Under the pieces are notes generated by a model, which was not told where the DNA came from, did no database searches, and worked only from the letters and a program-made list of their open reading frames with translations. A stretch of 64,000 nt of DNA, taken from Pseudomonas alloputida (GTDB lineage: Bacteria > Pseudomonadota > Gammaproteobacteria > Pseudomonadales > Pseudomonadaceae). How positions within the stretch are numbered: the first letter of the stretch is position 1; each line of letters starts with the position of its first letter. Positions 1 to 64,000 of the stretch are shown in pieces. Both the position numbers and the translations under genes were made by a program. The stretch is taken from assembly GCF_021283545.2 (NCBI RefSeq), contig NZ_CP128540.1, positions 3,817,501-3,881,500 of the forward strand, in the 5' to 3' direction.

Positions 1-236
1 TCGAGGTCAGCTGGTATCGCACCTCGTCGGAAGGCAAACAAGAGCATTTTTTCACCACCACGCTCGAAGACGCCACCATCGTCAGCATCAATACCGTGCT
101 TCCCCACGCACTCGACAAAGACAATGAAAACTACACCCAACTGGTTGAAGTATCGCTGGCGTATCGAAAGATCACGTGGGCTCACGATGTAGCCAACACC
201 GAAGGCTCTGACGACTGGCGCGCACCCGCCGCCTGA
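1..236 (+). CDS. hcp: Hcp-family T6SS tube protein, 3' end only
   Basis: The window opens inside this gene. The first full codon is at base 3 and the TGA is at 234-236, leaving the last 77 residues. The visible part has the Hcp pattern: a strand with SWYRTSSEGK, then EHFFTTTLEDATIVSI, then a C-terminal strand with QLVEVSLAYRKITW. Hcp hexamers stack into the inner tube of the type VI secretion system and carry effectors. A vgrG gene starts 74 bp downstream, the usual order in T6SS effector islands. Identification rests on the fragment plus context. Confidence 0.85.
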   Translation, partial: EVSWYRTSSEGKQEHFFTTTLEDATIVSINTVLPHALDKDNENYTQLVEVSLAYRKITWAHDVANTEGSDDWRAPAA

Positions 237-310
237 CCTGTGCAAATGCCCCGGGCAGGCCATGCCCGCCCGGGCTTTGTGTTGATTCAGACGGCGGACA
301 AGGATCTTTT

Positions 311-6382
<6,072 letters not shown>

Positions 6383-6386
6383 ACCT

Positions 6387-7280
6387 ATGGCGACTATCTG
6401 GCTTTTTAAACAAGCCCACACTTCAGGATTCAAGCCAAAAATTTCCGGACAACTTATTCAAACAACCAGTTCACACTTATGCCTGCGCAACCCTTGGGTG
6501 TCCGACTCTGTATTCATGGGAAAAATCTACACTGCCATGTTTCTATTTACCTGGGTATTATCATGTTACAATCTCATTAATGAAAATATAGACTACTCAA
6601 TCAACGGCGGCGACATTTTCGTTGCCATCCTGATCTCACTCCCCTTTATTTTTACCCCATTCTTAGCCTACAGAATACTTTTCATAAAAAACTTATCGAA
6701 CATATATTTAAATCGACACACAAAGAAAATCTACTATAAGCGATTCAAAAAACTCATAATATTTGACTGGAGCCAAGTCGCAGGCGGTCTTTTCAGTCGC
6801 ACAGAATTCGGCGGCTCCTCCTTCACCACCAGCTATGCCCTCGCCTTCGCCCCCCGCCGCGAAGACGGCAGCCTGCACCAAAAAGACTGCCTCTGGGTCG
6901 ACAGTAACGAACCCACCGAACCCGGCGTCAAGCATGTCGCCGAGGTATGGGAATACCTCCGCCACTTCATGGATCACGGCCCGGACAAACTCCCTCCGCC
7001 CGGTGAACCCAACTGGTGGCACAAGCCACTGCACGCCATCTGCCTGACCCCGGCAGAAGCCTGGCGCCACTATGCACCTTGGCGAACCGGCGAGCCCGGT
7101 GAAATGCAGGGTAAAAAGAACTGGCAATTGCCGTTCTGGGCCGTGCTGTTTCCCTACAACCTCTCCGTCGCCCTCTGCTGGTACGGCATCTGCCGCCTGT
7201 TCAACGTCCGAGCAGCGCCACCGCCTCCCGAAGCATTTGAGGAAGCCCCCATTCAACCCGGCAAAAGGAAGCGCAAATGA
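6387..7280 (+). CDS. Polytopic membrane protein, probable immunity protein of the pore-forming effector (DUF6708-like)
   Basis: 297 residues from the ATG at 6387, four bases after the effector stop and 8 nt after GGAACG; an in-frame ATG at 6321 is possible. Three hydrophobic segments are visible, at about residues 44-63, 76-98 and 245-272, with a soluble domain of about 140 residues between the second and third. The first ~130 codons are AT-rich like the 3' end of the effector gene, then the composition returns to the Pseudomonas norm. A membrane protein directly behind a pore-forming T6SS toxin is the expected place for its immunity factor. The DUF6708 resemblance is from memory and the immunity role is inferred from position. 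Confidence 0.65.
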   Translation: MATIWLFKQAHTSGFKPKISGQLIQTTSSHLCLRNPWVSDSVFMGKIYTAMFLFTWVLSCYNLINENIDYSINGGDIFVAILISLPFIFTPFLAYRILFIKNLSNIYLNRHTKKIYYKRFKKLIIFDWSQVAGGLFSRTEFGGSSFTTSYALAFAPRREDGSLHQKDCLWVDSNEPTEPGVKHVAEVWEYLRHFMDHGPDKLPPPGEPNWWHKPLHAICLTPAEAWRHYAPWRTGEPGEMQGKKNWQLPFWAVLFPYNLSVALCWYGICRLFNVRAAPPPPEAFEEAPIQPGKRKRK

Positions 7281-7534
7281 AACCCATCGTACTGGTAGGC
7301 CATCGTCATAGCTGCCCGCTCCATGGCGAAGGCACCGTGGAAACCGGCGCAAATGCAACATTCGTGGATGGCAAGGCCGTCGCTCGTGTGGGCGATCGCA
7401 TCAGTTGTGGCGCCGTTATCGAAACCGGCGCTGCCTGCACGATCATCGAGGGCCACCCCGCAGCAAGGGAGGGTGACACTACCAGTCATGGAGGGACCTT
7501 GATCGAGGGGGACCAGGGTTGGCTCATTGATTGA
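7277..7534 (+). CDS. PAAR-domain T6SS spike-tip protein
   Basis: 85 residues making up one complete PAAR domain: an N-terminal HRHSCPLHGEG segment, the central VDGKAVARVGDRISCG turn and a second turn EGHPAAREGDTTSHGG. Conserved His and Cys residues form the zinc site at the cone tip. PAAR proteins sit on the VgrG trimer and sharpen the puncturing device. The ATG overlaps the stop of the preceding gene (ATGA), so it belongs to the same transcription unit as vgrG, adaptor, effector and immunity gene. There is no fused toxin domain. Confidence 0.92.
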   Translation: MKPIVLVGHRHSCPLHGEGTVETGANATFVDGKAVARVGDRISCGAVIETGAACTIIEGHPAAREGDTTSHGGTLIEGDQGWLID

Positions 7535-7684
7535 AATCCACTACCGGCCACCGAGCCGGATGCTGAAGCCTGTCAGTCAACAGGTTTGGGCCGTCCAGCG
7601 GCCCAAAAGGCAAGCAAAGCCACCTTTCCGGGTGACCCGTTCTCGCATCCAGGGCGCCAGCCCGCAAACTGCGCCATGTCTGCG

Positions 7685-8455
7685 TCAATCCAGCACTGGC
7701 CGAAGCAACGCCTGCGCCTCATACAGGGTCGGTAAATACCGCAACCGTATCTCATCAATACTCAACCGCGATGCATGAGTAGTGATGGTCAGCGTGGCTT
7801 TCAACTGGCCGGCCCGCCCCAGCAATGGCACCCCCAGCACCCGCATACCGATTTCATATTCCTGATCAACGATACAGAACCCCTGCCCCTTCACGCGCTG
7901 TAGCTCAGCGTCCAGCTGCGCCCGGTCTGTCAGTGTGTAAGGCGTCAACGCCCGCAGCGGGTGACGGGCAAAGTATTCGTCCCGCTCCCCCTCATCCAGC
8001 CAGGCCAGCCAGATTCGCCCGCTGGCCGTGCAATACATCGGTACCCGCGAGCCCGGCCTGATCGACAAAGACGCCACATGGCTATACCGGCTACGCACCA
8101 GATGGATGATCTCATCGCCATCGCGGGTACCCACCGATACGTGCTCCTGGGTCTGCCGCGCCACCTGTTCAACAATCGGCCGCAGCATGCGCGGCAGTTG
8201 CGCTGAGTCCACATAAGCCTGGCCGATACGCAAGGCCTTGGGGGTCAGCCAGTAATCACGGCTGTCAGTTTCGGCAAAGCCCTCATGCACCAAGGTCAGC
8301 AGAAACCGCCGCACCGCACTGGACGTAAGGCCAGACAACCTGGCCGCCTGCGGCACACTCAGGCGCGGCTGCTCGGCGCTGAACAGTTGCATCAGCGCCA
8401 GGCCTTTCTGCAAGCCCGCGATCAGGTCACGGGGATGGATGGCAGGTGTGTTCAT
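7685..8455 (-). CDS. IclR-family transcriptional regulator
   Basis: 256 residues. An N-terminal winged HTH covers about residues 10-70 (AARLSGLTSSAVRRFLLTL) and an IclR effector-binding domain follows to the end (RQTQEHVSVGTRDGDEI, then YCTASGRIWLAW). Overall it resembles the PcaR/PobR branch, which responds to aromatic or hydroaromatic acids. It is transcribed away from the AroE-like dehydrogenase gene. The shared upstream region contains a TGCGAT-T-ATCGCA palindrome at 8517-8529 that is a plausible operator. It probably controls the catabolic genes at 8612-13194; the effector molecule is unknown. Confidence 0.88.
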   Translation of the reverse strand: MNTPAIHPRDLIAGLQKGLALMQLFSAEQPRLSVPQAARLSGLTSSAVRRFLLTLVHEGFAETDSRDYWLTPKALRIGQAYVDSAQLPRMLRPIVEQVARQTQEHVSVGTRDGDEIIHLVRSRYSHVASLSIRPGSRVPMYCTASGRIWLAWLDEGERDEYFARHPLRALTPYTLTDRAQLDAELQRVKGQGFCIVDQEYEIGMRVLGVPLLGRAGQLKATLTITTHASRLSIDEIRLRYLPTLYEAQALLRPVLD

Positions 8456-8516
8456 GCATTCGACTCGCTACCAGAGGAACAAAAACAGCCGATTACTGCG
8501 ATAACCGGATCATGAC

Positions 8517-8529
8517 TGCGATTATCGCA
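8517..8529. promoter_or_regulatory. Candidate IclR operator palindrome
   Basis: TGCGAT-T-ATCGCA is a perfect 6-bp inverted repeat with a one-base centre, midway between the divergent IclR gene and the AroE-like gene. A related half-site (TGCGATAAC) lies 20 bp to the left at 8497-8505. The string CGATAACCG from this region recurs at 13289-13297 in front of the MFS gene. The binding protein is inferred, not known. Confidence 0.4.
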
Positions 8530-8611
8530 TTAAGTGGCCGCTTGGCGCATTGTTGCCCACGCCCCTCTGCCTCACCCTTGGCGCCATAACAACGCCAATA
8601 AGGAGGTCAGC

Positions 8612-9421
8612 ATGATTCGAGGTTCCACTGAACTGGTCGCCATCGTCGGTTCGCCCATCGCCCAGGTGAAGTCCCCGCAAAACTTCAACACCTGGTTCAA
8701 CCACAACAACTGCAACCTCGCCATGCTGCCCATCGACCTGCACGAGGCGGCGCTGGACAGCTTTGCGGATACCCTGCGTGGCTGGCAGAACCTGCGCGGT
8801 TGCGTGGTCACCGTGCCTTACAAGCAGGCGCTGGCCAACCGCGTGGACGGCCTGAGCGAGCGCGCGGCTGCCCTGGGCTCGATCAATGTGATACGTCGCG
8901 AGCGCGACGGACGCCTGCTGGGCGACAATGTGGACGGCGCCGGCTTCCTCGGCGCTGCGCACAAGCATGGCTTCGAGCCGGCGGGCAAACGGGCACTGGT
9001 GATCGGTTGCGGCGGTGTTGGCAGTGCCATTGCCTATGCACTGGCTGAGGCAGGGATCGCCAGCATAACCCTCTGCGACCCCAGCACCGCACGCATGGGT
9101 GCGGTATGCGAACTGCTCGGCAACGGCTTCCCCGGGCTTACGGTCAGCACACAGTTCAGTGGGCTGGAAGACTTCGACCTGGTGGCCAACGCGTCCCCAG
9201 TCGGCATGGGCACCCGCGCAGAGCTGCCGTTGTCCGCCGCCCTGCTGGCTACCCTGCAGCCAGACACCCTGGTCGCCGACGTGGTCACCTCACCCGAGAT
9301 CACCCCGCTGCTGAACCGCGCGCGGCAAGTAGGTTGCAGGATCCAGACTGGCCCGGAAATGGCCTTCGCCCAACTGGGCCACCTTGGCGCCTTCATGGGC
9401 GTCACACCGTTGGAGATCTGA
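8612..9421 (+). CDS. Shikimate/quinate dehydrogenase-like protein (AroE family)
   Basis: 269 residues from the ATG at 8612, 5 nt after a strong AGGAGG. The protein has the two-domain AroE fold. The catalytic lysine is in TVPYK (K71) and the partner aspartate in NVDGAG (D108). A nucleotide-binding glycine loop GCGGVGSAIAYALAEAG follows at about residues 130-146. In canonical AroE the substrate carboxylate is held by two serines in an SKS motif; here the first is valine (Q-V-K-S, V19). That points to a relaxed or different substrate. Because it lies in a catabolic cluster next to an IclR regulator, it more likely oxidises a shikimate- or quinate-like compound than serves aromatic amino acid synthesis. 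Confidence 0.85.
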   Translation: MIRGSTELVAIVGSPIAQVKSPQNFNTWFNHNNCNLAMLPIDLHEAALDSFADTLRGWQNLRGCVVTVPYKQALANRVDGLSERAAALGSINVIRRERDGRLLGDNVDGAGFLGAAHKHGFEPAGKRALVIGCGGVGSAIAYALAEAGIASITLCDPSTARMGAVCELLGNGFPGLTVSTQFSGLEDFDLVANASPVGMGTRAELPLSAALLATLQPDTLVADVVTSPEITPLLNRARQVGCRIQTGPEMAFAQLGHLGAFMGVTPLEI

Positions 9422-9425
9422 AGCC

Positions 9426-11159
9426 ATGACGACTCTGGAGCACACACACAACAGCTTCGACCTGGTTGTGCTGGGCAGCGGTGCCGGTGGTTTTGCCGCT
9501 GCCGCCACCGCGGCCCGCCGTGGGCTGAAGGTGCTGGTGGTGGAAAAAGCCGAACGCTTTGGCGGCACCTCGGCGATTTCTGGCGGCGCGGTGTGGCTGT
9601 ACGGCACCGACCAAGCCCGTGACGCCGGCGCCAAGGATTCCCCCGAGGCAATGCGCACCTACCTCAAGCAGGTCATCGGCGACGGCTACGACCCCGCCTT
9701 GGGCGACGCCTTCATCGAGCATGGCCACCAGGCGCTGCGCTGGCTGGAGCAGAACACCGAACTGCGTTATGCCCTGCGCCCACTCTCGCCCGACTATTAC
9801 CCGGATGCACCCGGTGCCACTCAGTTCGGCCGGGCGCTGGAAATGGTCGAGTACGACGGCAAGCGCCTGGGCACACGCTTCAAGGACCTGCAGATGCCAC
9901 CGCCCGGCATGCTGCTGTTCGGCGGCATGATGGTCAACCGGGTGGATATCCAGCATTTCCTCAGCATTCGCCGCTCACCCAGGTCGCTGTGGCATTGCCT
10001 GAAGTTGATGGCGCGTTACGCGCGCGACCGCCTGCAGCACCCACGCGGCACCCGGCTTACCACCGGCAACGCATTGATCGCCCGCCTGGCCACCAGCGCC
10101 TTCGCCCACGGCACGCAGTTGTGGTTGCGCAGCGAAGCCGTGGAGCTGATCGCCGAGCGCGGCGTGATCACGGGCGTGGTCGTACAGCGCGAGGGCCGAC
10201 GTGAGCGGGTAATGGCCCGTGGTGGCGTGGTGTGCGCCATGGGAGGATTCGCAGCAGGCGCAATGGCCGCCGACTACCGCCCGGCTCAAAAGGCGCCGCA
10301 CCTGACCCTGTCACCACCGGCCAACGACGGAGCCGCCCTGCGCCTTGCCCAGGCCGTGGCAGCAGCCGAGGGCGAGGGCCTGGCGGCCAACTTCTTCTGG
10401 GCACCGGTTTCCGAACTACGTCATGCCGATGGTGAACGTGAGCGCTTCCCGCACCTGGTCACAGACCGCGCCAAGCCGGGCGTGATTGCGGTAGACCAAA
10501 CCGGGCGGCGCTTCGTCAACGAGTCCGACTCCTACCACCACTTCGTGCACACAATGTTCGCCAAAGGCATTGCCAGCTGCTGGCTGGTCTGCGATGCCGA
10601 GGCAATGAACCGCTACGGGCTTGGCCTGGCGCGGCCCAAGCCCGTCAACAACCAGGCGTTGATCGACGCAGGCTACCTGTACCGGGCCACCACATCGCAG
10701 GCACTGGCCCTGGCCATCGGCGTCGATCCACAGGTGTTTGCGCAAACACTTTCACAGTTCAACAGCGATGCCGGCAATGGCATCGACCACGCCTTTGGCA
10801 AAGGCGGCAACAGTTACAACCGCTACATGGGCGACCCACAACATACGCCCAACCCATGCTTGGCACCCCTTACCAAGGGGCCGTTCTACGCCATCCGCAT
10901 TCACACCGGCGACCTCGGTTCAGCCCGTGGCCTGGTGACCAACGCCGATGCCAACGTGCTGAACCGCAACGGCTTGCCGATTCCCGGGCTGTATGCGGTC
11001 GGCAACGACATGAACTCACTGATGAAGGGCACCTACCCCGGCCCCGGCATCACCCTGGGCCCTGCCCTCACCTTCGGCTGGCTTGCTGCCAACCACGTCA
11101 CCGCGCGCCTGCAGGCGCCGGCTACCCCTACGGAGAACCCGGCATGTACTACGAACTGA
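9426..11159 (+). CDS. FAD-dependent dehydrogenase, ketosteroid dehydrogenase/fumarate reductase superfamily (paralogue 1)
   Basis: 577 residues, ATG five bases after the aroE-like stop. An N-terminal dinucleotide fold (VVLGSGAGGFAAAATAA) is followed by EKAERFGGTSAISGG, the FAD loop typical of flavocytochrome c fumarate reductases and 3-ketosteroid delta-1-dehydrogenases. The C-terminal FAD-binding end has AVGNDMNSLMKGTYPGPG. There is no signal peptide, so it should be a cytosolic flavoenzyme introducing a double bond next to a carbonyl. Two paralogues lie at 11506 and 17917. The substrate cannot be assigned, but the neighbours suggest a cyclohexane- or cyclohexene-type acid. Confidence 0.85.
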   Translation: MTTLEHTHNSFDLVVLGSGAGGFAAAATAARRGLKVLVVEKAERFGGTSAISGGAVWLYGTDQARDAGAKDSPEAMRTYLKQVIGDGYDPALGDAFIEHGHQALRWLEQNTELRYALRPLSPDYYPDAPGATQFGRALEMVEYDGKRLGTRFKDLQMPPPGMLLFGGMMVNRVDIQHFLSIRRSPRSLWHCLKLMARYARDRLQHPRGTRLTTGNALIARLATSAFAHGTQLWLRSEAVELIAERGVITGVVVQREGRRERVMARGGVVCAMGGFAAGAMAADYRPAQKAPHLTLSPPANDGAALRLAQAVAAAEGEGLAANFFWAPVSELRHADGERERFPHLVTDRAKPGVIAVDQTGRRFVNESDSYHHFVHTMFAKGIASCWLVCDAEAMNRYGLGLARPKPVNNQALIDAGYLYRATTSQALALAIGVDPQVFAQTLSQFNSDAGNGIDHAFGKGGNSYNRYMGDPQHTPNPCLAPLTKGPFYAIRIHTGDLGSARGLVTNADANVLNRNGLPIPGLYAVGNDMNSLMKGTYPGPGITLGPALTFGWLAANHVTARLQAPATPTENPACTTN

Positions 11160-11464
11160 GAACCTACACCCTCGACCCATTGAAAATGGCCGACTGGCTG
11201 GCCCTGTACCAAAGCCACGCACTCGAGGTGCAGAGCGAACACCTGGGCAACCTGGTGGGCTTTTTCACCAGCGAGTTCGGCGACGTCAACCAAGTGGTGC
11301 ACATCTGGGGCTATGCCAGCCTCGACGACCGCATGGCACGCCGCGCAGCCATGGCGGCAGACTCGCGCTGGGCGGAATTCTCGCGACGCAACCGCGAGCT
11401 GGGCGCGGTACTGCGCCTGCAATCGCGGCTGCTGCGCCCGACCGGTTTCTCACCGCTGCAGTAA
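11144..11464 (+). CDS. NIPSNAP-family small protein
   Basis: 106 residues. It begins MYYELRTYTLDP, the classic NIPSNAP opening, and keeps the later VVHIWGYASLDDRMARRAAM segment. Its ATG lies 16 bp inside the end of the preceding FAD dehydrogenase gene, so the two are translationally coupled. NIPSNAP proteins are dimeric alpha-beta barrels without a firmly known reaction. In bacteria they often accompany oxidoreductases of catabolic operons, as here. Confidence 0.85.
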   Translation: MYYELRTYTLDPLKMADWLALYQSHALEVQSEHLGNLVGFFTSEFGDVNQVVHIWGYASLDDRMARRAAMAADSRWAEFSRRNRELGAVLRLQSRLLRPTGFSPLQ

Positions 11465-11505
11465 GCCACACGCCACTTCTTCCAACATCCGAGCGGACCC
11501 CTTCC

Positions 11506-13194
11506 ATGCCCCCCCTTGAATGTGACGTACTCGTCATCGGCTCCGGCGCCTCTGGCCTGGCTGCCGCCGTAACCGCCGCGCATCATGGCCTGACAGTGGT
11601 CGTCGCGGAAAAAGCCAGCCAGCTGGGCGGCACCAGCGCCTGGTCGGGGGGGTGGTTGTGGATACCGCGCAACCCGCTGGCCATCGCCGAAGGCATCGTC
11701 GAAGCCGACGATGCCCCGGAGCGCTATCTGCGTGCGCAAACCCACACCCGCGAGCTGGACCCGCGTCAACGCGCCTTCCTGCGCCATGGTCCGGAAATGG
11801 TGGCGTTCTTCGAGCAGCACACAGCCGTGCAGTTCCAGTGCGGTAGCCGTATGCCCGACATGCGTGAAGGCGATGGCAGTGCACGCGGCGGTCGCTCGCT
11901 GTGTGCATTACCTTACGACGGGCGACGGCTAGGGCCTTGGTTGCACAAGTTACGCCCACCGCTGGACATCGTCAGCCTGGCCGGCATGGGCATTGCCGGG
12001 GGCGCCGACATGGCTGCCTTCTTCAACGCCACACGCTCGCCCAAGGCAGCGCTGCATGTTGGCAAGCGCCTGTTGCGCCATGGCCGAGACTTGCTGCTGC
12101 ACCGTCGCGGCTTGCATCTGGTCAATGGCAACGCGCTGGTGGCGCGCCTGCTGCGCAGCGCCCTTGATCGTGGCGTGACATTGCTGACCGAGAAAGCGGC
12201 CAGCCGTCTGTTGTTGTGCGAAGAACGGGTCAACGGCGCGCTGTTTGCCGATGGCCAAGCGATCTACGCACGGCGTGGTGTGGTGCTGGCCTGCGGTGGC
12301 TTCCCACATGATCGCCAGCGTATCTCGCAACTGATGCCGCACGCGCCGGACGGTGACCAGCATTACTCCGCTGCGCCCAGGGAGAATAGCGGTGATGGTT
12401 TGCGCCTGGGCGAACAGGCGGGTGGGCGGGTGTCTGCGGCAGGCGCCCACGGGGGCGCCTGGGCGCCGGTATCGCAGGTACCGCGCCGCAATGGCCATTT
12501 CGGCCATTTCCCACACCTGATCGACCGTGCCAAGCCCGGTTTCATCGCCGTGCGCCGCGATGGTCGGCGCTTCGTCAACGAAGCCGATTGCTACCACGAC
12601 TTCATGAACGCGCTGTTCGCCGCCACGCCGCAGGCTGAGCAGCCGGAGGCCTGGCTGATCTGCGACCATGCTGCGCAACGGCGCTATGGCATCGGTTGGG
12701 CCAAGCCCTTTCCCTTCCCTACCCGCTTCTATCAGCGCAGTGGCTATTTGCACAGCGGCGCTACCCTGGCGCAACTGGCACAGCGCTGCGGGATCGACGC
12801 CGAGCAGTTGCAGCGCACGGTGGAGGGCTTCAACCATCACGCGGCACAAGGTGAAGACCCTACCTTTCTGCGTGGCGCGTCGGCCTACAACCGGGCCCAA
12901 GGCGACCCGCAGCAGGTACCTAACCCGTCGCTTCGGCCGTTGCTGAAGGGGCCGTTCCATGCGGTGAAACTGCTGCCAGGCAGCCTTGGCACCTTCGCCG
13001 GCCTGGATACAGACGCCTCAGCCCGCGTACTGGACCACGCAGGGCAGCCGATACCCGGTTTGTTTGCGGTGGGTAACGACATGCACAGCGTGATGGGTGG
13101 GTACTACCCGAGCGGCGGCATTACCCTCGGGCCAGGGATGACCTTCGGGTATCTGGCCGGTAGAGCGTTGAGCGCGGGCTGTGCAGATCATTGA
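11506..13194 (+). CDS. FAD-dependent dehydrogenase, ketosteroid dehydrogenase-like (paralogue 2)
   Basis: 562 residues from the ATG at 11506. The frame is open further upstream, but MPPLECDVLVIGSGASG is the natural start of the FAD-binding fold. Next come EKASQLGGTSAWSGGWLW and, at the C-terminus, AVGNDMHSVMGGYYPSGG. It is closer to paralogue 3 (17917) than to paralogue 1: both have the SGGW-W-PRNPLA stretch after the FAD loop and end with YYPSGG or WYPSGG. A cytosolic flavin dehydrogenase is expected. It is probably cotranscribed with 8612-11464. Confidence 0.85.
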   Translation: MPPLECDVLVIGSGASGLAAAVTAAHHGLTVVVAEKASQLGGTSAWSGGWLWIPRNPLAIAEGIVEADDAPERYLRAQTHTRELDPRQRAFLRHGPEMVAFFEQHTAVQFQCGSRMPDMREGDGSARGGRSLCALPYDGRRLGPWLHKLRPPLDIVSLAGMGIAGGADMAAFFNATRSPKAALHVGKRLLRHGRDLLLHRRGLHLVNGNALVARLLRSALDRGVTLLTEKAASRLLLCEERVNGALFADGQAIYARRGVVLACGGFPHDRQRISQLMPHAPDGDQHYSAAPRENSGDGLRLGEQAGGRVSAAGAHGGAWAPVSQVPRRNGHFGHFPHLIDRAKPGFIAVRRDGRRFVNEADCYHDFMNALFAATPQAEQPEAWLICDHAAQRRYGIGWAKPFPFPTRFYQRSGYLHSGATLAQLAQRCGIDAEQLQRTVEGFNHHAAQGEDPTFLRGASAYNRAQGDPQQVPNPSLRPLLKGPFHAVKLLPGSLGTFAGLDTDASARVLDHAGQPIPGLFAVGNDMHSVMGGYYPSGGITLGPGMTFGYLAGRALSAGCADH

Positions 13195-13285
13195 CGTCGG
13201 TGTTGCGCCCATCAGGCAACCAAGGCCAAAGCCTTCTACCCTTCAGTGACGTGAATACCTGCCGCGCCCGCCGGCCAACGCAACC

Positions 13286-13300
13286 GTTCGATAACCGAAC
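13286..13300. promoter_or_regulatory. Inverted repeat upstream of the MFS gene
   Basis: GTTCG-ATAAC-CGAAC is a perfect 5-bp inverted repeat about 135 bp before the MFS start. It shares CGATAACCG with the spacer between the first IclR gene and the AroE-like gene, so the same regulator may act at both. The rest of the 241-bp gap 13195-13435 shows nothing further that I can identify. Confidence 0.3.
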
Positions 13301-13435
13301 AGTAGCCCGTCTCTTGAATTGACGCTGCCGTCTTCACTGCTCACCATGCACCGGCCTTGCGTGCCCCCCTGCCTGGGAAACGGTCACGCACCCGTAGCAC
13401 CGCAGCTGAATACAATTTCAAGAAACGAGCAGTCT

Positions 13436-14761
13436 ATGAACCACTCCAAGATCCCCCCCGCCGCGCCCCGGATGTCCCAGGGCTCGATCGGCGACAAGCT
13501 CCGCGGCGCCTTCGGCGTCGGCAAGACCCGTTGGGGCATGCTCGCCCTGGTGTTCTTCGCCACCACCCTGAACTACATCGACCGCGCCGCCCTTGGCATC
13601 ATGCAGCCCGTGCTGGCCAAGGAAATGAGCTGGACGGCGATGGACTACGCCAACATCAATTTCTGGTTCCAGGTCGGCTATGCCATCGGCTTTTTGCTGC
13701 AAGGCCGGCTGATCGACAAGGTCGGAGTCAAACGGGCCTTCTTCTTCGCTGTACTGCTGTGGAGCCTGGCCACGGGTGCCCACGGCCTGGCCACCTCGGC
13801 TGCAGGTTTCATGGTCTGCCGCTTCATCCTCGGCCTGACCGAGGCCGCCAACTACCCGGCCTGCGTCAAGACCGTGCGCCTGTGGTTCCCGGCGGGTGAG
13901 CGGGCGATTGCAACGGGGTTGTTCAACGCCGGTACCAATGTTGGCGCCATGGTCACCCCCGCGCTGTTGCCGCTGATCCTGGCTGTATGGGGCTGGCAGG
14001 CTGCGTTCATCGCCATGGGCAGCCTGGGCCTGGTGTGGGTCGTGTTTTGGGTGCTGAAATACTACAACCCGGAAGACCACCCCCGCGTGCGTCAGAGCGA
14101 GGTGCAGTACATCCAGCAGGATGACGAGCCCGAGCCGACCCGCGTGCCGTTCAGCCGCATCCTGCGCCTGCGTGGCACCTGGGCTTTTGCAGTGGCCTAT
14201 GCGATTACCGCGCCGGTGTTCTGGTTCTACCTGTACTGGCTGCCGCCGTTCCTGAACCAGCAATACAGCCTGGGCATCAACGTGACCCAGATGGGCATCC
14301 CGTTGATCATCATCTGGCTGACGGCAGACTTCGGCAGTATCGGGGGAGGCATTCTGTCCTCGTGGCTGATCGGCCGTGGCGTGCGTGCCACAACAGCGCG
14401 CTTGGTGTCCATGCTGATCTTTGCCTGCACCATGCTCAGCGTCATCTTTGCTGCCAACGCCAGTGGACTGTGGGTCGCGGTGGCGGCCATCTCGATCGCG
14501 GTAGGCGCGCACCAGGCGTGGACGGCGAATATCTGGAGCCTGGTGATGGACTACACACCCAAGCATCTGGTGAGCACCGTATTCGGCTTCGGCAGCATGT
14601 GTGCGGCAATTGGCGGGATGTTCATGACGCAGATTGTCGGCAGCGTGCTGACCGCTACCAACAACAACTATGCCGTGCTGTTTACCATGATCCCGGCCAT
14701 GTACTTCCTGGCGTTGGTGTGGATGTATTTCATGGCACCGCGCAAGGTCGAGAGCGCCTGA
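13436..14761 (+). CDS. MFS transporter, anion:cation symporter (ACS) type
   Basis: 441 residues from the ATG at 13436 (MNHSKIPPAAPR...). The N-terminal transmembrane helix has the ACS pattern TTLNYIDRAALGIM and the loop 2-3 motif is RLIDKVGVKRAF. About 12 transmembrane helices are visible. The ACS family carries hexuronates, glucarate, phthalate and other organic acids with protons or sodium. It sits between the flavin dehydrogenase genes and the isomerase/oxidoreductase pair and is the likely uptake carrier of the catabolic island. A rho-independent terminator follows at 14785. Confidence 0.9.
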   Translation: MNHSKIPPAAPRMSQGSIGDKLRGAFGVGKTRWGMLALVFFATTLNYIDRAALGIMQPVLAKEMSWTAMDYANINFWFQVGYAIGFLLQGRLIDKVGVKRAFFFAVLLWSLATGAHGLATSAAGFMVCRFILGLTEAANYPACVKTVRLWFPAGERAIATGLFNAGTNVGAMVTPALLPLILAVWGWQAAFIAMGSLGLVWVVFWVLKYYNPEDHPRVRQSEVQYIQQDDEPEPTRVPFSRILRLRGTWAFAVAYAITAPVFWFYLYWLPPFLNQQYSLGINVTQMGIPLIIIWLTADFGSIGGGILSSWLIGRGVRATTARLVSMLIFACTMLSVIFAANASGLWVAVAAISIAVGAHQAWTANIWSLVMDYTPKHLVSTVFGFGSMCAAIGGMFMTQIVGSVLTATNNNYAVLFTMIPAMYFLALVWMYFMAPRKVESA

Positions 14762-14784
14762 GAGCGCTAGCCACTTACCTCTAC

Positions 14785-14808
14785 GGGGCCCTTGCGGGCC
14801 CTTTTTTT
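14785..14808 (+). terminator. Rho-independent terminator
   Basis: GGGGCCC-TTGC-GGGCCC followed by seven T, 24 bp after the MFS stop. This is a strong intrinsic terminator ending the rightward catabolic transcript before the convergent isomerase gene. Confidence 0.85.
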
Positions 14809-14909
14809 GGCTTGGAGTTTCTTGAGAAGCGGACAACGACAATGCAGCGTTCGGTGTGGGTTCACTCGCGAACGTGGCGTAACCGGTGCCATGCGCCACG
14901 TTCGCTCGA

Positions 14910-15725
14910 TCAGACCGCGGCCAATACCGCCTGGGCTTTCTCCAGCGCCATGCGCGCGCGCTGTTCGCCACTGACGCCTTGCTCCAGCAATTGCCGCGTG
15001 GGGATTTCCAGGCTCAGCGGCACGCTCGGCGGCAAGGCGTGTAACAGGCCAACCAGATCGGCATCGCCATCACCCGGGAAGCGTCGCTCGTTACGCGCCT
15101 GGCGCAGGATCTCGTCCATGTCGGCCGGTACCGGGCCAGCAACGTCACACAGTTGGGCATAGCGCATGCGCTTCGGCTTCAGTTGCGCCAGGTCGTCCAG
15201 CGAAGAGCCGGAGCGGTTGAAGTGGAAGGCATCCACCAGTACGCAGCCATTGGCGCGGTCGGCGTTGGCCACCACCCGCATGGCCTGACGCAGGTCACGT
15301 ACGTCGGTCCAGGGCATGAACTCCAGGTGAGGGTGAATGCCGTATTGCGCCGCCAGCTCGCACAATGCGGCAAAGCGTTCGGTCAGGCGCGCTTCGTCGG
15401 GGTCGTTGCCCGCTACCAGCAATTCAGTGCCACCCAGCTCGGCGCCCACCGCCAGGATCGCTTCGAAATCGGCCACACAGGTTGCCGGTTCAAGACGCAG
15501 GATCTCCAGGTCGAGCACCTTGATGCCCGTGTCGCGCAGGCGCGCCTGGGTTTGCCGACGCAGTTCGGCATCGGCAACCAACGGGAAATGCCGCTCCTGT
15601 TCGGTGGCTGGCACCAGCCGTAGGCCGACATGGCTGTAACCCGCTCGGGCGGCGACCTCGACCATGTCCGGTGGAGACAGCTCGAGCACCGTCAGGGCCG
15701 CGAGGGAAAAAATTCGATCAGTCAT
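14910..15725 (-). CDS. Sugar phosphate isomerase/epimerase-like TIM-barrel protein (AP endonuclease 2 family)
   Basis: 271 residues. The xylose-isomerase-like barrel is recognisable from SHVGLRLVPATE near the N-terminus, HLEFMPW in the middle, CVLVDAFHFNRSG and the late SLEIPTRQL strand. The Glu, Asp, His and Glu in these strands usually bind one divalent metal. Relatives include sugar epimerases and the 3-dehydroshikimate dehydratase AsbF; the latter would suit a cluster with an AroE-like dehydrogenase, but nothing in the sequence proves it. The Gfo/Idh/MocA gene lies 29 bp upstream in the same direction, so they form an operon. Confidence 0.8.
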   Translation of the reverse strand: MTDRIFSLAALTVLELSPPDMVEVAARAGYSHVGLRLVPATEQERHFPLVADAELRRQTQARLRDTGIKVLDLEILRLEPATCVADFEAILAVGAELGGTELLVAGNDPDEARLTERFAALCELAAQYGIHPHLEFMPWTDVRDLRQAMRVVANADRANGCVLVDAFHFNRSGSSLDDLAQLKPKRMRYAQLCDVAGPVPADMDEILRQARNERRFPGDGDADLVGLLHALPPSVPLSLEIPTRQLLEQGVSGEQRARMALEKAQAVLAAV

Positions 15726-15754
15726 TTATCATCACCAGCAATAGTAAGGTTGTA

Positions 15755-16807
15755 TCAGCCAATGTGCGCGGGCGCGCAAGCCCGACCGCTTTGGGCTGCC
15801 TGTCGTATCGCTTCGATCAGCGCCAGTGTGCGCCCCCCGTCGGCAGCGTCGATCAGCGGCGCCTGTTCACCCCGGGCAACACGCACAAAATGCTGCAATT
15901 GCAGGGTCAATGCCTCGCCGGCAGGGATGCTTTCCGAACTTTGCAACAGGGGCGTATGCCAGCCCGAGCCTGCCTCGGCGTAATGCCAGCGCTTGAGCTG
16001 GGGAATGCTCAGTGCACCTTGGGTACCGGCCAGCAGATAGCACGGCTGGCCATCCTGGCGCGGGTACACGGGGCTTTCGCCAGCGTCCAGCTCCCAGCTC
16101 CACGGTGCAGCCACCGCGTCAGACCCGGTCAGGCTGCCCAGGGCACCGTTGGCGAACTGCAGCAGCACCGCGGCGCTGTCTTCGTTGGCAAAACCGCGGA
16201 CATCGTTGCGGGTGAAGGCCTGCACCTGCACCACTTCGCCGCACAGGTAACGCAACAGGTCAAGGTCGTGGATCAGGTTGGTCAGCAAGAAACCGGCCCC
16301 TGGCTCGCGGCGCCAGGGCGTTTCGAAATAGCTGTCGGGCTTTTGCAGTTGCCACAGCGCGGTGACATTGATCAGACGGCCCAGTTTGCCTTCGTTGATC
16401 ACCTGGTGCGCCTTGGCGATCAGCGGATTGTGTCGGCGATGGTGCCCTACAAGCACCGGTACACCTCGGCGGCGTGAGGCTTCCACCAGTGCACGCACTT
16501 CATCCAGGTTCACGCCCACCGGTTTTTCCACCAGCACTGGCACCCCGGCCTCGACACAATCCAGGGCGGTGGCGACATGCAGGGTGTTGGGGTTGGCGAC
16601 GATCACTGCCTCGGGGCGCACCTGCTCCAGCATTTGCCGGTGGTCGGCAAAGCATGGCACACCGCACTCGGCAGCGAAGGCCTCGGCCTGCGGGCCGGGG
16701 TCGGCTACCGCACACAGTTGGGCTTGCGGCACATTGCGCAAGTGCTGGTAATGCTGCCGGCCCATGATGCCGGCGCCAATCAAGGCAATACGAAGGGGTG
16801 CGTTCAA
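15755..16807 (-). CDS. Gfo/Idh/MocA-family NAD(P)-dependent oxidoreductase
   Basis: 350 residues. The N-terminal Rossmann fold begins RIALIGAGIMGRQHYQHL. The family motif VEKPVGVNLDE, with the catalytic lysine of EKP, is at about residues 93-103, and a C-terminal beta-sheet domain follows. These enzymes oxidise or reduce hydroxyls on sugars, inositols and related rings. It is the first gene of a two-gene leftward operon with the TIM-barrel protein. Its upstream region carries GAAC-N3-GTTC palindromes also found in front of the third FAD dehydrogenase, implying control by the neighbouring IclR regulator. Confidence 0.88.
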   Translation of the reverse strand: MNAPLRIALIGAGIMGRQHYQHLRNVPQAQLCAVADPGPQAEAFAAECGVPCFADHRQMLEQVRPEAVIVANPNTLHVATALDCVEAGVPVLVEKPVGVNLDEVRALVEASRRRGVPVLVGHHRRHNPLIAKAHQVINEGKLGRLINVTALWQLQKPDSYFETPWRREPGAGFLLTNLIHDLDLLRYLCGEVVQVQAFTRNDVRGFANEDSAAVLLQFANGALGSLTGSDAVAAPWSWELDAGESPVYPRQDGQPCYLLAGTQGALSIPQLKRWHYAEAGSGWHTPLLQSSESIPAGEALTLQLQHFVRVARGEQAPLIDAADGGRTLALIEAIRQAAQSGRACAPAHIG

Positions 16808-16843
16808 CAGCCTGTCCTCTTGTCATTGTTGTTATGAAATTCT

Positions 16844-16889
16844 GAAACCGGGTTCCAAAATTCATACTCGACAATTTAGAACCAAGTTC
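16844..16889. promoter_or_regulatory. Candidate IclR sites in front of the Gfo/Idh/MocA operon
   Basis: GAAC-CAA-GTTC at 16879-16889 is a perfect 4-bp inverted repeat with 3-bp spacer. A weaker version, GAAACCGGGTTC, lies at 16844-16855. The same GAAC-N3-GTTC layout occurs at 17882-17892 before the FAD dehydrogenase on the other side of the IclR gene. Confidence 0.4.
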
Positions 16890-16945
16890 AGCTTTTCAGA
16901 AGAACGGGCGCAACAGACTGTGCGGTAATCGACCGGAATATTCCC

Positions 16946-17722
16946 TCAGGCAAACAGCTCGCTGGCGGGACTGGCCGCCGACAGCTCTTCTGCCGCCGAC
17001 AACAATAGCGGTGCCAGCGCTGCGAGGCGGCTCTGTGCCAGCCGCGCGCTGGGCCCGGCGATGCTCAGCACGCCAATCACCTCGTCACTTTGCGGGCGGC
17101 GCACCACTGCGGCCAGGGCTGAGGTGCCGATGGCGGAGGTTTCCTCGACCCAGGCATAACCACGCTCGCGGGCGCGGTGCAGGTAGGCGAGCAGCTCGTC
17201 GGTGGAACGTGGCGCGTTCGGGCCGAACTGGTCGGGGTCGGCAATACCTTGGCGCAACACCATCTGCAGCGCCTGCTCATCGTCCAGGCTGGCCAGCCAG
17301 GCGTGCCCGGAGGCGGTATAGAACAGCGGCGCGTCGCGCCCCATATCCGGGTCGTAGCGCAGCCCGGAGCGGGCCCCCTGAGACTTGGCGATCCAGGTTT
17401 GCCGGGCACCGTCGATTACCCCAAGGCGCACCAGTTCACCGCTGTCCTGGGCCAGGCGGTCAAGAATCGGCTGGATGATGTCGGCACCGCTGCTGGCCAG
17501 GTAACGAAAGCTCAGCGCTACCAACTTGGCCGACAGCTGATAGCGGCTGTTTTCCCGGTTCTGGCGCACGTAGCCCAGCCGCACCAGCTCCGTGAGCATG
17601 CGGTGGGCAGCGCTTTTGGGAATGTCCAGGCGCTCGGCCAGGGTTTGTAACGGCAGCCCTTGGGGTTCACCGGTAAGGCTTTCTACAAGACTGAAGGCGC
17701 GTTCGATCTGACTACCAGCCAT
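16946..17722 (-). CDS. IclR-family transcriptional regulator (second)
   Basis: 258 residues from the ATG at 17722 (MAGSQIERAFSLVESL); the frame stays open upstream, but this is where IclR homology begins. The HTH lies at about residues 25-50 (LAERLDIPKSAAHRMLTEL) and the effector domain contains LFYTASGHAWLASL. It is flanked by the Gfo/Idh/MocA operon and by the divergent FAD dehydrogenase gene; both have GAAC-N3-GTTC palindromes in their promoters. It probably represses one or both until the pathway compound is present. Confidence 0.88.
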   Translation of the reverse strand: MAGSQIERAFSLVESLTGEPQGLPLQTLAERLDIPKSAAHRMLTELVRLGYVRQNRENSRYQLSAKLVALSFRYLASSGADIIQPILDRLAQDSGELVRLGVIDGARQTWIAKSQGARSGLRYDPDMGRDAPLFYTASGHAWLASLDDEQALQMVLRQGIADPDQFGPNAPRSTDELLAYLHRARERGYAWVEETSAIGTSALAAVVRRPQSDEVIGVLSIAGPSARLAQSRLAALAPLLLSAAEELSAASPASELFA

Positions 17723-17881
17723 GTCACAGGTCCCTGATTTTTTTGCGAATTCTAGAAGATGATTCCACATCGTCGCTAGCCAGCGCAGCTCGGGCCACCC
17801 CGAATGTCCGATGATCGCCCAGTTCTTGCCTGACATGACCAACCTGACCTTGCAGGACCACCCGCTGCTGATAAGAATGTG

Positions 17882-17892
17882 GAACATTGTTC
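17882..17892. promoter_or_regulatory. Candidate IclR operator in front of the third FAD dehydrogenase
   Basis: GAAC-ATT-GTTC, a perfect inverted repeat, ends 24 bp before the ATG at 17917. A bound repressor here would overlap the promoter or leader. It matches the spacing of the repeat at 16879-16889. Confidence 0.4.
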
Positions 17893-17916
17893 TAATAAAA
17901 GCACAGGAAACCCGCA

Positions 17917-19629
17917 ATGCCTTCCGCTCCTCTCGAAACCGAATGCGATGTACTGGTCATAGGTTCTGGCGCCGCCGGGCTGGCGGCGGCCGTCACGGCT
18001 GCCTGGCATGGGCAGAAGGTGATCGTGGCGGAGAAAGAACCGGTGTTTGGCGGTGCCACCGCCTGGTCCGGCGGCTGGGCCTGGGTGCCACGCAACCCGC
18101 TGGCGCGCAGGGCCGGCATCGAGGAAGACATCGAACAGCCGCGGACTTATCTGCGCCATGAGCTGGGGGCAAACTACAATGCCGAGCGCGTCGATGCCTT
18201 CCTTGAGGCGTGCCCGCATATGGTGGCGTTTTTCGAGAAGTACACGGCGTTGCAGTTTGCCGACGGCAACGGCATCCCGGACATGCATGGCGATACGCCA
18301 GGCGCAGCCCTTGGCGGCCACCAGGTGATCGCCGCGCCCTACGATGCCCGCGAGGTTGGCGCCCTGCTGCCACGCTTGCGCAAGACCATGCGCGAAACCT
18401 CGTTCATGGGCATGCCGATCATGGCCGGTGCCGACCTTGCCGCCTTCCTCAACATGACCCGCTCGCCCAAAGCCCTGCTGCACGTGTGCAAGCGCTTTGG
18501 CCGCCACCTGTACCACCTGGCCCGCCATGGTCGGGCCATGCACCTGGTCAACGGTGTGGCACTGGTGGCGCGCCTGGCTAAATCGGCACAGGACCTGGGT
18601 GTGCACCTGCAAGCGTCGGCGCCGGCCAAACGCCTGCTGATCGAGGGTGGCCAGGTGCGCGGGGCGTGGGTCGCGACGCCACAGGGCGAGCAGCTGATCC
18701 GCGCCAAGGCCGTGGTGCTGGCGGCAGGCGGTTTCCCCAATGACAACGCCCGGCGCCAGCAACTGTTCCCGCGCGATGCCAGCGGCCACGACAACCTGGC
18801 GCTGCCGCCCAAGGGGTGTTCTGGCGATGGCCTGCGGCTGGGCGAGTCCGCCGGCGGCGTGGTTGCCACCGACCTGAAGTCGCCAGTGGCCTGGGCACCG
18901 GTTTCACAGGTGCCGTATCGCGACGGCAGCGTCGGCCACTTCCCGCACATTATCGAGCGCGGCAAACCGGGCGTTATCGGCGTGCTGGCCAACGGCAAGC
19001 GTTTCGTCAACGAAGCGCATGGCTATTACGACTATGTGTCGGCCATGGTCGCTGCAGTGCCGCAGGGCCAGGAGGTGTGCTCGTGGCTGGTTTGCGATCA
19101 TCGCTTCTTGCGCCGCTATGGCCTGGGGCATGCCCGCCCGGCACCGCTGCCGGTAGGGCCGCATGTGCGCAACGGCTACCTGAAACGCGGCGCTACGCTC
19201 GAGCAGCTCGCCCAGGCCTGCGGCATTGACCCGTCCGGGCTGCGCGCCACGGTCACTGACTTCAATACCCATGCCCGTAACGGCCAGGACCCGGCGTTTG
19301 GCCGCGGTTCCACGCCGTTCAACCGCAAGCAGGGTGACCCACAGCACAAGGGCCCTAACCCTTGCGTGGCGCCCATCGAGCACGGGCCGTTCTATGCGGT
19401 GAAAGTAAAGCCCGGCTGTTTTGGCACCTTTGCCGGGTTGCGCACCGACGGCAATGCCCGTGTACTGGATGAGGCGGGGCAACCGATTGCAGGCCTGTAT
19501 GCAGCAGGTACCGACATGGCCAGCGTGTTTGGTGGCTGGTACCCGTCGGGCGGCATCAACCTGGGGCCGGCGCTGACCTTTGGCTATGTCGCCGGGCGGC
19601 ACATTGCCGGGGTGCAGGGGTATGAGTGA
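17917..19629 (+). CDS. FAD-dependent dehydrogenase, ketosteroid dehydrogenase-like (paralogue 3)
   Basis: 570 residues with an AGGAAA ribosome site before the ATG. The FAD fold is CDVLVIGSGAAGLAAAVTAA, followed by EKEPVFGGATAWSGGWAW and, at the C-terminus, AAGTDMASVFGGWYPSGG. It is more like paralogue 2 (11506) than paralogue 1 (9426). It is transcribed alone, divergently from the second IclR regulator, and ends at a terminator at 19684. An alpha,beta-desaturation on a ring ketone or acid is the family reaction; the substrate is unknown. Confidence 0.87.
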   Translation: MPSAPLETECDVLVIGSGAAGLAAAVTAAWHGQKVIVAEKEPVFGGATAWSGGWAWVPRNPLARRAGIEEDIEQPRTYLRHELGANYNAERVDAFLEACPHMVAFFEKYTALQFADGNGIPDMHGDTPGAALGGHQVIAAPYDAREVGALLPRLRKTMRETSFMGMPIMAGADLAAFLNMTRSPKALLHVCKRFGRHLYHLARHGRAMHLVNGVALVARLAKSAQDLGVHLQASAPAKRLLIEGGQVRGAWVATPQGEQLIRAKAVVLAAGGFPNDNARRQQLFPRDASGHDNLALPPKGCSGDGLRLGESAGGVVATDLKSPVAWAPVSQVPYRDGSVGHFPHIIERGKPGVIGVLANGKRFVNEAHGYYDYVSAMVAAVPQGQEVCSWLVCDHRFLRRYGLGHARPAPLPVGPHVRNGYLKRGATLEQLAQACGIDPSGLRATVTDFNTHARNGQDPAFGRGSTPFNRKQGDPQHKGPNPCVAPIEHGPFYAVKVKPGCFGTFAGLRTDGNARVLDEAGQPIAGLYAAGTDMASVFGGWYPSGGINLGPALTFGYVAGRHIAGVQGYE

Positions 19630-19683
19630 GCTGACCCCCAATACCCGGGTGGTCGGCGCTCTGCAGGAGGACGCCGGGAAAGG

Positions 19684-19722
19684 CCGTGGCGCTTGAATCG
19701 AGCGCCACGCGGTCTGATTTTT
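19684..19722 (+). terminator. Intrinsic terminator between convergent genes
   Basis: A 9-bp stem CGTGGCGCT/AGCGCCACG with a 7-nt loop is followed by ATTTTT. It lies between the third FAD dehydrogenase gene and the convergent HD-GYP gene and could serve the rightward transcript. Confidence 0.65.
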
Positions 19723-19737
19723 CAGTGCTGTCACCCC

Positions 19738-22450
19738 TCAGTTCACAGGTCTCGCTGCGCTGCGCTCCTGAATTTGCGCCAGCCAGTAGGTCACATCCAC
19801 CTCGTCGATCTGCTCGGTGCGCAGGAAGCGCTCGGCATATTGGCGGTATACCCCGCTGCTGAGGAACAGCTGTAGCAGTTGCCCGTCGACGTGCCCCTCG
19901 CGGGCCATGGCCACCAGGATCTTCACCGATTCGGACAGCGTCTTCGGGGGTTTGTATGGCCGGTCTGCTGCCGTCAGTGCTTCGAAGATGTCGGCAATCG
20001 CCATCACTCGCTCGGCAATGCCCAGGTCCTGCCCGTCCAGACGGCGCGGATAGCCGCTGCCGTTCATCTTTTCGTGGTGGTTGCCGGCGATGTCGGGTAC
20101 CCGCTTGAGCTGACGCGGGAGCGGCAGTGCACTGAGCATGATGATGGTCTGCACGATGTGTTCGTTGATCTTGAAGCGTTCTTCGTCAGTCAGCGTGCCA
20201 CGGCGGATCGACAGGTTGTACAGCTCGCCGTAGTTGCTGGCGTGGCCTGGCAGATGCATGTCGAACCCCCAGATGTTACGCGGGTCGTCCTTCACCACCG
20301 GCGGCGTGCGGGTGCCCCAGGGCACGCAGTGCTCGGGGCGGTCGGCCAGCAATGGCTCCTCTGTCGGTAGTTCAGGCTGCGGCACGCCGACAAGGCGTTC
20401 CGCCTCGTCACGGGAGATGCCCAGGCGGTTATCGAAATGGCGCAGCCAGCGTCGCTTGCCGATCACCTGCAAGCGCTGGATATCGGTGTCCTGCATGAAC
20501 TCGCCGCCGATGTTGGCCTGGGCGACGAAAGCGAAGTCGTCCTGCAGCTCGGCCTGGCTTCGCTGCAGTGCGGCTTTCAGTACCTGCTGGTCGACGCCGC
20601 TGGCCAGGCCTTGCCAATAAGCCAGCTCCGCATCGCGCCACAGCACTTCGAAACGCATGCGTACTTCGTGGATGCGGTTGTACAGGGTCTCCAGCTTGGT
20701 CGCCTTGTCCACCACGTACTCGGGGCTGGTGACCTTGCCACAATCGTGCAGCCACGCTGCCACACGGAACTCGTACCGCTCTGCCTCGGTCATGCTGAAG
20801 CTGGCGAACGGACCGCTGTCGGCTGCCACTGCCTGATCCAGCAGCATCTGCGCCAGCTGAGGCACCCGCTCGCAGTGGCCACCGGTATAGGGGCTCTTGG
20901 CATCGATGGCGTCTGCCAGCAGCTTGATCATGGCGTCCAGCAGGCGTTGCTGGGCTTCGACCAACTGGCGGGTTTCGATGGCCACTGCAGCCACACCGGA
21001 CAGCTCCTCGACAAAGCGCCGAAATGCCTCGCCCACCCGCTCCTGCGCCTGCTCTTCGCCCATTTGCAGGACCAGGATGCCCAACAGTGCCTGGCTACGG
21101 TCATTCAGCACCACGGCCAGACTGCGTTCGTGCAGGCTGAGGGCCTGGGTCACTGTTGCAGCCAAGTGCTGCCGGGCGCTTTCATCCACTGCCAGCTCGC
21201 TTGGGTAGTGTTCACCGCGGCACGAGGCGGCCAGGCGCAGCAAAGCCTGTTCAGCGTCGTACAGGTAAACCCCGCCGGCGTCGCCTCCGGCAGCTTCTAC
21301 CAGATGGCTCAGCACGCCATCGAGCATGCGCTCCAGGTCTCGCTCGCGGCTGAGCGCAAGGGTAATCGCCTGAAAGTGGCGAATAGTACCGGACATGCGG
21401 CTCAGCACGCGGCTCAACTCGCGCACCTCGGAAACCCGCGAGTGCACGCCCACTTCACGGCTGAAATCAAAGCTGGCCAAGCCTTGAACCTGCTCGCGCA
21501 ACAGCCGCAGCGGGCGGCCAATGCGCCGGCCGAGCACACCGCCGAGCACCAGCAACACGGCCATCAGTGCCACGGTCCAGAGCAACTGCTCGAACAAGAC
21601 TTTGCGTGCCCCCACCAGCAGCTCGTGGCCTGGTACGGCAATCAGCACGTGCAAGTCGTGCCCGGCCAGGGTGGTCAGCTGCACACGAATGCCATACCAG
21701 GTCTGGCCGTCCACCTGATAAGGCTGAGGCTGGTTGCCCTTCGGCAGGTCAGCGTATAGCCGCGCCAGGCTGGGAGCGCCCAGCTCGGCGACACGCGACA
21801 GGCGCACGCCTTGCCCTTCGTGCACGATTGCCCGCTGCGGGTCCGGATAGGCCACAACGTTGCCCTGGTCATCGACCACCACGATCTCGGTACCCGGGGT
21901 CATGCGCAGGTCCTGAGTCTCGCTGGCCAGGTCGTTGACCGAGACATCCAGGCCGATCACGGCCCCACCGTCGACGCTACGTTGGGCCATGGTCAAGCCG
22001 ACCTCGCGGGTGGTGAAGAACACATAGGGGCGCGTCAGCACAGTAGAGGGTTGTACCGTGGCTTCAGCGAACCAGGGGCGCAGGCGTGGATCGTAGCGAT
22101 AGTCAGGTTTGGCCTGGGCCTGCAACAAGTTCAGCGCCCGATCTTAAAAGCGCCAGCCGATCCAGGCGCTGTGCCTGGGTGTGCACCGTCGTGTTGTGAG
22201 CCAGCAGGCGAATGCTGCTTTGCGCCGGCTCGATCAGGCGCCTGGCCCGCTCGTCGATCGTCTTGGCAACCTGCTGGGCGGCATCGCCAGCGGCGGCCAC
22301 GAGGGTTTGGCGAATTCCGCGGTAACCCTGCCAGGCCAGGGCGGCGCCGAGCAGCAGCATGCCCAGCACGACGGCCAGCGCCACCAGCCATTGCAGCGAG
22401 ATGCCACGCCCGGCTTTACCGGCAACACGGCCATTCGACACGCAGCCCAT
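19738..22450 (-). pseudogene. HD-GYP cyclic-di-GMP phosphodiesterase sensor, frameshifted near its N-terminus
   Basis: Two leftward frames together encode one sensor. The first (22450 to about 22145) gives a membrane anchor (LVALAVVLGMLLLGAALAW) and the start of a periplasmic domain. The second (to 19738) continues with YRYDPRLRPWF of a Cache-type sensor, a second membrane helix, HAMP, a GAF-like region, and an HD-GYP domain with GGHCERVPQ, WLHDCGK and HHEKMNGSGYP. Removing one base near 22144-22145 (the TCTTAAAAG tract) joins the frames as LALLDRALNLLQ. The second frame alone could start at TTG 22128 but would lack the anchor. The catalytic domain is intact. It is either a recent mutation, a phase-variable tract or a sequencing error. 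Confidence 0.75.
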
Positions 22451-22655
22451 TCCAGGTACTCCATGTGTGGCAGTTTGAAGGAGCAGCCAGAACGATCATG
22501 CAGGCCAGGGCCATTCGCAGGCAGCGTGACGGGCCAAATGGTGGCAAGCTGCCCTGGTCCATCTTGGCAGCAGTGTAGAGCGTACGTGGGCTTTCTGCCG
22601 GGATGGCAAAAAAGTTAACCTGGGCAGTAAAAGGCGCACAGCCGTTACATGAGGC

Positions 22656-23267
22656 TCAACCCCGCTGCTCCAGCATGACCAACGCCCCGACAATCAGCGC
22701 CTGCATGCCCTCAAGCAATTCCACTTCCATCTCCGATTCTTCGCCAGCCCGGTCGGCCTCCAGCAGCGGCTCGCGCCCCGACACCGTGTACACCGTATCG
22801 GCCACGGCAAAGCCATGGAACGCCACCGTCGACAACAACCAGCGCGCCTCTTCCAGGCTCAGGCCGTAGGCCTGGGCGATGTGCGCCTGGTGGTCATTGA
22901 TCTTGTCGATCATCGCTTCTGTCGCTGCCAGCCTGCGGATCACATAGGGCGTCAGACCCGGGTGGGCCTTGACGAATGCCTGTACCGACGTGGCAAAGCG
23001 CGTCAGGTAGGACTGCAACCCTTCTACACAATTCCCGTCTGCCCTAGGGATCTGCCAGCGCTGAAAGATCTCCTCGGCCACCAGACACTTGAGTGCTTCG
23101 ATGTTCGGCACATGCTTGTACAGCGCCATGTGGCTTACGCCCAACGCAGCGGCCACGCCAACGAACGTGAGGTTGGGCAAGCCGATGGCGATGCTCACGT
23201 CGGCAATCCGTTCACGGGTGATGGTGCGAGGGCGACCGCGTCCGGGGGTGCGTTGTGGTGGTTGCAT
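22656..23267 (-). CDS. TetR-family transcriptional regulator
   Basis: 203 residues from the ATG at 23267, preceded by GGAGGAA; an upstream in-frame start is less likely. The HTH spans about residues 15-60 (FVGVAAALGVSHMALYKHV). The rest is the usual all-helical ligand domain. It is divergent from the ABC/siderophore operon, and a perfect 8-bp inverted repeat lies in the shared promoter at 23324-23350. It is the probable local repressor of the transport operon, an unusual control for an iron-uptake-type locus, where Fur would be expected. Confidence 0.87.
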   Translation of the reverse strand: MQPPQRTPGRGRPRTITRERIADVSIAIGLPNLTFVGVAAALGVSHMALYKHVPNIEALKCLVAEEIFQRWQIPRADGNCVEGLQSYLTRFATSVQAFVKAHPGLTPYVIRRLAATEAMIDKINDHQAHIAQAYGLSLEEARWLLSTVAFHGFAVADTVYTVSGREPLLEADRAGEESEMEVELLEGMQALIVGALVMLEQRG

Positions 23268-23323
23268 CGGTTCCTCCAGGCTTTGTGAAGACAGTCTTGT
23301 AGCTGCCTTGTCGGGTTTTCGCA

Positions 23324-23350
23324 AATTAGTTTATAGTCATGCAACTAATT
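23324..23350. promoter_or_regulatory. Probable TetR operator
   Basis: AATTAGTT, 11 bp, AACTAATT: a perfect 8-bp inverted repeat in the 109-bp divergent spacer between the TetR gene and the first ABC gene. Its size and AT-rich character are typical of TetR operators. It ends 26 bp before the ABC gene start, so bound repressor would block that promoter. Confidence 0.6.
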
Positions 23351-23376
23351 AATTTGCAGCTTTCCAGGCCCGCTTC

Positions 23377-25170
23377 ATGTCCGATTCATCAACGCCCCTT
23401 GACGATGCCGCCCCTTCAACAAACAAAGCCCGCAGCCCGCTCAGCCGTGTGCTTTCCCCCATTCGCGGGCGGCTGGCGCTGTCGGCGGTGCTGGCTGCGG
23501 CGGGTTCGATGCTGGCTTTGGTACCGCTGGCAGGCATTGCGCACATCGCACACCTGGCGTTGAGCGAAACCGCCACATCGGGCGCCATTGGCCGGGCCAT
23601 CGCAGCCAGCATCGCCAGCCTGTTCACTGGCATGACCCTGATCACCGCAGCCGAAATGCTGGCGCACCAGGCCGACAACCACATCACCCATCACCTGCGC
23701 GTGGCGATCGGCCAGCGCCTGATGCAAGTGCCGCTCGGCTGGTTCAGCGAGCGGGCATCAAGCGAAGTGAAACGGGCCATGCAGGACGACATCGGCACAC
23801 TGCACAGCCTGACCGCGCACTTTTTCACCACACTGGGCCGCACCGTGGGCGCCGTGCTGATTTCCGTGGCCTACCTGTTCGCCATGGACTGGCGCCTTGC
23901 CGTGGTCGTGCTGCTGCCCTTCCCGGCGTTCTTCCTGTTTCTGCACCGTGCCATCAAGGCCAGCGCAGCGCATATGGGTGATGTGGTTGCGGGCATGGCG
24001 CGCATCGACAACGCGGTGGTCGAGTTCGTCAATGGCATGCCGCTGGTCAAAGCATTCGGCGGGCGCGGCAACGCGCAGGACCGCTACCGTGCCGCGGTCG
24101 ATGCCTTTGCCAACACCTTCACCGGTTTCACCCGCCCACTGGTTGCGGCGATGGCACGGGCCAATGCCTTGATCGCGCCGGTGACGGTAGTGGGTGTGGT
24201 GCTGCTGGCAGGCATGGCGTTCGTGGCCCTGGGCTGGATAGAGCCGCTACAGATACTGCCCTTTGCCTTGGTCGCACCTGGGTTGTGCGCGCCGCTACAG
24301 TTGTTGCACTACATTACCCACGACCTCAACAACGCGGTGGGGGCGGCCCAGCGGGTGCAGGTCCTGCTGGACACCCCGGTGCTGCCGGCCCCTGCAGTTG
24401 GCAGCCTGCCCAACGGCAGCGAACTGCGCGTGGAGCAACTGAGCCATGCCTACGCCCCCGGCAACAACGTGCTCGATGACGTCAGCTTCACCTTGGCCCC
24501 CGGCACCACGACCGCCATCGTCGGCCCCTCTGGCGCCGGCAAGTCGACCCTGGCGCGCCTGCTGCTACGGTTTTTCGACCCAGACGCCGGGCGCATCACC
24601 CTGGGTGGCGTCGACCTGCGGCAGATCGAGAGCCGCGAACTGTACCGACGCATAGGTTTCGTGCTGCAGGAGGTGCGGCTGATCCATGCAAGCGTGGCCG
24701 ACAACATCGCCCTGGGCAAACCGGCTGCAACCCGCGAACAAGTCGAAGCGGCTGCGCGCCTGGCCAACATTCACACACGCATCCTGCAACTGCCGCGTGG
24801 CTATGACTCGGTGGTGGGCGAAGACGCGCAATTGTCCGGGGGCGAACAGCAGCGCCTGAGCATTGCTCGCGCCGTGCTGCTCGACCCGCCCGTGCTGGTA
24901 CTGGACGAGGCCACCGCAGCCGCCGACGCCGAGAGCGAGGCGGCGATCCAGGATGCCCTGTCGCGTTTCGCCCGGGGTCGCACCCTACTGGTCATCGCCC
25001 ACCGGCTGGACACGGTGATGCATGCCGACCAGATCCTGGTGCTGGACCAAGGCGCCCTGTGTGAACAAGGGCGCCACAGCGAATTGCTCAACCGCCAAGG
25101 CCTTTATGCACGGCTGTGGGCGCAGGGTGGTTATCAGGACACCGTGAAAAAGGCGCTGCCAGCATGCTGA
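23377..25170 (+). CDS. ABC half-transporter, fused permease and ATPase (siderophore-type, YbtP/IrtA-like)
   Basis: 597 residues. The N-terminal membrane domain has about six helices. The ATPase starts at about residue 350, with Walker A GPSGAGKST (about 383-391), signature LSGGEQQR and Walker B VLVLDEATAAADAE. It shares the next gene's architecture and overlaps it by 7 bp, so the two probably form a heterodimer. Pairs like this (YbtPQ, IrtAB) have an exporter fold but take up ferric siderophores across the inner membrane. The FecCD-type importer genes that follow support an iron or metallophore role. Confidence 0.87.
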   Translation: MSDSSTPLDDAAPSTNKARSPLSRVLSPIRGRLALSAVLAAAGSMLALVPLAGIAHIAHLALSETATSGAIGRAIAASIASLFTGMTLITAAEMLAHQADNHITHHLRVAIGQRLMQVPLGWFSERASSEVKRAMQDDIGTLHSLTAHFFTTLGRTVGAVLISVAYLFAMDWRLAVVVLLPFPAFFLFLHRAIKASAAHMGDVVAGMARIDNAVVEFVNGMPLVKAFGGRGNAQDRYRAAVDAFANTFTGFTRPLVAAMARANALIAPVTVVGVVLLAGMAFVALGWIEPLQILPFALVAPGLCAPLQLLHYITHDLNNAVGAAQRVQVLLDTPVLPAPAVGSLPNGSELRVEQLSHAYAPGNNVLDDVSFTLAPGTTTAIVGPSGAGKSTLARLLLRFFDPDAGRITLGGVDLRQIESRELYRRIGFVLQEVRLIHASVADNIALGKPAATREQVEAAARLANIHTRILQLPRGYDSVVGEDAQLSGGEQQRLSIARAVLLDPPVLVLDEATAAADAESEAAIQDALSRFARGRTLLVIAHRLDTVMHADQILVLDQGALCEQGRHSELLNRQGLYARLWAQGGYQDTVKKALPAC

Positions 25171-26921
25171 AAACCTTCGTTCGACTGCTGGGCGAATGCG
25201 CCCCGGCCTGGCGCCGTTACCTGCTGATGACCGTGCTGTACGGGGTATTCAGTGGCCTGACCATCAGTACCCTGGCGCCGCTCATGCTGCACCTACTGAA
25301 CAGCGAAATACACGCTGCCAGTGCCTGGTTGGTCGTGCTGGCCGCCGGCTTGACGCTGTGCTGGGCCTGGCGACGCCAGGTGGAAAAGGCCGGCATAAGC
25401 CTGGCGGTAGCGGTGCTGCAAGGCGGCCGCCAGCACATTGGCGCCCAGGTAGCACAGCTGCCACTGGGTTGGTTCACCCCTGACAACACCGCGCGGCTCG
25501 GGCATGTGATCACCCAGGGCACGATGGCTGTGGCCCAACTGCCGGCCCATGTGCTCACGCCCTTGATCAGTAGCAGCGTCACGCCGCTGGTGCTGTTGGT
25601 TGCGCTGTTCATCCTGCACCCGCCGCTGGGGCTTGTCGCCCTGCTAGCGCTGCCGGCGCTGGCTGCAGTGCTGCTGTTCAGCGCACGCCTGGGGCGCCGG
25701 GCCGATCACGCCTTTCACCAGCACTTCGCCGCCGCCAGCCAGCGTATGGTGGAGTTCGCCCAGGCACAGTCGGTGCTGCGGGCCTTCAATGGGGAGGGTG
25801 GGGGCACACGGTTGCTGGCGCAAAGCCTGGAGCGCCAGCGCAGCAGCGGCATGGGCCTGATCATTCGTGCTTCGCTGTCAGCACTGCTCAACAGTTGGGC
25901 CGTGCAGGCAACATTTGCCGCGCTGTTGGTGGCCGCCGGCCTGTGGTTCGGCGATCAGGCGGGTGGCCAAGCGCAGGACGCAGTTGCGGTGATCGTGGCA
26001 CTGGTGCTGGTGTGCCGCTTCATCGACCCGCTGCAGGACGTGGCCAGCCATGTCGAGATCCTGCGCGGGGCCCATGGCCAGCTGCAGGAAATCGAACGGA
26101 TCCTGGCAGCCAAGCCGTTGCCAGAACCCGCCTCGCCCCACCGGCCGGTGGGCGGCGCAATCAACCTGCAAGGGGTAAGCTTGCGCTACAATCCCACCGG
26201 GCCCGACGTGCTGCAAAACGTGAACCTGCACATCCCGGCAGGCAGCATGACCGCCGTCATCGGCGCCTCGGGCTCAGGCAAGACATCACTGATGCGCCTG
26301 ATTGCACGGTTCTTCGATACCACCGAAGGCAGTGTGCGCATTGGCGGCGTCGACGTGCGGCAAATGGCCCGCGCCAGCCTGACCGACACAGTCAGCCAAG
26401 TACTGCAGGACACCTGGCTGTTCCAGGGCAGCATCGCCGACAACATCCGTATCGGCAAACCCGATGCCAGCGACGCCGAGGTACTGCAAGCGGCGCACAT
26501 GGCCGGCTTGGGACACACCCTCGAACGGCTGCGCGGGGGCCTCGATACGTCCGTGGGCGAAGGTGGTGCGCAGCTTTCCGGTGGCGAACGCCAGCGTGTG
26601 ACCATTGCCCGTGCGCTGATCAGGCAAGCACCAGTACTGCTGGTGGACGAAGCCACCGCCGCCCTTGATGCCGAGAACCAGGCCGTGATTGCCCAGACGC
26701 TGCACAGCCTGCATGGGCGTTGCACCTTGGTGGTCATCGCACACCAGCTCAGCACCGTGGCCATGGCCGACCATATCGTGGTGCTGGACGCCGGGCAGGT
26801 TGTCGAACAAGGCACACCGGCCACACTGCGCGCCAATGGCGGGCACTATGCACGCATGCTCGAACAGCGCCACGCCGCCAACGGCTGGCGCATCGGGGCA
26901 CCGAGGGTGGAACACGACTGA
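25164..26921 (+). CDS. ABC half-transporter, fused permease and ATPase (YbtQ/IrtB-like partner)
   Basis: 585 residues from the ATG at 25164. A six-helix membrane domain (LLALPALAAVLLF region) precedes the ATPase with Walker A GASGSGKTS, signature LSGGERQR and Walker B LLVDEATAALDAE. The signature and Walker motifs of both half-transporters look complete, so both ATP sites should work. The stop overlaps the next start by 1 bp. It is the likely partner of the preceding half-transporter. Confidence 0.87.
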   Translation: MLKTFVRLLGECAPAWRRYLLMTVLYGVFSGLTISTLAPLMLHLLNSEIHAASAWLVVLAAGLTLCWAWRRQVEKAGISLAVAVLQGGRQHIGAQVAQLPLGWFTPDNTARLGHVITQGTMAVAQLPAHVLTPLISSSVTPLVLLVALFILHPPLGLVALLALPALAAVLLFSARLGRRADHAFHQHFAAASQRMVEFAQAQSVLRAFNGEGGGTRLLAQSLERQRSSGMGLIIRASLSALLNSWAVQATFAALLVAAGLWFGDQAGGQAQDAVAVIVALVLVCRFIDPLQDVASHVEILRGAHGQLQEIERILAAKPLPEPASPHRPVGGAINLQGVSLRYNPTGPDVLQNVNLHIPAGSMTAVIGASGSGKTSLMRLIARFFDTTEGSVRIGGVDVRQMARASLTDTVSQVLQDTWLFQGSIADNIRIGKPDASDAEVLQAAHMAGLGHTLERLRGGLDTSVGEGGAQLSGGERQRVTIARALIRQAPVLLVDEATAALDAENQAVIAQTLHSLHGRCTLVVIAHQLSTVAMADHIVVLDAGQVVEQGTPATLRANGGHYARMLEQRHAANGWRIGAPRVEHD

Positions 26922-27862
26922 TGCGTGTTGCATGCCTCATCCTGTTCCTGGTGTTGTGCGCGGCCTCACTGGCTGTCGGCGTTCGTGAGCTGGCCTGGTC
27001 TCAGTTGCTTACCCTGCAAGGCGACGCCTGGCTGACCCTGACCGCAAGCCGCCTGCCACGGCTGGCCGCCTTGATACTGGTGGGTGTCGGGCTGGCGGTA
27101 TGCGGTGTGATCCTGCAGCAGATCGTGCGCAACCGTTTCGTTGAACCCGGCACCACCGGCGGGCTCGATGCCGCGCGCCTGGGCATCCTGCTGTCGCTGG
27201 GCCTGGCGCCCGCGGCCGGGGCACTGCTGCGCATGCTGTTCGCACTGGCCGTGTGCTTTGCCGCCAGCCTGCTGTTTGTCGCCCTCATCCGCCGCATACG
27301 CGCCCGCAACGCGGTGCTGGTGCCGGTCATCGGCCTGATGTACGGCGGCGTGCTGAGTGCGCTGGCCGAGTTCTACGCCTACCGCTTCAACCTGCTGCAA
27401 AGCATGCAGGGCTGGTTACTGGGTGATTTTTCCAAGGTGGTGCAGGGCCGCTACGAAATTCTCTACCTGATTGTACCGATCGTGTTGCTCACCTACCTGT
27501 ACGCACAGCGCTTCACCGTGCTGGGCATGGGCGAAGGCATGGCCACCAGCCTGGGCCTGAACTACACCGCCAACGTGACGGTGGGCCTGCTGCTGGTAGC
27601 TGTGACGGTGTCGGCCAGCGTGATCATCGTCGGCGCCATCCCCTTCGTCGGCCTGGTGGTGTCCAACCTGGTCGCCCTGCGCCATGGCGACAACCTGCGC
27701 CGCACCCTGCCACTGGTGGCGCTGGGCGGTGCGGCCTTGCTGCTGGTCTGCGACCTGCTCGGGCGGTTGCTGATCTACCCGTTCGAAGTGCCCATCGGCC
27801 TGACTGCAGGCGGCCTGGGCGGGCTGATCTTCCTCGGGCTGATCATCTGGAGGCAGCGATGA
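26921..27862 (+). CDS. Siderophore ABC transporter permease, FecCD family (CeuB/YclN-like)
   Basis: 313 residues from the ATG at 26921, which overlaps the previous stop. It has the FecCD permease pattern: SRLPRLAALILVGVGLAVCGVILQ in the N-terminal third and IIVGAIPFVGLVVSNLVAL near the C-terminus, with about nine to ten helices. Its partner permease follows with a 4-bp overlap. The pair would form the BtuC-like channel of a ferric siderophore importer. Confidence 0.9.
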   Translation: MRVACLILFLVLCAASLAVGVRELAWSQLLTLQGDAWLTLTASRLPRLAALILVGVGLAVCGVILQQIVRNRFVEPGTTGGLDAARLGILLSLGLAPAAGALLRMLFALAVCFAASLLFVALIRRIRARNAVLVPVIGLMYGGVLSALAEFYAYRFNLLQSMQGWLLGDFSKVVQGRYEILYLIVPIVLLTYLYAQRFTVLGMGEGMATSLGLNYTANVTVGLLLVAVTVSASVIIVGAIPFVGLVVSNLVALRHGDNLRRTLPLVALGGAALLLVCDLLGRLLIYPFEVPIGLTAGGLGGLIFLGLIIWRQR

Positions 27863-28800
27863 AAGGCCGACACTGCTTGTGGCTGGCCGTGGTCGCTCTG
27901 GCCACACTGTTCGTGTTCGTCAACGCTGGGGCGGATTTCGCCTACCTCATCCCCAAGCGCCTTGTGCGCCTGGCGGCCATGGTGATCGGTGGCGTGTGCG
28001 TGGCCTGCTCCGCCATCGCCTTCCAGACCCTTTCCGGCAATCGCATCCTCACCCCGGCGATCATGGGCTACGAAGCCGTGTACCTGCTGCTGCAGGCGCT
28101 GCTGGTGCTGGGCATGGGCGTGCAGGGGCTGATCCTGCTCGGCAGTGACGGCAATTTCCTGCTCTCGATGCTACTGATGCTCGGCTACTCCTGGGCCCTG
28201 CACCGCTGGCTGTTTCGTGACGGCAAAAACAACGTGTACTTCCTGCTGCTGGTCGGCCTGGTGCTGACCATGGTCATGGCCACGTTCACCCAGTTCGTCC
28301 AGCTGAAAGTCAGCCCCGGCGAGTTCTCGATGCTGCTGGGCTACACCCAGGCTTCGTTCAACCGGGCATCGCCGCAGTTGCTGCTGTATTCGGCCGTGCT
28401 GGTGGCGGGCGTGTGTGTGCTGCTGGCCCGGGCCGTACCGGTGCTGGACGTGCTGGCACTCGGACGCGACCAGGCCATTTCACTGGGCGTGGACTACCGG
28501 CGCAACGTGCGCCTGCTGCTGGCGCTGATCGCAGCGTTGGTCGCGGTGTCGACCAGCCTGTTGGGGCCCACGGCATTCATGGGCGTGTTCGTCGCCAACA
28601 TCACCTATGCGATGGCCGGTACCTTCCGCCACCGGGTCACCCTGGCCCTCGGCAGCGCCGTGGCCATTGCCGTGTTCATTGCCGCCCAGTTGCTGGTCGA
28701 GCATGTCTTCAACTACAGGACCACCGTCGGCATCCTCGTGAACCTGGTGTGTGGCACCTACTTCCTCGCCCTGATGGTGCGCAACCGGGGAGCCGCATGA
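27859..28800 (+). CDS. Siderophore ABC transporter permease, FecCD family (CeuC/YclO-like)
   Basis: 313 residues, ATG overlapping the preceding stop. The pattern includes RLVRLAAMVIGGVCVACSAIAFQ, the central LALGRDQAISLGVDYRRN (coupling helix region) and STSLLGPTAFMGVFVANITY. It is the second half of the permease heterodimer, as in CeuBC or YclNO systems for catecholate siderophores. The ATPase gene overlaps its stop by 4 bp. Confidence 0.9.
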   Translation: MKGRHCLWLAVVALATLFVFVNAGADFAYLIPKRLVRLAAMVIGGVCVACSAIAFQTLSGNRILTPAIMGYEAVYLLLQALLVLGMGVQGLILLGSDGNFLLSMLLMLGYSWALHRWLFRDGKNNVYFLLLVGLVLTMVMATFTQFVQLKVSPGEFSMLLGYTQASFNRASPQLLLYSAVLVAGVCVLLARAVPVLDVLALGRDQAISLGVDYRRNVRLLLALIAALVAVSTSLLGPTAFMGVFVANITYAMAGTFRHRVTLALGSAVAIAVFIAAQLLVEHVFNYRTTVGILVNLVCGTYFLALMVRNRGAA

Positions 28801-29573
28801 TTACTGTCCACGACCTGCACAAAACCTATGGCAGCAAAGAGGTGTTGAGCGGGGTAAGCGCCAGCTTCCCACGCGGGCAGCTGACCTCGCTGATCGGCCC
28901 CAATGGCGCCGGCAAGTCCACCTTGCTGATGATGCTGGCCCGGCTGCTGGCGCCTGCCAGCGGTGACATACGCCTGGACGGGCAAAGCATCGACAGCATC
29001 GCCATCGGCGACTATGCCCGGCGCGTGGCCACCCTGCGCCAGTCGGTCGACTTCAACCTGCGCCTGACCGTCGACGAACTGGTCGCGTTCGGCCGCTTCC
29101 CCTACAGCCGTGGTGCGCTCACCGCTGCAGACCGTCGGGCCATCGACCAGGCCATTGCCTTTCTGTCCCTGGAGCCGCTGCGCCAGGCCTACCTCAATGA
29201 ACTCAGCGGCGGCCAGCGGCAAATGGCCTTTCTGGCCATGACCATCGCCCAACAGACCGACTATCTGCTGCTGGACGAGCCGTTGAACAACCTCGACATG
29301 CGCCACGCCGTGCAGATCATGCGCGCCCTGCGTCGGCTGTGCGACGAGTTCGGCCGCACGGTGATTTTGGTGGTGCACGACATCAACTTTGCAGCCGCCT
29401 ACTCCGACTGCATCGTCGCCATGCAGGGTGGCCGTGTGCATTGCAGCGGCAGCGTCGAGCAGGTTGTGACCGAGCGACAGCTGCACGCGCTGTACGGGCT
29501 GGATTTCGACATCACCCACAGCGCGCGCGGCCGCCTGTGCAACTACTTCAACCCACCCGGAGAACAGCAATGA
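28797..29573 (+). CDS. Siderophore ABC transporter ATP-binding protein (CeuD/YclP-like)
   Basis: 258 residues from the ATG at 28797. Walker A is GPNGAGKST (about residues 33-41), the signature is LSGGQRQM and Walker B is YLLLDEPLNNLD, followed by the H-loop VVHDINFA. It is a stand-alone ATPase that energises the FecCD permease pair. Overlaps of 4 bp on both sides show tight coupling in the operon. Confidence 0.92.
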   Translation: MITVHDLHKTYGSKEVLSGVSASFPRGQLTSLIGPNGAGKSTLLMMLARLLAPASGDIRLDGQSIDSIAIGDYARRVATLRQSVDFNLRLTVDELVAFGRFPYSRGALTAADRRAIDQAIAFLSLEPLRQAYLNELSGGQRQMAFLAMTIAQQTDYLLLDEPLNNLDMRHAVQIMRALRRLCDEFGRTVILVVHDINFAAAYSDCIVAMQGGRVHCSGSVEQVVTERQLHALYGLDFDITHSARGRLCNYFNPPGEQQ

Positions 29574-30559
29574 ACCGCAACCACCCCGCCAACGGCTGGC
29601 CATTGGCGCTACTGCTAGCCGCCACCCTCGCCCTGCACGGCTGCAACGAGCCCACGGCAGCCACAGCGGCACCGGCGAACACCACGCGCCATGGCGACTA
29701 CACGCCGTTAACCGTACAGCACAAACTGGGCACCACAGTGATCAGTCAACTGCCACAGCGCACGGTGGCTCTGGACATGAACGAAGTGGACTTCCTCGAC
29801 CAGTTGGGCGTACCCGTGGCGGGCATGCCCAAGGACTTCGTGCCGGACTTTCTTGCACGCTATAAGGATGCCGGGCAAACGGCAGATGTCGGCTCGATCG
29901 TGCAGCCCAACCTGGAGCGGGTGCATGCGGCGCGGCCTGACCTGATCCTGATCACCTCGCTGCAGGCCAACCACTATGACGAACTGAGCGAAATGGCGCC
30001 GACCCTGCACTTCGATGTGGACTATCGCGACAGCGAAACCGGGCATGTCGCCATGGTCAGGCAGCACCTGCTCAGCCTTGGGCAGGTGTTCGGCAAGCAA
30101 GGCTTGGCCCAGCGCAAGGCTGACGCACTGGAGGCCAAGCTGGCCCAGGCGCGCAGCGTCACCCGCGACCGCCCGGAGCGGGCCCTGGTGGTGCTGCACA
30201 ACAACGGCGCCTTCAGCGCCTTCGGCGTGCAGTCGCGCTACGGCTTCATCTTCAATGACCTGGGCGTCAAGCCGGCCACCACTACCCTGGATACCGGCCT
30301 GCATGGCCAGCCGATTTCCAGTGAGTTCATCCAGCAGGCCAACCCCGACATCCTCTATGTGGTGGATCGCACCGCCGTCATGGAGCACCGCCCAATGATG
30401 ACAGCAGACACCTTGGACAACCCCCTGCTGCGCCAGACCAACGCCTGGAAGCACGGCCGCGTGGTGTTCGTCGACCCGCAGGCCTGGTACGTCACGGCCG
30501 CCAGCCCGACCTCACTGGCTTTGATCGCGGATGACGTGATCAGGGGCTATCAGGACTAG
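29570..30559 (+). CDS. Siderophore ABC transporter substrate-binding lipoprotein (CeuE/YclQ-like)
   Basis: 329 residues. A lipoprotein signal ends in LALHGC (cysteine about 27), followed by a low-complexity linker and a class III binding protein: RTVALDMNEVDFLDQLGV, then a long backbone helix and a second lobe with FGVQSRYGFIFNDLG. Family members bind ferric catecholate or petrobactin-like siderophores in the periplasm and pass them to the FecCD permeases encoded just upstream. The ATG overlaps the ATPase stop by 4 bp. Confidence 0.9.
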   Translation: MNRNHPANGWPLALLLAATLALHGCNEPTAATAAPANTTRHGDYTPLTVQHKLGTTVISQLPQRTVALDMNEVDFLDQLGVPVAGMPKDFVPDFLARYKDAGQTADVGSIVQPNLERVHAARPDLILITSLQANHYDELSEMAPTLHFDVDYRDSETGHVAMVRQHLLSLGQVFGKQGLAQRKADALEAKLAQARSVTRDRPERALVVLHNNGAFSAFGVQSRYGFIFNDLGVKPATTTLDTGLHGQPISSEFIQQANPDILYVVDRTAVMEHRPMMTADTLDNPLLRQTNAWKHGRVVFVDPQAWYVTAASPTSLALIADDVIRGYQD

Positions 30560-30594
30560 GCACTTCCTTTTTGCAAATGCCTGCCACTGCGTTA

Positions 30595-30613
30595 GCACGT
30601 GATTCTCATTTGC
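30595..30613. promoter_or_regulatory. Weak Fur-box-like sequence before the TonB receptor
   Basis: GCACGTGATTCTCATTTGC matches about 11 of 19 positions of the Fur consensus, with the central TGATnnTCAT-like core partly kept. It lies about 65 bp before the GTG start. Low-confidence call: no better Fur site is obvious in the locus. Confidence 0.25.
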
Positions 30614-30676
30614 CTTACTTCTTCGCTTTTTAAATGCAAAAACACAACCCGCCATCTGTCCCTCTGGAGCCATCGC

Positions 30677-32914
30677 GTGTCCATCCGTACCTTGCACACA
30701 CTCTCGTCCCCTGCCCTGGCATTGCCTGCGCTGCCGCGCACCCCGCTGGCACATGCCGTATTCATTGGCCTGGCCCTTGGTAGCTGCACACTGGCGCCAA
30801 TCGCCGCACACGCCGACGCAGCCAACCCCCACGAGGCCGCTGAAGAAAAACCCGCCCCCCCGGAATTGCCCGCCACCCTGATCGACGCCCAAGCCAGCGC
30901 TGCCGATCCACTGCCACCGGTGTATGCCGGCGGCCAGGTGGCCACCGGCGGGCGGGTGGGCCTGCTGGGCAACAAAGACTTCATGGAAACGCCGTTCAGC
31001 ACCGTCAGCTACACCGACACCTACATTCAGGATCTGCAGGCCCGGGACATCACCGACGTTATCGCCGCCACCGACCCGTCAGTGTTCAGCAACGGCCTGA
31101 CCGGCACCTACAGCGAGAACTACTCGATCCGCGGCTTCCAGACCAGCGTCAGTGACATGACTATCGATGGCCTGTTCGGCATGGCCCCCTACTACCGCGC
31201 CTCACCCGAAATGTACGAACGCATCGAAGTACTCAAAGGCCCGTCGGCGCTGCTTAACGGCATGCCGCCCGGCGGTTCGGTGGGCGGTATTGTCAACCTG
31301 ATTCCCAAGCGCGCTGGCGACACGCCGCTGACCCGGCTGACCGCCACCTACGCTTCCGATGCCCAGCTTGGCGGCCATGTCGACGTTGGCCGGCGCTTCG
31401 GTGAGGGCAACCAGTTTGGCGTGCGCTTCAACGGCATGTACCGCGACGGCGACACTGCCATCGACGATCAACGCCAGCGCAATGTGCTGTCTTCTCTGGC
31501 CCTGGACTGGCGTGGCGAACGTGGCAAGCTGTCGCTCGACCTGTTCGATACCGACGACCACATCAGCGGCCAGAACCGCGGCATGGGCCTGGCCGCTGGG
31601 GTACCAGTCCCCAAACCGCCAAAAAACGACACACTGCTCAACCCCGACTGGGCTTATGTGGAAACCAAGGACAAGGGCGTCATCCTGCGTGGTGAGTACG
31701 AGCTGAACGACCAGTTGCTGGCCTATGGCGCGGTCGGCACCAGCAAGACGGACTATCGCTACAGCGGCGCACTCACAGCAACGGTGAACAACAGCGCCGG
31801 TGATTTCACCACCGCGATGGGCCAGTTGCAGATGGAGATCCACAAGACTTCTGCCGAGGTGGGGCTGCGTGGCCATTTCGACACCTTCGGCATCAACCAC
31901 CAATGGTCGGTCAACGCCACCCAGTACAGCGACACGCAAAAGGACTTCGGCCGCCGCGCCGCCGGCTCGAACTGGACGACCAATATCTACAACCCTGTCT
32001 GGGGCCCGAAGGTATCGGAGGCCTGGCCACTGATTGCCCACACGGAAAACGACCTGAAAAGTTATGGCATCGCCGACACCCTGTCGGTGCTGGATGACCG
32101 GGTGCAACTGACCCTCGGCGTACGTCGCCAGGAAGTGGTCACCGACACTTACAACACCAATACCGGTGCCCGCAACAAACCAGGCTATGACACCCACGCC
32201 ACCACCCCTGCCGGGGCCATCCTGTTCAAGCTGACCGATGAGCTGTCGCTGTACGCCAACTACATCGAAGGCCTGAGCAAAGGCGCGGCCGCACCGATCA
32301 CCGCTGCCAACTATGGCGACGTGTTCGCGCCGTACAAATCAAAACAGAAGGAAATCGGCCTCAAGCTCGACCTGGGCACCTTCAGCCACACCTTGGCGCT
32401 GTATGAAATCAAGCGCCCGGGCAGCTATACCGACCCGGTCACCAACATCTTTTCGTTCGGTGGCGAGCAGCGTAATCGGGGCGTGGAATGGAGCTTCTTC
32501 GGTGCCCCTCTGCCCGACGTGCGCCTGATGGGGGGCGTGGCTTATGTCGACCCCAAGCTGACCAAGACCGCAGGCGGTGCCAACGATGGCAAGACCGCCA
32601 CGGCCTACCCCAAGGTGCAGGGCAAGCTGGGCATGGAGTGGGACATCCCCGGCCTGGATGGGCTGACCCTGACCGGCAACGTGACCTCACAGTCCAAGCA
32701 ATACATCAATGCCGAGAACAGCCTGTCGATTCCGGGTTACACGATCTTCGACGTTGGCGCCCGCTTTGTGACCCAGGTCGCCAACAAGCCGGTCACCTTG
32801 CGAGCGAACATCGCCAACCTGGGGGACAAGGACTACTGGGGTGTGCCACTGACCCAGACCCTGGGGTTGGGGGCGCCGCGGACCTATCAGCTTTCGGCTA
32901 GCGTGGACTTCTAA
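30677..32914 (+). CDS. TonB-dependent siderophore receptor
   Basis: 745 residues from the GTG at 30677, which follows CTGGAGC at good spacing; an upstream in-frame GTG at 30599 is possible. A signal peptide ends near AAHADA. The plug domain contains FMETPFSTVSYTD, YSIRGFQ, MYERIEVLKGPSALLNGMPPGG and GGIVNLIPKRA. A 22-strand barrel follows and the protein ends in an aromatic residue (SASVDF). It should move a ferric siderophore through the outer membrane for the ABC proteins encoded upstream. A 117-bp gap separates it from the binding-protein gene. Whether the bacterium makes the ligand is unknown; no synthesis genes are here. Confidence 0.93.
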   Translation: MSIRTLHTLSSPALALPALPRTPLAHAVFIGLALGSCTLAPIAAHADAANPHEAAEEKPAPPELPATLIDAQASAADPLPPVYAGGQVATGGRVGLLGNKDFMETPFSTVSYTDTYIQDLQARDITDVIAATDPSVFSNGLTGTYSENYSIRGFQTSVSDMTIDGLFGMAPYYRASPEMYERIEVLKGPSALLNGMPPGGSVGGIVNLIPKRAGDTPLTRLTATYASDAQLGGHVDVGRRFGEGNQFGVRFNGMYRDGDTAIDDQRQRNVLSSLALDWRGERGKLSLDLFDTDDHISGQNRGMGLAAGVPVPKPPKNDTLLNPDWAYVETKDKGVILRGEYELNDQLLAYGAVGTSKTDYRYSGALTATVNNSAGDFTTAMGQLQMEIHKTSAEVGLRGHFDTFGINHQWSVNATQYSDTQKDFGRRAAGSNWTTNIYNPVWGPKVSEAWPLIAHTENDLKSYGIADTLSVLDDRVQLTLGVRRQEVVTDTYNTNTGARNKPGYDTHATTPAGAILFKLTDELSLYANYIEGLSKGAAAPITAANYGDVFAPYKSKQKEIGLKLDLGTFSHTLALYEIKRPGSYTDPVTNIFSFGGEQRNRGVEWSFFGAPLPDVRLMGGVAYVDPKLTKTAGGANDGKTATAYPKVQGKLGMEWDIPGLDGLTLTGNVTSQSKQYINAENSLSIPGYTIFDVGARFVTQVANKPVTLRANIANLGDKDYWGVPLTQTLGLGAPRTYQLSASVDF

Positions 32915-32940
32915 CCGGGTCCCGCCGCGGCGCCAGATAC

Positions 32941-33030
32941 GGCCTCTTCGCGGGCGCGCCCGCTCCCACAGGTCCAGCACAACCCTCAGACTTGTGCTGA
33001 ACCTGTGGGAGCGGGCATGCCCGCGAAGCA
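32941..33030. repeat. REP pair (BIME) between convergent genes
   Basis: Two REP units face each other: GCGGGCGCGCCCGC at 32951-32964 and GCGGGCATGCCCGC at 33011-33024. They are joined by a further inverted repeat (CAGCACAA...TTGTGCTG). The structure fills the gap between the convergent TonB receptor and aldehyde dehydrogenase genes and could fold into one long hairpin that stops transcription from both sides. Confidence 0.8.
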
Positions 33031-33055
33031 GACGACGCGGTCAATGATCAATACA

Positions 33056-34549
33056 TCAGCCGCGCAACTGGTACCAGGTGGTCTTGAGTTGCGAATACTT
33101 GTCGAACGAATGCAGTGACAGATCGCGGCCAAACCCCGACTGCTTGCCCCCACCGAACGGCACCGTCACATCCAGCGCATCGACTGTGTTCACCGATACG
33201 GTACCGGCTTTCAACGCCCGCGCTACCCGGTGCACCTGGTTGAAGTCGTCGCTCCACACCGAGGCTGCCAGGCCATAGATGCTGTCGTTGGCCAGGCGCA
33301 CGGCTTCTTCTTCCGTGTCGAAGGCGCTGACCGCCAGTACCGGGCCGAACACCTCCTCGCGCGCCAGGCTCATGCGGCCCTCGACACCGGCAAAAATGGT
33401 CGGCTCGATGTAGTTGTCCGAACCTTCGATGGTCAGGCGTCGGCCGCCACACACCAATCGCGCGCCCTCTTGCCCGGCACGCACAATGGCGGCCTCGATG
33501 CGGCCGGTCTGCCCGGCATCGACAATGGCCCCGGCGCGGCTCGCCGGATCCAGCGGGTTACCGGGCAGCCACTGGCGAGCCTTGGCCTGCAGGCGCTCGA
33601 TGAACTCATCGTGGATGGCACGCTGCACGTACAGCCGCGAGTTGGCCGAACACACCTCGCCCTGGTTGAAGAAAATGCCGAAGGCGGCCTTTTCCGCAGC
33701 CAGGTCCAGGTCCTGGCAGTTGTCGAACACCAGGTTTGGGCTCTTGCCGCCGCACTCCAGCCACACCTGCTTGAGGTTGGACTGCGCCGAGTACTGCATG
33801 AAGTACTTGCCCACCTGGGTGGAGCCGGTGAATACCAGGCAGTCCACATCCGGGTGCAGGCCCAGCGCCTGCCCGGCCTGCTCGCCCAGGCCCGGCACCA
33901 CGTTCAGCACGCCTTCCGGCACACCGGCTTCCAGCGCCAGCTGGGCCAGGCGCAGGGCCGAAAACGGTGATTGCTCGGCGGGCTTGAGTACCACGCTGTT
34001 ACCGGCAGCCAGCGCCGGGGCCAGCTTCCAGGCGGCCATATCGAGCGGGAAGTTCCATGGCACCACGGCAGCGACCACGCCGAGGGCTTCGCGGGTGATG
34101 GTGGCCAGCGCATTGGCAGCAGTGGGCGCCACCTGGTCATACAGCTTGTCCAGCGCCTCGCCGTACCAGGCGAACACATGGGCAGAACCCGGCACGTCGA
34201 TGTTGTAGGCATCCATCACCGGTTTGCCCATGTTCAGCGAGTCCAGCAATGCCAGTTCTTCACGATGGGCCATGATCAGCTCGGCCAGCCGCAGCAGCAC
34301 TTTCTTGCGCTCGCCCGGCGCCATGCGCGGCCAGGGGCCTTGCTCGAAGGCTCGACGGGCGCTGGCGACAGCCAGGTCGACCTCGGCATGGCCGCAGGCG
34401 GCAACCTGTGCCAATACGTTGTTGGTGGCGGGGTTGATGGCTGCAAAGGTGGCGCCATCCTGTGCGTTGACGGGTTTGCCGTCGATCAGTGCATGGGCCG
34501 GAAGGTAGAGGTCCGAGGCGCGTTGTTGCCAGAATTCGAGAGTGTACAT
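33056..34549 (-). CDS. Aldehyde dehydrogenase, KauB/PuuC type (aminoaldehyde oxidation)
   Basis: 497 residues from the ATG at 34549, after GGAG. Catalytic Cys300 is in FNQGEVCSANSRL, general base Glu265 in VWLECGG, and NAD-binding glycines are in FTGSTQVG. Length and motifs match the broad aminoaldehyde dehydrogenases that oxidise 4-aminobutanal, 3-aminopropanal or gamma-glutamyl derivatives. The aminotransferase gene lies upstream in the same direction, separated by a REP pair; together they would convert an amine to its acid through the aldehyde. Confidence 0.88.
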   Translation of the reverse strand: MYTLEFWQQRASDLYLPAHALIDGKPVNAQDGATFAAINPATNNVLAQVAACGHAEVDLAVASARRAFEQGPWPRMAPGERKKVLLRLAELIMAHREELALLDSLNMGKPVMDAYNIDVPGSAHVFAWYGEALDKLYDQVAPTAANALATITREALGVVAAVVPWNFPLDMAAWKLAPALAAGNSVVLKPAEQSPFSALRLAQLALEAGVPEGVLNVVPGLGEQAGQALGLHPDVDCLVFTGSTQVGKYFMQYSAQSNLKQVWLECGGKSPNLVFDNCQDLDLAAEKAAFGIFFNQGEVCSANSRLYVQRAIHDEFIERLQAKARQWLPGNPLDPASRAGAIVDAGQTGRIEAAIVRAGQEGARLVCGGRRLTIEGSDNYIEPTIFAGVEGRMSLAREEVFGPVLAVSAFDTEEEAVRLANDSIYGLAASVWSDDFNQVHRVARALKAGTVSVNTVDALDVTVPFGGGKQSGFGRDLSLHSFDKYSQLKTTWYQLRG

Positions 34550-34627
34550 TTGTACTCCAAACGACCGTCGTGGCGGTCCTTCTTGCGCAAGTAACAGGTA
34601 CCACACAGTCCGCAAGCACGCCGCACT

Positions 34628-34719
34628 CCCTCTGTGGGAGCGGGCATGCCCGCGAATCAGGCGACACGGTGGATGGCACCGGCTTCGCCGGTGTTCGCGG
34701 GCGTGCCCGCTCCCACAGG
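34628..34719. repeat. REP pair between aldehyde dehydrogenase and aminotransferase genes
   Basis: REP units with cores GCGGGCATGCCCGC (34639-34652) and GCGGGCGTGCCCGC (34697-34710) lie in opposite orientation in the 195-bp spacer. ACCGGC-TTC-GCCGGT also forms a small hairpin at 34677-34691. A REP pair inside an operon may trim or attenuate the transcript, giving more aminotransferase than dehydrogenase. Confidence 0.75.
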
Positions 34720-34744
34720 GAAGCGCGTTGCCCTTGTCAGCGGC

Positions 34745-36127
34745 TTACAGCTTGCCGACCAGCCGCGCCGTGCGGTCTACGGCTATCCGGGTCTTCTCCA
34801 CCAGCTCATCCAGCTCGCTGTGGTTGGCGATCAAGGCCGGGGCCATGATCATCCGGCCCAGGGTCGAGCGAATGATCACCCCTTCCTCGAAACCAAAGGT
34901 GCGGCACTGCCAGGCCAGGTCGTTCTCGTTGGCAAAGCGCTTGCGCGTCGGCTTGTGCTCGGCGAACTGCAGCGCCGCCACCAGCCCGGCCCCTTGCACC
35001 TGGCCGATCAATGGGTGGTCGGCAAACACTTCCCGCAGGATGCGCTGCAGGTACGGCCCCGTGTCGTCCTTCACCTGGCGCACGATGCCTTCGTCACGCA
35101 GCGCCTTCAGGTTGGCGATGGCCACTGCCGCCGCCACCGGGTGGCCGGAATAGGTCAGGCCGTGGGCAAATACCCCGCCGCGCTCCACCAACGCCTCGGC
35201 AATGCGCTTGCTCAGCACCAGGCCGCCCATGGGCACATAGCCGCTGGTCAGGCCCTTGGCAATCGACAAGGTGTCGGGCTCGAAGCCGAAGTATTCATGG
35301 GCGAACCATTCGCCGGTGCGGCCAAAGCCACCGATCACCTCATCGGCGCACAGCAGCACGTCGTACTGGCGGCAGATACGCTGGATTTCCGGCCAGTAGC
35401 TTTCCGGCGGGAAGATCATGCCGCCGGCCCCCTGGAAGGGTTCGGCAATGAAGCCGGCAACGTTCTCGGCACCCAGTTCGAGGATTTTTTCCTCCAGCTG
35501 CAGGGCGCAGCGGCGGCCGAACTCGGCCGGAGTCAGTTCACCGCCCTCGGCGTACCAGTAGGGTTCGTCGATGTGTGCCACATCCGGAATCAACCCGCCC
35601 ATGTCGTGCATGAACTTCATCCCACCCAGCGCCGTGGCCGCCAGGGTCGAGCCGTGGTAGCCGTTCCAGCGGCCGATCATGATTTTCTTGCCTGGCTGGC
35701 CAACCACCTGCCAGTAGCGGCGCACGGTGCGGATCAGTACCTCGTTGGCCTCGGAGCCGGAGTTGGTGTAGATCGCGTGGCTGTAGTGCCCCGGCAGCAG
35801 GCTGAACAGCAACTCGGACAGTTCGATCACCGCCGGGTGGGTGGTGTGGAAAAACATGTTGTAGTAGGCCAGCTGATCCATCTGCGTGGCCGCGGCGGCC
35901 GTCAGGTCACGACGGCCATAACCGAGCTGGGTGCACCACAGGCCGGACATGCCATCCAGGTAACGCTTGCCCTCGCTGTCCCACAGGTGCAGGCGTTCGC
36001 CACCGACGATCACCCGCGGCCCTTCGGCGTTCAGCGCCTTCTGGTCGAGGAAGGCATGAATGTGGTGGGCGGCATCGGCTGCCTGGTAGTCACGGGTCTG
36101 GCGTTGCGGGGCGAAAGGCGCGTTCAT
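34745..36127 (-). CDS. Class III PLP-dependent aminotransferase (amine:pyruvate/SpuC type)
   Basis: 460 residues. The PLP lysine is K291 in LSIAKGLTSGY; the cofactor aspartate lies in LLCADEVIGGFGR (D262) and the phosphate site in NSGSEANE. Length and motifs fit the omega-amine:pyruvate and putrescine:pyruvate transaminases. The aldehyde product would be taken by the adjacent aldehyde dehydrogenase. The LuxR-type regulator gene lies 42 bp upstream in the same direction. The exact amine is not readable from sequence. Confidence 0.9.
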   Translation of the reverse strand: MNAPFAPQRQTRDYQAADAAHHIHAFLDQKALNAEGPRVIVGGERLHLWDSEGKRYLDGMSGLWCTQLGYGRRDLTAAAATQMDQLAYYNMFFHTTHPAVIELSELLFSLLPGHYSHAIYTNSGSEANEVLIRTVRRYWQVVGQPGKKIMIGRWNGYHGSTLAATALGGMKFMHDMGGLIPDVAHIDEPYWYAEGGELTPAEFGRRCALQLEEKILELGAENVAGFIAEPFQGAGGMIFPPESYWPEIQRICRQYDVLLCADEVIGGFGRTGEWFAHEYFGFEPDTLSIAKGLTSGYVPMGGLVLSKRIAEALVERGGVFAHGLTYSGHPVAAAVAIANLKALRDEGIVRQVKDDTGPYLQRILREVFADHPLIGQVQGAGLVAALQFAEHKPTRKRFANENDLAWQCRTFGFEEGVIIRSTLGRMIMAPALIANHSELDELVEKTRIAVDRTARLVGKL

Positions 36128-36169
36128 TGTTGGTTTTCCTTTGCGGTGGGGTTGCAGGGCAGCTGGCGT

Positions 36170-37012
36170 TCAGCGCAGCTTGCCCATGTAGCTTTCCAGC
36201 GGGTCCTTGCCCAGCACGCCCTGGGCATTGGCCAGCGCATCGATGAACAGGGAGAACAGTTCGGACTGGGTGCCGATGTCGAGCTTGGCGTAGACGTTCT
36301 TGCGGTGCGACTTGATGGTGTCCTCCGACACTCCCAACCGCTCGGCCAGCGACTTGGTCGAGTGGCCACGCAGGATCAGCTGGGCGATACGGCATTCACG
36401 CTCGGTCAGCAGCGAGCTGCCGAAATTGTTCAGCGCGGCATGGATACGTTGCTCGAGGATGTTCTCGAAGCGCCCTGCGCGGCTGTCCAGCCCGGCAAAA
36501 TGCTTGCCGAGTACCGCCAGTACCCAAGGCGTGATGAGCCCGAACCGCGTGCGGCTTTGCCCATCCAGCTTGTCGGTGAAGGCCAGCGACACCGCCAGGC
36601 TTTGCCCGGGCGCCACCTGCAGGATGTAGTTGAGTTCATCCTCCAGGTGCGAGTGGCGGTAGAACGATTGGTAGTACTCGCTGACCTCGAAGTGGTCGGG
36701 TGCCACTTCGAACAGGCCGTAACAACCGGATTCGACCTGTTCCACACAAGCACCGTAGAACGGGTCGAGCAGGTAGAAGCCCGACAGGTAGCGGCTGACA
36801 TTGCCCTCGGGCTGCCAGGGCGCCTTGTCATCCTGCTCGAACAGCGCACAGGGCATGCCATCGTGCGGGTACAGGTACACCGTGGTCGCCTGGATCGGCC
36901 GGATCACACCCAGTGCAGCAAACAGGCTGGCGGCAAAGCCCGGCCGGCCGATCGCCTCGGTGACCTTGGCCTGGTGCTCGAACCATTGTTCTGAAAGCAA
37001 TTGATTGGTCAC
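36170..37012 (-). CDS. LuxR-type transcriptional regulator
   Basis: 280 residues. The C-terminal ~65 residues form a LuxR HTH (LTERECRIAQLILRG, then LGVSEDTIKSHRKNVYAKL). The N-terminal ~200 residues have no receiver aspartate pattern or obvious autoinducer domain and probably sense a small molecule. It is divergent from the APC permease and lies before the aminotransferase. The shared spacer contains a long inverted repeat (37084-37168) with TCACCC-TTTG-GGGTGA palindromes, a likely target. It probably activates amine uptake and degradation. Confidence 0.85.
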   Translation of the reverse strand: MTNQLLSEQWFEHQAKVTEAIGRPGFAASLFAALGVIRPIQATTVYLYPHDGMPCALFEQDDKAPWQPEGNVSRYLSGFYLLDPFYGACVEQVESGCYGLFEVAPDHFEVSEYYQSFYRHSHLEDELNYILQVAPGQSLAVSLAFTDKLDGQSRTRFGLITPWVLAVLGKHFAGLDSRAGRFENILEQRIHAALNNFGSSLLTERECRIAQLILRGHSTKSLAERLGVSEDTIKSHRKNVYAKLDIGTQSELFSLFIDALANAQGVLGKDPLESYMGKLR

Positions 37013-37083
37013 TGTAAGCCTGCCGTTTTCTCAGTGGCACCGCCGCCAGTGCGGTGCGTCGTTGAGCAGATACTCCCACGGCG

Positions 37084-37168
37084 CTGCAGGCACCGGAATC
37101 ACCCTTTGGGGTGAGCCGGGCAAGGGCTGTGTCCGCTCACCCCAAAGGGTGATTCCGGGTGCCTGCAG
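37084..37168. promoter_or_regulatory. Long inverted repeat in the regulator/permease divergent spacer
   Basis: Arms 37084-37116 and 37135-37168 are reverse complements except for one inserted base, with an 18-bp centre. Each arm contains its own palindrome, TCACCC-4 bp-GGGTGA, at 37100-37115 and 37136-37151. Two identical operators 36 bp apart, in opposite orientation, fit cooperative binding by the divergent LuxR-type regulator. The rest of the 280-bp spacer shows nothing else clear. Confidence 0.6.
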
Positions 37169-37292
37169 GGTGTGGGAGCATCAACCCGCCCCAGCGCTGC
37201 GAGCTTTCCGCTCGACCTCCTTGCACAACACCTGACGGTCGCGAGCCTGCTCGCCTGCCGCGGTGTCCTGCATCCCTTTTCAGGAGTTAGCA

Positions 37293-38675
37293 ATGCATAC
37301 AACAACAAGTACAGCCCATAGCCCCGCCCCGCATGCACCCTCGCAACCCGGCACCAGCACCGGCCGCTTCCGCAAGTCCATGAGCATGACCGCCCTGGTG
37401 CTGTTTGGCCTGGCCTACATGGTGCCCCTGGCCGTATTCACCACCTACGGGCTGGTCACCCAGATGACCAAAGGGCACCTGCCCACCGCCTACCTGCTCA
37501 CGCTCGCCGCCATGCTGCTGACCGCCTACAGTTACGGCCGCATGGTCCAGGCCCACCCCTACTCCGGCTCGGTCTACACCTACACGCGCAAGGCCTTCGG
37601 CAGCCATATCGGCTTCATCACCGGTTGGACACTGCTGCTCGACTACATCTTTCTGCCGCTGCTCAGCTATCTGCTGATCGGCATCTACATGTCGGAATAC
37701 TTCCCGACCATCCATGCCTGGGTGTGGGTAGCGGGTTCCATTGCCCTGGTCACCTTCCTCAACCTGATCGGCATCGAGTCGATCACCCGGGTCAACTGGA
37801 TCCTGGTGGTGGTGCAACTGGTGTTCATCATCGTCTTCGTCGCTTTGTCCATTCTCAAGCTCAGCGGACAGGCGGAACCGGTGTCGCTGCTGGCCCCCTT
37901 GCACCACGATGGCTTCAGCGTGCCGTTGATCATGACCGGCGCCGCCGTGCTGTGCCTGTCGTTCCTCGGCTTCGATGCGGTGTCGACCATGGCTGAGGAA
38001 ACCAGTAACCCGACCTACCGCATTCCCGTGGCGATTCTGGCGGTGTCGTTGATCGGCGGCCTGCTATTTCTGGTGGTGTCTTATTGCGCACAGATGGTGT
38101 TCCCCGATTGGGGCAGCTTCGCCGATCCGGATTCGGCGTCGGTTGACGTGATGCGCCGGATGGGCGGCGAGCTGCTGGTAACCGCCTTCACCGCTACCTA
38201 CGTGGCGGGCTGCTTCGCCTCGGCCATGGTGTCCCAGGCCAGCGTGTCGCGCGTACTGTTCGCCATGGGCCGCGACGGCGCATTGCCACGGGCATTCGGC
38301 CAGTTGGTGACGAAAAAGCGCGTGCCAGCCACTGCCATCCTGGTGGTCAGCCTACTGTCGCTGATCGCCCTGGTGATCACCCTGGATACCGTGGCGAACA
38401 TGATCAGCTTTGGCGCACTGTTCGCCTTCTCGGCGGTGAACCTTGCAGTGGTCAAGCACTACCTGGTTGACCAGAAACTGCGCGGTTGCCGCAACTGCCT
38501 GCTGTACGGCGCCATTCCCGGCCTGGGCTTTCTCAGCACGCTGTGGCTGTGGAGCAGCCTGACCAGCCTGTCGTTCACCATCGGCCTGTGCTGGATGGGC
38601 CTGGGCCTGTTGGTGCTACTGGGGCTGACCCGGGCGTTGCGCGTGAAGCTGCCAGAGTTGCAGATGGCCGAGTGA
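37293..38675 (+). CDS. APC-superfamily amino acid/amine permease (PuuP-like)
   Basis: 460 residues from the ATG at 37293, 6 nt after AGGAG. About 12 transmembrane helices; the first carries MSMTALVLFGLAYMVPLAVF and the sixth-helix region LSFLGFDAVSTMAEET is the APC substrate/ion site. It is close to PuuP-type putrescine or amino acid importers. It is transcribed away from the LuxR-type regulator and presumably brings in the amine processed by the aminotransferase and aldehyde dehydrogenase. Confidence 0.9.
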   Translation: MHTTTSTAHSPAPHAPSQPGTSTGRFRKSMSMTALVLFGLAYMVPLAVFTTYGLVTQMTKGHLPTAYLLTLAAMLLTAYSYGRMVQAHPYSGSVYTYTRKAFGSHIGFITGWTLLLDYIFLPLLSYLLIGIYMSEYFPTIHAWVWVAGSIALVTFLNLIGIESITRVNWILVVVQLVFIIVFVALSILKLSGQAEPVSLLAPLHHDGFSVPLIMTGAAVLCLSFLGFDAVSTMAEETSNPTYRIPVAILAVSLIGGLLFLVVSYCAQMVFPDWGSFADPDSASVDVMRRMGGELLVTAFTATYVAGCFASAMVSQASVSRVLFAMGRDGALPRAFGQLVTKKRVPATAILVVSLLSLIALVITLDTVANMISFGALFAFSAVNLAVVKHYLVDQKLRGCRNCLLYGAIPGLGFLSTLWLWSSLTSLSFTIGLCWMGLGLLVLLGLTRALRVKLPELQMAE

Positions 38676-38720
38676 GCCCGACGCCTTGCGTGACCGCTCC
38701 TGCAGGGCATCGCGAGAACC

Positions 38721-38747
38721 CGGGTGATAACTGCTCGTTATCACCCG
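38721..38747. promoter_or_regulatory. Perfect palindrome between permease and semialdehyde dehydrogenase genes
   Basis: CGGGTGATAAC-TGCTC-GTTATCACCCG is an 11-bp perfect inverted repeat, 81 bp before the dehydrogenase start. It lacks a T tract, so an operator is more likely than a terminator. The GGGTGA half-site is also the core of the repeats at 37084-37168, which suggests a shared regulator. Confidence 0.45.
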
Positions 38748-38827
38748 ATCCGTATTAATCATTATTCAGCCCCCCATTCGCCCCCTACAGTCCTGACCAA
38801 CGATTGTCATTGCCAACGGGAAACGAA

Positions 38828-40408
38828 ATGTCCATCGAACACCGCCTGAACCACATCGCCGGCCAGCTCAGTGGCCACGGTGACGTGCTGCTGCACAGCC
38901 TCGACGCCCACACCGGTGAAACACTGCCCTACGCCTTCCACCAGGCGACTGGCGATGAAGTCGAGGCCGCCGCCCAGGCCGCCGAGGTGGCCTACCCGAG
39001 CTACCGCAGCACCCGCCCGGACCAGCGCGCCGCTTTTCTCGACGCTATCGCCAGCGAACTGGACGCGTTGGGTGATGACTTCATCCAGGACGTGATGCGC
39101 GAAACCGCACTGCCTGAAGCACGCATCCGCGGCGAACGCAGCCGCACCAGCAACCAGCTGCGCCTGTTTGCCGAGGTGGTACGGCGTGGCGACTTTTACG
39201 CTGCACGCATCGACCGCGCCCTGCCCCAGCGTACCCCGCTGCCGCGCCCGGACCTACGCCAGTACCGCATCGGCGTGGGACCGGTGGCCGTGTTCGGCGC
39301 CAGCAACTTCCCACTGGCCTTCTCCACCGCTGGCGGTGACACCGCTTCGGCGCTGGCCGCCGGCTGCCCGGTGGTGTTCAAGGCACACAGCGGGCACATG
39401 CTCACTGCGGCCCATGTGGCCGCGGCCATCGACCGTGCAGTGACCGGCAGCGGTATGCCGGCAGGCGTTTTCAACATGATCTACGGTGCCGGTGTGGGCG
39501 AAGCACTGGTCAAGCACCCGGCCATTCAGGCGGTCGGCTTTACCGGCTCGCTGCGCGGTGGCCGCGCCCTGTGCGACATGGCCGCAGCGCGCCCGCAGCC
39601 GATCCCTGTGTTCGCCGAAATGAGCAGTATCAACCCGGTGGTCGTGCTGCCGCAGGCTCTGCAGGCTCGCGGTGAGCAGGTGGCGACCGAGCTGGCCGCC
39701 TCGGTGGTGCTGGGCTGCGGGCAGTTCTGCACCAACCCGGGCCTGGTGGTGGGTATCCGGTCGCCACACTTCGAGCATTTCCTGCAAACGCTGGTGGCAC
39801 GCATGGCCGACCAAGGCCCGCAGACCATGCTCAACGCGGGCACCCTGCGCAGCTACCAGAACGCTGTGCAGCACTTGCTGGCGCACCCGGGTATCCAGCA
39901 TCTGGCCGGCCAACCGCAAACGGGTAACCAGGCTCAGCCGCAGTTGTTCAAGGCCGACGTGAGCCTGCTGCTCAATGGCGACCCGCTGTTGCAGGAAGAA
40001 GTGTTCGGCCCTTGCACCGTGGTGGTTGAAGTGGCCGATGCCCAGCAATTGGCCGAAGCATTGCGTCACCTGCAAGGTCAGCTGACTGCCACCCTGATTG
40101 CCGAACCTGACGACCTGCGCACCTTTGCCTCACTGGTGCCGTTGCTGGAACGCAAGGCCGGGCGCTTGCTGCTCAATGGCTACCCGACCGGCGTGGAGGT
40201 TTCCGATGCCATGGTGCATGGCGGCCCCTACCCGGCCACCTCCGACGCCCGCGGCACTTCGGTCGGCACCTTGGCCATCGACCGCTTCCTGCGCCCGGTG
40301 TGCTTCCAGAACTACCCTGACGCACTGCTGCCGGATGCGTTGAAAAACGCTAACCCGCTGGGGATTGCCCGGTTGCTGGAGGGTGTGAGCAGCCGCGAGG
40401 CGGTGTGA
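38828..40408 (+). CDS. 2-oxoglutarate semialdehyde dehydrogenase (KGSADH type)
   Basis: 526 residues from the ATG at 38828 (MSIEHRLNHIAG). Catalytic Cys301 is in VLGCGQFCTNPG and Glu264 in PVFAEMSSINP; the NAD fold has VFGASNFPLAFSTAGGD. Length and the FAEMSSINP/GCGQFCTNPG motifs are those of the long 2,5-dioxopentanoate dehydrogenases, which end pentose, glucarate or hydroxyproline degradation at 2-oxoglutarate. No pentose or hydroxyproline genes are nearby, so the source of the semialdehyde is unclear. A strong hairpin follows. Confidence 0.87.
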   Translation: MSIEHRLNHIAGQLSGHGDVLLHSLDAHTGETLPYAFHQATGDEVEAAAQAAEVAYPSYRSTRPDQRAAFLDAIASELDALGDDFIQDVMRETALPEARIRGERSRTSNQLRLFAEVVRRGDFYAARIDRALPQRTPLPRPDLRQYRIGVGPVAVFGASNFPLAFSTAGGDTASALAAGCPVVFKAHSGHMLTAAHVAAAIDRAVTGSGMPAGVFNMIYGAGVGEALVKHPAIQAVGFTGSLRGGRALCDMAAARPQPIPVFAEMSSINPVVVLPQALQARGEQVATELAASVVLGCGQFCTNPGLVVGIRSPHFEHFLQTLVARMADQGPQTMLNAGTLRSYQNAVQHLLAHPGIQHLAGQPQTGNQAQPQLFKADVSLLLNGDPLLQEEVFGPCTVVVEVADAQQLAEALRHLQGQLTATLIAEPDDLRTFASLVPLLERKAGRLLLNGYPTGVEVSDAMVHGGPYPATSDARGTSVGTLAIDRFLRPVCFQNYPDALLPDALKNANPLGIARLLEGVSSREAV

Positions 40409-40424
40409 TCTTTCATGGCTGCAA

Positions 40425-40472
40425 CCCGTGCCGGCCTCTTCGCGGCTCTAGCCGCCAAGAGGCCGGCACGGG
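40425..40472 (+). terminator. Long hairpin after the semialdehyde dehydrogenase gene
   Basis: CCCGTGCCGGCCTCTTCGCG pairs with its near-perfect complement ending at 40472, giving a stem of about 23 bp with one mismatch. The arms contain the REP-type tail GCCGGCCTCTTCGCGG. There is no T tract; it is probably a REP-derived transcription barrier. Confidence 0.6.
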
Positions 40473-40568
40473 CACTTCGAGCTGTATACAATCAGTAAAA
40501 AGCTTGCTTACAATACCGAGCGCCTATGACATCGGTAATCGCCGATGCGTATTGCGCAGGCTTGCACC

Positions 40569-41942
40569 ATGTCATCTACAAACCCTGCAAAAACGCTCCT
40601 CGTCAAAAACGCCGCACTGCTGGTCACCATGGACGGCGAACGCCGCGAAATCAAGAACGGCGGTCTGTTCATCGAAGGCAACCTGATCAAGCAAGTCGGC
40701 CCCAGCGAAACCCTCCCGCAGCACGCCGACGTGGTTCTGGACATGGCCGGCAAGGTGGTCATCCCAGGCCTGGTCAACACCCACCACCACATGTACCAGA
40801 GCCTCACCCGCGTGGTACCGGCCGCTCAGGACGGCGAGCTGTTCAACTGGTTGACCAACCTGTACCCGATCTGGGCGCGCCTGACCCCCGAGATGATCGC
40901 GGTGTCGACCCAGACCGCCATGGCCGAGCTGATCCTGTCCGGCTGCACCACCTCCAGCGACCACCTGTATATCTACCCCAACGGCTGCAAGCTCGACGAC
41001 AGCATCCACGCGGCGGCCGAGATCGGCATGCGCTTCCACGCCGCGCGCGGCAGCATGAGCGTGGGCCAGAGCCAAGGCGGCCTGCCACCTGACTCGGTGG
41101 TGGAAAAGGAAGCCGACATCCTCAAGGAATCGCAACGCCTGATCGAGGACTACCACGATGCCAGCCACGGCTCGATGCGCAGTATCGTGGTCGCGCCATG
41201 CTCGCCATTCTCGGTCAGCCGCGACCTGATGCGCGAAGCTGCCGTGCTGGCGCGCCAGTATGGGGTGTCGCTGCACACCCACCTGGCCGAGAACGTCAAC
41301 GACATCGCCTACAGCCGCGAGAAGTTCGGCATGACCCCTGCCGAGTACGCCGAAGACCTTGGCTGGGTCGGCCATGATGTATGGCATGCCCACTGCGTGC
41401 AGCTCGACCAGCACGGCATCGAGCTGTTCGCTCGCACCGGCACCGGCGTCGCCCACTGCCCATGCTCGAACATGCGGCTGGCCTCAGGCATCGCCCCGGT
41501 ACGCAAGATGCGCGACCACGGCGTACCGGTGGGCCTGGGGGTCGATGGCTCTGCCTCCAACGACGGCGCCAGCATGATCGGTGAAGTGCGTCAGGCCCTG
41601 CTGCTGCAACGGGTGGGCTTTGGCCCTGACGCGATGACCGCACGCGAAGCACTGGAGATTGCCACCCTGGGTGGCGCGAAAGTGCTTAACCGCAATGATA
41701 TTGGCGCCCTGGCCCCGGGCATGGTCGCCGATTTCGTCGCCTTCGACCTGGGCCATGTGGCGTATGCCGGCGGCCACCACGACCCATTGGCGGCACTGGT
41801 GTTCTGCACCCCGACCCAGGTGCATACCAGCGTGATCAACGGCCGCGTCGTGGTGAAAGACGGCCAGCTGGCCACCGTCGACCTGCCGCGCGTACTGGAA
41901 CGCCACAACCAGCTGGCCCATCAGCTGGTCAGTGGCACTTGA
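40569..41942 (+). CDS. 8-oxoguanine deaminase (amidohydrolase superfamily)
   Basis: 457 residues from the ATG at 40569 (MSSTNPAKTLL); an in-frame ATG at 40545 is also possible. Zinc ligands are H72 and H74 in NTHHHMYQSL, the histidine of SLHTHLAEN, the HAHCVQLD segment and the aspartate of GLGVDGSASND. The sequence follows the cytosine-deaminase-like group that includes the characterised Pseudomonas 8-oxoguanine deaminases, often labelled hydroxydechloroatrazine ethylaminohydrolase in older annotations. It converts 8-oxoguanine to urate and ammonia, so it belongs to purine salvage or oxidised-base clearance. Confidence 0.88.
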   Translation: MSSTNPAKTLLVKNAALLVTMDGERREIKNGGLFIEGNLIKQVGPSETLPQHADVVLDMAGKVVIPGLVNTHHHMYQSLTRVVPAAQDGELFNWLTNLYPIWARLTPEMIAVSTQTAMAELILSGCTTSSDHLYIYPNGCKLDDSIHAAAEIGMRFHAARGSMSVGQSQGGLPPDSVVEKEADILKESQRLIEDYHDASHGSMRSIVVAPCSPFSVSRDLMREAAVLARQYGVSLHTHLAENVNDIAYSREKFGMTPAEYAEDLGWVGHDVWHAHCVQLDQHGIELFARTGTGVAHCPCSNMRLASGIAPVRKMRDHGVPVGLGVDGSASNDGASMIGEVRQALLLQRVGFGPDAMTAREALEIATLGGAKVLNRNDIGALAPGMVADFVAFDLGHVAYAGGHHDPLAALVFCTPTQVHTSVINGRVVVKDGQLATVDLPRVLERHNQLAHQLVSGT

Positions 41943-42054
41943 GGCCTGGCATCAGCTCGGCATCGCCGGGTGAATGAAGGGCATGCGCAGCCCTTTGGGC
42001 TGCGCTGCCACCTAGGCAAGCTGCGGGTAGCGCACACTACGATGTCATGTCCAC

Positions 42055-42546
42055 TCAAAGGTCCATGACCATCTCATGCCAGGCCATGCCGCCGTGGTCC
42101 GACGGCGACGGTTTCACGTATCGGTAGCCCAGTTTCTGGTACAGGGCTACATGCTGCTCCTTGCACATCAGGTGAATGGTCTGCTTGCCCGCCGCGTGCA
42201 TGCGCCCGATGAATTCGTTCATCAACACTTTGGCGTAGCCTTTGCCCTGGTGGGCCGGGTCTACAACCACCGACATGATCACCACGTTCGCGGCCGCCGG
42301 GTCATGGCCGACCAGCTCTTTGAAAGCCTCGTCGGACATCACGACCTCGTGGGCGCAGCCACTGTTGATGAAACCCACGATCTCGCCGTCGCTTTCCAGC
42401 ACCAGGAAGCCTTGTGGGTACTGCGTGATACGCGTGCGGATTTTCTCCAGCGTGGCCGCCTCATCCCCTTCATAGGCGCCAATTTCGATGGCGTAGCAAC
42501 GCTCGGCATCGGCGGGAACGGGGGTGCGGAACTGAAGGGCGCTCAT
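42055..42546 (-). CDS. GNAT-family N-acetyltransferase
   Basis: 163 residues from the ATG at 42546 (MSALQFRTPVPAD), after AAGGAT. The acetyl-CoA loop is VVDPAHQGKGYAKVLM and the late strand YQKLGYRYVKPSPSDHGG completes the fold. The GHD/SDHGGMAWHEM ending is typical of arylalkylamine-type GNATs. The acceptor is unknown. It diverges from the heme oxygenase gene. Confidence 0.87.
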   Translation of the reverse strand: MSALQFRTPVPADAERCYAIEIGAYEGDEAATLEKIRTRITQYPQGFLVLESDGEIVGFINSGCAHEVVMSDEAFKELVGHDPAAANVVIMSVVVDPAHQGKGYAKVLMNEFIGRMHAAGKQTIHLMCKEQHVALYQKLGYRYVKPSPSDHGGMAWHEMVMDL

Positions 42547-42708
42547 GGCAGGTATCCTTGGCAATGGTAAAGGCAGCCGCCATGATAAATGAGCATCGAC
42601 CTTGCACTCCATCATTGCGAACTCGCTCAAGTCGAGCGTGTGACGCTTGCTGCCTGCCAAGGAGGGCAAGCATCATGGGGACCTTGCTCTATTGCCACGG
42701 ATACGCCG

Positions 42709-43299
42709 ATGACCGCTGTAACTTTCCCCTTCACCGAACCCAGCCGCTGCAAACGCCTGAAAGCGGCCAGCAGCAGGGATCATGACAGCGTCGATCAACT
42801 GGTGATGGCAGCGCGGCCTTTCGAGAGCCGCGAGCGTTATGGGCGCTTCCTGCAGGTGCAGCACCGCTTTCATGGCAGCCTGTTGGCGTTGTATCAGGAT
42901 GAACAGCTCAACCAGCAACTGCCGGGGCTGGCGGCGCTGTCACGGTTCGCGGCAGTCGAGGCCGACCTGCGCGACCTCGGCCTGCCGCTGCCAACGCCCA
43001 CCCAACCGGTCCGTGTCAGCTCGGCCCAGGCCTTGGGATGGCTGTATTGCAGTGAAGGTTCGAACCTGGGGGCGGCGTTTCTCTACAAGCACACGCAACG
43101 TCTTGGGCTGGAGGGTGACAATGGGGCCCGCCACCTGGCCCCTCACCCGGATGGCCGAGCGCTGCATTGGCGCGAATTTGTTGCCAGGCTGGACAGCCTG
43201 GTGCTGGGGGAGCAGGAGGAAGCAGAGGTGGTAGCGGGGGCGATTGCAGCGTTCGACAGTTATCGGGTGCATCTGCGTGAGGTATTTGCAGGCAGTTGA
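42709..43299 (+). CDS. Biliverdin-producing heme oxygenase (PigA/HemO/BphO-like)
   Basis: 196 residues from the ATG at 42709. The heme-ligand histidine is H25 (SSRDHDSVDQL). The signature SAQALGWLYCSEGSNLGAAFL and the later NGARHLAPHPDGRALHWREF follow Pseudomonas PigA closely. It opens heme to biliverdin, CO and iron. There is no bacteriophytochrome gene next to it and no heme-uptake gene, so it is unclear whether it serves iron release or chromophore supply. The ribosome site is weak. Confidence 0.87.
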   Translation: MTAVTFPFTEPSRCKRLKAASSRDHDSVDQLVMAARPFESRERYGRFLQVQHRFHGSLLALYQDEQLNQQLPGLAALSRFAAVEADLRDLGLPLPTPTQPVRVSSAQALGWLYCSEGSNLGAAFLYKHTQRLGLEGDNGARHLAPHPDGRALHWREFVARLDSLVLGEQEEAEVVAGAIAAFDSYRVHLREVFAGS

Positions 43300-43498
43300 C
43301 CGAGCGCAATGGCACCTTTAGCGGGTGCTGCACAGCACCAACCGCCACGGCGATTTTCTACAAGTTGTTGCTGTAGCGAACTTTTTCTTGATTCCCTGTC
43401 TATGTGTGAGGCACAGAAAGGTAGCGGAACGCGAGACAAGGTTCGCCCCACACCTGCTGGCCAGATGGCTCATTCGTTATCAGAGGTTGGCTACGCTC

Positions 43499-43873
43499 AT
43501 GAAAATACATGTCGCAAGGTTGGTGCTGCTCGGCCTGTTCTCGCTCGCGGCGGTGGGCACGGCATCGGCAACGCAAATGAAAGCAGCCGAACCGGTTTCA
43601 CCGACCGTCCAGTCACCGTTGAAGCCAGCCGGCAACCCTTGGTCGAGCGTGGCCAGCGTGGCCGTTGAATAGCCGGCCACGCTCCTGGCGCATGATGACG
43701 ATCGCTGGCACGACCACCGAAGCGACTGGCGCCGCGAACAGTGGCGGCGTGAACAAGCCCGCCGGGACTGGGAGCGGCGGCGCGACTGGGAACGGCGCCG
43801 TGATTGGGAGCGCCGCCATGAGCGCGCCATGCGCCAGCGTCATCATGACGCGCATCATTACTACCGCCGTTGA
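43499..43873 (+). pseudogene. Small secreted Arg/Trp-rich protein gene interrupted by an in-frame TAG
   Basis: The frame starts at the ATG at 43499 with a signal peptide (LVLLGLFSLAAVGTASA) and reads 57 residues to TAG at 43670-43672. The same frame then runs open for 66 more codons, to TGA 43873. That second part is a strongly basic repeat (RRDWERR, RRDWERR, then RHHDAHHYYRR). Small exported proteins with such WRREQARRDWERR tails are common in Pseudomonas, so the TAG probably interrupts one gene of about 124 codons. Alternatively the 57-residue peptide is the true product. Function unknown. Confidence 0.55.
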
Positions 43874-43901
43874 AGCCCATGCGATCGGTGCAGGGGCGGT
43901 G

Positions 43902-44057
43902 TCAGTCAGCCAGCTGGGAACTCTCGCCCGCCGCCTCTGCCTCCATCTTCAAGCGGTCCGCCTTGCAGATGTACTTGGGCTTGCGTGGCGCCAGTTTGGC
44001 ACTGGCCTTTTTGGCATGCGCCTGCAATAGCTGCTTGATCTTCTTACGACGGTTCAT
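43902..44057 (-). CDS. DUF2986-type small basic protein
   Basis: 51 residues beginning MNRRKKIKQLLQ, with the middle part KLAPRKPKYICKADRLKME. This is the pattern of the DUF2986 family of short, lysine-rich proteins found widely in gamma-proteobacteria. The function is unknown; the charge suggests nucleic acid or ribosome contact. It is convergent with the Arg/Trp-rich gene at 43499. Confidence 0.8.
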   Translation of the reverse strand: MNRRKKIKQLLQAHAKKASAKLAPRKPKYICKADRLKMEAEAAGESSQLAD

Positions 44058-44268
44058 GGTCTAGGGGCCTGTCAGTACGTTTTCGCTGCCGCCATCATAC
44101 CCCGGCGGCGAGGGGAAAACGCGATGAACGGCCCAGCGTATGCCTGCTACGGCCATGCAGGTCACAGGATTCAACGCGTTGACGTTATTTTCACAGCCCG
44201 CAGATTAGCGTCACGCCCTTTCCGGCCACGCGCACAACCGCTGGCCGCCAAGGTACGACGAGGCATAC

Positions 44269-46023
44269 GTGTCACACACTACATCCCCCGCCGCGCACAA
44301 GCGCGTGGACTGGGCCGGCCTCGGCTGGCTCTTGCTGTTCTTCTGGTATTTCTCCGGTGTAACCCAGGCGCTGCTGCTGTTCAGCGGGACGACCGGCTTC
44401 GCCGGTTTTCGCGATGCGTTGTTCCTCAGCAGCCTGTGGCTGGCGCCCGTCCTGTTGCTGCCGCGTTTCACACGCGCCACCGCGGCAATCATCGGTCTGG
44501 TGCTGTGGGCGGCTTCGCTGGTGGGCCTGAGCTACTTCGGCATCTATCGCCAGGAGTTTTCACAAAGCGTCATCTTTGTGATGTTCGAGTCCAACACCGC
44601 CGAGGCTGGTGAGTACTTCAGCCAATACTTCAGCGTGGGGCTGGGCTTGGCACTGGTGCTGTACACGCTGGTTGCGGTCCTGCTGTGGCGGCGCGTGCGC
44701 CCGGTCAGCCTGCCACTGCGCAGTCGCCTGCCGGTGGTCGTGCTATTGCTGGTGGCCAACCTGGTCGTGCCGTTCTACAAGCAGATGGTGACCCAAGAGC
44801 GCAACTTCGCCGATGCGCTCGAAAAAGTGCAGCAGCGAATGGAACCGGCCGTACCTTGGCAGTTGCTGGTCGGCTACCAACAGTACCGCCAGCAACTGGA
44901 CAACATGCAGAAACTGCTTGCCCAGAATGCCGCACTGCCACCGCTGCAGAACCTGCGCGACAGCAGTGGTACTGCGCCACGCACCCTGGTATTGGTGCTC
45001 GGCGAGTCGACCACCCGCGAGCACATGCACCTGTATGGCTATGACCGCGACACCACGCCCAACCTCGACGCGCTGGCCGCCAGCGACAAGAGCCTGACCG
45101 TGTTCCGCGACGTGGTATCGCCGCGCCCGTACACCATCGAAGTGATGCAGCAGATCCTCACGTTCGGCGACGAGCAGAACCCGGACCGTTTCCTCAGCGA
45201 CCCGTCGCTGATCAACCTGCTGAAACAGGCAGGCTACAAGACCTTCTGGATCACCAACCAGCAGACCTTGACCAAGCGCAACACCATGCTCACCACCTTC
45301 TCGCAGCAAACAGACGCGCCGGTGTACCTGAACAACCAGCGCAACCAGAATGCCCGCCAGTACGATGACGTGGTGCTGGCGCCGTTCGAGAAAGCCCTGC
45401 AAGACCCTGCGCCCAACAAGTTCATCATCGTGCACCTGCTGGGCACGCACATGGACTACCGCTACCGCTACCCGGACGACTATGCGCACTTCAACGACAA
45501 GCAAGGTGTGCCAGCCAAGCTGACGGCGGACCAGGTAGAAACCTACAACTTCTATGACAACGCGGTGCGCTACAACGACTATGTGGTGTCGAGCCTGATC
45601 AAGCGTTATGCGGCAGGCAAACCCAATGGGTTCCTGATGTACCTGTCCGATCATGGTGAAGACGTGTACAGCTCCGGTGACCACGACCGCTTGGGGCGCA
45701 ACGAAGGCGCACCGACCCGGCCGATGTACACCATCCCGTTCCTGCTGTGGACCTCGCCTAGCTGGCAGGCCGAGCACCCGCGTGACTTGCAGGCAATGGC
45801 CAACCGCCCCTACAGCAGTTCACACCTGATCCATACCCTGTCAGACCTGGCCGGGTTGAGCTATGACCGCTATGAACCGGCCAAGAGCCTGGTGAGCCCA
45901 CAGTTCGTGGTAGCACCACGCTGGATCGGCGACCCATACCGCAAGAATGGCTTGCGCGAGTTCGACCACCTGCCGCTGGACAAGGCCGACGGGGTACAGG
46001 AAACAGCCAGCACCCGGCAGTAA
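44269..46023 (+). CDS. Phosphoethanolamine transferase (CptA/EptA family)
   Basis: 584 residues from the GTG at 44269, preceded by GAGG. Five N-terminal membrane helices are followed by a periplasmic sulfatase-fold domain. The catalytic threonine lies in LGESTTREHMHLYGY (T248) and the zinc site includes LSDHGEDVY. The enzyme moves phosphoethanolamine from phosphatidylethanolamine to the LPS core or lipid A, altering surface charge and sensitivity to cationic peptides. The DNRNQ-type motifs look closer to CptA than to EptA, but the acceptor is uncertain. Confidence 0.87.
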   Translation: MSHTTSPAAHKRVDWAGLGWLLLFFWYFSGVTQALLLFSGTTGFAGFRDALFLSSLWLAPVLLLPRFTRATAAIIGLVLWAASLVGLSYFGIYRQEFSQSVIFVMFESNTAEAGEYFSQYFSVGLGLALVLYTLVAVLLWRRVRPVSLPLRSRLPVVVLLLVANLVVPFYKQMVTQERNFADALEKVQQRMEPAVPWQLLVGYQQYRQQLDNMQKLLAQNAALPPLQNLRDSSGTAPRTLVLVLGESTTREHMHLYGYDRDTTPNLDALAASDKSLTVFRDVVSPRPYTIEVMQQILTFGDEQNPDRFLSDPSLINLLKQAGYKTFWITNQQTLTKRNTMLTTFSQQTDAPVYLNNQRNQNARQYDDVVLAPFEKALQDPAPNKFIIVHLLGTHMDYRYRYPDDYAHFNDKQGVPAKLTADQVETYNFYDNAVRYNDYVVSSLIKRYAAGKPNGFLMYLSDHGEDVYSSGDHDRLGRNEGAPTRPMYTIPFLLWTSPSWQAEHPRDLQAMANRPYSSSHLIHTLSDLAGLSYDRYEPAKSLVSPQFVVAPRWIGDPYRKNGLREFDHLPLDKADGVQETASTRQ

Positions 46024-46035
46024 TCAGGCCAAGGT

Positions 46036-46566
46036 TCATGCAGGGCAGCTACCCTGCCGGGCACTCCCCCGCACCGCCTCGGCCAACTTGCGCAGGTTGG
46101 CCTGGTGCGCATTCACCAGGCTGGTGATGCTGTTGTCCGCAGCAGTCTGCACTGACGTACGGCAGGTCAGCTCGACCTGCCCTTGCTGCTTCAGGCGCCA
46201 CACGGCCTCCAGCGAGGCGTAGCGCCCTGGTACCGTGTCGAAGCGTTGCACATCCACCCGCAGCGACGCCTTGCCACCGCCCGCCGGGCCGCCCAACAGG
46301 TCCTGCAGGGCGCTGCGGAATTCATCCACCAGGTTGGCGCCCCACCACTCCGTCTCCAGAATGGCCAGGCCGCTCTGCCCTTGCCGCACCACCAACTGTG
46401 GGCGGTCGACCTGGGGCGGCACAGCCACCCTGACCACCTGGATGCGTTGGCCGCTGTCACGCACCGGGTCGCTCGGTACCAACGTGTGGTAGTTGTTCGG
46501 CGTACTGCTGCAGCCCCCGAGCCACACCAGCAGGCTGGCCACACATGCATTGCGCAGTCGTTGCAT
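46036..46566 (-). CDS. pqiC: PqiC outer-membrane lipoprotein of the MCE transport system
   Basis: 176 residues. The lipoprotein signal ends LVWLGGC (cysteine 19). The ABC-type transport auxiliary (DUF330) domain follows with VAVPPQVDRPQLVVRQG and WWGANLVDEFRSAL. PqiC forms the outer-membrane anchor of the PqiABC complex, which bridges the envelope and moves lipids. The pqiB stop lies 11 bp upstream, so they are cotranscribed. The gene is convergent with cptA, with a 12-bp gap. Confidence 0.87.
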   Translation of the reverse strand: MQRLRNACVASLLVWLGGCSSTPNNYHTLVPSDPVRDSGQRIQVVRVAVPPQVDRPQLVVRQGQSGLAILETEWWGANLVDEFRSALQDLLGGPAGGGKASLRVDVQRFDTVPGRYASLEAVWRLKQQGQVELTCRTSVQTAADNSITSLVNAHQANLRKLAEAVRGSARQGSCPA

Positions 46567-46577
46567 CGGCTGTCTCC

Positions 46578-48218
46578 TCAGGGTTCAAGGTCTGCGGACC
46601 CGGCCGCTTTCGGCCGGCCACGAATCAGCGACTCGGGGTGGCGGCCCAGGTAATCGGCAAGGTCACGTAGCGAACGCGACATGCGCTCCAGCTCGTCCAG
46701 CGTTTCACCCATTCGCTCGCGCTGCGGCGAATCTTCGGAAATGGCCGAGTTGGCCGTACGCAGGGTCTTGTGTACCTCGTCCAGCGCCACTTTCACCTCC
46801 GGCAGCGTCTGGCCATTGAACTGCCTGAGGCTGGCGCGCAGCTCACGCAAGCTACCGTCCAGGTTACCGGCGATGCTTTCCAGCGGCAGCTTGGCAATGC
46901 GCTCCATCACCCGCTGCAGCTGTTCCTGCAACTGCTCAAGGCTGCCGGGCAGCGTCGGGATCATGATGGGGTCGGCAGCCATGTCGAAGGCCACCTTGGG
47001 GGCATCGGGGTAAAAGTCCAGCGAAATGAACATCTGCCCGGTGATCAGGTTGCCGCTACGCGCCTGGGCCCGCAGCCCATGTTCGACAAAGGTGCCAATC
47101 AGTTTCCGCGCCCCTTGCATATCGCCCTCGGTGTGCTTGAACACCGCCAGCATCTTGCGGTGCACCGGCCCTAGCCGCTGCGGGTATATCACCGCATCGA
47201 CCACTACCGGGAAGCTCTGCCGCGTAGCATCGTAATCGAGCTGGATCGAGGTGACCCGGCCAAACTCCACACCCTTGAACTCCACTGGCGCGCCCACCGA
47301 CAGGCCGCGCATGGCCTGGTCGAAGCGCAACTGCAGGTACTGCGCCTGGCCATGCGGAGGCGACAGCGCCATGTCGCGGTCGGCGAATAGCTGGAAGCGG
47401 GCCTGGTCGGCAGCAGGCTCGGCTTGCGCGGCGAAATCGGGCGAGCCGAAGGCCAGCCCGCCCACCAGAATCGACGACAGCGATTCGGTATCGACCTTCA
47501 GGCCATTGGCACCGATCTGCATGTCGATGCCACTGGCATTCCAGAAGCGCGTGTCAGCAGTGACGAACGTGTCGTAGGGCGCCTGCACGAACACGCCAAT
47601 CTCTACCCCCTTGCCATCGTCCTGGAGGGCAAAGGACACCACCTCACCCACCGGGATCTTGCGGTAGTAGATCGAAGAGCCGATATCCAGCGAGCCGAGG
47701 TCGCTGGCGACAAGAACAAAGCGCTTGCCCTTTTCGTCATAGGTGATCGGCGGTGGCAGCTCCAGCCCGACAAAGGACTTTTCCGGCACCTTCGACTCGC
47801 CGGAATCAGCCCCGATGAAACTGCCCGAAAGCAGCGTGTCCACCCCGGAAACCCCGCCCACGCCGATGCGCGGTCGCACCACCCAGAAGCGCGCTCCCCG
47901 GGTAGCGAATGAACGGGCATCGTTGGAGAGCTGAACCTTGGCCACCACGCTCTTCTTGTCGTCGGCCAAGTCCACCGTGGTCACTTCGCCAATCACCACG
48001 CTGCGGTATTTTACCTGGGTCTTGTGCGCCACCAATCCCTCCCCGCTGTGGAAAGAAATGGTAATCACCGGCCCTTGCTGCATCCAGTTGCGCACCACCA
48101 GCGAAGCGCCGATGAGGATCGCCAGGATCGGCACGATCCATACCAGCGACACACTCCAACGTCGGGTGCGCACTTCAACCTGCCCAGGGCCCTCGCGCTT
48201 GTCAGTCTGTTGCCCCAT
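46578..48218 (-). CDS. pqiB: PqiB, MCE-domain periplasmic tunnel protein
   Basis: 546 residues from the ATG at 48218, overlapping the upstream stop by one base. One N-terminal membrane helix (WSVSLVWIVPILAILIGASLVV) is followed by three MCE (MlaD-like) domains; each opens with the TISFHSGEGL or LRFDQAMRGLSVGAPVEFKG type pattern. A long helical region at the C-terminus forms the needle-like channel. PqiB makes a hexameric tube across the periplasm between PqiA and PqiC. Confidence 0.92.
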   Translation of the reverse strand: MGQQTDKREGPGQVEVRTRRWSVSLVWIVPILAILIGASLVVRNWMQQGPVITISFHSGEGLVAHKTQVKYRSVVIGEVTTVDLADDKKSVVAKVQLSNDARSFATRGARFWVVRPRIGVGGVSGVDTLLSGSFIGADSGESKVPEKSFVGLELPPPITYDEKGKRFVLVASDLGSLDIGSSIYYRKIPVGEVVSFALQDDGKGVEIGVFVQAPYDTFVTADTRFWNASGIDMQIGANGLKVDTESLSSILVGGLAFGSPDFAAQAEPAADQARFQLFADRDMALSPPHGQAQYLQLRFDQAMRGLSVGAPVEFKGVEFGRVTSIQLDYDATRQSFPVVVDAVIYPQRLGPVHRKMLAVFKHTEGDMQGARKLIGTFVEHGLRAQARSGNLITGQMFISLDFYPDAPKVAFDMAADPIMIPTLPGSLEQLQEQLQRVMERIAKLPLESIAGNLDGSLRELRASLRQFNGQTLPEVKVALDEVHKTLRTANSAISEDSPQRERMGETLDELERMSRSLRDLADYLGRHPESLIRGRPKAAGSADLEP

Positions 48219-48847
48219 CAATGCGGCCTCCCCTCGTTGGCATGGCTATCCCAGATCAGGCGTGGATCAAAGCTCATCGCAGAGAACATGGTCAGCACTA
48301 CCACCATGCCAAAGAACAGAATGCCCACACGCGGCTCGATGGTGCCCAGCCCGCGCAGTTGCACCAGCGCAGCCACCAGCGCCACTACCATCACATCGAG
48401 CATGGACCAGTAGCCGATCAGCTCGACGAAGCGGTACAACTGCGAACGCTGCCGGCAGGCCCAGGAAGAACCACGCTGGGCAGTGAACAGCAGCAGGCCA
48501 AGGGAAAAGAACTTGATGGCGGGCACACCCACGCTGGCAATGAAAATGATCAGCGCGATGTCCCAGGCCCCGGCTTCCCAGAACTCCAGCACGCCACCGC
48601 CAATGGTGCTTTCTGTACCACTGCCGAGCATTTCGGTGTGCATCACCGGCAGCAGGTTGGCGGGGATGTAGAAAACCAGGGCTGCCAGCAGAAACGCCCA
48701 GCCACGGCTGATGGCATTGGCCTTGCGCCGGTGAATGACGGCGCCGCAACGGTTGCAGGTGTGCGCGCCACTGCGCGTGTCGCATGCCTGGCCACAGCCA
48801 TGGCACAGACACAAGCCAAGGTCGTGCGCCTTGACCGGGGCAGTCAT
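48218..48847 (-). CDS. pqiA: PqiA-like inner-membrane protein, second half
   Basis: 209 residues from the ATG at 48847, overlapping the upstream half-gene by 4 bp. A CxxC-type zinc ribbon (LCHGCGQAC, then CNRCGAVI) precedes four hydrophobic helices with the PqiA motifs FYIPANLLPVM and GYWSMLDVMVVALVAAL. In E. coli PqiA both halves are in one chain; here each half is a separate gene, an arrangement frequent in Pseudomonas. It is the inner-membrane partner of PqiB. Confidence 0.87.
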   Translation of the reverse strand: MTAPVKAHDLGLCLCHGCGQACDTRSGAHTCNRCGAVIHRRKANAISRGWAFLLAALVFYIPANLLPVMHTEMLGSGTESTIGGGVLEFWEAGAWDIALIIFIASVGVPAIKFFSLGLLLFTAQRGSSWACRQRSQLYRFVELIGYWSMLDVMVVALVAALVQLRGLGTIEPRVGILFFGMVVVLTMFSAMSFDPRLIWDSHANEGRPH

Positions 48848-49440
48848 ACCTGTTCCCACAAGTCGCGGATGTCCTTGCCGGCAATGTGGATGATCAACAT
48901 GCTCAATGCGGCCAGGGCCAGCAGGCCGATACCGGGGATCACATCGAGCAGCCCCGCCAGCTTGATCACCGCCACCATCGCCCCCAGCAGACACACCTCC
49001 AGCATGCTCCAGGGCCGCAGGCTTTCCAGGCCACGCATGCACAGGGCAAAGCCGGGGGCACGCTGGCCGGCAAGGGCAAAACCCAACACCCAGCACAACA
49101 GGGCAATTTGCAGCAGCGGCGCAAAAATGATCGACAGCGCCATGACCAGAGCGATGAAGGTGATACTGCCGTGACTGAGGATCTGCACGGCGTCCCACAA
49201 TGTGGCCGAGTGGGTCAGCCCCTGCATGCCGATGGTCATCACCGGGTAATAGTTGGCGAACACCAGCAGGACGCCGCCAGTCACACTCAATGCCAGCCGC
49301 TGCTCGATGGTCAGTGACCTGTGCCGGTACAGCACGCCGCCACAGCGCGGGCAAAGGGCTCGTTGATGTTTGAGCAGCGGTGCGCGGTGGTACACCGTGT
49401 CGCAATACTCACAGATGATCAGATCTTGCGTCTGGCTCAT
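48844..49440 (-). CDS. pqiA: PqiA-like inner-membrane protein, first half
   Basis: 198 residues. The zinc ribbon ICEYCDTVYHR...CPRCGGVLYR is at the N-terminus, followed by four helices with VFANYYPVMTIG and RPWSMLEVCLLGAMVAVIKL. It is the first gene of the pqiA1-pqiA2-pqiB-pqiC operon. The two PqiA halves share the CxxC and PWSMLEV/YWSMLDV patterns and would pair in the membrane. Confidence 0.87.
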   Translation of the reverse strand: MSQTQDLIICEYCDTVYHRAPLLKHQRALCPRCGGVLYRHRSLTIEQRLALSVTGGVLLVFANYYPVMTIGMQGLTHSATLWDAVQILSHGSITFIALVMALSIIFAPLLQIALLCWVLGFALAGQRAPGFALCMRGLESLRPWSMLEVCLLGAMVAVIKLAGLLDVIPGIGLLALAALSMLIIHIAGKDIRDLWEQV

Positions 49441-49590
49441 GGTTTGCCCGCAGGTAGCCTTGGATCAGGCCAAGAGGCCAATCGGAACGGCGTCTGATAT
49501 CCGGTGTAGACCATCTGGGCAAAACTTCCATCACGACCTCAAAGGCGAACTATCCTGTGAGGCGGGCTTTCCGCCCGGTGGAGGTGTGCC

Positions 49591-50064
49591 ATGCGTACGT
49601 TCACGTGGAGTTACCTGTTGATGCTGCTGTGCGCAGCATCGGCCGCCCAGGCGCAGTCGGTGGTGCCGCTCAAGGGCCAGAGCAGCCAGCAGATGCAACT
49701 GGATATCAACGATTGCAATACCGTCGCCACCAATGCCGCAAACGGCACGGCGACGTCCAGCGACCCCCATGTCGATGGCCGGGTTCGCGGTGCAGCTGCG
49801 GGTGCCGCCGCCGGTGCTGTAGGCGCGCAGGTGCGCGGCAACCAGCATGACGAGTTGTATGACCGGGTGGGTGACGATGCCAAGCAGCAATACCGGCAGA
49901 ACCGTGCCGGCGAAGTGGCCGCCGCCGGGGCCGCGGTCGGTGGCATGCGCCAGCGTCAGGACCGGCGCCAGGACCGGCGCGACCAGGACGAGGCCAAAAC
50001 CCAGGCCCATGCCAGTGCCTACAGCGGTTGCCTGCAAGGGCGCGGCTACCAGGTCAACCCCTGA
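49591..50064 (+). CDS. Exported glycine-zipper (YMGG-like) protein
   Basis: 157 residues with a good GGAGGTG site. A signal peptide ends near AAQAQS. A glycine zipper RGAAAGAAAGAVGAQVRG lies at about residues 65-85 and a second, GEVAAAGAAVGG, at about 105-118, followed by a charged repeat (RQDRRQDRRDQDE) and a conserved CLQGRGY end. Such proteins insert in, or coat, the outer membrane; function unknown. It diverges from the pqi operon and is followed by a hairpin at 50073. Confidence 0.75.
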   Translation: MRTFTWSYLLMLLCAASAAQAQSVVPLKGQSSQQMQLDINDCNTVATNAANGTATSSDPHVDGRVRGAAAGAAAGAVGAQVRGNQHDELYDRVGDDAKQQYRQNRAGEVAAAGAAVGGMRQRQDRRQDRRDQDEAKTQAHASAYSGCLQGRGYQVNP

Positions 50065-50072
50065 GCAATCGC

Positions 50073-50108
50073 CACGCCATGCTACTCCTGCCGGGGTGGC
50101 ATGGCGTG
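50073..50108. terminator. Bidirectional hairpin between convergent genes
   Basis: CACGCCATGCTAC pairs with GTGGCATGGCGTG (13 bp, one wobble) around a 10-nt loop. It lies between the glycine-zipper gene and the convergent LysR gene. There is no T tract on either strand. Confidence 0.5.
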
Positions 50109-50109
50109 C

Positions 50110-51021
50110 TCACTTCAGGAACTTCGCCAGCTCTTCCCGACAAAACTCCACGAACAACTGCGCCGGTTTGGTCAGCTGGACTCGCTTCAACCACGCCGCA
50201 GCCAGCCCCGACAGCGCCACCGGCTCGGCAATGTCGAGCATTGCCAGGCGTTGGCCGTCATAGGTGTATTCCGAGTGCGGACGGGTTACCAGCAACGAAA
50301 AACCGAAACCCTGACCGACCATGCCGCGCACCATCTCGATCGACGGTGAACTGAAGACGATGTTCGGTGCCAGGCCCATCTCGTTGAACAAGCTGACAAA
50401 GTACGTGCGGCTAGGGGCCACGTCCAGCAGGATCATCGGCTCCGGGCACAGGTCGCGCAGCGAGACCTGGGCCTGGCTGGCAAAGCGGTGGTTCTCGGGT
50501 AGCAGCACATAGGGCTTCTGCGGCGGCATCAGCGGCTCGGCCTCGATAGTGCCATCCAGGTCGTGGTCATAGAGAAATGCCAGGTCGAATGTTCCAGCGG
50601 TCAGGCCCTGGATCAGGTCCTGCTGCTCACCGTCGCGCAGGCGAATGTCAACACCCGGGTAGCGCTGACGAAAACCGGCGATCAGGCGCGGCAGGTACAG
50701 TGGCGCCACGGTTTCGAAACAGCCAATGTCGATTTGCCCGGCGACGGTATCGTTGTCGGCCAGGGCGTTCTGTTCGAACTCATGGGCCATCTGCAGCAGC
50801 GACTTGGTCTTGGCGTAGAAGCGTTTGCCGCTGGGCGTCAATGACACACCCTGGGCGTGGTGGCGGATGAACAGCTGCACACCGAAACTTTCCTCCAGGC
50901 TCTTGATGGCCGTGGAGATGGACGGCTGGGCGATGTACAGCTGGCGTGACGCTTCGGCCACACTGCCCGCTTCCACGGTGGTGACGAAGTACTTCAGTTG
51001 TCGCAAGGTATAGGCAGCCAC
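50110..51021 (-). CDS. LysR-family transcriptional regulator
   Basis: 303 residues from the GTG at 51021, which follows AGAGAGG; an ATG further upstream has no such site. The HTH lies at about residues 5-65 (VAEASRQLYIAQPSISTAIKSLEE) and a periplasmic-binding-protein-like effector domain follows. It stands alone between the glycine-zipper gene and the VOC gene. The 277-bp spacer to the VOC start is the likely site of its autoregulation, but no clear T-N11-A palindrome was identified. Targets unknown. Confidence 0.87.
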   Translation of the reverse strand: MAAYTLRQLKYFVTTVEAGSVAEASRQLYIAQPSISTAIKSLEESFGVQLFIRHHAQGVSLTPSGKRFYAKTKSLLQMAHEFEQNALADNDTVAGQIDIGCFETVAPLYLPRLIAGFRQRYPGVDIRLRDGEQQDLIQGLTAGTFDLAFLYDHDLDGTIEAEPLMPPQKPYVLLPENHRFASQAQVSLRDLCPEPMILLDVAPSRTYFVSLFNEMGLAPNIVFSSPSIEMVRGMVGQGFGFSLLVTRPHSEYTYDGQRLAMLDIAEPVALSGLAAAWLKRVQLTKPAQLFVEFCREELAKFLK

Positions 51022-51298
51022 AGGGTACCTCTCTGACGCGGGTCTTGGCAGGCTGGGATCACGGCCCACACTTTACCCTTGGCTGCCGCTCTGCGGGGGC
51101 TGAGCGCTGAAGGATTTACCTATGCATTGAACAGGTTTTTTGTAGGGTCTGCCAGTACCTCGTCTCACAGGCCTGCGCAAACCGGCGCCGCACCACGCTT
51201 GCACCTGTAACGGGCCCCCGTGGCACTGCAACCACTGGTCAAAAACGCCCGAACGTCTTTACTGATAGTCATCGGCCCCAGGTAAACGGTGTGCGCTT

Positions 51299-51685
51299 AT
51301 GAAGATCGTGGTCACCAGCATCCTCGTCGACGACCAGGCCAAGGCCCTGGCTTTCTACCACTACGTACTCGGTTTCGAGCCCAGGCACGACATCCCCATG
51401 GGCCGGCACCGCTGGTTGACCCTGACTTCGCCCAACGACCCCAATGGCGTCGAACTGCTGCTGGAACCTGACGCGCACCCGGCGGCCAAGGTGTACAAGG
51501 CCGCGCTCAAGCAGGATGGCATCCCCGCCACCTCGTTCGGCGTGCGCGATATCCAGGCCGAATACACCCGGCTATGTGCAGCCGGTGTGCAGTTCATCCG
51601 GCCACCAACCCCAATGGGGCCGGTTACCGTGGCGGTGTTCGATGACACGTGCGGCAACTTGATCCAGATTGCCCAGAAGCACTAG
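51299..51685 (+). CDS. VOC-superfamily (glyoxalase/dioxygenase-fold) protein
   Basis: 128 residues forming one VOC domain of paired beta-alpha-beta-beta-beta units: KIVVTSILVDDQAKALAFYHYVLGF opens the first, SFGVRDIQAEYTRL the second, and VAVFDDTCGNLIQI closes it. VOC proteins are dimeric metalloenzymes or resistance proteins; the reaction cannot be told. The next gene starts 41 bp downstream and may be cotranscribed. Confidence 0.87.
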   Translation: MKIVVTSILVDDQAKALAFYHYVLGFEPRHDIPMGRHRWLTLTSPNDPNGVELLLEPDAHPAAKVYKAALKQDGIPATSFGVRDIQAEYTRLCAAGVQFIRPPTPMGPVTVAVFDDTCGNLIQIAQKH

Positions 51686-51726
51686 CCGGTTGCCCTTACC
51701 CCAATGCGCACCCACAAGGAAAAAAG

Positions 51727-52296
51727 ATGCGCCACGAATTCAGCGAAGTGCTCAACGACCTGGTCGACTACTTTCTGCTCGGCGATATCCAGTTGCTCGA
51801 GCGCTTCAAGCAAGACCATCAACTGCCCGACGACCTGGCCGGTGCGTTCACCCACGGTGACAGCGGCGACCAGGCGGTGCGCGAAGGCATCGTGCTGCCG
51901 CTGGCCGGTGTCGACAACCTGCCCTACCGCATCCTGTTCACCCTCGATAACCACACCCCGGCCCTGCGCGAGGCCGGCAGCCGCCTGAAGCACCGGCGCA
52001 ATGGCTATGTACTGCGGGTCGAGCACGGTGCGCTGATGCTGTACACCTGGCGCATCCTGCAGCACTTCACGCCCAAGACCCTGGGTGACCTGATGGCGCG
52101 TTACCAGGTGCCAGGGCGGCCGATCATCGAACTGGACAATGGCTGGTACGACGTGGAGGTGCTGGCGGGGGCACTGGTGCGCGACGGGTTGTACGAGCCG
52201 GCATTCGAGTTCGTGCTGAAGAAGCGCTGGAGCCGGGGTGAGGCGACAGCTGTGGATACCGGGTATGCATTCGGGCTTCGTGGCTACTTCGACTGA
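51727..52296 (+). CDS. Conserved hypothetical protein, alpha/beta, soluble
   Basis: 189 residues from the ATG at 51727, after AAGGAAAAA. No family was recognised. There is no signal peptide or membrane segment. Visible traits are an acidic N-terminal helix (EVLNDLVDYFLLGDIQLLERF), a beta-rich middle (YRILFTLDN, YVLRVEHGALMLYTW) and a C-terminal ALVRDGLYEPAFEFVLKKR. It is 41 bp behind the VOC gene and probably shares its transcript. The REP/IS110 region begins just after its stop. Confidence 0.65.
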   Translation: MRHEFSEVLNDLVDYFLLGDIQLLERFKQDHQLPDDLAGAFTHGDSGDQAVREGIVLPLAGVDNLPYRILFTLDNHTPALREAGSRLKHRRNGYVLRVEHGALMLYTWRILQHFTPKTLGDLMARYQVPGRPIIELDNGWYDVEVLAGALVRDGLYEPAFEFVLKKRWSRGEATAVDTGYAFGLRGYFD

Positions 52297-52308
52297 TTGA
52301 TCGCCTGT

Positions 52309-52407
52309 GCCGGCCTCTTCGCGGGTGAACCCGCTCCTACAAAGCTTTCGAGGCCTGTGTTGATCCTTTCGCGGGTGAACCCGTTCCTACAGCAGTACCT
52401 GTAGGAG
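52309..52407. repeat. REP units left of the IS110 insertion
   Basis: Two REP units with the core GCGGGTGAACCCG lie at 52309-52341 and 52363-52392. A third, inverted, unit starts at 52398 (CCTGTAGGAG) and is cut after base 52407. Its missing half (CGGGTTCACCCGCGAAGG) resumes at 54453. Rejoining the halves restores a normal REP, so the insertions occurred inside this unit. Confidence 0.85.
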
Positions 52408-52489
52408 ATCACCCAGCCCTTCCGGGCTGCGCTGTCGCGCAGCAAACATGAGGTGTACGGCTTCAGTTCCGCAGCGACGCTGACATTTT

Positions 52490-52720
52490 GAAAAAGAAAA
52501 GGCGGTTGGCCCGGTAGGGCCAGCCGCCTTTTGCTTTGTTAGGGTTCGTGTGCGCGGGACAGAGATCGTAGCCAGCACTGGTGTGTGTCTGCACACCCGC
52601 GTAGGAGAGTGATCCGCACGGTATCGGCGTGAAGTCCCTGTAGGCATCAGCTGATTCAGCTGTGACCACGTATGAGAGAGTGAACCCTTTCGCCACCGTG
52701 TGCCCCGCGCGCCCTTTATC
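52490..52720 (+). ncRNA. Candidate bridge RNA of the complete IS110 element
   Basis: The left non-coding region holds a 16-bp hairpin with loop GGTA at 52497-52532, then two loop regions sharing the constant AGAGTG. Loop 1 has GTAGGAG (52601-52607), identical to the flank left of the insertion (52401-52407). Loop 2 has ATGAGAG (52672-52678), identical to the element's own right end (54098-54104). ACCCG at 52595-52599 is complementary to CGGGT right of the target core. The layout is that of IS110 bridge RNAs, which pair with target and donor. The RNA ends are estimates. Confidence 0.65.
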
Positions 52721-52735
52721 CTGCGAGGATTCATC

Positions 52736-54064
52736 ATGGCGCGCAAGCCTTCCAAGCAACGCTTTACCGTCGTCCATCCCGATTGCGCGGCGATCGATGT
52801 CGGTGGTCGAGAGCATTTCGTGGCGGTCGATCCCCGGCACGAAAATCCCGTCCAGTCGTTCACGTCCTTTACTGACGACCTGCTCAAGATGGCTAACTGG
52901 CTTGAAAGCCTGGGGATCAAGGTCGTTGCCATGGAATCCACGGGGGTTTATTGGATTCCAATTTACGAGATTCTCAGCGAGCGCGGTTTTGACGTTTATC
53001 TCGTCAATGCCAGAGCAACTCGGCAAATCACGGGCCGTAAATCAGATGTGCTGGATTGCCAGTGGATCTGGCAGCTGATGACTCATGGACTGCTCAGAGG
53101 CGCATTCCGCCCCGATGATCTGACCTGCTGCGTCCGGTCATTGGTCAGGCAGCGTGCTTCCAAAGTGAAAGACCAGGCGCAGACGCTGAACCGGATGCAA
53201 AAGGCCATGAGCCAAATGAACATCCAGCTGGCCAATGTCATCAGTGATATTTCCGGTGTAACTGGCATGAAGATTTTGCGGGCCATCTGCGCAGGTGAAC
53301 GGGACCCAGTGCAACTGGCTGAACTAACCGACCGCCGCATCAAGGCAGGCAAGGAGGCTGTCGCTCGGAGTCTTCATGGCAATTGGCGGCGCGAGCATTT
53401 GCATGCGCTAACTCAGGAATTGGCTGCCTATGACTTCCTGGAGCAGCAAATTGCAGATTGTGACGACGCCATAAAAGCCGCGTTAGAGCAGTTGCCGGTG
53501 CTGCAAAACAAGCCAGAGCCATCCAAGAAGCCTTTACGGAGCCCACACCGAAACGGCGCCCAACAGACTGTATTGCATCAGACTTTGTGGAAAGTTCTTG
53601 GCGTGGACCTAACCGCAATTCCAACCATTGGGGTGGACACTGCATTAGTGCTGGCAGGGGAGATCGGTACAGATCTATCACGCTTCCCGTCCTCACAGCA
53701 CTTCTGCTCTTGGTTGGGACTGGCTCCCCCTACCCGAATTTCCGGCGGTCATCGACTGGCAGGTGGTGGGCCCAAAATAGTCAATCGAGCAGCGCAAGCA
53801 CTCAAGCAGGCTGCATCCAATGCCCGTAACGACAAGGGTTTCATTGGCGCATCGCACCGAGCCAGACTGACTCGAATGGATACCAGCTGCGCCATCAAAG
53901 CCACTGCGCATCAGTTGGCACGTCTGGTGTACAACCTGTTAACCAAGAAGCAGGCTTATGTTGAACAAGGTCTTGAGGAGTTCGAAGCCAGAAGCCAAGA
54001 CCGGCAGGTCCGGGCTTTGCTTCGCAAAGCCCGGAAACTGGGGTATCAACTGGTGGCCGCTTGA
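52736..54064 (+). CDS. IS110-family transposase (DEDD recombinase)
   Basis: 442 residues from the ATG at 52736, 6 nt after GAGGA. The N-terminal RuvC-like domain supplies the DEDD residues: D in CAAIDVGG, E in VVAMESTGVYW, and the two D of GRKSDVLDCQW. The C-terminal Transposase_20 domain has IPTIGVDTALVLAGEIG and FCSWLGLAPPTRISGG; a serine after this (about residues 328-332) is expected to attack DNA. Length is normal and no frame break is seen, so the enzyme is probably active. It may also serve the neighbouring transposase-less copy. Confidence 0.93.
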   Translation: MARKPSKQRFTVVHPDCAAIDVGGREHFVAVDPRHENPVQSFTSFTDDLLKMANWLESLGIKVVAMESTGVYWIPIYEILSERGFDVYLVNARATRQITGRKSDVLDCQWIWQLMTHGLLRGAFRPDDLTCCVRSLVRQRASKVKDQAQTLNRMQKAMSQMNIQLANVISDISGVTGMKILRAICAGERDPVQLAELTDRRIKAGKEAVARSLHGNWRREHLHALTQELAAYDFLEQQIADCDDAIKAALEQLPVLQNKPEPSKKPLRSPHRNGAQQTVLHQTLWKVLGVDLTAIPTIGVDTALVLAGEIGTDLSRFPSSQHFCSWLGLAPPTRISGGHRLAGGGPKIVNRAAQALKQAASNARNDKGFIGASHRARLTRMDTSCAIKATAHQLARLVYNLLTKKQAYVEQGLEEFEARSQDRQVRALLRKARKLGYQLVAA

Positions 54065-54104
54065 GTGCTTAGAAAACAATGGGTTGCATTTTGTTTGATG
54101 AGAG

Positions 54105-54452
54105 ATCACCCAGCCCTTCCGGGCTGCGCTGTCGCACAGCAAACAGGATGCGCATGACGTCAGATCTGCACTGACATCGAGATCTAGAAAAGCATTCGCC
54201 GACTGATCCGGGTAGGTCAGCCGCCGAATACTTTGCTATGGTTCCCAATGCGCGGGAAAGAGGCCGTAGACCGCACTGGTGTGCTGCTTTGCTCCCGAAT
54301 GAGAGAGTGGCCCAAATGGCATCGGCGTTAATCCCTGTCGGCACAGCTTGCTGTGACCACGTATAGAAGAGTGAACACTTCGCCGCCATTGACCCCGCGC
54401 GCCTGTTTTTTTCGCTAGAAAGAACAGTGGGTTATCTTTTGTTTGATAGAAG
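54105..54452 (+). mobile_element. Non-autonomous 348-bp IS110 derivative directly behind the complete element
   Basis: It starts with the same ~30 bp as the complete element and follows its left region to the CCCCGCGCGCC just before the transposase start. It then jumps straight to a right end of about 38 bp (CTAGAAAG...GTTTGATAGAAG). The transposase gene is absent. The two left regions are diverged, with conserved blocks and variable loops, so this is not a fresh duplication. It ends at the AG at 54451-54452, where the interrupted REP resumes. It would need a transposase in trans. Confidence 0.75.
54188..54400 (+). ncRNA. Candidate bridge RNA of the non-autonomous IS110 derivative
   Basis: A 36-nt hairpin at 54194-54229, the same length as in the complete element but different in sequence and less perfect, is followed by the same two loops. 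Loop 1 has ATGAGAG (54299-54305), identical to this element's left flank (54098-54104). Loop 2 has ATAGAAG (54363-54369), identical to its own right end (54446-54452). Both are followed by AGTG, as in the complete element. The guides have changed exactly where the matching DNA has changed. The RNA ends are estimates. Confidence 0.6.
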
Positions 54453-54482
54453 CGGGTTCACCCGCGAAGGGGCCGGCACAGG
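54453..54482. repeat. Right half of the REP interrupted by the IS110 insertions
   Basis: CGGGTTCACCCGCGAAGG followed by GGCCGGCACAGG completes the REP unit that begins at 52398. It lies between the short IS110 derivative and the stop of the MHS transporter gene on the other strand. Confidence 0.8.
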
Positions 54483-54494
54483 CAAACTCGACCT

Positions 54495-56171
54495 TCAGGT
54501 GTGAGTGATATCCCGATCTTTGGTCTCAGGCAGGAAGAAGATCCCCAGCACCGCTGTCATCACGGCAATCACGATCGGGTACCACAAGCCGTAATAGATA
54601 TCCCCGGTCGCTGCCACCATGGCAAACGCCACGGTCGGCAGGAAGCCACCGAACCAGCCATTCCCGATGTGGTAAGGCAGCGACATCGAGGTGTAGCGGA
54701 TGCGCGCCGGGAACAGCTCCACCAGCCAGGCGGCAATCGGCCCGTAGACCATGGTCACGTAGATCACCAGAATGGTCAGCAGCAACAGCACCATCGGGTA
54801 GTGGATCTTCGCCTGGTCGGCCTTTTCCGGGTAGCCCGCCTCTTTCAATGCACCACTCAGGGTTGCGGTAAACGCTTCGCTTTGTACCTTGAAGTCGGCC
54901 GCCGCCAGGCTGCTGCCATCAAAGCTCGGCAATACCCGTTCGCCAATGCGGATCTGTGCCACGCTGCCGGGTTCCGCCGCTTCATTGGTATACGGGATGG
55001 CGCGCTTGGCCAGCAGGCTTTTGGCAATGTCGCAGGAGCTGGTGAATTTGGCCTTGCCCACCGGGTCGAACTGGAATGCACATTGGCCCGGGTCGGCCAC
55101 CACCACAACCGGGTTCTGCTCCTGGGCAACGAATACATCCGGGTTGCCGTACTCGGTCAGTGCCTTGAAGATCGGGAAGTAGGTCAGCGCGGCGATGATG
55201 CAGCCGGCCATGATGATTTTCTTGCGGCCAATCCGGTCGGACAGGCTGCCGAAGAAAATGAAGAATGGTGTGCCGATCAACAGTGAACCGGCAATCAGCA
55301 GGTTGGCGGTCTGCGCCTCGATCTTGAGCGTCTGCAACAGGAAGAACAACGCGTAGAACTGCCCGGTGTACCACACCACGGCCTGGCCGGCGGTGCCGCC
55401 GAGCAGCGACATGATCACCACCTTGAGGTTGTCCCAGCGGGCGAACGATTCGGTCAGGGGCGCCTTGGATGCCTTGCCCTCGGCCTTCATCTTCATGAAC
55501 ACTGGCGACTCGTTCAGCTGCAGGCGGATGTACACCGAAATCGCCAGCAGCAGAATCGACAGCAGGAACGGTATCCGCCAGCCCCAGGCCTCGAACGCTT
55601 CCGTCCCCATGGCCGTGCGACAGGCCATGATCACCAGCAGCGACAGGAACAGCCCCAGGGTGGCAGTCGTCTGGATCCAGGCAGTGAAAAAGCCGCGGCG
55701 GCCCTTGGGCGCATGCTCGGCCACGTAGGTGGCCGCGCCGCCGTACTCACCGCCCAGCGCCAGCCCCTGCAGCAAGCGCAGGGTGATCAGGATGATCGGC
55801 GCGGCCACACCGATCGTGGCGTAGCCCGGTAGCAGCCCCACCACTGCGGTGGACAGGCCCATGATGACAATGGTGATGAGGAAGGTGTACTTGCGCCCGA
55901 TCATATCGCCCAGGCGGCCGAACACGATGGCGCCGAACGGTCGGACGGCAAAGCCGGCGGCAAAGGCCAGCAAGGCAAAGATGAACGAGGTGGTTTCATT
56001 GACGCCAGCGAAGAAGTGCCTGGCGATAATCGCGGCGAGTGAGCCGTACAGGTAGAAGTCGTACCACTCGAATACCGTGCCCAGGGACGAGGCGAAGATG
56101 ACCTTGCGCTCCTCCTTGGTGATACCGCGTTGGGGCGCGCTGCCCGTGGATGTGCTGTCGAGAACCGCCAT
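54495..56171 (-). CDS. MFS transporter, metabolite:H+ symporter (MHS/ProP-like) type
   Basis: 558 residues. The first helix pattern FEWYDFYLYGSLAAI and the loop motif GRLGDMIGRKYTF are those of the MHS family (ProP, ShiA, KgtP). The second half has SDRIGRKKIIMAG. Compared with the usual ~430-450 residues, this protein has an insert of about 120 residues at roughly 350-480, between helices of the second half, with VVVVADPGQCAFQFDP and a second cysteine (SSCDIAK). The insert is hydrophilic and probably forms a folded periplasmic cap. The substrate is likely a carboxylate or betaine. Confidence 0.87.
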   Translation of the reverse strand: MAVLDSTSTGSAPQRGITKEERKVIFASSLGTVFEWYDFYLYGSLAAIIARHFFAGVNETTSFIFALLAFAAGFAVRPFGAIVFGRLGDMIGRKYTFLITIVIMGLSTAVVGLLPGYATIGVAAPIILITLRLLQGLALGGEYGGAATYVAEHAPKGRRGFFTAWIQTTATLGLFLSLLVIMACRTAMGTEAFEAWGWRIPFLLSILLLAISVYIRLQLNESPVFMKMKAEGKASKAPLTESFARWDNLKVVIMSLLGGTAGQAVVWYTGQFYALFFLLQTLKIEAQTANLLIAGSLLIGTPFFIFFGSLSDRIGRKKIIMAGCIIAALTYFPIFKALTEYGNPDVFVAQEQNPVVVVADPGQCAFQFDPVGKAKFTSSCDIAKSLLAKRAIPYTNEAAEPGSVAQIRIGERVLPSFDGSSLAAADFKVQSEAFTATLSGALKEAGYPEKADQAKIHYPMVLLLLTILVIYVTMVYGPIAAWLVELFPARIRYTSMSLPYHIGNGWFGGFLPTVAFAMVAATGDIYYGLWYPIVIAVMTAVLGIFFLPETKDRDITHT

Positions 56172-56432
56172 GGGTTGCCTCCGTCATGTTGTCATACAGG
56201 CCGGAGCACCTCACAACCACTTCACCGTCGCACCCAGGCCCTGGCGCTTGCTTTGGTTGCGCGAAGCACGACGAGGCGGGCCGCCTCGGATCGCAGCAAG
56301 GTTCATGAAGCATAATCGGGATTGGCTGGATATCCACCCGCCGGGCCCTGCACGAGAGGGCGGCCTGGACGACACGCAGCACCGGGGTGCCGGGCGATAG
56401 CGGGTTGGCTGACGATTTTGGCGGGGGCGGTT

Positions 56433-56852
56433 TCACCCGCCAGGCACTACCGGCCCCTTCAACTCGACCTGATTACCATCCGGGTCGTAGCAGTACAGCG
56501 AAAGCCCCTCCCCTTCGGCACCATAACGCTTCTCGGCAGGCTCCACCTTTACCCCGGCGGCTTCCAGATAGGCCGTCAACGCGGCCTCGTCGAACGGCTC
56601 GATGCGCAGGCAGAAATGGTGCAGGTTGCGCCCTTCCACGCCCGGTGCAGCTCCGCCTGGCTGCCCCAGCGGGCCATCCAGGGTTACCAGGTCGATCATC
56701 GCCGTGCCCGTGGCCAGGTGCACCATGCCCAGGTCTTCGCGCACGCGGCTGACGGTGCAGCCAAGCAGTTCGGTGTAAAAGGCAACACTGCGCGGCAGGT
56801 CGCTGACCCGCAACACCAGGTGGTCGATGTGCTTGATGGTGAAAGGCCGCAT
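56433..56852 (-). CDS. VOC-superfamily protein (glyoxalase/virulence-type dioxygenase fold)
   Basis: 139 residues with the VOC pattern IKHIDHLVLRVSDLPRSVAFYTELLG, then NLHHFCLRIEPFDEAAL, and the end YDPDGNQVELKG. The conserved His of HIDH, His of HHFCLRI and Glu of QVELKG would form the metal site, so it is probably an active metalloenzyme. It stands alone; the 261 bp between it and the MHS gene show no further gene. Confidence 0.87.
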   Translation of the reverse strand: MRPFTIKHIDHLVLRVSDLPRSVAFYTELLGCTVSRVREDLGMVHLATGTAMIDLVTLDGPLGQPGGAAPGVEGRNLHHFCLRIEPFDEAALTAYLEAAGVKVEPAEKRYGAEGEGLSLYCYDPDGNQVELKGPVVPGG

Positions 56853-56927
56853 GCCGGGCTCCCTGTGGCGTGTTTGTGAATACGTTCGCCACCATAGCCC
56901 AGGTTCACCCGGCGTGACCAGAATCAG

Positions 56928-57854
56928 CTACTCGTTCACCAAGCGTTGCAGTACGCCCCCTTCATGGCGCGTCAGGATACGCAGCAACTGGTCGACCAGC
57001 GCCCGGTCCGGCGCATCCAGGTGGAAGTGGTGCCCACCTGGGTGCCAGGAGACTTTCGCCTGGCTGGGCAAGGCGGCCTGACGCCGGGTAAAGGCCTCGC
57101 CGGTGAAGGCCCCCTGGCGGCCGAACAGCAGGTACAACGGGCAGCGGATCTGGCTGAGCAGGTCGCAGGCTTCGCGCTCGGTCAGTGGCATGGGTTCGGG
57201 CAATACCAGTCGCGGGTCGTGGCGCCAGCAATAGCCATCGTCCAGCTGTAGCAGGTCGCGCAGCGCCAGCAGCCGAGCGGCACCTTCCGACAGTTCGGTG
57301 TCCAGCCGCTCGCGGCGTTGCGCCAGGGCGTTGTCCAGGTCGTCGAAGCGACCAACATCCGGCTCGGCAAAACCCGGCAACTGGCTGCGCTGTACCATGC
57401 GCTTGAGCCGGTAGGCCCGCGCCAGGTGCTGCACCCGGTCATCCTCGGCCACCGTGAACGGTGCCCCCATGCCGTCGAGGAAGGTCATGCTGGCAATGCC
57501 ACTGGTCATGGCCGCCAGCAGCGATGCTATACCGGTGCCCATCCCATGGGCCAGCACATGAAATTGCGCCAGGCCCAGGCTGTCGGTTACCGCCAGCATG
57601 TCTTCGGCATGCTCCCACAGGTAATAGCCGCTGTCGTGGCGACGATGGCCAGAACGGCCATGGCCGATCAGGTCGGGGGCCACCACGAAGCAGCCGTCCA
57701 GCATCGGTGCCAGGCGCTCGAACGAGGCAGCGTTATCCAGCCAGCCATGCAAGGCCAATATGGGAATACCGTCTTCTGCCCCCCAGGTGCGAACCGCTAT
57801 TTCAACGCCATCGAGGTCTAGCAGGTGATCTTTCGGACTGCACAGCGAACGCAT
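56928..57854 (-). CDS. Alpha/beta-hydrolase-fold protein lacking the nucleophile serine
   Basis: 308 residues. The fold is clear: PILALHGWLDNAASFERLAP (oxyanion loop), VVAPDLIGHGRSG, a cap domain, CPLYLLFGRQGAF and the final HHFHLDAP with the catalytic histidine. At the nucleophile elbow, where G-x-S-x-G is expected, the sequence is LAHGMGTG, with glycine 104 in place of serine. The gene is otherwise intact. It may have lost hydrolase activity or use another residue, like cofactor-independent members of the fold. Neighbours do not suggest a substrate. Confidence 0.82.
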   Translation of the reverse strand: MRSLCSPKDHLLDLDGVEIAVRTWGAEDGIPILALHGWLDNAASFERLAPMLDGCFVVAPDLIGHGRSGHRRHDSGYYLWEHAEDMLAVTDSLGLAQFHVLAHGMGTGIASLLAAMTSGIASMTFLDGMGAPFTVAEDDRVQHLARAYRLKRMVQRSQLPGFAEPDVGRFDDLDNALAQRRERLDTELSEGAARLLALRDLLQLDDGYCWRHDPRLVLPEPMPLTEREACDLLSQIRCPLYLLFGRQGAFTGEAFTRRQAALPSQAKVSWHPGGHHFHLDAPDRALVDQLLRILTRHEGGVLQRLVNE

Positions 57855-58036
57855 TGCAATTCTCCTTGGCTGAAGCCTGCACCATGACCTGCCTCACCCT
57901 CTCGCAGATGCTCCCTCGCTGCCAGCCCCCCACCGACCCGCGCATACGCAGGACCGACCGCGGCCAACAACTATCTACCGCACCCCGGCGCCTTGATCAG
58001 CGTGGACTATCTCCCCCCACAAAAGAGATGGTGACC

Positions 58037-61000
58037 ATGACAACCCCGACACCGTTGCATCAAAACCAGATAACACGCTCATTACCGAAATGGAGCAAGG
58101 CGCTCCATCCGACGCATACGCGCAAGGTGGTGCAGAGCCTGTACAAGGAATATCTCGATGAAGATGGCAGCCCTTACGCGTGGTATGCCACTGCCGATGA
58201 GCCAACGCGTGAGCAGTTGCACAACGCATTGCAAACCCGTAACAAACGGCTGGCGCAAGTCAAACAGGCGCTAGGCGAGTTCAAGGACATCATCGCGTTC
58301 TGCGGCCCACTGTTGACCGAGCGGTTGAAGCTGAATGTACCCGTAGACAGAGCGCAGTATGTCTTCCAGCCCTTTGAGTCAGAGGCCAACATCTGGGTTG
58401 GCGTTCCCGATGTGGAAACGCCTTTGGTCCCGGACGTGGAAGCGGATGTGCTGGCCACCCGCCCCGTAGGCCAGCCGCAAACACGCAGTTTGCTGGAGGC
58501 TGCCCTGCACAACTTCGAGGGGCTGGACGAAGTCGGTCCTTACAGCAGGCTCACCAACGCCGCTGGCAGCGACACGCCCCTGGCAGGCCTGACGATGGCG
58601 GACTTCGTCAGGCATTGTCGGGCGCTGGACCTTGGCAAACGTTATCAAGACCATCTGCTTGCAACCCATGAAGGCGCCAATCGCGCTGAAATCCAGCGCC
58701 TGTCGATTGCAGCGAACCGTGAGGCCTTGAGGGTCCAGGCATTGATCGCCAGGCTCAAAGGCCTGCTGAGCAAGGCCGGGCTCGATGCGCTTGCGCAGCT
58801 GTGCGACGGCAGCCCTCACCCCACCTATGACAACGAGGCGTTGCATTGCTGGAACTTCAACCTCTTCGATGTCCCCGTCCACGAAGTACTGTTCATCGGG
58901 CCAGACAACCCTTACCGCACTAACCCCTGCATTGTGTATGTCCCTGGCGACAGCGAGCACCCGGTAAGGGAGTTCGCTTCTCGTCAGGAAGCGGGCAAGC
59001 ACCTGCGCAGCCGGCTATTGCAAAGCGAGTTTCGCCGCGCCTTGGTGCATTTCGCCTACAAGGACAGGCAAAAAGAACTTGCCGTTAAGCTGGAAATTGC
59101 GCTGTTCGAAGAGGATGAAGCGGGCATACGCAAACCCCGAATCATGCCAGTGATCCCTTTCACGCTCTCGCCAATCCGAACCGACCCTTGGACGAACCTA
59201 TACAACGCACACCTTGCGCGCATGAAGGCCGACGCAAAAACCATTGCAGTCCCTACCGCCGAAGTCGACGCCAACGCCCGCAATGAGCGTCTGAAGTACT
59301 GGTTCGACCTGGGGATGAACGTGCTGAATGTCGCCGCGTTCTTCGTGCCGGGGTTGAACACGGTCATGCTAGGCGTTTTTGCTTACGACCTGATGAGCTC
59401 TGTTTTTACCGGGTTCGAGGCCTGGGAAGAAGGTGATACCCGGCAGGCACTGGCGCAGCTGGAATCATTGGCCATCAACGCGGGCGTGATTGCCGGCTTT
59501 GCAGTGGGCACCAGGATCGTCCAGGCGTCTGGCTTTGTTGATGCACTGAAAAGTGTATGGCATGAAGACAAGGAGGTGCTCTGGCACCCCGACATGAAAC
59601 CCTATGCGAGCACGGCGGCTATTCCTGAGGGGGCTCAACCCGATTTGCTCGGCCATGTGCACGTCGATGGAAAGACCTACCTGAAGCTGGATGGGACCCT
59701 GTACGAGGTGTTTCAGGGCGCTGATCAGCAATGGCGCGTGCGCCACCCTGATGACGCTCAGGCCTATGCCCCACGCTTGCTGCATCATGGTAACGCCCGC
59801 TGGCAACTGGCCCATGAACAGCCTCTGGAATGGGAACGTGAACAGCTTGCGCGCCGCCTCGGCAGCCATAGCGCAGGCCTGGACGACAGCGAACTGGACC
59901 ATGCCATGCGCACTACCGGTACCGATCCAGACGTGCTGCGCCGTGCCCAGGCAGCGGGCCTGCCTCCACCCGCTTTGTTGATCGACACGCTGCAGCGGTT
60001 GCAACTGGACAATCAGACACAACAGATCATCAACTGCGTACGCCATGGGTTGCCGCTGGCTGCGTACAAGAACTTTGCCTTGCCTGAGTTGCTGCGCCTG
60101 CCGGGGTGGCCCGAGGGGAACGTGCTGAAGGTTTACCAAGGGCCAGAACCCTGGGGCGAATCGGTGCGCTACGGCCCCCCTCACACGCTGGGCCAGACAG
60201 AAATCGAAATTACCCGTACCGACCTGGACAATGGCCAGTTGAGCCAAACCGTGCTGGATCAGATGGATGAAGAAGCCATTGAGCAGTTGCTCGGTGACAC
60301 ACCAACCGAGCACCGAGCGTCCGCACTGAACAACAAACTCGCGCAACACCTGGAACAGCATCGCGAGGCGCTGTTCGAGAGCCTGCAACAAAGACGCCGT
60401 CCCACACACCCACCCACTGCACAAACCCTCGCCCGGCAGTTTCCCGGGCTGCCGGACAGCGCGCTTGAAGAGTTGCTTGCCAACATCAGCAACGCCGAAC
60501 GGGAACGTCTGACAAACGGACGAGTGCCGCTTCGCATTGCCGAGGAAGCACGCCTTCTGCAAGCTCGAGCGCGGCTTGATCGTGCCCTCCTCGGCCTGTT
60601 CAGGCCCAGCCTGGCCAACGACGACAGTCTACGCATCAAGCAGGCGCTGCAAGCCGCGCACCCGCAGGCTGAACCGGCCCGGTTGCTGCAACTCGCCCTA
60701 GGTGATCGCCAGCACTGCGCCTCACTGCTTGGCCAACAGCCCATCAACCCCAGGTTCCGCTCCCCTTTGCGATTGGCCAACGGCCGGCTGGGCTATCCCC
60801 TGAGCGGCCGAGGCCTGCAAGGACGCGCCTTGCCGGCTGCACGTCGACTCCGGGCGCTCTACCCCGAACTCAGCAGCGAGCAAATCACCGGGCTACAAGC
60901 CGAACTGGCTCGAGGAGGCGACCTGGGTAGCGCGATCAACCAGCTGGAGGTCGAGCAGCGTACTCTCAACCGAGATCTCAACCGTTGGGTAAGCACCGCC

Positions 61001-62926
61001 CGCACCCTTGAAGAGCGCTTTGATCGCCAGCAATGCACCGAGCGACTGATGAGCGCTTCCCGCCGTGAAGGTGGCGCGCAAGCCGAAACACTGGTACTGG
61101 ACCGTATGCAGCTCGAAGCGCTACCCGCTTTCACTGCACGCATGCCGCATATTCGCAATCTCAGGCTCGAGGGGCTGCAGATGCGGCGCCTGGAGGGCAG
61201 CTTCCTGACGAACTTCCCTAACCTGGAAACCCTGGAAATCGTCGGCAACCCGGACATCGATGCAGAAACATTGTTCGAGGCGCTGAGGTCGGCACCGCGG
61301 CTACGCGAGCTGGGCCTGACAGACAATGGCCTGACCACCCTTTCACCCACCGCCCAACAGGCCATCGGGGCAATGCCCGGCTTGCGACTCCTGTGGCTCA
61401 GTCGCAACCGGCTGCAACTCGACACCACCAGTTTGGGCTTCCTGACGCGCCTGCCCCTGGATGCCCTCGGCCTGGCCCATAATCAAATCACCCTCGACGA
61501 AAGCCTTGCCGCCCAGTTTCAGGACATGATCCACCCCGTACTACTGCACTTGTCAGGCAACCCACTGCAACTGGCACCCGACCTGCGCTTCATGGCCCGT
61601 CTTGTCCACCTGGAGCTTGAGCGTTGCGAACTGCAGCAGTGGCCCGACAGCCTGACCGTCCTGATGAGCCAGCCCCAGTACCAACTGCGCTATCTGAACC
61701 TTTCGTCCAACCGCATTCGTACCCTGCCAGACTTGCCTGGTGTGCTGCGTACCCCGTTTGCCCGCGATGTCGCCGCGCACTTGCCGGAGCGCCGTTGGCT
61801 GTTCAACTACAACACCCTGGAAGCCCAGACACGTGCACGCCTGGGCAGCAGCGGCGTCAACGTCTTCGAACACGCAGAAGACGTGCCACTGTGGCAAGGC
61901 GTTTTCCGTGGCGAGGCGAGCAATGCCGAGGAGCAGCTGTGGAGCGATCTGTTCGACCAAGGTGAAAACGCAGCGCTGCTGGGCGTACTCGAACGTCTTG
62001 CCCAGTCGGCAGAAGCGCAGCGTGATGGCGAGGCCCTGAGGACGCGCGTCTGGAAGCTGCTGGATGACGCTGCCCACGACACCGTGCTGCGTGAGCGCCT
62101 CGCCACCGTGGCCGGCGACTTCCCGCCAACCTGTGGCGACGCGGGTGCCGACGCGTTCAGTGCCTTGGAGATAGAAGTGCTGGCCCACGAAGCTGCAGCC
62201 GTCGCCGGCAGTCGGCCGGCTGATCTACTGAGCCTGTATGGCAAGTTGTATCGACGCAGTCAGGTCAATCAACTGGCCGATCGCATCAGCTGGAGAAGGT
62301 CCTTGCGCAAACAGGCGCTGCTCGACGGGGCCTTCGATGAAAACCTCCCCCCCTACGATGAGCTCGACGACCCCTCAGCCTTTCCGGACAGCGAACTTCA
62401 AACGGGGCTGGTGGACGATGTGGAGGTACGTTTGGCCTTGCGCCAGTCGTTGGCCAGCGCGCTGGACTACCCCGAGCCGAGCCGAGGCATGCTGTACCGC
62501 AATACGGCCAGAATCAACGACACAATCATCGAAATGGTGAAAGCTGCGGTCCTTTCCCTGGACAGGGATGCCATCGCTCGGGAGCAATGGTTGACCCAGC
62601 AGCCGGGCTGGGTCGAGTACTTGAAACGAGAGCATGCGGCCCAGTTCAGCCTGATCACCGACTTTTGGCGGCCAGGCCTTGATTACCTCTATTACTGCCT
62701 AGATGAAACCGCCGAGCCGGTGACATCCCTGGACAGCTCGGTGCGACGAGCCTTGGCCAGGGTCATGCCTGAAAGCCCGGTGGATGCTGACGGCAGGCTA
62801 CGTCGCGTAGTGCTCAACGAGCAGCAGTATCGCCAGGGCGTTGACGCGCTGACTGCCGAGCAGCAGCAGGTTGAAACCGGTCTGCTGATCAGCCTCACCC
62901 GCCAGACGCAAACAATCGGCCGCTGA
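58037..62926 (+). CDS. Leucine-rich-repeat NEL-type E3 ubiquitin-protein ligase effector
   Basis: 1629 residues from the ATG at 58037 (an ATG at 58028 is also in frame). The first ~560 residues form a helical domain of the dermonecrotic-toxin type (DUF6543-like), with a hydrophobic stretch at about 425-495. A long helical middle follows. Leucine-rich repeats lie at about 1018-1228 (LRELGLTDNGLTTL, LRLLWLSRNRLQL, LRYLNLSSNRIRTL). The C-terminal NEL domain contains the catalytic cysteine C1366 in PTCGDAGADAF. NEL enzymes (IpaH, SspH, SlrP) ubiquitinate host proteins. There is no signal peptide and no secretion genes are adjacent; the route out is unknown. No immunity gene is seen. Confidence 0.87.
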   Translation: MTTPTPLHQNQITRSLPKWSKALHPTHTRKVVQSLYKEYLDEDGSPYAWYATADEPTREQLHNALQTRNKRLAQVKQALGEFKDIIAFCGPLLTERLKLNVPVDRAQYVFQPFESEANIWVGVPDVETPLVPDVEADVLATRPVGQPQTRSLLEAALHNFEGLDEVGPYSRLTNAAGSDTPLAGLTMADFVRHCRALDLGKRYQDHLLATHEGANRAEIQRLSIAANREALRVQALIARLKGLLSKAGLDALAQLCDGSPHPTYDNEALHCWNFNLFDVPVHEVLFIGPDNPYRTNPCIVYVPGDSEHPVREFASRQEAGKHLRSRLLQSEFRRALVHFAYKDRQKELAVKLEIALFEEDEAGIRKPRIMPVIPFTLSPIRTDPWTNLYNAHLARMKADAKTIAVPTAEVDANARNERLKYWFDLGMNVLNVAAFFVPGLNTVMLGVFAYDLMSSVFTGFEAWEEGDTRQALAQLESLAINAGVIAGFAVGTRIVQASGFVDALKSVWHEDKEVLWHPDMKPYASTAAIPEGAQPDLLGHVHVDGKTYLKLDGTLYEVFQGADQQWRVRHPDDAQAYAPRLLHHGNARWQLAHEQPLEWEREQLARRLGSHSAGLDDSELDHAMRTTGTDPDVLRRAQAAGLPPPALLIDTLQRLQLDNQTQQIINCVRHGLPLAAYKNFALPELLRLPGWPEGNVLKVYQGPEPWGESVRYGPPHTLGQTEIEITRTDLDNGQLSQTVLDQMDEEAIEQLLGDTPTEHRASALNNKLAQHLEQHREALFESLQQRRRPTHPPTAQTLARQFPGLPDSALEELLANISNAERERLTNGRVPLRIAEEARLLQARARLDRALLGLFRPSLANDDSLRIKQALQAAHPQAEPARLLQLALGDRQHCASLLGQQPINPRFRSPLRLANGRLGYPLSGRGLQGRALPAARRLRALYPELSSEQITGLQAELARGGDLGSAINQLEVEQRTLNRDLNRWVSTARTLEERFDRQQCTERLMSASRREGGAQAETLVLDRMQLEALPAFTARMPHIRNLRLEGLQMRRLEGSFLTNFPNLETLEIVGNPDIDAETLFEALRSAPRLRELGLTDNGLTTLSPTAQQAIGAMPGLRLLWLSRNRLQLDTTSLGFLTRLPLDALGLAHNQITLDESLAAQFQDMIHPVLLHLSGNPLQLAPDLRFMARLVHLELERCELQQWPDSLTVLMSQPQYQLRYLNLSSNRIRTLPDLPGVLRTPFARDVAAHLPERRWLFNYNTLEAQTRARLGSSGVNVFEHAEDVPLWQGVFRGEASNAEEQLWSDLFDQGENAALLGVLERLAQSAEAQRDGEALRTRVWKLLDDAAHDTVLRERLATVAGDFPPTCGDAGADAFSALEIEVLAHEAAAVAGSRPADLLSLYGKLYRRSQVNQLADRISWRRSLRKQALLDGAFDENLPPYDELDDPSAFPDSELQTGLVDDVEVRLALRQSLASALDYPEPSRGMLYRNTARINDTIIEMVKAAVLSLDRDAIAREQWLTQQPGWVEYLKREHAAQFSLITDFWRPGLDYLYYCLDETAEPVTSLDSSVRRALARVMPESPVDADGRLRRVVLNEQQYRQGVDALTAEQQQVETGLLISLTRQTQTIGR

Positions 62927-62932
62927 CCCCAC

Positions 62933-64000
62933 TCACTGCCCGCGCAGGTCTTCGAAGAAGGCCTGCTTGCCGTCCACGTGGCTGGACGCCCGTGGGGCCG
63001 CTGCGGCGTCACCATTGGCGGCCTCCACGTGCCAATAGCAGTGCTGTACTGCACGGGTCACCGCCACGTAGGCCAAGCGCTGCACTTCTTCCTTCTGTGC
63101 CGTATCGAACGGTTGGGCATCACCTGCCTTGCCCAGCCCGGCCTGGCGGTATACCTGGTTCTTGTAGGGTGAGCTGGTCAGGTACTGGCAGTCACCCAGC
63201 ATGAACACCGCATCGGCCTGCAAACCCTTGGCACTGTGATAGGTCAGCTGGCGCAGCCGGCGCTGTTCGGCCGGTAGCGCCGCCTCGGCGTGCAGCACGC
63301 TTTGCAGGTGCTCGTTCATCAAGGCCCGGTCACTGCCCTTGCGGTACAGCATCATGACCGTCTCACCCCGCTGGTAGTGCTCGACAAGCGTTTCGCCCAA
63401 CGCAGCCTCGTCACGGTCGAACACCTTGACCGGCGAGCCGGGCAACTCGGCCGCCGGGCCACTGGCGCGGGCTTTCTTGCCGGCAATCGCCGGGGTGCCC
63501 TTGACCAGGTGCTCGGCCGCATCGATCACCTGTTGCTGGCAGCGGTAGTTGTCGACCAGCATCACCCGCGTGTTGGCCGGCGACGGGAACGCCTTGGTGA
63601 ACTCCATGAAATACTTGGGCGAACTGCCACGCCAGCCGTAGATCGATTGCCAGTCGTCACCCACGCACAGCAACGACGAATGCTGGGCATGGCGCCCGGT
63701 GTGCATGGCCGGGCCGCGGCGCCGTATTTCAGCGAGGCAGGCACGCAACCAGCTGACGATCTGCGGCGACACGTCCTGGAACTCGTCGATCATCAGGTGC
63801 GCCAGCGGCCGCAGCAACGGATCGGGCAGTAAGTGCAGGTTTTCTGGGTTGTTCTCGCCAAACAGGGCGAACATGCGGTTGTAGCTCATCACCGGCGGCG
63901 ACTGATCCAGCAGGTGCGCTTCCAGGGCCTTCCAGTACAGCGCCAGGGCCTCGAAGAACAGTGCATCGCTATCGCCGGACGGGAAGCTCATCGCCGCCAC
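62933..64000 (-). CDS. UvrD/Rep-type DNA helicase, C-terminal part (5' end outside the window)
   Basis: 355 residues are visible and the frame runs through the window end. Superfamily 1A motifs appear in order: II HLMIDEFQDVSP, III LLCVGDDWQSIYGWRG, IV VDNYRCQQQVID, V LTYHSAKGLQADAVFML and VI LAYVAVTRAVQHCYW. Walker A and the N-terminal part lie beyond base 64000. The wording GDDWQSIYGWRG resembles HelD/helicase IV more than UvrD proper. It is convergent with the NEL effector gene, with a 6-bp gap. Confidence 0.87.
   Translation of the reverse strand: MAAMSFPSGDSDALFFEALALYWKALEAHLLDQSPPVMSYNRMFALFGENNPENLHLLPDPLLRPLAHLMIDEFQDVSPQIVSWLRACLAEIRRRGPAMHTGRHAQHSSLLCVGDDWQSIYGWRGSSPKYFMEFTKAFPSPANTRVMLVDNYRCQQQVIDAAEHLVKGTPAIAGKKARASGPAAELPGSPVKVFDRDEAALGETLVEHYQRGETVMMLYRKGSDRALMNEHLQSVLHAEAALPAEQRRLRQLTYHSAKGLQADAVFMLGDCQYLTSSPYKNQVYRQAGLGKAGDAQPFDTAQKEEVQRLAYVAVTRAVQHCYWHVEAANGDAAAAPRASSHVDGKQAFFEDLRGQ

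Follow-up and report, generated by a model that had tools for sequence, protein, structure and literature searches.

A short transposase-less element beside an ISPpu9-type IS110 element in Pseudomonas alloputida: a probable RNA-guided satellite

Two head-to-tail elements and their copies

In the window, which is the whole 64-kb stretch of DNA analysed, a REP is interrupted by a complete ISPpu9-type IS110 element (hereafter the helper) and by a short element of 348 bp that directly adjoins it, head to tail. The features are as follows.

52401..52407, + strand: left target half-site GTAGGAG, the left part of a Pseudomonas REP, with the core AG at 52406-52407
52408..54104, + strand: complete ISPpu9-type IS110 element, 1697 bp
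52530..52712, - strand: published antisense RNA Asr9, probable approximate extent
52554..52709, + strand: bridge-type RNA of the complete element (modelled core, overlapping the tnp 5' leader)
52572..52575, + strand: tentative candidate for the right target guide of the complete element
52601..52607, + strand: left target guide GTAGGAG of the complete element, equal to the REP flank
52627..52633, + strand: tentative candidate for the right donor guide of the complete element
52672..52678, + strand: left donor guide ATGAGAG of the complete element, equal to its own right end
52736..54064, + strand: tnp, IS110 DEDD/Transposase_20 recombinase, 442 aa
54098..54104, + strand: right end ATGAGAG of the complete element, also the target half-site of the short element
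54105..54452, + strand: short transposase-less element, 348 bp, equivalent by position and geometry of the published ssr9 locus
54252..54399, + strand: bridge-type RNA of the short element (core as modelled; Ssr9 as published would start at ~54242-54246)
54270..54273, + strand: tentative candidate ACCG for the right target guide of the short element
54299..54305, + strand: left target guide ATGAGAG of the short element, equal to the helper right end
54363..54369, + strand: left donor guide ATAGAAG of the short element, equal to its own right end
54446..54452, + strand: right end ATAGAAG of the short element
54453..54486, strand not given: right part of the interrupted REP (CGGGTTCACCCGCGAAGG...)

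The helper is a member of the IS110 family by its protein and by the position of its RNA. Tnp carries the DEDD domain (PF01548, 1.3e-21) and the Transposase_20 domain (PF02371, 1.7e-12) of this family, scores 294.6 bits (cut-off 140) against NF033542, which NCBIfam names "IS110 family RNA-guided transposase", and has a match to the solved IS621 recombinase (1.2e-06). The long non-coding left region with a structured RNA is likewise characteristic of IS110. ISPpu9 of Pseudomonas putida KT2440 has been described by Gomez-Garcia et al. 2021 (PMC8450116), with an AG repeat, A and B boxes, an antisense RNA (Asr9), and a downstream sense RNA (Ssr9). The leader of 84 + 244 = 328 nt given there before the tnp start corresponds to 52408-52735 here, the letters of the Pasr9 -35 box are found at 52748, and the insertion in a REP, the AG repeat, and an ssr9 downstream of tnp, with tandem and orphan copies as described in KT2440, agree as well (PMC8450116, in the parts used). 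The extent of Asr9 was set from these -35 letters (CCTTCCAAGCAA at 52748), a length of ~180 nt, and a terminator-like stem at 52497-52532. A sigma-70 consensus scan gave no promoter, and statements on promoters rest on the excerpts of PMC8450116.

The genome (6.44 Mb, one contig) contains 10 copies of the complete element with identical non-coding left regions, and GTAGGAG precedes all ten. IS621 is reportedly also inserted in REPs. The short element is present in 17 copies, 16 of them at 100% and one at 99% in a table of rounded identities. It has no transposase gene, and 348 bp is too small for tnp. Thirteen of the 17 copies sit on the helper's TTTGATGAGAG end, namely behind nine of the ten intact helpers, behind one decayed helper, and as three further copies in two arrays; the four elsewhere in the genome are preceded by ATGAGAG (three) or ATGGGAG (one). 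The one intact helper without a short element (L006) has ATGAGAG running directly into the REP. Where helper and short element occur together, the right flank of the last short copy is the REP half CGGG(C/T)T..CCCGCG in all nine places read out of ten; at the tenth (L061) the right end was not located by the script, which parsed 16 of the 17 short copies. The non-coding regions of the full and short elements are 73% identical over ~300 nt.

Guide heptamers and the predicted RNA

The sequence-only reading had placed two guide heptamers in each non-coding region and three heptamers at the junctions, and direct reading finds them at those positions with all four equalities intact. The pattern N5-AG-AGTG occurs exactly twice in each region (52408-52735 and 54105-54420), only at these sites, and thus the guides were not chosen among many. 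On both strands of the window, these sites included, ATGAGAG occurs 4 times, GTAGGAG 4 times, and ATAGAAG 5 times.

Relatives comprised 29 loci from a contig search and those of a genus search, in which 15 of 398 genomes had a match, this genome included. The RNA search matched one of 390 genomes at the order level (this genome only) and six of 194 relatives, all within the genus-search set (13 of 398). The guide table omits 18 cut-off copies of this genome that had no left end in the fetched stretch, the loci L089 and L091-L103 (distant, partial, or cut-off, and unparsed by the script), and L108-L117 (nine relatives at 43-45% and one fragment). L132, L133, L137, and the other copies of genome G039 (L125, L135, L139, L145, and L147) were inspected and left out, and L105 and L106 have the same letters as L080 and L079, respectively, in the parts read.

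Of 43 element rows, 16 of which come from this genome, 40 have a first loop equal to the left flank at 7 of 7 positions. The flank was sought in the 45 nt before the left-end motif and placed where it matched best; that of L079, whose contig begins there, was set by hand, and row L131 was added by hand. The second loop equals the right end in all 39 rows in which an end was found without use of the guide, that is, by TGTTTG(N5)AG alone, which gave no end in 3 of 42 rows. The rows unmatched at the target guide are L031, by one base, and L129 and L131, which look decayed. Fixed guides beside varying flanks had been named beforehand as the pattern that would contradict guidance, and the outcome points the other way, as every type of donor end carries its matching guide (ATGAGAG in 25 rows, ATAGAAG in 7, ATAAGAG in 4, ATAGGAG in 2, and ATGGGAG in 1). 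Among the tabulated elements that bear tnp, the target guides are GTAGGAG, GTGGGAG, or GAGGGAG, each equal to its own flank, and the tabulated donor guides (ATGAGAG, ATAAGAG, ATAGGAG, ATGGGAG, and ATAGAAG) each equal their own right end. The AG proposed as the core is the dinucleotide common to the junctions; flank exceptions are CG in L164 (a relic) and L129, and GG in L131.

Coincidence or shared ancestry of AG-rich heptamers could in principle produce such matches, as AG terminates almost every guide and flanks of the same type resemble each other, with a permuted match already at 0.76-0.81. When flanks were shuffled among RNA clusters (18 clusters at 97% identity outside the guides), the match was 0.964 observed vs. 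0.762 expected for the left target guide (18 clusters) and 0.991 vs. 0.811 for the left donor guide (16 clusters), and 0 of 3000 permutations were as good for either. Together with the 39 right ends located independently of the guides, this leaves coincidence with almost no weight. At the coarsest clustering (9 target and 7 donor clusters) the permutation fractions were 0 and 0.001, and a scan of all registers singled out one place per left guide (0.97 and 0.99 against means of 0.28 and 0.25). The loops covary with target and donor flanks across species, which supports the interpretation of the sequence-only reading. Its further suggestion, that the matches are evidence for RNA guidance of the family, is supported by the covariation, but such guidance had already been established for IS110 (PMC11208160, PMC11208158, and PMC11187229, each consulted in part).

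A consensus fold of 16 sequences has 42 pairs, of which 16 are changed on both sides, and 95.7% of cells are paired, compared with 34-46% when the fold was slid. Against 500 shuffles, four of five measures were reached by 0 of 500, and the fifth (further pair types) by 23 of 500. Seven Rfam matches were all below their gathering scores. The fold modestly favours the + strand, which has a predicted consensus of -44.3 vs. -42.2 kcal/mol for the - strand and is lower in 13 of the 16 sequences, and the paired fraction falls from 95.7% to 82.3% when the + strand pairs are read on the - strand. The active guide RNA could instead be the opposite strand, Asr9, with the + strand matches being its complement. 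Asr9 is described as 4.6 times as abundant as Ssr9, with a half-life over 60 min, and its overproduction raised transposition 3-4 fold (PMC8450116, in part); the - strand alignment also has a fold of its own with 95.3% of cells paired. However, the sole RNA reported for the short element in the excerpts of PMC8450116 is on the + strand, and with the modest preference of the fold we consider guidance by Asr9 unlikely. Guidance by the + strand RNA is assumed below.

As in IS621-type bridge RNA, the left guides of the two loops match the left target and the left donor. Further likenesses to IS621 are the DEDD recombinase, a non-coding RNA from the left region, a target loop followed by a donor loop, and left guides that equal the top strand with the core included (PMC11208160 and PMC11208158, in part), whereas the core is CT there and AG here (PMC11208160 and PMC11208158, in part). 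The layout also differs: IS621 has a stem, the left target guide, a stem loop, and the right target guide (PMC11208160, in part), with the left guide 5' and the right guide 3' of the loop hairpin, whereas both left guides here lie 3' of the predicted apical hairpins. The left guides are firmly placed, whereas the best right-guide candidates, 5' of the hairpin, are weakly placed: across three clustering levels, with registers chosen by the scan itself, right target guide candidates have p 0.02-0.07 (4 nt) and 0.07-0.23 (6 nt), and right donor guide candidates p 0.07-0.17 (5 nt) and 0.04-0.12 (7 nt). CCCG before the target guide scores as well, yet it is invariant among clusters and hence uninformative. 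The RNA is predicted to work like a bridge-RNA system, in a layout mirrored relative to IS621. The order of the candidate guides, in which the top-strand match is 5' of the bottom-strand match, resembles that of the IS1111 seekRNA; however, the RNA here precedes tnp, as it does in the IS110 type, for which the consulted part of PMC11187229 found the reverse order.

Mobility of the short element and its relatives

The short element is separately mobile. A copy of 348 bp that is 100% identical lies alone on the P. aeruginosa plasmid NZ_CP124659.1 at CCAATGAGAG|GCCGG, in a gene without visible relation to IS110; no IS110 gene was found in the 3.3 kb read, and the record has no further match to the complete element. 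An empty site is indicated in at least seven plasmid records (H5-H11, among the 30 listed of 308 that matched the flanks), where both flanks are 100% identical but span 475 bases rather than 823. In the four of these records that were read, the flanks meet exactly at ...ATGAGAG|GCCGG, and therefore the 348 bp entered exactly after the heptamer spelled by the element's own target loop. Away from the helper, the left flank is exactly ATGAGAG at five distinct sites (L028; L030; L044/L127, counted as one because of their common left flank; L128; and the plasmid, L168) and one base off at three (L031, L131, and L164); the guide of L131 has itself decayed to ATGAAAG, two bases off its own flank. Mobility as a unit and the lack of a transposase gene are the properties of a non-autonomous element. 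For the short element the sequence-only reading had the guide matches right, but it missed the absence of a transposase, the independent mobility, the correspondence to ssr9, and the addressing to the right end of the first element.

Eight genomes of the genus have an RNA match and no complete tnp. Six of them (G039, G081, G193, G311, G342, and G368) have no tnp match at E 1e-20, with weak RNA matches in G311 and G342, and two have fragments. A phage collection contained no copy by blastn with either the short element or the L128 region, and two exact patterns gave no match in IMG/VR.

The shared ends, the shared RNA fold, and the choice of target suggest that the helper's transposase moves the short element in trans. 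In principle the short element could be a passive derivative that is moved by the helper's bridge RNA and whose own guides are vestigial, in keeping with a match to the helper's left end at 40 of its first 41 nt and with a TTTTGTTTGAT stretch that both elements have close to their right ends. However, the helper's guides are GTAGGAG and ATGAGAG, yet the short element is inserted at ATGAGAG and ends in ATAGAAG, as its own guides specify, and the same logic is followed with different letters in Pseudomonas sp. CFII64. A passive derivative is accordingly judged distinctly improbable, and we retain the reading in which the short element uses its own guides.

In CFII64 (L081), the helper's right end ATAGGAG is the target guide of the next element, which is 361 bp long, lacks tnp, and has an own end, ATGGGAG, equal to its donor guide ATGGGAG. 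Its RNA shares 79% identity with the Ssr9-type RNA and 80% with that of its own helper, and it falls outside a well-supported Ssr9 clade in a small tree in which its own placement is weak. In two lineages, then, the satellite's target guide matches the local helper's right end. A third transposase-less lineage, that of G039, has a REP-type target guide, and thus homing on the helper end is not universal. Elements of G039 extend only 253-264 bp to the nearest right end in the three copies measured, with a second right-end-like site further on; two of these ends are ATAGGAG, equal to the donor guide, and one (L143) is GTAGGAG vs. a donor guide ATAGGAG.

Like bacterial MITEs and other non-autonomous IS derivatives, the short element lacks a transposase and would be moved in trans (PMC10969869, in part). 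It differs in that it would keep and re-address a guide RNA of its own and not depend on terminal repeats alone.

Relation to Ssr9 and a proposed mechanism

Judged by position and geometry, the short element is the published ssr9 locus. The RNA detected as Ssr9 was ~180 nt long and came from the tnp strand, i.e., the + strand (PMC8450116, in part), and on this map an RNA of that length spans both loops. In the consulted parts of PMC8450116, Ssr9 is a regulatory sRNA, whereas it is read here as the bridge-type RNA of a separate satellite, with Asr9 as the antisense of the helper's RNA; the complementarity of Ssr9 and Asr9 would arise because homologous regions are transcribed on opposite strands. 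A second difference from KT2440 is that the 14 nt before AG are identical there at the tnp and ssr9 ends (PMC8450116, in part), whereas the last three differ here.

The published work can be taken to mean that ssr9 is a part of ISPpu9, encoding an sRNA that sponges Asr9, and that the A-B segment moves as one transposon with or without ssr9. In the excerpts of PMC8450116, Ssr9 paired with Asr9 in vitro and reduced by ~30% the degree to which tnp translation is stimulated, and transposition was little affected when ssr9 was deleted, even in strain F1, where no other copy exists. However, the 348-bp element moves alone, as its exact empty sites show, and relatives are present in genomes without a tnp match. 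The complementarity also follows from homology (73% identity) and opposite-strand transcription, and a sponge leaves unexplained why the loops equal two unrelated junction sequences. We give this explanation of ssr9 little credence, although regulatory and guide roles of Ssr9 are not mutually exclusive. In the published transposition assay the Km marker was placed at an XbaI site (PMC8450116, in part), and the XbaI site at 54183 lies inside the short element by this map, with the start of Ssr9 58 nt further on. If the two ends are alike in KT2440, that strain may have a variant whose two parts could be moved jointly by the helper RNA, which would reconcile both the weak effect of ssr9 deletion and the identical B boxes.

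Returning to the satellite reading, the locus very probably consists of two RNA-guided IS110-type insertions, head to tail, of which the second is a satellite that uses the helper's recombinase. An ISPpu9-type element would have entered the REP at GTAGGAG|CGGG, directed by the GTAGGAG loop of its own bridge-type RNA. This would have created a new junction, ATGAGAG|CGGG, at the right end of the helper, into which the 348-bp satellite then inserted. In the satellite, the target loop would specify the right end of the helper and the donor loop that of the satellite itself (ATAGAAG). Acting in trans, the helper's recombinase would use the RNA and the ends of the satellite, with strands exchanged at the AG core; a circular intermediate and RNA binding by the helper recombinase are presumed steps. 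Wherever both elements were read, the order is helper followed by satellite, with the REP halves outside. Sequential insertion, helper first, fits this better, because a helper-satellite circle entering the REP via its internal junction ATGAGAG|ATCACCC with the helper's guides would reverse the order.

RNA guidance of IS110 has been published since 2024, and what is new here is the satellite and its address. Among the matches listed for open-licence PMC papers, none was seen that treated Ssr9 as a bridge RNA or described a transposase-less IS110 element with its own guide. In general terms, and with moderate confidence, we propose that IS110 has RNA-guided satellites, which lack a transposase, carry their own bridge-type RNA, and have a target loop rewritten to the helper's right end. 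The loop would track that end between species, reading ATGAGAG in the P. putida type and ATAGGAG in CFII64, and the donor loop and the satellite's end would drift to an address of their own. Ssr9 would be one of these guides, and the guides of this subgroup would lie on the opposite side of the hairpin from those of IS621.

If this is true, bridge-RNA systems have a natural satellite of ~350 bp that contains little beyond a guide RNA and two ends and draws on the recombinase of a helper. It would be a natural minimal design in which guide and donor are supplied apart from the enzyme, as well as a natural example of a guide retargeted to an address that itself moves. It would also account for the complementarity of Ssr9 and Asr9, and it becomes testable whether IS110 subgroups differ in guide order.

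Arrays and decayed copies

In the genome of the window, two arrays hold surplus short elements, that is, transposase-less elements of the satellite type, together with 3' fragments of tnp, and a relic of the short element lies elsewhere; a decayed complete-type element was found in another Pseudomonas genome (G059).

C1:2627700-2631900, array (L161)
C1:828000-831700, array (L162)
C1:6161292-6161411, short-element relic with an internal deletion (L164)
G059, complete-type element of 1146 bp (L130)

Within both arrays, the tnp fragments alternate with the additional short elements, and the joints fall at AG dinucleotides internal to tnp, reading AG followed by AAGCCAAG at three joints and by CCAGACTG at one. 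It looks as though cryptic AG sites had served the recombinase here. The relic is preceded by ATGAGCG, which is one base off the guide, with the difference inside the core. In the G059 element, tnp is broken and shortened, yet the guides and ends still match.

A second transposase-less lineage

L125, L135, L139, L143, L145 and L147, transposase-less elements (G039)

These elements measure 253-264 bp to the nearest right end (three copies measured) and are targeted to REPs. No tnp match was found in genome G039 (E 1e-20).

The helper-satellite joint

An open frame of 1821 codons lies at 57461-62926 of the window, and its putative product has apparent leucine-rich repeats.

Window 54098-54112, helper end joined to satellite left end, ATGAGAG/ATCACCC

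In its letters, this joint equals the sequence predicted for the helper's own circle junction, and a donor-like site may therefore be permanently present in the chromosome. If so, it could drive rearrangements with REPs.
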